A DNA stretch of 41,702 nt from Bdellovibrionales bacterium (lineage in GTDB: Bacteria; Myxococcota; XYA12-FULL-58-9; SYDY01). The translations under genes and the position numbers were made by a program. Below are positions 1-41,702 of the stretch, one piece after another; within the stretch, counting starts at the first letter, position 1; every line of letters starts with the position of its first letter. The stretch covers positions 1 through 41,702 of the forward strand of contig SYDY01000113.1 in assembly GCA_005801425.1 (NCBI GenBank), given 5' to 3'. The notes beneath the pieces were generated by a model. The model was given only the letters and a program-made list of their open reading frames with translations, searched no databases and was not told the origin of the DNA.

Positions 1-109
1 ATGCCAAAATAACCCCCACGAGCATTGCAACGATACCAAAGACAAGCGTCGCACCTACAAATTTTCGGACAATGCTATCGTCATAAATAAATGATTCTTG
101 CTCAGACAT
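1..109 (-). CDS. ccoN: cbb3-type cytochrome c oxidase subunit I, N-terminus (partial)
   Basis: Reading the minus strand from the ATG at 109 gives 36 codons that run off the left edge of the window. The peptide begins MSEQESFIYDDSIVRKFVGA and continues into a hydrophobic first membrane helix (LVFGIVAMLVGVILA). The YDDxIVRKF signature just before helix 1 is typical of CcoN, the haem-copper catalytic subunit of the high-affinity cbb3 terminal oxidase in the inner membrane. The start is preceded by a GGTGGG stretch as a possible ribosome site. Only the N-terminus is visible, so a CcoNO fusion cannot be excluded and no haem ligand can be checked. It is divergent from the hutI-like gene, with 227 bases between the two starts; I see no convincing FNR box there. 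Confidence 0.8.
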   Translation of the reverse strand, partial: MSEQESFIYDDSIVRKFVGATLVFGIVAMLVGVILA

Positions 110-336
110 AGATCCCACCACTCTCACCGAAAGAGCGAGGCATCCCCCACCCAACTTCTTTAACAATGTTCACTATAAATAGAAATTAACACTTGGCACA
201 GACTTGTACGCATGATGCGACGAAAAGACGCATATCCAAATAGGACTGTTTCAGTTCGATAAAAGGTCCAAACCCTTACTCAGATCCAATCAAGTTTTTC
301 TAAGTACTTGGCATCACAATAGGTTAGGATATCCTC

Positions 337-1542
337 ATGATTTTTTCTGATTTATGCATCACCAACGCTCGCATCGTCACCATGCAAACAGGCATAGCGC
401 CTCTTGATAATCACGCCATCATTTTTAACCAGGGCCGCATCGTATGGATTGGCCCTTCGGAGGATCCCACGCGACCTGCTTTTAACACCATTTTTGACGC
501 CCAAGGCATGCTTTTGACGCCAGGGCTTATCGATTGCCACACCCATCTTGTGTACGCAGATCCAAATCATGTGCGCGTTCATGAATTTGAGAAAAAGACC
601 CAGGGCATGGCGTATAAAGACATTGCCCTTCAAGGGGGTGGGATCCGTGCCACCATGCGAGCAACGCGGGAAGCATCCGAAGAATTGTTACTTGAAACCG
701 CATCCCGTGATCTGAATGAACTTTCATCCCATGGCGTCACGACCCTGGAAATCAAAGCAAGCTATGCAGGTGATTTAGAAGGCACACTGAAAGAACTCCG
801 TGTCATTCAAAAGCTCAAAGAAATTTTTCCCATCACCATTCAAACCACATGGTGTCCCCAAATCGTTCCGCCTGAATTTTCTTCGGAAGATTATTATGTG
901 AACGAAATCATCAACAAGATATTGCCGCGTATTTCAATTGATGCGATCGATGCCTTTTGTGAACAAACGGGTGTTGGACTTTCACCCGTGGCAGTGAAAC
1001 GTATTTTTCAACGCGCCAAAGAACTTGGGATCTTGCTCAAATGCCATGTGGACCAACTGAGCAACCAAGAAGGTGCTGCACTTGTTGCATCCATGGGTGC
1101 CATCTCTGCGGATCATTTGGAATACACTTCAGAAGAAGGCATTCGCTCCATGGCAAGCGCAGGCACCACAGCTGTCTTGCTTCCCGGTGCATTTTATTAC
1201 CAACGCGAAAAACAAAAACCTCCGATGGAACTTTTGCGCAAGTATGGCATTCCCATGGCCGTTGCCACCGATTGCAATCCTGGCAGTTCTCCTATTACGT
1301 CGCCGCTGTTTGCCATGAACCTTGCGTGCATTTGTTTTGGATTATCCACCGAAGAAGCATTTTCAGGCATGACCCGTGAAGGTGCGCGAGCCCTCGGCAT
1401 GCACCATGAACGCGGTGTCTTGGACGTGGGTATGGCCGCCGATTGTGTTCTTTGGGATGCAGAAAGTATTTCTGAAATTATTTATCGATGCAGTCGCAAT
1501 GCGTGCGTTGGCGTATGGAAGTCAGGAATACGAAGTATTTAG
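337..1542 (+). CDS. hutI: imidazolonepropionase-like amidohydrolase (HutI family, divergent active site)
   Basis: The 401-residue protein has the normal length and motif order of HutI, which hydrolyses imidazolone-5-propionate to N-formimidoylglutamate in cytosolic histidine degradation. Visible motifs are the metal-binding GLIDCHTHL near residue 65, GGGI, the HVDQLSNQEGAAL and SADHL segments, and ATDCNPGSSP carrying the metal-site Asp. Two conserved substrate-pocket segments differ: the usual KSGYGL reads KASYAGD (the Tyr is kept), and the usual LGAHA before PPE reads WCPQIV, so the pocket His (His185 of the Bacillus enzyme, as I recall) is absent. No hutU, hutH or hutG lies beside it. It could be a true HutI with an altered pocket or a paralog acting on another cyclic amide. 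The ATG follows an AGGATATCCT palindrome that includes a weak AGGA. Confidence 0.8.
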   Translation: MIFSDLCITNARIVTMQTGIAPLDNHAIIFNQGRIVWIGPSEDPTRPAFNTIFDAQGMLLTPGLIDCHTHLVYADPNHVRVHEFEKKTQGMAYKDIALQGGGIRATMRATREASEELLLETASRDLNELSSHGVTTLEIKASYAGDLEGTLKELRVIQKLKEIFPITIQTTWCPQIVPPEFSSEDYYVNEIINKILPRISIDAIDAFCEQTGVGLSPVAVKRIFQRAKELGILLKCHVDQLSNQEGAALVASMGAISADHLEYTSEEGIRSMASAGTTAVLLPGAFYYQREKQKPPMELLRKYGIPMAVATDCNPGSSPITSPLFAMNLACICFGLSTEEAFSGMTREGARALGMHHERGVLDVGMAADCVLWDAESISEIIYRCSRNACVGVWKSGIRSI

Positions 1543-1675
1543 TCACTTCAATCGCAAGGTGCATAGATTGCTGTGAAGATCGTCGCCGATGAAAGATGAA
1601 TCGATTTGTCTATTCAAATAAAATTGACTTTGATAAAAACTATAAACGCGCCGTTTAATCGAACAGGATAGTCCA

Positions 1676-2275
1676 ATGATTTCATGGATCACTTTTAAGG
1701 CAAGTCATATTATTCAAGATTTTGCTCGAAGCGCATGTTCACGCGATGGCGTTGTACCCCGTGTCGCCTGTGCCGTCGCGGCTGGAACAGTGGTTGGTGC
1801 GTTGGGTGCTGCAGCCAATATTGCCGGCCAAGCTATGATTGGTACCAACTTTGATTCATACGCCACCACAGCGCACCGTCAACAAGGGGCAGCACTTGGT
1901 GGCGCCTTCGGAGCTGCTGCAATGGCGGGCTTTTCCATCGTTGGGGGTTATGTGATTGATGCCATGCAGCAGAAGGCTGCGCCCACTCTTCCCCCACCGA
2001 CAGGCGCTCCACAAGCGGTTCCAGAGACGTCAAGCCATGAGTGGATTAGCGCAATCGGGTTGGTAAGCTTTTGCGGCCTTGTGGGCACCACACTTTTTAG
2101 CGCAGCGATGGGTGAAAGTGTTTTGGACGGTAGCACGAGCGGCGATATATGGCTTCGAAGTTTTACAGGAGGCCTTGCCGGCGGGGCGTTGCTTGCGGTG
2201 GGTTCATGCATTTGCCCAGAAACCCTCCTCTTGGCGGCAAAGTATACCCTACCTCGATCGTGGACTGGCATGTGA
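1676..2275 (+). CDS. hypothetical Gly/Ala-rich multi-pass membrane protein
   Basis: I do not recognise this 199-residue protein. It has about four hydrophobic, small-residue-rich segments: around residues 28-55 (AVAAGTVVGALGAAANIAG), 72-95, 124-145 and 165-190. A Pro-rich loop (APTLPPPTGAP) separates the first pair from the second. The first hydrophobic segments resemble the glycine-zipper style of small membrane proteins, but no family can be named. The ATG is supported by an AGGA seven bases upstream. The gene stands alone between the hutI-like gene and the erythromycin esterase family gene, with short AT-rich spacers on each side. It most likely sits in the inner membrane. Confidence 0.6.
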   Translation: MISWITFKASHIIQDFARSACSRDGVVPRVACAVAAGTVVGALGAAANIAGQAMIGTNFDSYATTAHRQQGAALGGAFGAAAMAGFSIVGGYVIDAMQQKAAPTLPPPTGAPQAVPETSSHEWISAIGLVSFCGLVGTTLFSAAMGESVLDGSTSGDIWLRSFTGGLAGGALLAVGSCICPETLLLAAKYTLPRSWTGM

Positions 2276-2350
2276 TCGAGGTGCACGCCATGCCATATTA
2301 ATAATCGCAATATTTTTTACATCAGATTTCAAATAAACAATAAACCGGGC

Positions 2351-3667
2351 ATGAACAAAGAAGATTTGGAAATTCTTAGACAAAATATCCAACCTTTAAC
2401 AGGCAACAAAAGTGATTACGATTCACTGCTTGCACTGGCTGACAATACGCGCTTCGTCATGATCGGTGAATCGACACACGGCACTCAAGAATTTTATAGA
2501 ATACGCGCCGAAATAACCAAAAGACTCATTGAAGAAAAGGGATTCTCTGCTGTCGCCATTGAAGGTGATTGGCCCAATGCGTACCACGTGAATCGTTACG
2601 TTAATGGAACCAACCACAATGGAGGTGCAACGAATGCATTGGCAAACTTCGACCGATTTCCCACGTGGATGTGGAACAATGAAGAGATTTTGCGTTTTAT
2701 CAAATGGCTGCGCGGCCATAACAATGAACATCCGGAGGCTGCAATTAAATTTTATGGACTTGATTTATACAGCATGCATCACTCCATTGATGAAGTGATT
2801 AAGTATTTAGAAAAAATCGACCCGAAGGCTGCGGCCCGAGCACGTCAACGCTACAGCTGTCTTGAGCATTTTGTACCTGCCTCACCTGATCATGAAGCGT
2901 TAGATCAATATTGCGAAGAAGAAGTGCTTCAGCAACTCTTGGAATTAAGAAAAAACGCCTTCGAATATATAAAAAAAGATGGCTTTGTCGCCCGAGAAGA
3001 ATTTTTCTGTGCCCAACAAAATGCAGCGCTGGTTAAAAGTGCGCAAGAATACTATCGTTCTCTTTACCGCGGTGAGCCTTCGTCATGGAATTTGCGCGAT
3101 TCGCATATGGCTAAGACCTTAGAGGAATTGGCCATTCATTTAGAAAAAATGAATTACAGATCCGCGAAAATTGTTGTGTGGGCACACAATTCACACATTG
3201 GTGATGCGAGCGCGACGGAAATGTCTGCGCGAAAAGAATTGAATATTGGTCAAATGATGCGCGAGAAACATGGCAAAGAAGCCTTGTTGATCGGATTTTC
3301 AACATACCAAGGAAGTGTGAGCGCCGCATCCAATTGGGATATGCCAGTAGAACACAAAACCGTGATCCCTGCACTTAAAACGAGCCTTGAAGAAATGCTT
3401 CATGAGATTGGCGTTAAAAACTTTATTTTAAATTTTCGAGACAATGAAACCTTGCGTAACTATTTTGACCATCCGATGTTGCAACGATTCATTGGCGTGA
3501 TCTATCGCCCCGAGACCGAACGTCGAAGTCATTATTATCATGCGAACGTGTCGAAACAATTTGATGCACTGATTTATCTTGATGAAACAAGCGCCGTAAA
3601 ACCGTTAAAAGCAGTACCCCATTGGCAACGTGGCGAATTGGATGAAACGTATCCTTTTGGGGTTTAG
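2351..3667 (+). CDS. erythromycin esterase family protein
   Basis: This 438-residue protein fits the erythromycin esterase superfamily (EreA/EreB-like, PF05139). The diagnostic N-terminal stretch GESTHGTQEFYRIRAEIT contains the conserved Glu-Ser-Thr-His, followed by AVAIEGDWPNAYHVN with a second conserved acidic site. Further family motifs are FYGLDLYSMH and NLRDSHMA, then VVWAHNSHIGD, which carries the third conserved His. EreA and EreB open macrolide lactones, but most chromosomal members have no known substrate, so macrolide resistance should not be assumed. No signal peptide is seen, so it should be cytosolic. Its last four bases overlap the 3' end of the convergent mipZ-like gene. No strong Shine-Dalgarno precedes the ATG. 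Confidence 0.88.
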   Translation: MNKEDLEILRQNIQPLTGNKSDYDSLLALADNTRFVMIGESTHGTQEFYRIRAEITKRLIEEKGFSAVAIEGDWPNAYHVNRYVNGTNHNGGATNALANFDRFPTWMWNNEEILRFIKWLRGHNNEHPEAAIKFYGLDLYSMHHSIDEVIKYLEKIDPKAAARARQRYSCLEHFVPASPDHEALDQYCEEEVLQQLLELRKNAFEYIKKDGFVAREEFFCAQQNAALVKSAQEYYRSLYRGEPSSWNLRDSHMAKTLEELAIHLEKMNYRSAKIVVWAHNSHIGDASATEMSARKELNIGQMMREKHGKEALLIGFSTYQGSVSAASNWDMPVEHKTVIPALKTSLEEMLHEIGVKNFILNFRDNETLRNYFDHPMLQRFIGVIYRPETERRSHYYHANVSKQFDALIYLDETSAVKPLKAVPHWQRGELDETYPFGV

Positions 3668-4506
3668 GAAGCTTGCACCAACGGTTCTGGCACCACAAGT
3701 CGCGTTACACGCTCGGTGATTGGCTTTAATTTAAGCGCAGCTTGCAAACGACGAAGATCTTGATGGGCCGCCACATGGGCCATGGACACCGCAATCCCCA
3801 AGCCACGCAGTTTTAAATCCGCAAGACCCAAGCCCTTGGGAAACAATTCACGAAACACCACACGGTCAGCAAGTCCTACAACCGTTTGAAATCCCATGAT
3901 CCCTTCGAGACTCTTAAGTACATCATGAAGTTGTTTGCGATTGCGTGTTTCGCGTCCGGCCAAACGCGATGGCACCACAAGCCAGTCGATACGATGCCCA
4001 TCCCGGGCAAAACGTGATTTGCGAAGCTTCCATACCCATTCACTGTACCAACTGGGGCGCGATGCTTTGAGACTGTTGCCATCCACTTCGGCAATCAGAT
4101 CCAAATCAACAAAGCTCTCATTCACCGGTGTCACAAGCGTATCGGCACATGCATGGGCCATGCGCGACACACGGGTATCCGCACCAGGACAATCCACCAA
4201 GATAATATCGTGATCGGACCGCAACTCCTGCAATGCTGCGATCAAAGATCGCTCAAGCACTTCATCGGTTCCGCTGGGTGGCACAGCACGCACGGCAGGC
4301 ATCGGAAGATTCATACCCCGCTCACGGGCAAACGCCATGCGATTTTCCATGGAGCGGGACAAACTACGCTGCCTCCCATCCACATCCAAAAATGCCACGC
4401 GATATCCTGCGTGGGCCAAACGGATCCCAAGTTGAAATGTTGTGGTCGTTTTCCCTGAACCACCTTTGGGATTACCAACAACAACAATGGTCGCGCGCTC
4501 TGCCAT
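3664..4506 (-). CDS. mipZ: MipZ-like ParA/MinD-family ATPase
   Basis: The 280-residue protein is a deviant-Walker ATPase with GNPKGGSGKTTTTF at residues 11-24 (Lys14 and Lys19). It then follows MipZ closely: LDVDGRQRSLSRSMENR, DCPGADTRVSRMAHACADT, LVTPVNESFVDLDLIAEVD, PSWYSEWVWKLRKSRFARDG and VVFRELFPKGLGLADL. In Caulobacter, MipZ binds ParB and forms a polar gradient that blocks FtsZ polymerisation away from midcell. That family is mainly known from Alphaproteobacteria, so its presence next to a deltaproteobacterial-type glt cluster is notable. No parB or ftsZ gene is in the window. The gene is divergent from the LiaF-like gene and overlaps the esterase gene tail to tail. The assignment rests on motif order; the division role is inference. 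Confidence 0.8.
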   Translation of the reverse strand: MAERATIVVVGNPKGGSGKTTTTFQLGIRLAHAGYRVAFLDVDGRQRSLSRSMENRMAFARERGMNLPMPAVRAVPPSGTDEVLERSLIAALQELRSDHDIILVDCPGADTRVSRMAHACADTLVTPVNESFVDLDLIAEVDGNSLKASRPSWYSEWVWKLRKSRFARDGHRIDWLVVPSRLAGRETRNRKQLHDVLKSLEGIMGFQTVVGLADRVVFRELFPKGLGLADLKLRGLGIAVSMAHVAAHQDLRRLQAALKLKPITERVTRLVVPEPLVQAS

Positions 4507-4558
4507 ACCGATGTTGTGCCGTGGATCCTCTGGCGGATCAATATCTGGACATGGGCTT

Positions 4559-5215
4559 ATGGCAAATGGGATGCTTCATCCTATGCGATTAGGGATCACA
4601 GGAACCGTGGGAGTACTGTTTCTCCTCGGCGGCATTGCGCAACTTCTGAAAGCCATCTTTGGTATCGACATTCCGCTTTTTCAAACAGTATTCGCCCTGG
4701 CCTTGATCTATGCAGGAATTGCCCTTCTCTTTGCCCGAAAAAATGCCCAAACCCCATGGCAACAAGCAAGCGGCAGCAAGGTGCTTATTGGGCGTGAAAA
4801 TACAGCGGTATCCCCCTTAAAACACGGTGAACAAAGTATTTTGGCTATCGGTGCCATCTCAACCATCGATCTCACTGCACTTAATGCGGACAATAACGGC
4901 ATTGAACTCCATATTCAGTGCATCGCCGCCCACGTCACGCTTATTCTTCGTCCAAGCGTCCCTCTTTGTATCGAGGCCCGCGCCGCCATCGCCGACTGCA
5001 GTTTACCCGACGGCAACACCCTGGCACTTGGTACCCTTGTGTACCGATCACCCCACATGGGCCCAGAGCAGCCCGTTCTCTCCCTGCGTATTACTGCAGC
5101 GTTCAGTGTGGTTCGCTTTGTTCATGTGGTCGAAAATCCACAAGAAGCTGATCCTGCCAAAATTCTCGTCTTTCAGCCGGTTTCTTACGAACAGCCCCTT
5201 TCGCTTGAGCCTTGA
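4559..5215 (+). CDS. LiaF-like membrane protein
   Basis: The open frame extends upstream into mipZ, but ATGs at 4559, 4571 and 4583 are the plausible starts because they avoid overlapping the divergent mipZ start at 4506; I chose 4559. The protein starts with two membrane helices (GITGTVGVLFLLGGIAQLL and TVFALALIYAGIALLFA). A soluble C-terminal domain of about 130 residues follows, in which alternating beta strands (ISTIDLTALNADNNGIELHI, HVTLILRPSVPL) resemble the C-terminal domain of LiaF/YvqF proteins. LiaF proteins sense or damp envelope-stress signalling in Firmicutes, and their role in Gram-negatives is unclear. It lies 41 bases upstream of lemA and may be co-transcribed with it. The family call is moderate. 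Confidence 0.55.
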   Translation: MANGMLHPMRLGITGTVGVLFLLGGIAQLLKAIFGIDIPLFQTVFALALIYAGIALLFARKNAQTPWQQASGSKVLIGRENTAVSPLKHGEQSILAIGAISTIDLTALNADNNGIELHIQCIAAHVTLILRPSVPLCIEARAAIADCSLPDGNTLALGTLVYRSPHMGPEQPVLSLRITAAFSVVRFVHVVENPQEADPAKILVFQPVSYEQPLSLEP

Positions 5216-5256
5216 AGCCCCTATCATGTGCCTACCACTCTATGGAGAAAGCCCCT

Positions 5257-5829
5257 ATGCGCTCAATCATTATTGCCTGTTTGTTTGCTTTCATTTTGCC
5301 TGCGTGCGGTTACAACAGCGTCATCGAGGCCGATGAAAATGTAAAAGCCGCCTGGGCCGATGTGCAAAACCAATACAAGCGCCGCGCTGATTTGGTTCCA
5401 AATCTGGTAAGCACGGTGAAAGGTGCCGCAAACTTTGAACAAGAAACATTAACACAAGTTGTTGAGGCACGCGCCAAAGCGACCAGCATGAACGTGGATG
5501 CCAAGACCATCGACGATCCCGCGAAACTCAAAGCGTTTGAGCAAGCACAAGGCCAATTGCAAGGTGCGTTATCACGTTTGATGGTTGTGGTTGAAAAATA
5601 TCCAGAACTCAAAGCCACCGAGAGTTTCTTGCAGCTTCAAAGTCAGCTTGAAGGCACAGAAAATCGTATTGGTGTGGCACGCACACGTTTTATCGAAACC
5701 GTGGCGCAGTACAATCAAATCGTACTTAAATTCCCAACATCCTTGGGTTCCAAGCTGCGTGGCAAAACAGAACGCGCCACATTTGAAGGTACACCCCAAG
5801 ATGCCAACGTTCCTGCGGTGCAGTTCTAA
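5257..5829 (+). CDS. lemA: LemA family lipoprotein
   Basis: I start this gene at 5257 because GGAG at 5244-5247 sits nine bases upstream and the resulting N-terminus, MRSIIIACLFAFILPACGYN, is a lipoprotein signal with lipobox LPAC. The open frame reaches back to 5212, but that extension has no ribosome site and would spoil the signal. The mature protein has the LemA hallmarks NVKAAWADVQNQYKRRADLVPNL (read in two parts: NVKAAWADVQNQYKRR and ADLVPNL), VEARAKAT, and a long helical hairpin ending in RFIETVAQYNQIVLKFP. LemA proteins are envelope-anchored helical bundles of unclear role. The gene is followed three bases later by a YgcG-like gene, the usual LemA-TPM pairing. Confidence 0.92.
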   Translation: MRSIIIACLFAFILPACGYNSVIEADENVKAAWADVQNQYKRRADLVPNLVSTVKGAANFEQETLTQVVEARAKATSMNVDAKTIDDPAKLKAFEQAQGQLQGALSRLMVVVEKYPELKATESFLQLQSQLEGTENRIGVARTRFIETVAQYNQIVLKFPTSLGSKLRGKTERATFEGTPQDANVPAVQF

Positions 5830-5832
5830 ACC

Positions 5833-6537
5833 ATGCAACGCGCATTGGCACTCGTGATCTTTGTTCTCCTGGCGCAGGTGGCCCATGCGCGGGCACTTCC
5901 TGCGCTTACAGGGCATGTCAACGATACGGCGTCTGCGCTTTCACCGCAACAACAACAGGCTCTAGAGGCGACGCTCACCGCCTACGAGCAACAAACCGGA
6001 CACCAATGGGTTCTTCTCACCATCGACACCCTCGAGGGTGAGCCCATTGAAACTTTTGGGATCCGATTGGCCGATGCCTGGAAGCTCGGTCAAAAAAAAT
6101 CAGACAATGGTTTGCTGCTTATTATCGCGGTGAATGACCGAAAAATGCGCATTGAAGTGGGCTACGGCCTTGAAGGCGTGATCACCGATGCGCTTTCAAG
6201 TCACGTGATCCGCCGTGTGCTTGCACCGGCTTTTCGCGAAAAACGCTATTACGATGGCATTGTGTCCGCTTTTGGTATCCTCGTACGCGCCGCCAACGGT
6301 GAAGCGATTGAGATCCCAAAGCAAGTGCCAAAACAGCAACGTGAACGCGGCAGCGGTTTGTGGATCCTCGGTGTGTTTGTTCTCTTCATGCTGATCCCAT
6401 CCCGGTGGCGTCTGCCCATTCTCATGATGATGCTCGCCAACAACCGTGGTCGCGGTGGATGGTCATCGCGTGGCGGTGGGGGCTATTCCGGGGGCGGCGG
6501 TGGTTTTGGTGGCGGTGGCTCTTCAGGAGATTGGTGA
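5833..6537 (+). CDS. YgcG-like TPM-domain membrane protein
   Basis: A signal peptide (MQRALALVIFVLLAQVAHA) is followed by a TPM domain at about residues 22-155, with the family motifs LTGHVNDTASALS, TIDTLEGEPIETFGIRLADA, DNGLLLIIAVNDRKMRIEVG and YGLEGVITDALSS. A single membrane helix follows (LWILGVFVLFMLIPSRW), then a Gly-rich tail with repeated GGGG blocks ending in SSGDW, which is typical of YgcG proteins. The TPM domain would be periplasmic. YgcG/TPM proteins commonly pair with LemA and have been linked to envelope or photosystem maintenance in different lineages; the exact role here is unknown. Its TGA overlaps the ATG of the next gene, which points to translational coupling. Confidence 0.88.
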   Translation: MQRALALVIFVLLAQVAHARALPALTGHVNDTASALSPQQQQALEATLTAYEQQTGHQWVLLTIDTLEGEPIETFGIRLADAWKLGQKKSDNGLLLIIAVNDRKMRIEVGYGLEGVITDALSSHVIRRVLAPAFREKRYYDGIVSAFGILVRAANGEAIEIPKQVPKQQRERGSGLWILGVFVLFMLIPSRWRLPILMMMLANNRGRGGWSSRGGGGYSGGGGGFGGGGSSGDW

Positions 6538-7157
6538 TGGCATTACTCAATGAACATGACATGGACATCATTCACCACGCCGTTGAACGGGCGGAAGAAA
6601 AATCAGCCAGCGAAATCGTGATCGTTGCCGTCGGATCCTGTGACGACTACGGCCCCTACCGTGCTGCATGGTCTGCCGTGGCCGCCACAGCACTGTGTGG
6701 TCTTACAGCAATTTTTGCCCCCCACTACCCAGATCCTTGGTACGTCATCGCCGTGTTGCCCGCAGGTTTTTTGTTTTGGGTGCTATCAGGCATTCCCTGG
6801 ATGATGCGTTGTATTGTCCCCAAGGACATTCGCGAAGCCGCCATGAATGCACGACTCATGCAAGCATTCAGCGAGCATCGTGTTTATGCCACACGTGACA
6901 AAACCGGATTGTTGATCATCCTATGCGAAGCCGAGCACTTGGTAGGCATTTTGGGTGATTCAGGTATCCATGCCCACGTGGGCAATGACGGATGGAAAGC
7001 CCACGTCAACACGATCGTGCAAGGCATACGCAACAAGCAACCGGCAAAAGCACTGGCCCAGGTCATCGACGAATTGGCTGAAGTGCTTGTCCACATCGCG
7101 CCACGCCGCGAAGACGATGCCAACGAATTGCCAAATAATGTGCGGGTGGAGCGGTAG
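6537..7157 (+). CDS. second TPM-domain membrane protein
   Basis: The start at 6537 is set by the ATGA overlap with the preceding stop; the longer open frame reading back into the YgcG-like gene is a shadow. The 206-residue protein begins with a TPM-like helix (DIIHHAVERAEEKSASEIVI) and contains two membrane segments (AVAATALCGLTAIFA and YVIAVLPAGFLFWVLSGIPW). The remainder of the TPM fold follows (ATRDKTGLLIILCEAEHLVG, ILGDSGIHAHVGNDGW). LemA, YgcG and a second short TPM protein form a recurrent three-gene set in Proteobacteria. There are only six bases between its stop and the stop of the convergent gene at 7164. Function is unknown beyond a likely envelope role. Confidence 0.82.
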   Translation: MALLNEHDMDIIHHAVERAEEKSASEIVIVAVGSCDDYGPYRAAWSAVAATALCGLTAIFAPHYPDPWYVIAVLPAGFLFWVLSGIPWMMRCIVPKDIREAAMNARLMQAFSEHRVYATRDKTGLLIILCEAEHLVGILGDSGIHAHVGNDGWKAHVNTIVQGIRNKQPAKALAQVIDELAEVLVHIAPRREDDANELPNNVRVER

Positions 7158-7163
7158 ATTCAA

Positions 7164-7934
7164 TCAGTGCAAAGTCTCAACATCGACTTCGAGTTTTACC
7201 ACACGTGTATCTGGCATCAAGAATTCCATGATTTGCACGTCATCCGTGTCAGGAGCCAAAGAAAAACCACGCACGGTCCTTTCACGCCGACTTCCACCGT
7301 CTTGCGTCACAGCAAGCCAAGTGCTCGACCCTTCCATACGTGCTCCAGTAGGCGCAATACCACCCAAGGACTGCAGATCAGAAATCAACAACCAATCACT
7401 TCGAACACCCGAGCCAAATGTAGGCATGCGATTGTCATAAATCGTCATCCCTTCTGCATGGGGCACAGTGACCACAGCATTTTCCACAGTCACGTTACAC
7501 GTAAGCCAGCTGTATGATCTTGGTCCATGATTCCCCCAACCGTTGGATTGTCGCTCATATCCCAACGCGATCTCTTTCGTCGTCTCACGACCCACTCTCA
7601 AATCTTCAACGACAAAAGGAAATTCAGCACTGGCCACCGGATTGGCAACAATAGGATACGCCGTTCCTTCCACACGGAACAGAGACGGTGCCACACCATT
7701 GAGTTGCGGCGTCGCTTTCAAAAATGCGGTTGCATTAGGACGACGCGAAGCCCCCCCGTGCTCAAAACCATCATGGCCTCCATGATGCCCACCCCTGTGC
7801 CCCCAGCCAGGCCCGCGGTGCCCACGGGCATCTCTCACCAACACAATATCGTTTCTGGCGAGTGTACTCACACCCATCACTGCCGGCGCGCACGATGCAG
7901 CTGTAGATTCAGTAACGCGATTTGTAGATGCCAT
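7164..7934 (-). CDS. hypothetical protein with His/Gly-rich segment
   Basis: I do not recognise this 256-residue protein. A GGGGGA ribosome site lies about six bases before the ATG. Residues about 37-62 form a His/Gly-rich segment (GHRGPGWGHRGGHHGGHDGF) that could bind metal. The rest looks like a beta-rich globular domain with short hydrophobic strands (YSWLTCNVTVENAVVTVPHA, DWLLISDLQSLGG, VKLEVDVETLH). There is no clear signal peptide or membrane helix. The gene stands beside the RAYT element and has no functional neighbours. A cytosolic or non-classically exported protein is possible; no function is claimed. Confidence 0.55.
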   Translation of the reverse strand: MASTNRVTESTAASCAPAVMGVSTLARNDIVLVRDARGHRGPGWGHRGGHHGGHDGFEHGGASRRPNATAFLKATPQLNGVAPSLFRVEGTAYPIVANPVASAEFPFVVEDLRVGRETTKEIALGYERQSNGWGNHGPRSYSWLTCNVTVENAVVTVPHAEGMTIYDNRMPTFGSGVRSDWLLISDLQSLGGIAPTGARMEGSSTWLAVTQDGGSRRERTVRGFSLAPDTDDVQIMEFLMPDTRVVKLEVDVETLH

Positions 7935-8100
7935 TATTTTCCCCCAATTTTTTTGTAATCAATGCCACGCACGAATGTATGCGATAGACATACACTTATC
8001 GGCAAGAATGACGCAGCGTTGCATCTATAAAATGGGTGGTGTTCGATATTTTGATCGTTGATGAAAAATAGGATGCAGTTCTGAAAAACCCCAAAGAGGT

Positions 8101-8148
8101 ATCACGCCGGGTATTGCAATGTGCAGTTCTGCACATCACCCTACATAT
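8101..8148 (-). repeat. REP-like inverted repeat, left copy
   Basis: Read on the minus strand this repeat contains GTAG followed by a hairpin ATGTGCAG-AA-CTGCACAT (plus-strand positions 8119-8136, a perfect 8-bp stem with a 2-base loop) and then TTGCAATACCCGGCGTGAT. The TAG inside GTAG (8143-8141) is also the stop codon of the displaced C-terminal frame of the transposase. GTAG at the foot of a hairpin is the tetranucleotide recognised by RAYT enzymes. Confidence 0.75.
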
Positions 8149-8341
8149 TCCCCAATCGCTCTGCAACCGCCGCAAGCAACGGTGCGTCTTGCTTTCCTGC
8201 ACGCAGCAAACGCCCCACGGATGATGTACTTCGCTGCACACAAACACCAATCTCCGCATGCGACAAAGCGGTATGTGCATAGAGCGAAAAAACGCGAATT
8301 CGATGAATCACAGTACGCACAAAGAAACCGGCACCCTTGTC
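8141..8341 (-). pseudogene. displaced C-terminal tail of the RAYT gene
   Basis: Reading from GAC at 8341 in a different frame from the transposase gives 66 sense codons before TAG at 8143-8141. The peptide includes RTVIHRIRVFSLYAHTALS, HAEIGVCVQRSTSSVGRLL and PLLAAVAERLGNM, an amphipathic helical composition like a helix-turn-helix region. Adding one base after the TTG at 8343-8341 (TTG GAC instead of TTGAC) would join it to the transposase. Its stop lies inside the left REP repeat. A one-base deletion is the simplest explanation; a sequencing error would look the same. Confidence 0.5.
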
Positions 8342-16240: not shown

Positions 16241-16256
16241 GCGCAGCAAGCTGCGC
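16241..16256. terminator. hairpin between convergent mntA and gltH
   Basis: GCGCAGC-AA-GCTGCGC forms a perfect 7-bp stem with a 2-base loop, placed 10 bases after mntA and 8 bases after the end of gltH. There is no clear T-run on either strand, so it is a weak bidirectional terminator candidate. It partly overlaps the right direct repeat. Confidence 0.4.
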
Positions 16257-16265
16257 CGTTACGGC
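16250..16265 (+). repeat. direct repeat right of the HepT/MntA module
   Basis: GCTGCGCCGTTACGGC is the partner of 15436-15451, with one mismatch. Its last base is the final base of the gltH stop codon on the minus strand. Confidence 0.5.
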
Positions 16266-16981
16266 TAAAACGTATATTTGAGGAATGCACCCGCACTTAG
16301 CGCCGTCACGTTAGGCCCCATCACGTAGTAGCCGGTGGTGCTCACGCCTGCGCTAAAGTCCGTAAGCAATGTAAGATACACAAAATCGACACCACCGCTG
16401 AGTTGGGCATTCACCGCACTTAATGTGCCATTGCGCGGATTGTTTGGATCAACCGGTGCAGGTGTCAGGATGGCCATCCCAGCCCCTGCGCGCAGACGAA
16501 TTTCAAGCCGCTCAAGCGGGCGCAAGGAATACACAAGTTCAGGATTCAAAATATAAATCCCATAGTTGGAAGGCCCACCTTGCGCTTTGTTGGCGGCATT
16601 GTCGGCTGAAAATCCGGCACCTAACACCAATTGGATCGCAAGATAATCGGTAATATCATAGCCTGCTTTAAGCATCATGTAGGGCTGCGTGCTTGAATAA
16701 CCACGTGATCCACCAAATGTGAAAAACACACCGAGATCGGTTGAAAGATACCAGCCTTTTTCCAACACAAAAACCGCAAGCTTATCGCCTTCTTTTTTAG
16801 GTGCTGTTTCAACTTTGGCGGCGGGTGCAGCTTCTTCTTTTTTGGGAGCATCAAAATTGCCCACCAAATCGTCGTCGGATGTGTTGCCTGAGGCTTTGCT
16901 TTTGACATCGTCAGCGGCAAAGGCCGTTGTCGAAACCAAGAGAGACCCAACAACAACCCAAGATATTATTTTCGATAACAT
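16265..16981 (-). CDS. gltH: GltH-like outer-membrane beta-barrel protein
   Basis: I use the ATG at 16981, nine bases after GAGGGG, rather than the in-frame TTG at 17008. The signal peptide MLSKIISWVVVGSLLVSTTA precedes an Ala/Lys/Glu-rich linker (KKEEAAPAAKVETAPKKEG) and then about ten amphipathic strands ending in AGAFLKYTF with a C-terminal Phe, the normal outer-membrane barrel ending. In Myxococcus the protein encoded after the FHA protein GltG is the predicted barrel GltH, a component of the envelope-spanning gliding complex. Position and architecture agree here, although barrel sequences diverge fast and similarity itself cannot be measured. It is the last gene of the glt operon. Confidence 0.65.
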   Translation of the reverse strand: MLSKIISWVVVGSLLVSTTAFAADDVKSKASGNTSDDDLVGNFDAPKKEEAAPAAKVETAPKKEGDKLAVFVLEKGWYLSTDLGVFFTFGGSRGYSSTQPYMMLKAGYDITDYLAIQLVLGAGFSADNAANKAQGGPSNYGIYILNPELVYSLRPLERLEIRLRAGAGMAILTPAPVDPNNPRNGTLSAVNAQLSGGVDFVYLTLLTDFSAGVSTTGYYVMGPNVTALSAGAFLKYTF

Positions 16982-17008
16982 AGGTTCAATCCCCTCATAA
17001 TCAAGCAA

Positions 17009-18493
17009 TCAGCCGCCACCACGCGTGAACAACCATGGATAGGTAACCTCTGCCGTACCGCCACCCGCACATGGAGGGAAGCGCAAACGTTGCACCACAC
17101 GGGTCAAACATGTTTCCACCGCTTCGTTATTCATAGTGGATTCACGCACCGACGCTTCAATGACAGCGCCCGTCGGCCCAACCGTAAACGAAGAAACCAC
17201 TTTGCCCGCAAGATTCGGATTGCGTCCGATTTCTTGCTCATAGCAGTAGCGACCTTGACTCAACGCACGGGACACCACACGCAAAACCTGTTGTTGTGTC
17301 AAACAACCTTCGGTATCCACACGGCCGCTGACGACACTGTACGCATCCTTGCCACGTCCGCCCAAATTGACCGTACCCGACCCTCCCGTGCCGCGTCCTG
17401 TACCGCCACCAAAACCACCCACGCCGAGACTTGAACCGCCACCGCCAGAACCAAAGCCGCGCGCGCCCATGCCACCGCTACCGCCGGCATCGCCCATCGC
17501 CGTTCCACGCAGACCGCCCAACGCATTGTTGATGCCGCCACCGAGTCCACCCGGGCCAAACGTATCGGATGCTGCATCATTGCCGTTGGCATCCCCAAGT
17601 GCTGCAAAAATTCCCGATGACAGCGCAATCTTACGATCTTTTTCGCGTTTGTTGGGATCGATTTTGGGTGCACCATTCACACTGGCCAACGCGTCTTTCT
17701 TTTCTTTCTCAGGCTTGCCAAATTTTCCTTCTTCGTCTTTGTGTTTGGCACCTTCTTTACCCGATACCTCAAATTTTTTCGGTGGCGGCGCTTCTTGCTC
17801 AATCAACATCAACTTTGCGAACCGATTTGGATTTTGAAATAAATCGTCATCAAAAGTTGTTGGCGATTTGGGCGTAAAAATAAGTGCCAAAATCAAAAAC
17901 AAGTGTGCAAGCGCCGTAAGACCCAATATTTTGGTGAAGTAGTAATCGATAGAGCTCAGGAACGTCGTTGGTATCACACGGACCGGCGACACATATTGGA
18001 TCACAAATGTGACTTCACCTGCCTGCATGGCCAATCGGTCGTGCAGCTGAAGCTTGTAGCGATGACGCAATATGCCTGCATGGCTCGCATCCGACTCAAG
18101 CATATCATCGGCTTTGAGTCGGGCGTTGTCGCGGATGATCCCACGTTCATCGCGCACTTCAACAGCAAGTGAGTCGGTCCACGCAATGGTGAAACCGCCC
18201 TCCACCGACGGCTCCACAAAAGTGAACGCATCAACCGGCAGTCCGTCGCATGCAACGCGAAAATCGGCGCTAATATCCTCGCCAATCGTAATGCTGCGCG
18301 GGGTATTGTAATGCCCCACACTGATCACAGATTCACGCCAAAGCAGAACAACCTCAAGGGCCCTGTTATGCAGGGTGGGATGTTCTGTATCTTTCAGCTG
18401 ATCCTGGAATACATACATTGGGATCCCAGCTTTATCACGCGCCACTTCTGGTATATCGAGCTTGATCGATTCTTTGTCTTTTTTCTTTGCCAT
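17009..18493 (-). CDS. gltG: GltG: FHA-like, membrane helix, Gly-rich linker, AgmX/TonB-C domain
   Basis: The 494-residue protein has an FHA-like cytosolic region at about residues 45-170 (VISVGHYNTPRSITIGEDIS, LKADDML, HDRLAMQAGEVTFVIQY). One membrane helix follows at 188-206 (ILGLTALAHLFLILALIF), then a charged periplasmic segment (240-290) and a long Gly-rich linker (312-383). The C-terminal AgmX/PglI-type TonB-like domain at about 396-490 has QGRYCYEQEIGRNPNLAGKV and FPPCAGGGTAEVTYPWLF with Cys397, Cys417, Cys462 and Cys475. In Myxococcus, GltG is an inner-membrane protein that links cytosolic signals to the periplasmic and outer-membrane parts of the gliding complex. The FHA core motif is degenerate. 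A second protein of this architecture is at 36447-37709. Confidence 0.82.
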   Translation of the reverse strand: MAKKKDKESIKLDIPEVARDKAGIPMYVFQDQLKDTEHPTLHNRALEVVLLWRESVISVGHYNTPRSITIGEDISADFRVACDGLPVDAFTFVEPSVEGGFTIAWTDSLAVEVRDERGIIRDNARLKADDMLESDASHAGILRHRYKLQLHDRLAMQAGEVTFVIQYVSPVRVIPTTFLSSIDYYFTKILGLTALAHLFLILALIFTPKSPTTFDDDLFQNPNRFAKLMLIEQEAPPPKKFEVSGKEGAKHKDEEGKFGKPEKEKKDALASVNGAPKIDPNKREKDRKIALSSGIFAALGDANGNDAASDTFGPGGLGGGINNALGGLRGTAMGDAGGSGGMGARGFGSGGGGSSLGVGGFGGGTGRGTGGSGTVNLGGRGKDAYSVVSGRVDTEGCLTQQQVLRVVSRALSQGRYCYEQEIGRNPNLAGKVVSSFTVGPTGAVIEASVRESTMNNEAVETCLTRVVQRLRFPPCAGGGTAEVTYPWLFTRGGG

Positions 18494-18531
18494 GTTATCG
18501 CCCCTGGACGCTTTCGCCGTCCCCCTCCGCT

Positions 18532-18804
18532 TTAAAGCAAGTCAGCCGACGCAGACAGCTCAGGCAAGAAATTCTTACGAAGTTTAATCAGTGTGGAAAA
18601 CTCGCTGACCCGCCGATTCACCACATAGGCACCTTCGGGTTTCGTCAGTTGGCCTTCAATGACCACACCGGTAAGATCAATCACCGTTTTCTTCTTGTAT
18701 ACCACTTGGTTCGCCGGTGCACTGACCGGCGGCGTGGCTGCATACGCTATGGACGTCGCCGCCATGACACCCACAACCAACCCCATTGTCACCCATCGTT
18801 GCAT
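18532..18804 (-). CDS. gltF: GltF-like small exported protein
   Basis: This 90-residue protein has a signal peptide (MQRWVTMGLVVGVMAATSIA) and a short conserved mature part: VVYKKKTVIDLTGVVIEGQL, TKPEGAYVVNRRVSEFSTLI and LRKNFLPELSASADLL. Small proteins of this type lie between the TPR protein GltE and the FHA protein GltG in gliding and related clusters, where they are called GltF. A GGGGGC ribosome site precedes the ATG. It should be periplasmic or an accessory subunit on the inner-membrane side; its exact role is unknown. The call rests on size, position and the VIDxxGVxIxGxLxKPxG pattern. Confidence 0.7.
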   Translation of the reverse strand: MQRWVTMGLVVGVMAATSIAYAATPPVSAPANQVVYKKKTVIDLTGVVIEGQLTKPEGAYVVNRRVSEFSTLIKLRKNFLPELSASADLL

Positions 18805-18863
18805 TTAAAAGCCCCCTCTCCCCCGCTTAAACTACTAAAACGTTGGAACCCCACCCATGTCAA

Positions 18864-19994
18864 CTACGACTTTGTTTCAGCACCCGCATTGTTCGACTGA
18901 TCCACAGGCGATGACGTCTTCGCCGCCTTGATCAGCTGAAAAACCTTGTGCTCTTTGGCCAATTCAGGATGCGTTGTCAGATAACGATTGAAATGATCAA
19001 GCGCGCATTTGTTATTGGTGAGTTGCGTCATGCAAATCAATCCCATGGTGATTTGAAGTTCTTCTGTGCCAGGACAACCCGAGACCACATCGCTCAAGGC
19101 TATGATGGCCTCATTGCCTTTGCGTCCACCTTCAAGGGCATATCCCAAAGCCGTGCGCGTTTCACAATCGGAAACACCGCCACTCACCGCGGTTTGAAGT
19201 TCTTTGATCGCGCGATCGTAATCGCGATACTGAAGCGCCACACGGCCAATATTGGCATGGGCCAATGCCATCGTAGGCGCCAAAGTCAATGCTTTTTCGT
19301 AGAATCCAAGTGCACGTACTGCATCGCCTTGGCGATGTGCCAAAACCCCTAAGTTAAGCACAATGCCAGCATCGTTGGGTGCAACCTGCTGCGCATTTTT
19401 GAAAAAAGTTTCAGCCAAGACCAACCGGCCACGATCGGCATTGATTGTAGCCAAACTTTTGAGTGCCTCAACATTGCCGGGCTCACGCAATAAAACTTCC
19501 CGCGCAAGACGATCGGCTTCATCAAAACGTTTGGCACGACGCATTACCGTGGCATGCATCAGCGCAAACTCACTGCTCTCAGGGTGCGATTCCACAAGGG
19601 GCGTGAGCACCGCTGCTGCGTCGGAAATTTTACCCACCTCAAGAAGAACCCGCACCAAATTTCCCACCGCCTGGGGTGCATCGGGTGCAAACGTCAGCAC
19701 TTCACGGTATGCATCGATGGCTTTTTCGTACTGCCCTGCCCGTTCAAGCGATATGGCCAAATTAAGCGACGCATCCTGCCATGCTGGGCGCGCCGCACGC
19801 GCGCCGGCAAACGACACGGAGGCATCAGCCCACTTGGACTCATTCGCAAGCGTCATCCCGCGTCTGAAATCGGATGCACCAGGCGCGACACTCATGGCGG
19901 TTGATGCGTTCATGCGTGCGCCGCCGCAACCGAGAAGAAATCCGCATAACATAAGGGCGGTTCGCGAACCGCCCCTACAATAAGTGCCAATCAT
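18864..19994 (-). CDS. gltE: GltE (AglT)-like TPR lipoprotein
   Basis: The start is fixed by an ideal ribosome site (GGAGGTG four bases upstream) and an ATGA overlap with gltD. The N-terminus ends in the lipobox FLLGC. The mature protein is built from about eight TPR units, for example ASLNLAISLERAGQYEKAID, AGIVLNLGVLAHRQGDAVRA and MALAHANIGRVALQYRDYDR, over residues 45-340. In Myxococcus, AglT/GltE is a TPR protein of the gliding complex. Codons 6-13 (CRGGSRTA) are encoded by a REP-like palindrome at 19955-19978, and without it the signal peptide would have almost no n-region. The tail is polar (KAAKTSSPVDQSNNAG). Confidence 0.8.
   Translation of the reverse strand: MIGTYCRGGSRTALMLCGFLLGCGGARMNASTAMSVAPGASDFRRGMTLANESKWADASVSFAGARAARPAWQDASLNLAISLERAGQYEKAIDAYREVLTFAPDAPQAVGNLVRVLLEVGKISDAAAVLTPLVESHPESSEFALMHATVMRRAKRFDEADRLAREVLLREPGNVEALKSLATINADRGRLVLAETFFKNAQQVAPNDAGIVLNLGVLAHRQGDAVRALGFYEKALTLAPTMALAHANIGRVALQYRDYDRAIKELQTAVSGGVSDCETRTALGYALEGGRKGNEAIIALSDVVSGCPGTEELQITMGLICMTQLTNNKCALDHFNRYLTTHPELAKEHKVFQLIKAAKTSSPVDQSNNAGAETKS
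19955..19978 (-). repeat. REP-like palindrome inside the gltE signal peptide
   Basis: On the minus strand the repeat reads GTAG followed by the perfect 20-base palindrome GGGCGGTTCGCGAACCGCCC (sharing one G). The same unit occurs at 40434-40457 and 40486-40509. The GTAG foot plus hairpin is the classical REP layout. Here it is translated in frame as part of gltE. Confidence 0.8.
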
Positions 19995-22900
19995 GTGCCA
20001 CCTCCAATTAATGCAGGAACGATCGACACCGTCTCGCTCGGCAAAGAAGCGAACTTACGTACTTCTGCAAATCGTGCCGGTTCATAGGTCGCAAGTGCCT
20101 GCTGGGATTGCATCAACCATGTGTTGTACAAACCAATCTCAAAGCCTTTGGCCAATGTGCGATCAAAGGCTTCGATGGCTTTTTCTTCGAGCGGAAATGC
20201 ACGTGATTGAAGCTCCGTGAGATAAATAGCACATTGGTCTTCAGACAAACGATCGGGGCATTGGAGATCCATGATTTGTGTCGCAAGATCTTGGTACAGT
20301 ACACCAATACGATACAAACCCGCGAGTGCCATATCGCCATCGCCCACGGCAACAACTTTAACGTAACGGTCTTTGATATCTTTGATTAGATTGGTTTTCT
20401 CTTTCAAAACCCGCACGATTTCTTTTTCAGCCCCTGAAAGCTTTAGGCTGCGGTAGTGATGGTATTCGCCTTCAATGCTTGCAAACAACGCTTCTGCACC
20501 TGCTTTGCGTACACATGCTTTATCTTGTGCAGGTTTATCGAGCTTATTGTAGGCCGTCAAAATACCCTGAAATCGTGTATCCACATCCTTCAAAACGCCC
20601 GCATCACGTCCAAGCAGCAAACCACGGTGGGCCGCACATACAGACTGTCCCGGATCTTTGCCATGCAATGCCTGGGCAAGTTTCTCGAAATGTGCTGTTG
20701 CATCGGCTGCACGTCCCGCACGGGCAAGGACTTCACCCAAGCGCCAAGAGACCGAGGCGGTGTCATCCTGATTCGGGAGGTCTTTGATATAGGTTTCAAA
20801 GTTTGCAATGGCCTGGGCATACTGTCCAAGTCCCTCACGATAAAGACCCGCATTGTACAAGGCATCGCCGCGTTGTTTCGCTTGAGGGAAATCTTTCGCG
20901 TAGGTCTCATACAAAACGGCTGCCCGTTCAAATCCACCGGTACGCTGATAAAAACCGGCGGTCATAAACAAAAGCGGCTCACGCAAAGCATCGGCTTCAG
21001 GCAATTTCGCACCTTCGATCTCTTCGCCCTCCACGGCGACTGGCTTCTTGTAGTTTGCAAATGCTTTCAAGCTGCGTTCGGCGTTCTCAATGGCATTGCC
21101 GAACTTCCCAGCCTTATCGAAATAGACAACGCTGTTGTAAAGTGCCACCAAACGGAATTTACTCTCAGGAAATTGGTCAACAAACGTGGTGTATTTTTGA
21201 GCAATTTCCAGCGGTGTATCGCTCTTCTCCGCCACATCATGCACGATATTGAAGCTTGAGCCTTCGATAAATTCACCGATTCGCTTTGCAAATGTGGCAT
21301 CGGCCATCAGCTGTTTATGTTCACGGAATTTGCGTGCCCATTGATTGAGCTGCGCCCAGTCCTTGCGAACATTAAACGACTCGATAATAAATTCTGCACC
21401 CAAACGCGCAAGCTTGTCGGTGGGCCAGCGTTCAATAAGCTCGCCAAAGCGCTTGGCCGCTTCTTCAAATTGATTGTGAATATAATAAAGCCGAGCACTC
21501 TTGAATTTGACCTTCACAATCTCAGGATCTTCTTTAGCAATGCGTACAAAGATATCACATGCATTGGCGAGCTTTTGTTCAATCTCGCCCATGGGTTCAG
21601 AAGCATAAGTACGGCCTTTTTCAAGTTTATCAATGCGTTCAAGCTCTTTGAGACGTCCTTTGGCGCGGCCTGCTGTTTTAACATCAAGCTTTGAACCCAC
21701 TTCTTCTTCGGCCCCCGTGGCCACTTTTTCCCATGCGAGGATTGACGTGTAGGACGCAGGTTTCGCAAACTTTTTGTCGTCGCCCAAGGCCGCTACGAGA
21801 TCATATTGCTCGGCTGCCGCGGAAAATTCTTTCAGCTCAAATAAGATTTCTGCATAGAAAAATCGGAAATTGTAGCTGTTGTCGCTGGTTGGAAACCGCT
21901 TCAAGTAGTCGGCATATAAATCGCGGGCCAACTTATAGGTTGTCGCCAATTTGGTAGTTTGGGCGGCACGGTGTTGATCTGTGACCAATTCGGCCATCTT
22001 CATTTCCACCATGGCAAAGGCTTCATTGAGCACGGTTTCATTGGTCGCATTGCGCGTGGCCCAAACACCTTGAGGCGCGTAGAGATCAACCAAGCGTTTG
22101 GCTTCCAAACGAACTTCGGCATTGCGGCCCAAATGCGCGTAGGCCTCCACAATCGAAGCCTGATTCAACGGCGCCGAGCCGGCATAGGGATAGCGCTTGT
22201 TCATTTCCTGACGTGTTTTGATTTCAAGCGGAAATTTTCCATCGCGCTGATAAAGTTCGGCCAAGCTCAGATAATAGCGATACGCATCTTTAGGGCCCAA
22301 TTGTGCTTGGTAGTAATCAAACGGTTCATCCAAACCATCGATGGCGGCGTACACGCGCACCATGTCACGCAGGGCTTCGCCACGCAGCTGCATACGTCCT
22401 GCTTGCTCCATGCCCACACGCTGTTCTTTATCTTGTTCGTTGGCGTAAGAAACGACACGTTTAAAGCGCTGCAGCGACGATTCGTATTCTTGCAGATTGT
22501 AATCGCACCACGCGAGTTTGTAGAGCGCATAGGCATAAATGCGTGGACGATTGGTTTTGGCCGCTTCGCTGTAGGCCTGCACGGCTTCTGGCAACTTGTT
22601 GTTGTCAAAGAAATGCTCACCAAGCTGTAACCAGCCATCGGGCGCAAAGTTGGACTCGGGATAGCGTTTGAGCAATTTCCAATACAAGCTCACGCCCTGA
22701 TGGGCATCGCCGCTTTCATACAAGGCACTACCAAGATTGTACAGAACTTCATCGCTACGCGGATATCGTGGATAATCTGTTAGAATACCGCGATAAATGC
22801 TCAATGCATCCTCGCGAAATATTTTTCCGCTGTCTTGCAAGCTCAAACTAGCAAGCGTTGGCGCATCGCCCGTGGAACCTGATTGATGCCAGGCCTCCAT

Positions 22901-23221
22901 GGCTTTATCCAAAAGACCGCCCGCCGCAAGTTCTGCATACTTGGCTTTGGCCCAATACAATTCAGCCAAACGGAATTTCACATCCGCCTGCTGCTCCCCC
23001 GCCGGAATGGTCGGCAAAAGTCGCATGAGCTTGCCAATGGCCTCATCACGTTTTTCCTGAGCTCGGGTGCCAAGATCAAGCTCGGCACCAGGCTTTGCCC
23101 AGTCAAAACGTGCAGCACTTTTGCGGTCTTCCTCTTTTGCTTTTTTCGCCGCACTTGCAACGGAGCCTGATGCAAGCACCACAAGCGAGACAAGAGCACA
23201 TCGCGTAAACTTTACACCCAC
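19991..23221 (-). CDS. gltD: GltD (AgmU)-like giant TPR periplasmic protein
   Basis: I place the start at GTG 23221. It follows the gltC stop by seven bases with GAGG five bases upstream, and it gives the signal peptide MGVKFTRCALVSLVVLASGS followed by VASA. The open frame extends to 23419 inside gltC and is not credible there. The 1076-residue mature protein is a long TPR solenoid, with units such as EVLYNLGSALYESGDAHQGV, YAYALYKLAWCDYNLQEYES and ASVSWRLGEVLARAGRAADA. AgmU/GltD of Myxococcus is a comparably long periplasmic TPR protein that decorates the gliding complex along the cell. The gene lies between gltC and gltE as expected for a GltD. The binding partners are inferred from family context. 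Confidence 0.82.
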   Translation of the reverse strand: MGVKFTRCALVSLVVLASGSVASAAKKAKEEDRKSAARFDWAKPGAELDLGTRAQEKRDEAIGKLMRLLPTIPAGEQQADVKFRLAELYWAKAKYAELAAGGLLDKAMEAWHQSGSTGDAPTLASLSLQDSGKIFREDALSIYRGILTDYPRYPRSDEVLYNLGSALYESGDAHQGVSLYWKLLKRYPESNFAPDGWLQLGEHFFDNNKLPEAVQAYSEAAKTNRPRIYAYALYKLAWCDYNLQEYESSLQRFKRVVSYANEQDKEQRVGMEQAGRMQLRGEALRDMVRVYAAIDGLDEPFDYYQAQLGPKDAYRYYLSLAELYQRDGKFPLEIKTRQEMNKRYPYAGSAPLNQASIVEAYAHLGRNAEVRLEAKRLVDLYAPQGVWATRNATNETVLNEAFAMVEMKMAELVTDQHRAAQTTKLATTYKLARDLYADYLKRFPTSDNSYNFRFFYAEILFELKEFSAAAEQYDLVAALGDDKKFAKPASYTSILAWEKVATGAEEEVGSKLDVKTAGRAKGRLKELERIDKLEKGRTYASEPMGEIEQKLANACDIFVRIAKEDPEIVKVKFKSARLYYIHNQFEEAAKRFGELIERWPTDKLARLGAEFIIESFNVRKDWAQLNQWARKFREHKQLMADATFAKRIGEFIEGSSFNIVHDVAEKSDTPLEIAQKYTTFVDQFPESKFRLVALYNSVVYFDKAGKFGNAIENAERSLKAFANYKKPVAVEGEEIEGAKLPEADALREPLLFMTAGFYQRTGGFERAAVLYETYAKDFPQAKQRGDALYNAGLYREGLGQYAQAIANFETYIKDLPNQDDTASVSWRLGEVLARAGRAADATAHFEKLAQALHGKDPGQSVCAAHRGLLLGRDAGVLKDVDTRFQGILTAYNKLDKPAQDKACVRKAGAEALFASIEGEYHHYRSLKLSGAEKEIVRVLKEKTNLIKDIKDRYVKVVAVGDGDMALAGLYRIGVLYQDLATQIMDLQCPDRLSEDQCAIYLTELQSRAFPLEEKAIEAFDRTLAKGFEIGLYNTWLMQSQQALATYEPARFAEVRKFASLPSETVSIVPALIGGGT

Positions 23222-23228
23222 GTCAGCC

Positions 23229-24725
23229 TCACTTGCACTCGGTACGGAGCGCGTGTCTGTAATAACCGATTTCGTCTTTCCAAAATTCTTTTTGGAAGTT
23301 CCAGTGCTGCCATTGGTCGGTTGGGATCTCAGGTCTTGGCAAACGTGCGCGCTGCCCCATGGCAATTTCGCGGCCTTGCTCAAGCCACTTGCGTTCTGCA
23401 TCGGCAACTTCGAAATCAAGAATGTTCACTTGATTGCTGAAGTTTTGAAGTTGCGCGGCCAATTGCGCCAAACGGGTTTTACTCCAAGAACCCACGGCGG
23501 TTTTCAATTGATCGCCTTGCGCTGTCATAATGAGCGCAAGATCGTTTTTCAAATCACTTCCCTGCCATACGGCGATATCGCGTACTTTGGATTCTTCCCA
23601 AGCCAAATGACTTAGCATGTGATGGAAATCAGCAAAGTGACGGGTTCGTCGCACTTCACGCACCAATTCCAAGGGTATTTCACGTTGCGTCTCGGCGGTT
23701 AACACCGTGTAAAATACGCTGGGGTCCTGATTTTTCGCCAGAAATGCCTGAAGCTGTTGCTCCATGGTTCCATACAATTCTTGATAACGCAGCACGGAGG
23801 CACGCACACGATCCCACTGGCAATTCACAAAATAGGTGGTGCCCTGCAACACGTACGCTTCAGGAATATGGCGTTTGCTAAAATAGGGTGACGAAATACT
23901 TTGTATTTGTCCGAGCGCCGCGCCATAATTTTCCATCTGAAAATAGGCCCAAGCCGAATCAAACAGTGCATTAAACCATGGCTCAGACAAACGGGCCACT
24001 TTGCCAAACGCCTGGGTCGATGCCTCAAACTGCCCCGCACCATACAACACGCGGCCCAATGCCAAATGCGCAAGATTGAGGACTTCTTGCTGCTCTGCAG
24101 TTGCATGGGCTGGATCAATCGACTTCACTGCTTCTCTGAAACGTGCAAGCGCAGCATCATCCTGACCGCGTTTTGAATACACAAGCCCAAGAAAATACTG
24201 TGCTTTAGGATAAAGAATACTGCTGCCATCCACTGCTTTCAAAAAGGTTTCGGCATCGGATAACTTGTTTTTTTGAACCGATAATTCCCCTAGCAAAAAG
24301 TTAATCTGTGCAACTTTGGCCGGCTCTAGTTTTCCAAAAGCTTGGCTATCAAGATATTCGCTGAACAGACTTGGCACGATCAAGTGATCGTGAAGCTCTG
24401 CCTGAATGTCCAAAAGCCCTTGTGCGGCATTCAAGTAAAAACGATTGCGCTTACCCGATTTAAAAACATCGGTGTAATAAAAAAGTGCGGGGACATAGAG
24501 GCCCATTTTACGAAGGGATTCCGCAAGATAAATCTCCGATTCATCACGCACCTGCGGATCACCATCAGCCCGCAAAACATCATAAAAACTGTAGGCTGCC
24601 TGCTCATAATTGCCGTCACGATAAAGGCGCAGGCCTTCTTGTAACGATTGCGCATGGGCTGAACCCACCACGCCCAGCAGAGCGATAGTCACAACGAAAA
24701 AATGGCGTCGCATCATGCCCCTCAT
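23229..24725 (-). CDS. gltC: GltC-like TPR periplasmic protein
   Basis: The 498-residue protein has a signal peptide (MRRHFFVVTIALLGVVGSA, HAQ) and TPR-like helical repeats through residue about 300, such as LRLYRDGNYEQAAYSFYDVL, AQYFLGLVYSKRGQDDAALA and FNALFDSAWAYFQMENYGAA. A helical C-terminal region ends in WQHWNFQKEFWKDEIGYYRH. In Myxococcus, GltC is a soluble TPR-containing periplasmic protein encoded with the barrels GltA and GltB. Here it follows gltB by eight bases and precedes gltD, so the two halves of the Myxococcus system, which as I recall are split between loci, are joined. ATGs at 24725, 24716 and 24713 are all possible starts; the first has a GGGGAAA upstream. Confidence 0.76.
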   Translation of the reverse strand: MRGMMRRHFFVVTIALLGVVGSAHAQSLQEGLRLYRDGNYEQAAYSFYDVLRADGDPQVRDESEIYLAESLRKMGLYVPALFYYTDVFKSGKRNRFYLNAAQGLLDIQAELHDHLIVPSLFSEYLDSQAFGKLEPAKVAQINFLLGELSVQKNKLSDAETFLKAVDGSSILYPKAQYFLGLVYSKRGQDDAALARFREAVKSIDPAHATAEQQEVLNLAHLALGRVLYGAGQFEASTQAFGKVARLSEPWFNALFDSAWAYFQMENYGAALGQIQSISSPYFSKRHIPEAYVLQGTTYFVNCQWDRVRASVLRYQELYGTMEQQLQAFLAKNQDPSVFYTVLTAETQREIPLELVREVRRTRHFADFHHMLSHLAWEESKVRDIAVWQGSDLKNDLALIMTAQGDQLKTAVGSWSKTRLAQLAAQLQNFSNQVNILDFEVADAERKWLEQGREIAMGQRARLPRPEIPTDQWQHWNFQKEFWKDEIGYYRHALRTECK

Positions 24726-24733
24726 GTTTTCCC

Positions 24734-25507
24734 CTAAATCAGGACGCTAAAGCCGAAAATGAACATGATATTGTTGCGTATCTCTGTGGTTGTATTGGTA
24801 TCTGTACTGCCCACCCCCACTTTGCGATCTGCATAGACGAAGTCACGTACTTCGAGCTTAAGCCCAAACATCTTGCTAAAATAGAAGCGCATACCACCGC
24901 CGAGACTTCCCGCAACTTTCCACTCATCGGAAAAGTCAGCAGGCGATCGCAAACCACGTCCTGCGCCAACCAATCCCGAACAACCCCGTGAATTGGCCAC
25001 ACATGTTTCTTTGGTTTGCGCCATACCTGCACCTGCAGTGACATACGCGTCGTAATCGATGAGGGTATTGTAGCCCAAGAAGCTAAAACGAAATTTGCCG
25101 TACAAAGCCGAGAGCTGCAAATTCAACCCACCGAAATAGGTCATCTGCTTGAGACTCACTTCATCAGGGTGCAGGCCCTCTTCGCTGAAGAGATCTTCAA
25201 CGGTGCTTGAGTAGTAAGAATACATTCCCTTGGGGATGCTACTTACAAGTTCAATCGCCAAGTTTTCTCGAAAGTGATACGCAGCCGAGAGGCCACCGCC
25301 CACAAAACCCACAAACTTAGGGTTCATGGAACCGAAAAACATCGGTGTGAGCTCAAACTTGCCTTTTTTGGAGTAGGCACGTTTCTGAACAACGTACGCA
25401 GATTCATCGCCACTGTACACCGAGCGCTCGGATTTATCATCCGCCGCCACCGCCGGCAGTGCGCTTAGTGTAAGAAGTAGCCCAAGTCCCCAATGTGTAA
25501 AGCGCAT
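24734..25507 (-). CDS. gltB: GltB-like outer-membrane beta-barrel protein
   Basis: The ATG at 25507 gives a good signal peptide (MRFTHWGLGLLLTLSALPAV, AA). An in-frame GTG at 25519 overlaps the gltA stop as TAGTG and could be used instead. The mature protein is a barrel of about 230 residues, with strands such as FELTPMFFGSMNPKFVGFVG, GGLNLQLSALYGKFRFSFLG and GLKLEVRDFVYADRKVGVGS, ending in IMFIFGFSVLI. An extracellular loop with CVANSRGC may be disulphide-bonded. GltA and GltB of Myxococcus are paired predicted outer-membrane barrels of the gliding complex, and this gene shares fold and position with them. It is clearly related in layout to the upstream gene. Confidence 0.7.
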   Translation of the reverse strand: MRFTHWGLGLLLTLSALPAVAADDKSERSVYSGDESAYVVQKRAYSKKGKFELTPMFFGSMNPKFVGFVGGGLSAAYHFRENLAIELVSSIPKGMYSYYSSTVEDLFSEEGLHPDEVSLKQMTYFGGLNLQLSALYGKFRFSFLGYNTLIDYDAYVTAGAGMAQTKETCVANSRGCSGLVGAGRGLRSPADFSDEWKVAGSLGGGMRFYFSKMFGLKLEVRDFVYADRKVGVGSTDTNTTTEIRNNIMFIFGFSVLI

Positions 25508-25518
25508 GGAATACCCCA

Positions 25519-26325
25519 CTAAAACAGCATCGAAAGGCCACCTTGGCCAAAGTAGTATGACGAAAAGATCGACGACGCGCTGTTGTCACCCTTGAAATTA
25601 AACGTGTCGCGAAACCCCATGTAGCGAAATTCACCCTTAAGCGCGATACGCTCGGTGATAAAAACCTTGAGTCCCGCCCCTGCCGTAAGATGCGCTTTGG
25701 CACCCCCAAACATGCCACCGTCAAAAGCACTACCGCCATTGAGTGTATAATTGGAGTCCCCATTGCGCGTTGCCGTCACCGTACGGGTGCCGTTCACGCC
25801 ACCGCCCAACAAGGTGTAGATCTGAAGACTTACCGCCATCTCACTCACGATGTTGATTTTTCCGTAGAGAGGCGCCCATATGAGGTAAGCATCGGCTGTC
25901 CCGGTGATCTGTTTGGCGTCAGGCAAGTTCGGCGACACATTGCTACCGCAATCCGTGCAATTCACCACTTTACGACCAATCACACCGCCGCTGGATGTCA
26001 CCAAACTGTTGAGCGTTCCATGCAAGTAACCGATGGATCCGCCAAGCGCGAGTGAACCCCACAGGTAATGATTGACATCGACCACCCCGCCCATGTGCGA
26101 CGAATACTTGTCGGTCACACTCCCGGAGAACATCATGCCAATTTCAGTTTTGCCCCGCAGAGGATGGGCTTCACCTAACAACATAGGAACTTTGGTGAAG
26201 TCTTTGTCCTCAAACGGATCGAGGCGGTAACTTGGACCTGCTGCGTGCGCAGGCGCGGCCAACGCACCCACCAGCGCACCCACCAGTGCAATAAAAAGTA
26301 CGTTTCGTTTCAGTCCTTGAAGCAC
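25519..26325 (-). CDS. gltA: GltA-like outer-membrane beta-barrel protein
   Basis: This is the first gene of the minus-strand glt operon. It has a signal peptide (KRNVLFIALVGALVGALAA, PAHA), then a short segment and a barrel with strands such as GKTEIGMMFSGSVTDKYSSH, KINIVSEMAVSLQIYTLLGG and RIALKGEFRYMGFRDTFNF, ending in YFGQGGLSMLF with a terminal Phe. A loop contains NCTDCG, a possible disulphide. The GRE-Y-MGFRD motif near the C-terminus is matched in style by the downstream GltB-like barrel (LEVRDFVY), suggesting that the two are paralogs. The promoter should lie in the 123-base space shared with folB. Confidence 0.7.
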   Translation of the reverse strand: MLQGLKRNVLFIALVGALVGALAAPAHAAGPSYRLDPFEDKDFTKVPMLLGEAHPLRGKTEIGMMFSGSVTDKYSSHMGGVVDVNHYLWGSLALGGSIGYLHGTLNSLVTSSGGVIGRKVVNCTDCGSNVSPNLPDAKQITGTADAYLIWAPLYGKINIVSEMAVSLQIYTLLGGGVNGTRTVTATRNGDSNYTLNGGSAFDGGMFGGAKAHLTAGAGLKVFITERIALKGEFRYMGFRDTFNFKGDNSASSIFSSYYFGQGGLSMLF

Positions 26326-26413
26326 GCCATGCCTCCCAATCGATCGCCCATCGTGGTTCTATCACATACATCTAGGCCGTTTCAATCCACGATTTTGACG
26401 ATGCGCGTTGCAA

Positions 26414-26430
26414 GATCATGTTCCATGATC
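26414..26430. promoter_or_regulatory. palindromic operator candidate between gltA and folB
   Basis: GATCATG-TTC-CATGATC is a perfect inverted repeat with 7-base arms in the divergent gltA/folB spacer. A TTGACG at 26395-26400 could be a -35 element reading towards folB. No regulator can be assigned, although an NtrC-type regulator gene is two genes away. Confidence 0.35.
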
Positions 26431-26454
26431 ACAGCAACGTGGTAATCAGTGCTT

Positions 26455-26835
26455 ATGTCTACCGCACGCAACTACAAGATCGAGATCAGTGGATTGCACG
26501 TACTCAACGCACGCATCGGCGTTTATGAACGCGAACGTGCTTTACCACAACGCCTTATCGTTGACATCACGCTAAATATCTCGCGATCTGATCTATGCGA
26601 CGAGCTCACAAGCACCATTAACTACTCGTCCGTTGTGCGGTGCATCAAAAATGCATTGGAAAGTCATCATATGAACTTGCTTGAAACCGCTTGTGATGCA
26701 GTCGCTCAGGCGATTTTAGGGCAATTTAAGCCCAATGACGTCCTCGTCAAGATTCACAAACCCGGCGCAAGCGCTGAAGCCGATGTGGCCGTCGAAGTGA
26801 TTCGAACGATGGCACAGGTTCCACCTCTCTGCTAA
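26455..26835 (+). CDS. folB: dihydroneopterin aldolase (FolB)
   Basis: FolB cleaves 7,8-dihydroneopterin to 6-hydroxymethyl-dihydropterin and glycolaldehyde in folate synthesis. The protein has the family pattern: ISGLHVLNARIGVYERERAL with the conserved Glu, LIVDITLNI, the Tyr of STINYSSVV, the Glu of NLLETACDAVA, and VLVKIHKPGAS with the catalytic Lys. Its length (126 residues) is normal. ATG 26455 and an in-frame GTG at 26449 are both possible starts. No other folate gene is beside it; ten bases separate it from the NtrC-type regulator, so the two are probably co-transcribed and divergent from the glt operon. Confidence 0.88.
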   Translation: MSTARNYKIEISGLHVLNARIGVYERERALPQRLIVDITLNISRSDLCDELTSTINYSSVVRCIKNALESHHMNLLETACDAVAQAILGQFKPNDVLVKIHKPGASAEADVAVEVIRTMAQVPPLC

Positions 26836-26845
26836 GCTACCCTCC

Positions 26846-28231
26846 GTGGCAACCGTACTTCTTGTTGACGATGAAGTGAATGTTCGTAAAGTCCTCGCGG
26901 CCATGCTGCAGCAGGAAGGTCATGAGACCGTTCTTGCCAGCAATGGCCACCAAGCGCTCATACGTTTGGCACAAGGGGACATCGATGTATTAATTACTGA
27001 TCTGCGCATGCCAGGCATGAGTGGTTTGGATTTGCTGCGCGAAGTGCACGAAAAAGATCCTGAGCTTCCGGTGATTGTGATCACCGCCCACGGTAGCGTC
27101 GAAACGGCGGTGGTCGCACTCAAAAATGGTGCATTCGACTATATTACCAAGCCGTTTGAGAAACATGACTTGGCCACGGCTGTTCGCAAAGCAGCAGGTG
27201 TGCGTCAAGCCGAAGATGCACAAGCCCCCATCGGCAACAAAACCAATCGCCGCTTGGTGGGAAACTCCGACGCCATACGCCACCTTCACGATGTTCTCGA
27301 TCGTGTGGCTAACACGCCATCCACGGTGTTGATCAGCGGTGAGTCGGGGACGGGCAAAGAATTGGTCGCAACAGCACTTCACTATGGAAGCAACCGCTGC
27401 AACAAAGCATTTATCAAAGTGAATTGCGCTGCCATTCCCAAAGACCTGCTTGAAAGCGAATTTTTCGGACATGAAGAAGGTGCGTTTACGGGTGCCATCA
27501 ACAGCAAACCCGGGCGCTTTGAATTGGCCGATGGCGGCACGCTTTTTCTTGACGAGATCGGCGAGATCCCACTTTCGACGCAGGTCAAGTTACTGCGCGC
27601 ACTGCAAGAGTCGGAATTTGAACGCGTCGGCGGTATCAAAACCATTCATGTCGATATTCGCGTGGTGGCCGCCACCAATCGCAATCTGATCGCCGAAGTG
27701 GCCAAAGGAAATTTTCGCGAAGATCTATTTTATCGACTCAATGTCGTGCCCATTCATTTGCCGCCCTTGCGTGAACGCCGCGAAGATATCGCCGAACTCG
27801 CACAGCTTTTTGTGGATAAATACAATGCGCGGCTTAATCGTTCGATACGAGGCATCGACGCCAAAGCGTTGGTCAAATTGAGCGATTATTCATGGCCTGG
27901 CAACATCCGGGAATTGGAAAATGTCATTGAGCGTACTTTATTGTTCACCGATGGCGATATGATCACGCAAGACAATCTCCCTGCTGAAATCGCCATGCCC
28001 CAGAGTGAACCGTCATGCATCCTGGGCACACGTAAGTCGGAGACAAGCACACCCATGCGCGACATCGTACGCGCTGCCACCGAAGAATTAGAAAAAGACC
28101 TGATTGTACGCGCTCTGGAGCAAACCAGCGGGAATGTCACGCGCGCGTCACATTTATTACAAATAAGTCGCAAGGGATTGCAAAATAAGATGAAAGAACT
28201 TGGATTGCGCGAGCCCGACCCCGAAAACTGA
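26846..28231 (+). CDS. NtrC-family sigma-54 response regulator
   Basis: The protein starts at GTG 26846. The receiver domain (residues 3-115) has Asp8, Asp9, the phosphoacceptor Asp52 (LITDLRMPG) and Lys102 (ITKPFEKHD). The AAA+ domain has Walker A GESGTGKE at 165-172, the sigma-54 contact loop GAFTGA at 212-217 and Walker B TLFLDEIGE. A Fis-type helix-turn-helix closes the protein (TRASHLLQISRKGLQNKMKE). It should activate sigma-54 promoters after phosphorylation by an unlinked or nearby kinase. The two histidine kinases at 30594-36100 are candidates by proximity only. Its location directly divergent from the glt operon makes glt a possible target, though I see no -24/-12 site there. Confidence 0.92.
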   Translation: MATVLLVDDEVNVRKVLAAMLQQEGHETVLASNGHQALIRLAQGDIDVLITDLRMPGMSGLDLLREVHEKDPELPVIVITAHGSVETAVVALKNGAFDYITKPFEKHDLATAVRKAAGVRQAEDAQAPIGNKTNRRLVGNSDAIRHLHDVLDRVANTPSTVLISGESGTGKELVATALHYGSNRCNKAFIKVNCAAIPKDLLESEFFGHEEGAFTGAINSKPGRFELADGGTLFLDEIGEIPLSTQVKLLRALQESEFERVGGIKTIHVDIRVVAATNRNLIAEVAKGNFREDLFYRLNVVPIHLPPLRERREDIAELAQLFVDKYNARLNRSIRGIDAKALVKLSDYSWPGNIRELENVIERTLLFTDGDMITQDNLPAEIAMPQSEPSCILGTRKSETSTPMRDIVRAATEELEKDLIVRALEQTSGNVTRASHLLQISRKGLQNKMKELGLREPDPEN

Positions 28232-28319
28232 AGTATACTTTTAAACCGGCTTCACCATGAAAAAGTGAAAATGGTCAGATTTCTTAGGTACGTTCTTTCT
28301 AAATTTAATGGAGAGTAAG

Positions 28320-30545
28320 ATGCAACGTCAACAATCTGTCCTTGTTGTGTGCGCGTTTTTACTTGTTCATTCTCTAGCTGGATGTGGTGACATCGGAGGA
28401 TCTTCTTTAGGATCCATCGACAACACTTCAGACTCAAACAGCGAGGAATACCAAACCCTCAATTACCAGTGTGCCACCGAAGATATGTTACCTAGCTCGC
28501 ACATTACCCGCAGTATTGCTGGAGGGCGTCAGGTCGCAACCAAGGGCATCGCCAGGATGGTGACCATCCTGATGAATTTTCAAGATGCCAAAGCATCAGA
28601 CATGTTTACGAAAGCAACGATGTCGAAAACGCTGTCTGAAGTTCGTGCCTATTACAACACAGAAAGCAAAGGGCAGTTCAAGATCAACAATGACCTCAAC
28701 GGTGACACGGTCGATGATATTTACACCGTGAATATCGCAGCCAACATCGGCGGTGGCTGCTTTAATGTTCCGATGGATTTTGACGGCTGGACAAAACAAG
28801 CAATCACCGCGCTCACTGCATTGGGCGTCGACGTCAACGGCGTGCATTTGTACATGCAACTCCCTCAGATCAAAACATGCCCCTATTTCTGGGGCATGGG
28901 CAGCGTCGATGGACGTTGGATGTGGCTCAACTACCCACTCACGTCCATCTTAGCCCATGAATTCGGGCACAACCTCGGTATGAATCACGCCAATACCGAT
29001 CCTGAAAATGACAACACGTCTAAGGAATATGGCGATGCTTCCGATATCATGGGACAGGGTAATTTGATCAGCTTTAATGCGGTCAATCTTAATTACCTGG
29101 GCTGGATGAGCAATTGTCCCAATTGTATCAAGCCTCTCGCCAACGATACATCGATGACATTGTCACCGATCAAATTGGCGCTTGAGAATACCCACCAGGT
29201 GATTGCGGTATTTGATGATGCAACCAACACCGACAAACAGTATTTTCTGTCCAACCGCGCAAAGACCTATGAAGATTTTGGGTCGCGTTTTGCCAACGGA
29301 ATTAGCGTTCATTATGGTTTTCGAAGCCGGTCAGGGAGCAGATATATTGGCACGCTCACCCCCGGCGTCGCATTCACCATTCCCAACACATCCTTTGTCG
29401 TCAAACATGTGAGCAATGGAACCGAACCTGGTGATGTCGTGGTCTCACGCGGCACACCGACCACGCCTCCTCCTCCTCCACCACCCCTGGTGACCTGGCC
29501 TGTGGATTGCACAAATACCACCCACCGCAACAATACACCCTTTGCAGGAGGCGATGGCAGCACGACCATGCCCTATGTGATCTGTACACCAACCCAATGG
29601 AATGCCATCGCAGCCAACAGTGCCACATTCACCAAAACATTCATGCTGGGTAACAGCATCAATTTTTCAGGCAGTGCAGTCACCCCCATTGGCACCACAA
29701 CCCTGCCTTTTGGAGGCATATTAAACGGTAACAATTACACGTTATCCAATATTAACATCCTATCAACCAACACCAATGCCGTAGGCCTATTTGCCAATAC
29801 CAGCAACGCCCTCTTGAATGGATTTACGTTGGATAACCTCATCATCACAGGCAATGGTATTGCCACCGGCGGTGTGATCGGAACAGGAATCAACACCACA
29901 ATCCAACATGTGCGGATCACGCAAGCCCGTATCACGGGAGACGTCGTTGTAGGTGGCATTGCAGGCACACTCAACAACAGTATCCTTTCTGAATCAACTC
30001 TAAGCGGTACGCTCTATCACGGCGGTACAGCGAATGGTGTCGGTGGTATGATCGGCGTCATGACAGGAGGCATTCTCTCTAACTGCGCTGTTAATCCACT
30101 GACCATCAGCACCACCACCGTGAACCCAAGTGGGATTAGCAACGTGGGCGGCCTCGTCGGCATGGTCACTGCCCATGCAGATATCAACAATGCATACGCC
30201 CGTGGCGCGATCACCTATTCAGCAACCGCTATAGTAAGCAACATCGGTGGTCTCGTAGGCCTATTGCAAGATAGCCGTCTGGCAGACGTGTTTGCCTATA
30301 TGAAGATGACCATGCCACTGAACCCATCCATCGGCGGCGCCGTAGGCGCAGTCGCTGGTACAATTACAAAAACAGGGATCCGATGGAATATGGCATATAG
30401 CCGGGTATCAACCAGCGCGATCGGTGCCAATGCCACAACCAGACATATTATCAGCGCCACCTATTGGCGCAACAACGTAGGATACGACACAACGCTGTGG
30501 GATCTGCGTGATGGGATGCTGCCGCGATTGTTTATTGAGAATTAA
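28320..30545 (+). CDS. secreted lipoprotein metzincin protease with GLUG repeats
   Basis: The ATG at 28320 follows GGAGAG by four bases. The signal ends in the lipobox LAGC. The catalytic domain (about residues 75-340) resembles gametolysin-like M11 peptidases, with zinc motif HEFGHNLGMNH (His213, Glu214, His217, His223) and a Met-turn DIMG at about 244. A poly-Pro linker (TPTTPPPPPPP) leads to a C-terminal beta-helix-like region of about 340 residues with GLUG-type repeats (VGGIAGTLNNSILSESTLSG, NVGGLVGMVTAHADINNAYA, NIGGLVGLLQDSRLADVFA). It is likely displayed on the cell surface or released to cleave extracellular protein or glycoprotein, with the repeats acting as an adhesive module. The substrate is unknown. 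Confidence 0.8.
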   Translation: MQRQQSVLVVCAFLLVHSLAGCGDIGGSSLGSIDNTSDSNSEEYQTLNYQCATEDMLPSSHITRSIAGGRQVATKGIARMVTILMNFQDAKASDMFTKATMSKTLSEVRAYYNTESKGQFKINNDLNGDTVDDIYTVNIAANIGGGCFNVPMDFDGWTKQAITALTALGVDVNGVHLYMQLPQIKTCPYFWGMGSVDGRWMWLNYPLTSILAHEFGHNLGMNHANTDPENDNTSKEYGDASDIMGQGNLISFNAVNLNYLGWMSNCPNCIKPLANDTSMTLSPIKLALENTHQVIAVFDDATNTDKQYFLSNRAKTYEDFGSRFANGISVHYGFRSRSGSRYIGTLTPGVAFTIPNTSFVVKHVSNGTEPGDVVVSRGTPTTPPPPPPPLVTWPVDCTNTTHRNNTPFAGGDGSTTMPYVICTPTQWNAIAANSATFTKTFMLGNSINFSGSAVTPIGTTTLPFGGILNGNNYTLSNINILSTNTNAVGLFANTSNALLNGFTLDNLIITGNGIATGGVIGTGINTTIQHVRITQARITGDVVVGGIAGTLNNSILSESTLSGTLYHGGTANGVGGMIGVMTGGILSNCAVNPLTISTTTVNPSGISNVGGLVGMVTAHADINNAYARGAITYSATAIVSNIGGLVGLLQDSRLADVFAYMKMTMPLNPSIGGAVGAVAGTITKTGIRWNMAYSRVSTSAIGANATTRHIISATYWRNNVGYDTTLWDLRDGMLPRLFIEN

Positions 30546-30556
30546 ATTTGAACAAC

Positions 30557-30584
30557 CTGGATCCCCGCATTCGCGGGAATCCAG
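30557..30584. repeat. dispersed palindromic repeat / bidirectional terminator candidate
   Basis: CTGGATCCCCGC-ATTC-GCGGGAATCCAG pairs over almost its full length and is the same family as the copy at 13935-13959, in inverted orientation. It lies between the convergent metalloprotease and histidine kinase genes, where it could stop transcription from both sides. Confidence 0.7.
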
Positions 30585-30593
30585 ACCCTCGAA

Positions 30594-33533
30594 CTACTTC
30601 ATTGTAAAAAAGAACGTAGCACCGCGATCGATCTGGGCATCGACCCAGATACGACCGCCATGGCGCGCAATAATCCGGCTCACCATAGCGAGCCCAATGC
30701 CCGTGCCTGAGAATTGCTTTTCAGAATGAAGACGTTGAAATGGTTCAAAGATCCTATTGGCATAGGCCATATCCAATCCAGCACCATTGTCGCGAACAAA
30801 GAAAATCGTTTCACCTTCCCGATGATCCATACCAACTTCAATCATCGCATTTGATTTCTGCGATGTAAATTTCCATGCATTGCTCAGAAGATTATCCAAC
30901 ATAATAGAAAAAAGATTCGGATCTGCATCCACAAAGAGATCCTCAGCGATCTTGACTTCAACCTTTCGTTTGGGTTCCCGCTCTTCAAATTCTCTCAAAA
31001 TCTTCCGTGCGAGCACTGTCATATTGATCCGTTCACGCGACAACGAAACACGTACGCATTGTGAAAACCTTAACAGATCATCAATAAGAAGTCCCATGCG
31101 TTGCGTGCCAGACTCTATCCGCTGAAGATAGCCACATCCCTGTTCATCAATCTGACTGGCATATTCATTGCGTAATATATTGCTGAATCCTGAAATTGTC
31201 CGAAGAGGCGCCCGAAGGTCATGTGAAACAGAATAACTGAATGCTTCCAATTCATGATAAGCACGTTTAAGATCCTCGGCCCATTGACGTCGCTGACGCG
31301 CAAGTTCCAAATGGGATTGGACACGCGCAAAAAGCTCGCGGGAAGAAAATGGTTTGATGATATAGTCATCCGCCGAAGTTTCGAGGCCTTCGAGAACCGT
31401 CTCCTCGCCTGCGCGCGCAGACAACAATATGATAGGAAGCTGACTCGTCCTTGGGTCTTCACGCAGCGAACGCAAAAGTCCGAATCCATCCAATTTTGGC
31501 ATCATCACATCACTTAACACCAGATCGGGTGGGTTATTAAAAATTGAAATAAGTGCAGCTTCGCCATCTTCGGCCACATCCACATGCCAACGTGTGGAAA
31601 GAAGTCGACACAAATAGTTGCGCATGTCAGCGTTGTCATCGACCACAAGAACACGACCGCGTTTTTCGTCGGATCTTACTTCAGTTTTTTCATCAAAAAG
31701 GACATGCTGATTTTTCTCGGGCGGAAGAGTCATATCAGATTGAGTTCCATCACCCCATTGTGATGCTTCAAGAACATAGGATGCCGCCGTATTTGTAACA
31801 TTCGCAGTAACAGCACGATCGGGTTGACTATGTTCCTCAATGTATGAATTCATCCTAGGAATAGACACAGTAAATGTGCTGCCTTCGCCCTCAATACTCG
31901 AAACGCGTATCTCTCCTTCATGATGTTTTACAAATTCATACACCAACGAAAGTCCTATCCCCGTTCCTTCGAAGCTACGCCCAGTCGCGTTTTCGACACG
32001 ATGAAAACGTTCAAAAATATGTGGCAATTCATGAGACGGTATCCCGATCCCACTATCACGCACCGTGAGTTCCACATGGCCATCATGTGCACGCAGAACC
32101 ACTGAGATCTCACCCTTGAAAGTAAACTTGAAAGCGTTTGAAATCAGATTGAGAACAATTTTTTCCCATTTCGATGAATCAAGCCATACAGGTTCAATCG
32201 ATGGACAATCGATCACAAATCGAAGTCCTGCATGCTCAATCAATGAGCGAAAAGAACTCGCCAAATCTATTGTAACAGCCGAGATGTCCGTAAGGGCAAA
32301 CGCCATATGGAGACGACCCGCCTCTATACGCGAAAAATCAAGCAGGCTATTCACAAGTCGTAAAAGCCGAATCGCATTGCGGTGAACTGTTGCGAGATTT
32401 TCTCCCTGGAGTGATTTTTCCGGCTGTCCAAGGGCATCTTCAACAGGACCGAGTATCAATGTCAGTGGTGTCCGAAATTCGTGAGAAACATTGCTGAAAA
32501 AAGTTGTTTTTTCACGATCGATCTCGGCAAGTGCCTCCGCACGTTTCTTCTCGACTTCGTATGCGCGCGTATTGGCGATAGTGCTCACCAATTGTTCGGC
32601 CGTTGAACGAAAAAATCGCTGATATCTATCATCCAAGGGCCGGTGGAGACTGATACCCGCAACCATAAAAGCGTAGGGTTTCGATCGTCCTGCCAGAAAT
32701 AATGGAAAAACAATGGCTCGTTCGGGACACGCGTTCTCACGATCGACAGGCAATCGGTCAAAACGTACAGAAAGATTGTCAACAATCACTTCATGCCCAG
32801 TTTGCATGGCTTGGTCAAAGGGCCAGAACGATGCGTTTGCATCATCCTGCGATGGATAGGCATCCCAACCGCTTACCGCAACACGTCGTACAGTGTCATT
32901 TTTATCATCCAGAACGTAAAGAATAACAAATGGGAGATCAGAACCGTTGGTCGAAAAAACATCGACTGCCATGGGATATATTTCGTCTTCCGATTGTGCT
33001 TTGCCTGCCTTTTCGCTCAAATCGTGCAGCATACGGATCTGACGTTCAGCCTGAACTTTCAGCGTCGTTTCTTGCACTGTGGCAAGGACACCCCCCATGT
33101 TACCTGCGTCATCAGGCACTGCGCTGAATGAAAACGTAAAATACCTTTCTTCCGCCATGTCTCCATTGGTAATGAAGAGCAGGAGGTCCTCCGTCCATGT
33201 TGCGGGACCTCCTTCTTGAATACCGCGCGCCATGGGACCCACAACATCCCAAATCTCAGACCAGACCTCTGCACCTGGCGCTCCAAGAGACGCGGGATGT
33301 TTGTCCTTCAGAATAGCGCGATATTCATCATTGTAGAGCTGAAGCAGATCGGGCCCCCACCATACGAACATGGGGAATCGATTTCTGAGCAGAACACCCA
33401 GAACGGTCTTGAGGCTCGTGGGCCATGCTTCAGTGGGGCCAAGTTTTGTTTTCGACCAATCCGTAGAGCGCATCAGTGCGCCCATCTCACCCCCGCCTGT
33501 AAACACATCTCTAGGATCCGATTCAGAATGCAT
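30594..33533 (-). CDS. hybrid histidine kinase (PAS-GAF-HK-REC-HK), soluble
   Basis: The 979-residue protein has no membrane helix. Residues 30-165 look like a PAS domain (FPMFVWWGPDLLQLYNDEYR) and 170-325 like a GAF domain. A first kinase core has His351 in FFSNVSHEFRTPLTLILGP and ATP-binding motifs NLISNAFKFT, DSGIGI and GTGIGLSLV. A receiver domain at about 626-745 has Asp675 (LVLSDVMMPKLDG) and Lys727. A second complete kinase core follows, with His771 in SYSVSHDLRAPLRTISGFSN and a second ATPase region (DNLLSNAWKFT, GTGIGLAMV). Two kinase cores around one receiver is uncommon and suggests internal phosphotransfer or dimer crosstalk. No output domain is present. It is divergent from the kinase at 33668. 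Confidence 0.9.
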   Translation of the reverse strand: MHSESDPRDVFTGGGEMGALMRSTDWSKTKLGPTEAWPTSLKTVLGVLLRNRFPMFVWWGPDLLQLYNDEYRAILKDKHPASLGAPGAEVWSEIWDVVGPMARGIQEGGPATWTEDLLLFITNGDMAEERYFTFSFSAVPDDAGNMGGVLATVQETTLKVQAERQIRMLHDLSEKAGKAQSEDEIYPMAVDVFSTNGSDLPFVILYVLDDKNDTVRRVAVSGWDAYPSQDDANASFWPFDQAMQTGHEVIVDNLSVRFDRLPVDRENACPERAIVFPLFLAGRSKPYAFMVAGISLHRPLDDRYQRFFRSTAEQLVSTIANTRAYEVEKKRAEALAEIDREKTTFFSNVSHEFRTPLTLILGPVEDALGQPEKSLQGENLATVHRNAIRLLRLVNSLLDFSRIEAGRLHMAFALTDISAVTIDLASSFRSLIEHAGLRFVIDCPSIEPVWLDSSKWEKIVLNLISNAFKFTFKGEISVVLRAHDGHVELTVRDSGIGIPSHELPHIFERFHRVENATGRSFEGTGIGLSLVYEFVKHHEGEIRVSSIEGEGSTFTVSIPRMNSYIEEHSQPDRAVTANVTNTAASYVLEASQWGDGTQSDMTLPPEKNQHVLFDEKTEVRSDEKRGRVLVVDDNADMRNYLCRLLSTRWHVDVAEDGEAALISIFNNPPDLVLSDVMMPKLDGFGLLRSLREDPRTSQLPIILLSARAGEETVLEGLETSADDYIIKPFSSRELFARVQSHLELARQRRQWAEDLKRAYHELEAFSYSVSHDLRAPLRTISGFSNILRNEYASQIDEQGCGYLQRIESGTQRMGLLIDDLLRFSQCVRVSLSRERINMTVLARKILREFEEREPKRKVEVKIAEDLFVDADPNLFSIMLDNLLSNAWKFTSQKSNAMIEVGMDHREGETIFFVRDNGAGLDMAYANRIFEPFQRLHSEKQFSGTGIGLAMVSRIIARHGGRIWVDAQIDRGATFFFTMK

Positions 33534-33616
33534 CGCGTACCGTCTCTAGAAAAAAAGTTTATCTATCGTACGACGTAATAGAATCACACAAAAAGCCACT
33601 GCCCCAGGCAAAGACT

Positions 33617-33630
33617 GATATTCATATCAA
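33617..33630. promoter_or_regulatory. palindrome between divergent kinase genes
   Basis: TGATAT-TC-ATATCA is a perfect inverted repeat in the 134-base spacer separating the two kinase starts. It could be an operator serving both genes; no regulator is identified. Confidence 0.3.
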
Positions 33631-33667
33631 ATACTAGACAACAGTCATAAATGATTCAACTTAAAGC

Positions 33668-36100
33668 ATGATAAATACATTAACAAATCTAATAAACGAG
33701 ATGGACTATGTGCTGCTTTTCGAACTCGGCGAATCACTCCGCAAGTATGAAAACATCGATGATCTCGCCGAAGCAATCACGAAAAGGACCGCAGAGTACC
33801 TTCATGCATCGCGATGTCTCCTCAGTGAGATCGATTTGACACACAACGCATCGGTGACACGGCGAGGTTACAGCCCCAACTTCCCCCTAACGCCTGGTTC
33901 ATATCCTCTTTCCAACTGGAACCCTAGCACCATAAGAGACATGACACAGGGCAAGTCAGTCATCATCTTCAATGCTGAAACAGATCCAAGAACGGCGAGC
34001 ACCTTCGAAACAGCGCATCGGCCGAATGGCCTCGTTGCACTTGTGTCTATTCCACTGATGCAAGAAGGGCGATGGGTTGGTGCATTCACCGTGAGCGATC
34101 ATAAACCCCGGGTGTGGACTCCTCGAGAAATCACACTCATTCAAGTCATCGCTGAAAGGGCTTGGCTATGGTACAAGCATATTGATCTCATCGACAAGCT
34201 GCGCGTTCTCAATATCGATTTGCAACAACGTGTCGAAGAACGCACCAGAGAACTTTCTCTCACCACAGAAAAAGAACGTTCACTCTTCAATGCGATCCCT
34301 GATCTCATCTTTGAACTCAGCCGAGAAGGGGTCTATTTATCTTACAAAGGAGATCTAACGAACCTGCACATCACCCCTGATTTTTTCATCGGTAAAAATA
34401 TTTCTGATGTACTTCCAAAAGATGCCGGCCTGTTGGGACAAACGATGCTACAGCGTGTTCTCGCAACGCGCTCTCTCCAACAAGAAGAGTACAGCTATAG
34501 CAGCAATGGTCACGAACGGCATTACGAAATAAGAATGGTGCCCGTGGGTAAAGATCGGGCCCTCGCCCTCGTCAGGGACATCACTGAAAGTACAATCCAG
34601 AAAAATCAGCTTCGAGAAATAAACACATTGTTCAAACTCTCCCCCGATATGCTATGCACGGCAGGTCCCGACGGCCACTTCCTACGAATGAATCCATCAT
34701 TTAAGATCCTTGGGTACACCGAGGAAGAACTGCGTGCACAGCCCTTCATTGCGTTTGTTCATCCAGACGACGTAAAAAAAACACTGGAGCAAACAAACAA
34801 ATTAAGACAAGGGTTCCCCACCAGTTATTTCGAAAACCGTTATCGTTGCAAAGATGGATCGTACCGATGGCTCGCATGGACCTCAATTTCCGACGAACAT
34901 GGGACACTCTACGCGATCGCCCGTGACATGACACAACGAAAATTTGAAGAAGAACGATACCGCAATATCATTGAAAATGTTCCTGCGGCCATTTGGGATG
35001 AAGATTTAACCAGCATAACACACACCCTTGATCGCCTAAAAAACGATGGTGTGACAGATATTCGAACGTATTTGATTGCACGTCCAGATCTTCTTGATTC
35101 GCTTCTTCATCAGATGAAAATTATTGACGTGAACACCCCCAGTTTAAAGATGTTTCAAGCAGAGACAAAAGATCAATTCATTGCATTCATTCACGATATT
35201 TTCCTCCAACAAACACGCGCACTGTTTATAGAAAAGTGTGTGTGCCTCGTAAATCATCAATCCCAATACTCTAGCACATTGGCGACAAAAACACTGCAAG
35301 GCACACCGCTCAAACTGATGGCCTTTATCGCATTCATCAATGAAGGTGCGAAAACAAGAGGTATCATCACAATGATGGATATCACCGCCCGTGAACTTTT
35401 ACGTTCCAATCAAGAATTGCAACGGTTTGCCCATGTTGCATCCCATGAGCTACGCGCACCATTGCGGGCCATCGATCATCTCACAACATGGCTAGAAGAA
35501 GATCTCAATGAAATCCTCACTCCCAAGACACGTGAAAAAATGAAGATCCTGCGCCAACGTGTTGACCGAATGAATCATTTGATTACCGACTTACTGGAAT
35601 ATGCGAGCATCAGTAACGATGTTCAGCACACAGAAGAGATTGTTGATGTGAACAGGCTCATTTCGGAAGCGATCAATTTGTCCAACATACCTCAAGGCTT
35701 TGTCGTTGAAACGAAATGCAATATCCCCCCCATCAAAACAGCACAACTTCCACTCAAGCGTGCCTTCATGAACTTGATTAGCAATGCAATCAAACATCAC
35801 GATAAAAAAAAAGGACACATCGTGATTTCCGCACAAAACAAAGGCAAAGAGATTGAGTTTTGTATTTCAGACGATGGCCCCGGCATTCCAGCCAAGTTCC
35901 ATACGAAAGTCTTTGAGATGTTTCAAATGATCAAGCCGCGAGACAAAACAGAGGGAAGCGGTATAGGTCTTGCACTTGTCAAAAGCATGGTGAATGACAT
36001 GGGTGGTTCCATCATGGTAGAATCACATGGCCGCGGCACAACATTTCGATTTACTTTGCCCAACCACGTGGAACATCCCACTGAGCTCATATTACATTAG
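33668..36100 (+). CDS. soluble sensor histidine kinase (GAF-PAS-PAS-HK)
   Basis: The 810-residue protein has a GAF domain at about 20-175 (LVALVSIPLMQEGRWVGAFT) and a coiled-coil linker (LQQRVEERTRELSLTTEKER). PAS domains follow at 205-310 and 318-425 (DMLCTAGPDGHFLRMNPSFK and RYRCKDGSYRWLAW), then a diverged PAS-like region to about 575. The dimerisation domain has His593 in FAHVASHELRAPLRAIDHL, and the ATPase domain has NLISNAIKHHD, DDGPGIP and GSGIGLALV. No membrane helix, receiver or output domain is seen, so it should signal from the cytosol to a separate regulator. HATPase style resembles phytochrome-like kinases, but no bilin-binding Cys context is evident. No clear ribosome site precedes the ATG. 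Confidence 0.9.
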   Translation: MINTLTNLINEMDYVLLFELGESLRKYENIDDLAEAITKRTAEYLHASRCLLSEIDLTHNASVTRRGYSPNFPLTPGSYPLSNWNPSTIRDMTQGKSVIIFNAETDPRTASTFETAHRPNGLVALVSIPLMQEGRWVGAFTVSDHKPRVWTPREITLIQVIAERAWLWYKHIDLIDKLRVLNIDLQQRVEERTRELSLTTEKERSLFNAIPDLIFELSREGVYLSYKGDLTNLHITPDFFIGKNISDVLPKDAGLLGQTMLQRVLATRSLQQEEYSYSSNGHERHYEIRMVPVGKDRALALVRDITESTIQKNQLREINTLFKLSPDMLCTAGPDGHFLRMNPSFKILGYTEEELRAQPFIAFVHPDDVKKTLEQTNKLRQGFPTSYFENRYRCKDGSYRWLAWTSISDEHGTLYAIARDMTQRKFEEERYRNIIENVPAAIWDEDLTSITHTLDRLKNDGVTDIRTYLIARPDLLDSLLHQMKIIDVNTPSLKMFQAETKDQFIAFIHDIFLQQTRALFIEKCVCLVNHQSQYSSTLATKTLQGTPLKLMAFIAFINEGAKTRGIITMMDITARELLRSNQELQRFAHVASHELRAPLRAIDHLTTWLEEDLNEILTPKTREKMKILRQRVDRMNHLITDLLEYASISNDVQHTEEIVDVNRLISEAINLSNIPQGFVVETKCNIPPIKTAQLPLKRAFMNLISNAIKHHDKKKGHIVISAQNKGKEIEFCISDDGPGIPAKFHTKVFEMFQMIKPRDKTEGSGIGLALVKSMVNDMGGSIMVESHGRGTTFRFTLPNHVEHPTELILH

Positions 36101-36132
36101 GGTATGTCATCATTTACCAACGTTAGAATGGC

Positions 36133-36447
36133 TTAAAACGTTCCTACAAAATCTAAATATTTCCACCACGCAAGCGAAATCACAAAAACGAAAATAACCA
36201 ACACAATCCAAAAACCGCGCCTGGGCATGCGTGTGACATGTTCTTCAGACACTTCATCATCTGCTAACTCTCCAGATGCATTCACAATATTTGTAGTATG
36301 AAGCGCTTTAAACGGGATCCCTGGCACAACCCCAGGAGCACCATGGGTCGCGTCCATAGGGATCGCCTGCTTTTCATCCAAGGCGCCGATGGCCTCAAAT
36401 TCTTCTTCAATCAGCCGAATAAATTCAGGATTTTCTTTTTCAGGCAT
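36133..36447 (-). CDS. small tail-anchored protein
   Basis: The start at 36447 is set by an ATGA overlap with the upstream FHA gene. The longer open frame reading back into that gene is a shadow. The 104-residue protein is acidic and polar (PEFIRLIEEEFEAIGALDEK) with one C-terminal membrane helix (GFWIVLVIFVFVISLAWWKY), so most of it should face the cytosol and be anchored in the inner membrane. I do not recognise a family. Its coupling to the FHA - membrane - TonB-C protein suggests that the two form a complex. Confidence 0.65.
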   Translation of the reverse strand: MPEKENPEFIRLIEEEFEAIGALDEKQAIPMDATHGAPGVVPGIPFKALHTTNIVNASGELADDEVSEEHVTRMPRRGFWIVLVIFVFVISLAWWKYLDFVGTF

Positions 36448-37709
36448 CACTTCGATCCCCCTATTTCCATGGTAAATTCTGCCACAACCATCCCCGGCTT
36501 TTGCGGAAATTTCCACGCCCCCACCACAGCAAGAACACATTCACGTGCAGCAGAATCAACCGGCCAGTCACTGCGTATTTCAACTTTTGTGACATCCCCC
36601 AAAGCTGAGATCATCCATTGTAAAACGATGCGACCCGATTTTTTTTCACGGGCAACACACGCATCAAGATCATGCCTATTAAATTCCAAAACATGCTGAA
36701 TTTCTTTGTATGATAAGGCACCGTACACGATACGATGAAGCATCATCGGCAGAGCATGGTTCGTGGATGAAAACGATCCTGTGGATAACAGCAATTGCGC
36801 AAAACGGCCTTCTTGTTCCGGGAACCAGGGCACAGGTACAGGGAGAGACGCCCCTAACATCATAAGAAAAACAACACCATGCACAACAAGTGAAAGCCCC
36901 ACTGCTGCGATTGCAGCCCTATCCCACGCAACAGATCTTGCGGATTTATCAATATACGCATCCGACACCATACGAAGTGTAAACGTCGCGCCTGACCACG
37001 CAATACGTACACGAGTGGTCGGATTGATCTCGATCCGCCATGCATCTTCAAAATCATTTTCTATCGAAGCAAAGCCAGATGCAACGGCCTCTTCAAGGCT
37101 GTAGGTTGCACCTTGAACCACAACCTCACCCGTCATGCCCACAGCAACACATGCAAAAGGTCGGCCATCCACAAAACGCACCAAAGGAAATGGACACACC
37201 GGCAACCCGCCGCACGCAAGCCCTATGTCATCATCACCCCGATCGCCAATCCATAGGCCATGAGGCGATTTCAAATGCTCCACACGTAACAATTCGTTGC
37301 CATTGAGATAACACATTTCAAGCAACGTGAGATCTTCATCGTTTTCGTCGACCTCTAAAACAGGCATCACATCATCCTGTTCTATTTCTTCCGAACGAAG
37401 AGTCGCATACTCGGAAACAAAAAGTTTCACGCCCCCCAATCGGATCGCATCGTGGGCATTGAGCATGCCATGCCATGCACGTCGACCATTCACCTCGATA
37501 TCACCACCCCCGGAACAATCTAAAAATTCGATGCCACCATCGGTGGCCGTAAGTTGCAAATGAACAGGTTGCACACCATGATCTTCGATGATGCAATCAC
37601 AACTTGGTCCAGAGCCAATCGTCACCACATCCGAGATATGCAAAGAAAAAGATCGGTGTTCGGTAGAACACCCTGGACGAACAATATCGAGAGTAAGCCT
37701 TACGGCCAT
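36447..37709 (-). CDS. GltG-like FHA - membrane - AgmX/TonB-C protein
   Basis: The 420-residue protein has an N-terminal FHA-like domain at about 5-100 (VVTIGSGPSCDCIIEDHGVQ, PVHLQL, DIEVNGRRA, HDAIRLGGVKLFVS). A second beta-rich domain follows at 125-250 (HGLWIGDRGDDDIGL), then one membrane helix at 266-286 (AIAAVGLSLVVHGVVFLMML) and a C-terminal AgmX/TonB-C-like domain at 336-418 (RHDLDACVAREKKSGRIVLQ, ECVLAVVGAWKFPQ) with paired Cys351 and Cys391. The architecture equals that of GltG at 17009-18493 but lacks the Gly-rich linker. It is probably an inner-membrane linker that senses phosphothreonine in the cytosol and reaches across the periplasm. It is translationally coupled to the small tail-anchored gene. 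No barrel or TPR genes are adjacent. Confidence 0.75.
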   Translation of the reverse strand: MAVRLTLDIVRPGCSTEHRSFSLHISDVVTIGSGPSCDCIIEDHGVQPVHLQLTATDGGIEFLDCSGGGDIEVNGRRAWHGMLNAHDAIRLGGVKLFVSEYATLRSEEIEQDDVMPVLEVDENDEDLTLLEMCYLNGNELLRVEHLKSPHGLWIGDRGDDDIGLACGGLPVCPFPLVRFVDGRPFACVAVGMTGEVVVQGATYSLEEAVASGFASIENDFEDAWRIEINPTTRVRIAWSGATFTLRMVSDAYIDKSARSVAWDRAAIAAVGLSLVVHGVVFLMMLGASLPVPVPWFPEQEGRFAQLLLSTGSFSSTNHALPMMLHRIVYGALSYKEIQHVLEFNRHDLDACVAREKKSGRIVLQWMISALGDVTKVEIRSDWPVDSAARECVLAVVGAWKFPQKPGMVVAEFTMEIGGSK

Positions 37710-37811
37710 TTTGAGACCGCTTTCATACTTCGTTGACTATTCGATCGATTGCCATGAACTATTATCGCAACAATGGCCCAAACCGCGAAATTTTGTTAAG
37801 ACTATGATATT

Positions 37812-38243
37812 ATGTTGTTGATTACTTTCCTTATTATGACCGCCTCAGAGCCCCAATCTGATTTACCCTACACGCATGTCACGCTCCATACCGACCACGG
37901 TTCCGTCATGGTCGATGCGCAGGTGGCAAACGATGTGCCCAGCTGGTCCAAAGGCCTCATGTATCGGACCCATATGCCCCCCCAAGAAGGCATGCTCTTT
38001 GTGTTTCCCCGTGAAGAAAAACGAAGTTTTTGGATGCGTAATACACCGCTCGAACTGGATATTATTTTTATAGGCAATGACCATACGGTGGTGGGCATCG
38101 TTGAACGTGCTACCCCCAACAGCACCCACAATCGAAGTGTTGATGCCTTATCGCGCTACGTGCTCGAAACCCATGGTGGATTTTCGCGCAAACATGGCAT
38201 TCGCAGAGGAGCACGTGTTTCATGGATATTACCCAAGCCATGA
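37812..38243 (+). CDS. DUF192 family exported protein
   Basis: This 143-residue protein has the DUF192 signature: WSKGLMYRTHMPPQEGMLFV, FPREEKRSFWMRNTPLELD and IIFIGNDHTVVGIVERATPN. The N-terminus MLLITFLIMTASEPQ could be a short signal peptide or membrane anchor. DUF192 proteins are small beta-rich exported proteins without a settled function. The stop overlaps the ATG of the following polytopic protease-like gene (ATGA), which links the two. A possible -10 element TATGAT lies just before the first ATG, so the second Met (37836) could be the real start. Confidence 0.82.
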   Translation: MLLITFLIMTASEPQSDLPYTHVTLHTDHGSVMVDAQVANDVPSWSKGLMYRTHMPPQEGMLFVFPREEKRSFWMRNTPLELDIIFIGNDHTVVGIVERATPNSTHNRSVDALSRYVLETHGGFSRKHGIRRGARVSWILPKP

Positions 38244-40417
38244 ACCGACGATTCTTGATGGCCATCGCTGCACTTGCAGTTTTTTCGTTGGTGCTTTGCG
38301 TCATCCCTCTCTTTCATCTTCTAGGTTATGAGTACGCACAAGCCATCCTCATATTTTCCATGCCATGGGCGCTGGCTCTTGCAACACAAAACATCCCCAT
38401 TAAAACCGCTTTTCTTCAATCCCTTGCACTGCTCATTTTCCCGCTCATCGCCGCACTTATCAACGCGGTTCGTGTACAAAACTGCAATATCGCCACAGGA
38501 CTTGGCCTCTATGCATTATTGCCAGTCATCGGCGTTTGCTACGCAACATCGTTTGGCGTCTTGCTCACCATTTTAAAAAGACAAAGCAATATCCGACGTG
38601 CTGGACTTTGGGCGGTTGGGATCGCTCTTGCCCATGCATGTTTCAGTGCATGGCGATTTTATCATGAACCCCCTATTTTCGTTTTTGACCATTTTTGGGG
38701 ATATATCCCCGGCGCCATCTACGACGAAGCCTTAGGACTCGATCGACGCCTTCTTATCTTTCGACTCGCCACCCTTGGCCGCACGATGATGATCCTTTCC
38801 ATCACGATGCTTTTGGCCCAAAGACATCGCCATCGCATCATTGGGATATTGATCTGTCTTGGGGTATTTTTTGCCGTCGATCCAATGCTAGGTTCACGTT
38901 TTGGATATCGGATCACACGAGTAGAAATTCAAACGGCATTGCCCACCGTCATTACACGCCCAGGCCTTGTGATTCATCTTCCCAAAAAAATACCGCTCGA
39001 TCTTCAAGAACGCATCGCCGATGATCATGCGTATCGCTTGGCTCAAATTCAAGAACATCTTCAAGTGACGAAGACACCGACCATCCACAGCTACATGTAT
39101 TCCAATGCTCAAGAAAAAGGTCGTCTCATGGGCGGCCATCATGTGATGTTTGCAAAACCATGGCATGCAGAAATTCACATCCATGGGGTCCATTCACCCC
39201 ACGATGTCATGGCCCATGAAATGGTGCATGCGGTGGCCGCATCGTTTGGAAGCCGATTGTTGGGTGTGAGTGCACGCTATGAGCTTGGCATCAACATGGG
39301 GTTGGTCGAAGGTCTCGCAACCGCATTGAGTCCTGAGCGTGGAGATCTTGATTTGCATCACTGGGCGAGGGTGTTGATGGCATCTCCTCAAAAATCCAAT
39401 GTTAAACGAATCATGTCAAGTGTCGCATTTTGGCAAGAAGCCCCTGGACAAGCTTACACAGCTGCTGGGTCATTTATTCGCTTTCTTCTGGATACACGAG
39501 GCCCAGAAGCACTCAAAGCCGCATATCGCAATGGAAGACTTGATGCGGCCTATGGGACATCGCTTGATACCTTGATTCAAAACTGGTTGCAGTTTCTTGA
39601 AACCATTCCCCTGGAAAAAACAAGTGTCGCTTTGGGGCATGACAGATTTCGTCATCCGAGTATTTTCAAAAAAACATGTGCCCGAGAAGTGGCGCTTTTA
39701 CGCGAAGAAGCACGCCGTGCATCGCCCGCCCATGCCGTCGTTTTATTGGAAAGTGTTTGCAAACATCTCCCTGAAAGTGTTGATGCAAAAATAGATCTTG
39801 CGCTCGCCAAATTACGTGCGGGCCATGATATGGCGTTTATTGCCAATGCAGAACACTTGTGTGGCGATAACACCATGCATCCCACCCAAGCCATGCGATT
39901 GCATGATGCGTTGCTCAATATTTTTTGGTTGAAAGGCGATTTTTCACGTGCCCAACAAGAGCTTCAATGGCTCAGTGAAAATGCAGCAACGCTTGCAGAC
40001 AAACGACGGCGTAAAGCACAAACTTGGGCACTTAACCTAAAACAGTCTTCGCTCAGTATGGCTTTGGGGCGATATCTCACCCAATCGACAAATACGAAAG
40101 AAGGCGAAGAGAACTTGATGCTTGCAAAAAAAACGTATCCTCATGACGTCACGGTGGATTATTTGATCGGGCGTTTTTTCGTAAATCATCACCAAGCACA
40201 AAAGAGCCTCGAATACCTCATACGTGCTGAAAAGCATCCTTTTAAGCCTTTTGCCTTTGAAGCAATGGCTTTGCTTGGTGATCAATATGGATTATTGAAA
40301 CGATATCATGAGGCAGAAGAAACATATCTTCGGGCCGCAACTATCAGCCCGTCATCAGGTCCCCATGCCCATATGATGGACCAGGTCGCACGCATGCGAT
40401 GGTATGAAGAACGATAA
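38240..40417 (+). CDS. polytopic membrane gluzincin-like protein with TPR tail
   Basis: I use ATG 38240, which forms ATGA with the preceding stop; an in-frame ATG at 38222 is also possible. The first 220 residues hold about six membrane helices (LMAIAALAVFSLVLCVIPLF, ILSITMLLAQ, IIGILICLGVFFAV). A soluble domain has AHEMVHAVAASFG (His326, Glu327, His330 of an HEXXH zinc site) and GLVEGLATALSP with Glu357 as the likely third ligand, a gluzincin pattern. The C-terminal 250 residues are helical with TPR-like units (TVDYLIGRFFVNHHQAQKSL, AEETYLRAATISPSSG). The domain should be periplasmic. It may be a membrane-tethered peptidase; I cannot name a described family. Coupling to a DUF192 gene is the only context. 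Confidence 0.7.
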   Translation: MNRRFLMAIAALAVFSLVLCVIPLFHLLGYEYAQAILIFSMPWALALATQNIPIKTAFLQSLALLIFPLIAALINAVRVQNCNIATGLGLYALLPVIGVCYATSFGVLLTILKRQSNIRRAGLWAVGIALAHACFSAWRFYHEPPIFVFDHFWGYIPGAIYDEALGLDRRLLIFRLATLGRTMMILSITMLLAQRHRHRIIGILICLGVFFAVDPMLGSRFGYRITRVEIQTALPTVITRPGLVIHLPKKIPLDLQERIADDHAYRLAQIQEHLQVTKTPTIHSYMYSNAQEKGRLMGGHHVMFAKPWHAEIHIHGVHSPHDVMAHEMVHAVAASFGSRLLGVSARYELGINMGLVEGLATALSPERGDLDLHHWARVLMASPQKSNVKRIMSSVAFWQEAPGQAYTAAGSFIRFLLDTRGPEALKAAYRNGRLDAAYGTSLDTLIQNWLQFLETIPLEKTSVALGHDRFRHPSIFKKTCAREVALLREEARRASPAHAVVLLESVCKHLPESVDAKIDLALAKLRAGHDMAFIANAEHLCGDNTMHPTQAMRLHDALLNIFWLKGDFSRAQQELQWLSENAATLADKRRRKAQTWALNLKQSSLSMALGRYLTQSTNTKEGEENLMLAKKTYPHDVTVDYLIGRFFVNHHQAQKSLEYLIRAEKHPFKPFAFEAMALLGDQYGLLKRYHEAEETYLRAATISPSSGPHAHMMDQVARMRWYEER

Positions 40418-40433
40418 GAATAGGTGTTCTATT

Positions 40434-40509
40434 GTAGGGGCGCTTCGCGAAGCGCCCTTGCGGTTTTTGAATCAAAAATTTTAACGGGCGGTTCACGAAC
40501 CGCCCCTAC
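40434..40509. repeat. inverted REP pair (BIME-like), possible terminator
   Basis: Two REP units face each other: GTAG plus GGGCGCTTCGCGAAGCGCCC at 40434-40457, and GGGCGGTTCACGAACCGCCC plus CTAC at 40486-40509. Both have GTAG at the outer foot. The first hairpin is followed by TTGCGGTTTTTG, so it may terminate the gene ending at 40417. The unit fills most of the 110-base gap between convergent genes. Confidence 0.75.
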
Positions 40510-40527
40510 AAAAAGACAAAGACAGCG

Positions 40528-40986
40528 TTAAGGCGTTTTCACTTCAGCCTTCATCACAACTGCCCGGCCCACGAGCGCCACACCTGCAACAAATGCACCT
40601 GAACCACATTCAAATTCTTTGTCACTCACAAATGATTTATTTTTGTAATTGGACCTGATCTCCACAATCGCATTCGCACCTTTTTGAGCCGCTTTTCTTT
40701 GAAGATCAATCAATGCACTCAAAAATACCCATTGGCAGGCATCTTCATCGCTTTTATTGGCCGCGTTTGTTTTTTTATTTGTTTTTAAAACACCAAGATC
40801 TGTTTCAAATGCAATCTTCGCATCGCCGAAATAAAACTTAATATTCGGATCCAATTTTTCTTTGGCATCAATAGAGTCTAAGACCACCGAAATAGGATAA
40901 TGTCCGATATCGTTGCGCGCCTGCGCCGGTGAAACCACACACAACAATGCGCCAACAACAAAACCTGCGAGAAATTTATTTTTCAT
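40528..40986 (-). CDS. small periplasmic protein (misnamed excinuclease ATPase subunit family)
   Basis: The ATG at 40986 gives a clean signal peptide (MKNKFLAGFVVGALLCVVSP, AQA); the open frame extends to 41022 without improving it. The mature protein of about 125 residues has the pattern NDIGHYPISVVLDS, IKFYFGDA, LKTNKKTNAANKSDEDAC, QWVFLSALIDLQRKAAQKGA, NAIVEIRSNYKN, and FECGSGAFVAGVALVGRAVV. This matches a family of small exported proteins often labelled excinuclease ATPase subunit in databases without any basis. Two cysteines (in DEDACQW and FECGSG) probably form a disulphide. The function is unknown. It is divergent from the TSP3 lipoprotein. Confidence 0.7.
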   Translation of the reverse strand: MKNKFLAGFVVGALLCVVSPAQARNDIGHYPISVVLDSIDAKEKLDPNIKFYFGDAKIAFETDLGVLKTNKKTNAANKSDEDACQWVFLSALIDLQRKAAQKGANAIVEIRSNYKNKSFVSDKEFECGSGAFVAGVALVGRAVVMKAEVKTP

Positions 40987-41040
40987 GAGAGGAGTATGCC
41001 AGAGCAACATAATTTGTCGCAAGGTCTACCCTAGAAGACT

Positions 41041-41702
41041 ATGATGGATCTCATGTTCACGCGTCCATCCAAAACTTCTTTTCTGCTATCCGTTATCACA
41101 ACCGCATTCCTCTCCGCCTGCCAAAGCACCCCCGACAACACCCGTTGCCCAGCCGGTGTGCTTTGTATTGACAATGCAAATCTCGTCCCATGCAATTCAG
41201 ACAGTGACTGCACACCGAACATTTGCTCCACCGAAGGTGCGCTCAACGGTTATTGCGACAATGGACAATTGTCTGATTTGGATCATGACAATATCTTCGA
41301 CAGATACGACAATTGCACAAATTGCGACACGTGCGCCAACACAGACCAAGCCAATCACGATACCGATGAACTCGGCGATGTGTGCGATTCGGATGATGAC
41401 GACGATGGGGTTTCCGATACGACAGACAACTGCCCACTCATCGAAAATCCAAACCAAGAGGACAACGATGGGGATGACTTAGGAGATGTTTGCGATCCGG
41501 ATGATGACAACGATAGTGTTCTTGATGGAAACGATAATTGTCCACTCATCGCAAATACCAATCAGCTCAATACCGACCTAGATACCCAAGGTGACGTTTG
41601 CGATCCCGATGACGATAACGATTTGATTTCCGATGGAAGCGATAATTGTTCACTTCTCTCAAACCATGATCAAACCAATACCGATAGCGATGCATTCGGC
41701 GA
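41041..41702 (+). CDS. thrombospondin type 3 repeat lipoprotein (partial, 3' end outside)
   Basis: An open frame from ATG 41041 (other in-frame ATGs at 41044 and 41053) runs to the window edge without a stop. The signal SFLLSVITTAFLSAC carries a lipobox LSAC. The next 60 residues are Cys-rich (VPCNSDSDCTPNICSTEG). Then come Asp-rich calcium-binding thrombospondin type 3 repeats, for example CDSDDDDDGVSDTTDNCP, CDPDDDNDSVLDGNDNCP and CDPDDDNDLISDGSDNCS, separated by linkers such as LIENPNQEDNDGDDLGDV. Such proteins are calcium-stabilised surface or outer-membrane proteins, frequent in Myxococcota. The C-terminal domain that would define its role is not visible. Confidence 0.85.
   Translation, partial: MMDLMFTRPSKTSFLLSVITTAFLSACQSTPDNTRCPAGVLCIDNANLVPCNSDSDCTPNICSTEGALNGYCDNGQLSDLDHDNIFDRYDNCTNCDTCANTDQANHDTDELGDVCDSDDDDDGVSDTTDNCPLIENPNQEDNDGDDLGDVCDPDDDNDSVLDGNDNCPLIANTNQLNTDLDTQGDVCDPDDDNDLISDGSDNCSLLSNHDQTNTDSDAFG

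Follow-up and report, generated by a model that had tools for sequence, protein, structure and literature searches.

The window analysed here, a stretch of 41,702 nucleotides, is an entire contig (C110) in a draft genome of 3.38 Mb with a completeness estimate of 100%, which its relatives place in the phylum Myxococcota. It carries a run of eight genes in an order common to two paralogous systems of Myxococcus xanthus, the Glt and Nfs complexes. The question is to which of the two the run belongs. A first-pass annotation had read it as a complete gltA-gltH set. Our best explanation is a different one: very probably this is an Nfs-type (nfsA-H) operon, with products predicted to form an envelope-spanning transducer, in a lineage that has lost the gliding paralogue gltA-J.

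All eight open reading frames lie on the minus strand at 16265-26325 in the order A-B-C-D-E-F-G-H, and no gap exceeds 59 bases; on the layout the earlier reading was right. A and B overlap by 1 base and D and E by 4; B and C are separated by 8 bases, C and D by 7, E and F by 59 (the largest spacing) and F and G by 38, while G and H are 0 bases apart, or 27 if H is started from ATG. The D protein has the 1076 aa first given for it, from a GTG start at 23221. In consensus scans for sigma-54 promoters, sigma-70 promoters and terminators, matches were no more frequent than expected by chance. The genes are as follows.

25519-26325, minus strand: nfsA-type outer-membrane beta-barrel, 268 aa, heading the conserved A-H run (TIGR04565, E 1e-15)
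24734-25519, minus strand: nfsB-type outer-membrane beta-barrel, 261 aa (TIGR04565, 80 bits, cut-off 60)
23229-24725, minus strand: nfsC-type periplasmic TPR protein, 498 aa (GltC model, 204.9 bits, 3e-60, cut-off 450; C tree)
19991-23221, minus strand: nfsD-type giant TPR protein, 1076 aa (D trees with M. xanthus nfsD; AU test)
18864-19994, minus strand: nfsE-type TPR lipoprotein, 376 aa, lipobox LLGC (GltE model, E 4e-25)
18532-18804, minus strand: nfsF-type small exported protein, 90 aa (CglF model, E 2e-14, 53.6 bits, cut-off 90)
17009-18493, minus strand: nfsG-type inner-membrane transducer, 494 aa (GltG model, 4e-71; AgmX tail, 92 bits; G tree)
16265-17008, minus strand: nfsH-type CglE-family barrel, 247 aa from TTG (CglE model, 126.6 bits, 9e-37, cut-off 70)

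Both A and B match the myxobacterial barrel domain TIGR04565 of NCBIfam. We take CglE to be GltH, and CglF to be GltF; the cut-off of the CglE/GltH model is exceeded, and the matches to the GltC, GltG and CglF/GltF models are significant but below theirs. For E, the GltE model is the second-best match, with another TPR model ranking above it. No NCBIfam model matches D, and a search with the window D recovers the D genes of relatives' clusters, the top 25 at 1e-75 or better. The first-pass annotation had looked to profile matches with GltD, GltF and GltG for a decision. Such matches are significant for F and G, but they do not separate the paralogues. As a control we used locus L288, which is M. 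xanthus nfs: its NfsD of 1202, NfsF of 94 and NfsH of 200 aa, together with the spacings, match the published description once the published start corrections are applied (PMC2875238). The GltC model gives 205 bits (204.9) for the window C, 211 (210.6) for Myxococcus NfsC and 492 for a true GltC of the same order. Against the CglE model NF033755 (cut-off 70), Myxococcus NfsH reaches 212.7 bits and a GltH of the same order 97, so this model does not tell NfsH from GltH. Because Nfs proteins match Glt models as well, a match to a Glt-named profile is no proof of Glt membership, and we dropped such matches as a family test.

Placement was instead taken from phylogeny. Glt-like clusters were gathered from genomes across the phylum, their genes were mapped with iterated profiles, and gene trees were built for D, C and G in which most Myxococcota families are represented by Glt and second-copy clusters. 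The supports given in brackets are SH-aLRT values obtained in quick mixture-model searches, on trees drawn with midpoint rooting; the split between Glt and the rest is independent of the root. In the D trees the window lies inside a same-order group of six, within an Nfs clade of 26 rows that includes the nfs of M. xanthus AM003 (98), and true Glt D proteins, those of same-order relatives among them, form a separate clade (100). The G tree (97) and the C tree (99) likewise put the window in the Nfs clade. Constraining the window D into Glt cost 230 log-likelihood units and was rejected (p-AU 1.9e-07). A true gltA-H operon, whether for gliding or as an ancestral Glt core, that diverged fast and lost I and J would account for the identical gene order and the significant matches to Glt models, and joined glt operons are indeed common in Myxococcota. 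Yet the three trees and the AU test oppose it, an old glt site appears to lie 10 kb off within the same window, and same-order relatives carry both operon types separately, a true Glt operon and a window-orthologous one (L063 and L310 in G171; L062 and L127 in G169). We consider it very improbable, and the claim of a gltA-gltH set is not upheld.

Membership of the Nfs lineage agrees with what has been described in M. xanthus, where nfsA-H is a second colinear eight-gene set in a single cluster, has no GltI, GltJ or GltK paralogues, is required to assemble the spore coat and runs on the shared AglRQS motor (PMC3858216, PMC2875238). The window shares with that set (MXAN_3371-3378) the order of eight genes in one run, the lack of motor genes and of GltI/J, and the clade, with D about 33% identical. 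It differs in that M. xanthus NfsG has an N-terminal FHA domain, which the window G lacks, and in that the window genome, unlike M. xanthus, is without Glt. The Glt system of M. xanthus (gltA-K) is paralogous to the window operon, colinear over A-H and built of domains in common; it belongs to the other clade, however, and has gltI (giant TPR) and gltJ (GYF/AgmX), often directly after gltH, which are absent from the window. Profile searches found no GltI, full-length GltJ, GltK or AglRQS gene in the cluster, nor, for GltI, GltJ and AglRQS, anywhere in the window, GltJ being taken at full length, which bears out the earlier observation. A GltG-like gene is present in the window, at 36447-37709. 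From these absences a non-gliding core complex had been proposed. They are uninformative, because they are normal for nfsA-H (PMC3858216); a non-gliding role is nevertheless likely, since the operon is the non-gliding paralogue.

The G protein had also been described as an FHA/TonB-C protein. Its architecture is a single transmembrane segment, a Gly-rich linker and an AgmX/TonB-like tail, and the TonB_C tail is the only Pfam match, so that half of the description stands. The FHA half does not: the alignment with the GltG model begins only at position 203, and a GltG-FHA profile built for the purpose found no N-terminal FHA at E<=10, although the same profile does detect the domain in Nfs G proteins from other families. 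None of the seven same-order Nfs G proteins checked has it, and those checked from other families do. FHA loss in NfsG is thus an order-level variation, and the orthology of the window G rests on trees and gene order. In three of these same-order operons with an FHA-less NfsG, a stand-alone FHA protein of about 200 aa adjoins A on the same strand at the operon head (L230, 5653-6303; L291, 6055-6606; L310, 11125-11748), with some of these frames overlapping A if start codons are left uncorrected. There, the FHA domain looks to have moved from NfsG to its own gene; no stand-alone FHA gene adjoins A in the window.

If the operon is Nfs, what became of Glt? A Glt-type D alignment searched against the genome finds two D-like genes only, that of the window (647 bits) and one on contig C118 (468 bits), whereas true Glt D proteins in four same-order genomes score 1334-1689 bits with the same alignment. 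Glt-type GltD is absent from the genome by this search. Two features elsewhere in the window bear on its loss.

36447-37709, minus strand: probable remnant of a lost gltG, 420 aa against about 650-690, with FHA, middle domain, transmembrane segment and AgmX tail, the linker deleted
37812-40417, plus strand: flank of the probable old glt site, encoding a DUF192 protein and a membrane protein of 731 aa; their divergent arrangement with the remnant repeats that with gltA in relatives

In ten loci (L060, L061, L062, L063, L065, L077, L079, L080, L082 and L090) at least one of the two flanking genes has an orthologue next to gltA, and the relatives with this flank beside gltA span the phylum. The best phmmer matches of the 36447-37709 product are the operonic true-Glt GltG proteins of same-order relatives (6e-29 to 1e-25); in BLAST, the L063 GltG reaches 1e-16 and NfsG 1e-6 or weaker. 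The G tree leaves the protein unplaced, with a branch length near 3, so the case for a gltG remnant is built on pairwise similarity and synteny. Alternatively, an FHA/AgmX-tail protein of independent origin may stand here by coincidence, which would also explain that very long branch and its position away from Glt, and AgmX-tail proteins are multi-copy in the phylum. This seems unlikely given the same-order GltG proteins at the top of its matches, an alignment with GltG that covers the FHA domain, the middle domain with its transmembrane segment, and the tail, and the occupation, in the right orientation, of a conserved glt neighbour site. From similarity and position, 36447-40417 is the probable scar of a lost glt operon that left a GltG-like remnant behind. 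Glt-type D was likewise not found in a further genome, G170, where the old-glt flank shares a contig with the Nfs-type operon and no Glt gene was found within about 1 kb.

Which motor, if any, might drive such a complex? The genome holds five MotA/ExbB-type genes, and in the motor tree only the one belonging to an R-Q-S trio on C118 falls in the AglRQS clade (99). Also in this clade are the presumed Myxococcus M1 and M2 motors, which we assigned by position from locus tags. The genome-wide search for aglRQS suggested earlier thus yields one AglRQS-class motor, on C118, and no member of the clade of the presumed M1. The trio sits in a third glt-like cluster (L057, C118:115501-135500) with the order D-E-F-R-Q-S-G; upstream of it is a gene for an Arf/MglA-like GTPase, and downstream one for a cyclic-nucleotide-binding protein. 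This G4-type cluster has D, E, F and G paralogues and an AgmX-tail transducer in common with the window, but it forms a separate clade, holds R, Q and S inside the cluster, and has no detected A-C or H; its Myxococcus counterpart is probably L120, the MXAN_1922 region. No other AglRQS-class motor was found in this genome, and the C118 R-Q-S trio is, by elimination, the candidate motor partner of the window complex. Counting against this pairing, the M. xanthus M2 motor protein MXAN_3003 did not bind NfsG (PMC3858216), and the MXAN_3003 clade lies near the C118 motor in the tree.

Two other candidates were set aside. A trio on C80, considered as aglRQS, groups with ExbB-ExbD-ExbD and is adjoined by TonB-like and receptor-like genes, which marks it as a TonB-type system. 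A protein on C112 (L058, 9426-10802) has the zinc ribbon, GYF domain and AgmX tail of the GltJ architecture, but it resembles Myxococcus GltJ (3e-13) far less closely than most operonic GltJ proteins do, and it shows no clear orthology.

The products of the operon are predicted to form a transducer spanning the envelope. G would sit in the inner membrane, its TonB-like tail reaching into the periplasm; D, E, F and C would supply the TPR and linker parts, periplasmic or lipid-anchored; and A, B and H would be the outer-membrane barrels. By analogy with M. xanthus, a proton-powered motor of the AglRQS class would drive G, and the complex would move or wrap polysaccharide over the cell surface, as for the spore coat of that species. 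The C118 pairing, force transmission, a polysaccharide cargo and any link to sporulation are all inferred. The operon could, at somewhat less than even chances, now have a general function at the cell surface, for example in organising capsule or polysaccharide, the spore coat being a specialisation of Myxococcaceae. The spread of the lineage over about 25 families, some of its genomes measuring 2.7-3.4 Mb, favours such a task, as does a family with joined Glt and no Nfs (f14); uncultured members might, however, form cysts or spores.

How widespread and how old is Nfs? An Nfs-type D alignment searched against 174 genomes of the phylum gave a match of at least 760 bits in 129 genomes and 25 of 30 families, a cut-off set post hoc between tree-verified Nfs D (789-1711 bits) and Myxococcaceae Glt D (about 660-677), with not all matches placed in a tree. 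Families f3, f8, f14, f25 and f27 had no Nfs-type D match at or above this value. Nfs operons form a single A-H run nearly everywhere, an exception being L323 with a 3.6-kb gap after C. In most families Glt, too, is joined from A to H, often followed by gltI-gltJ; among sampled families the split form is limited to f18, f19 and f20; in f4, C and D are separated by an insertion. Since the joined form is common in Myxococcota and the M. xanthus-type split is confined to those three families, joined gltA-H looks ancestral. The earlier suggestion of an ancestral joined operon therefore finds support, although through loci other than the one for which it was made. In one same-order genome (L062/L124, G169), the glt operon is interrupted after gltC, and gltD follows about 6.8 kb further on.

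Family groupings are broadly alike in the Glt and Nfs subtrees of the D tree. As the two roughly match, the Glt/Nfs duplication is to be dated before the sampled families diverged. In the account of Wartel et al. it is placed as a recent event in a terminal branch (PMC3858216), and a duplication before family divergence contradicts that account. We give roughly even odds to a broader picture in which Nfs did not arise lately from gliding as a sporulation system. On this view the ancestor of the sampled Myxococcota already had Nfs and Glt as two distinct envelope machines, several lineages, the present one among them, gave up Glt and retained Nfs, with a motor presumably borrowed from the third, motor-containing cluster, and the job outside Myxococcaceae is probably broader than spore coats.

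The age and spread of Nfs, and the loss of glt with its probable remnant, are of most interest here. An ancient Nfs makes its role testable where fruiting bodies are not known, and a genome that combines Nfs with a single AglRQS-class motor while lacking Glt lends itself to the question of whether motors were shared ancestrally. There is also a practical consequence: under the database names CglE, GltC and GltG, Nfs genes pass for gliding genes, and gliding would thereby be wrongly inferred in many Myxococcota genomes.

Rumen and UBP6 genomes (L290, L308 and, in part, L280-L307) contain a run of barrel-C-D-E-F-G-H with a second C/D-like or R-Q-Q set after it. In the D tree these runs lie apart from the Myxococcota clades. 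In the window itself, a gene pair at 15471-16230 is convergent with the operon end; its second member is a weak match to an MntA-like nucleotidyltransferase, and the two are possibly a toxin-antitoxin pair.
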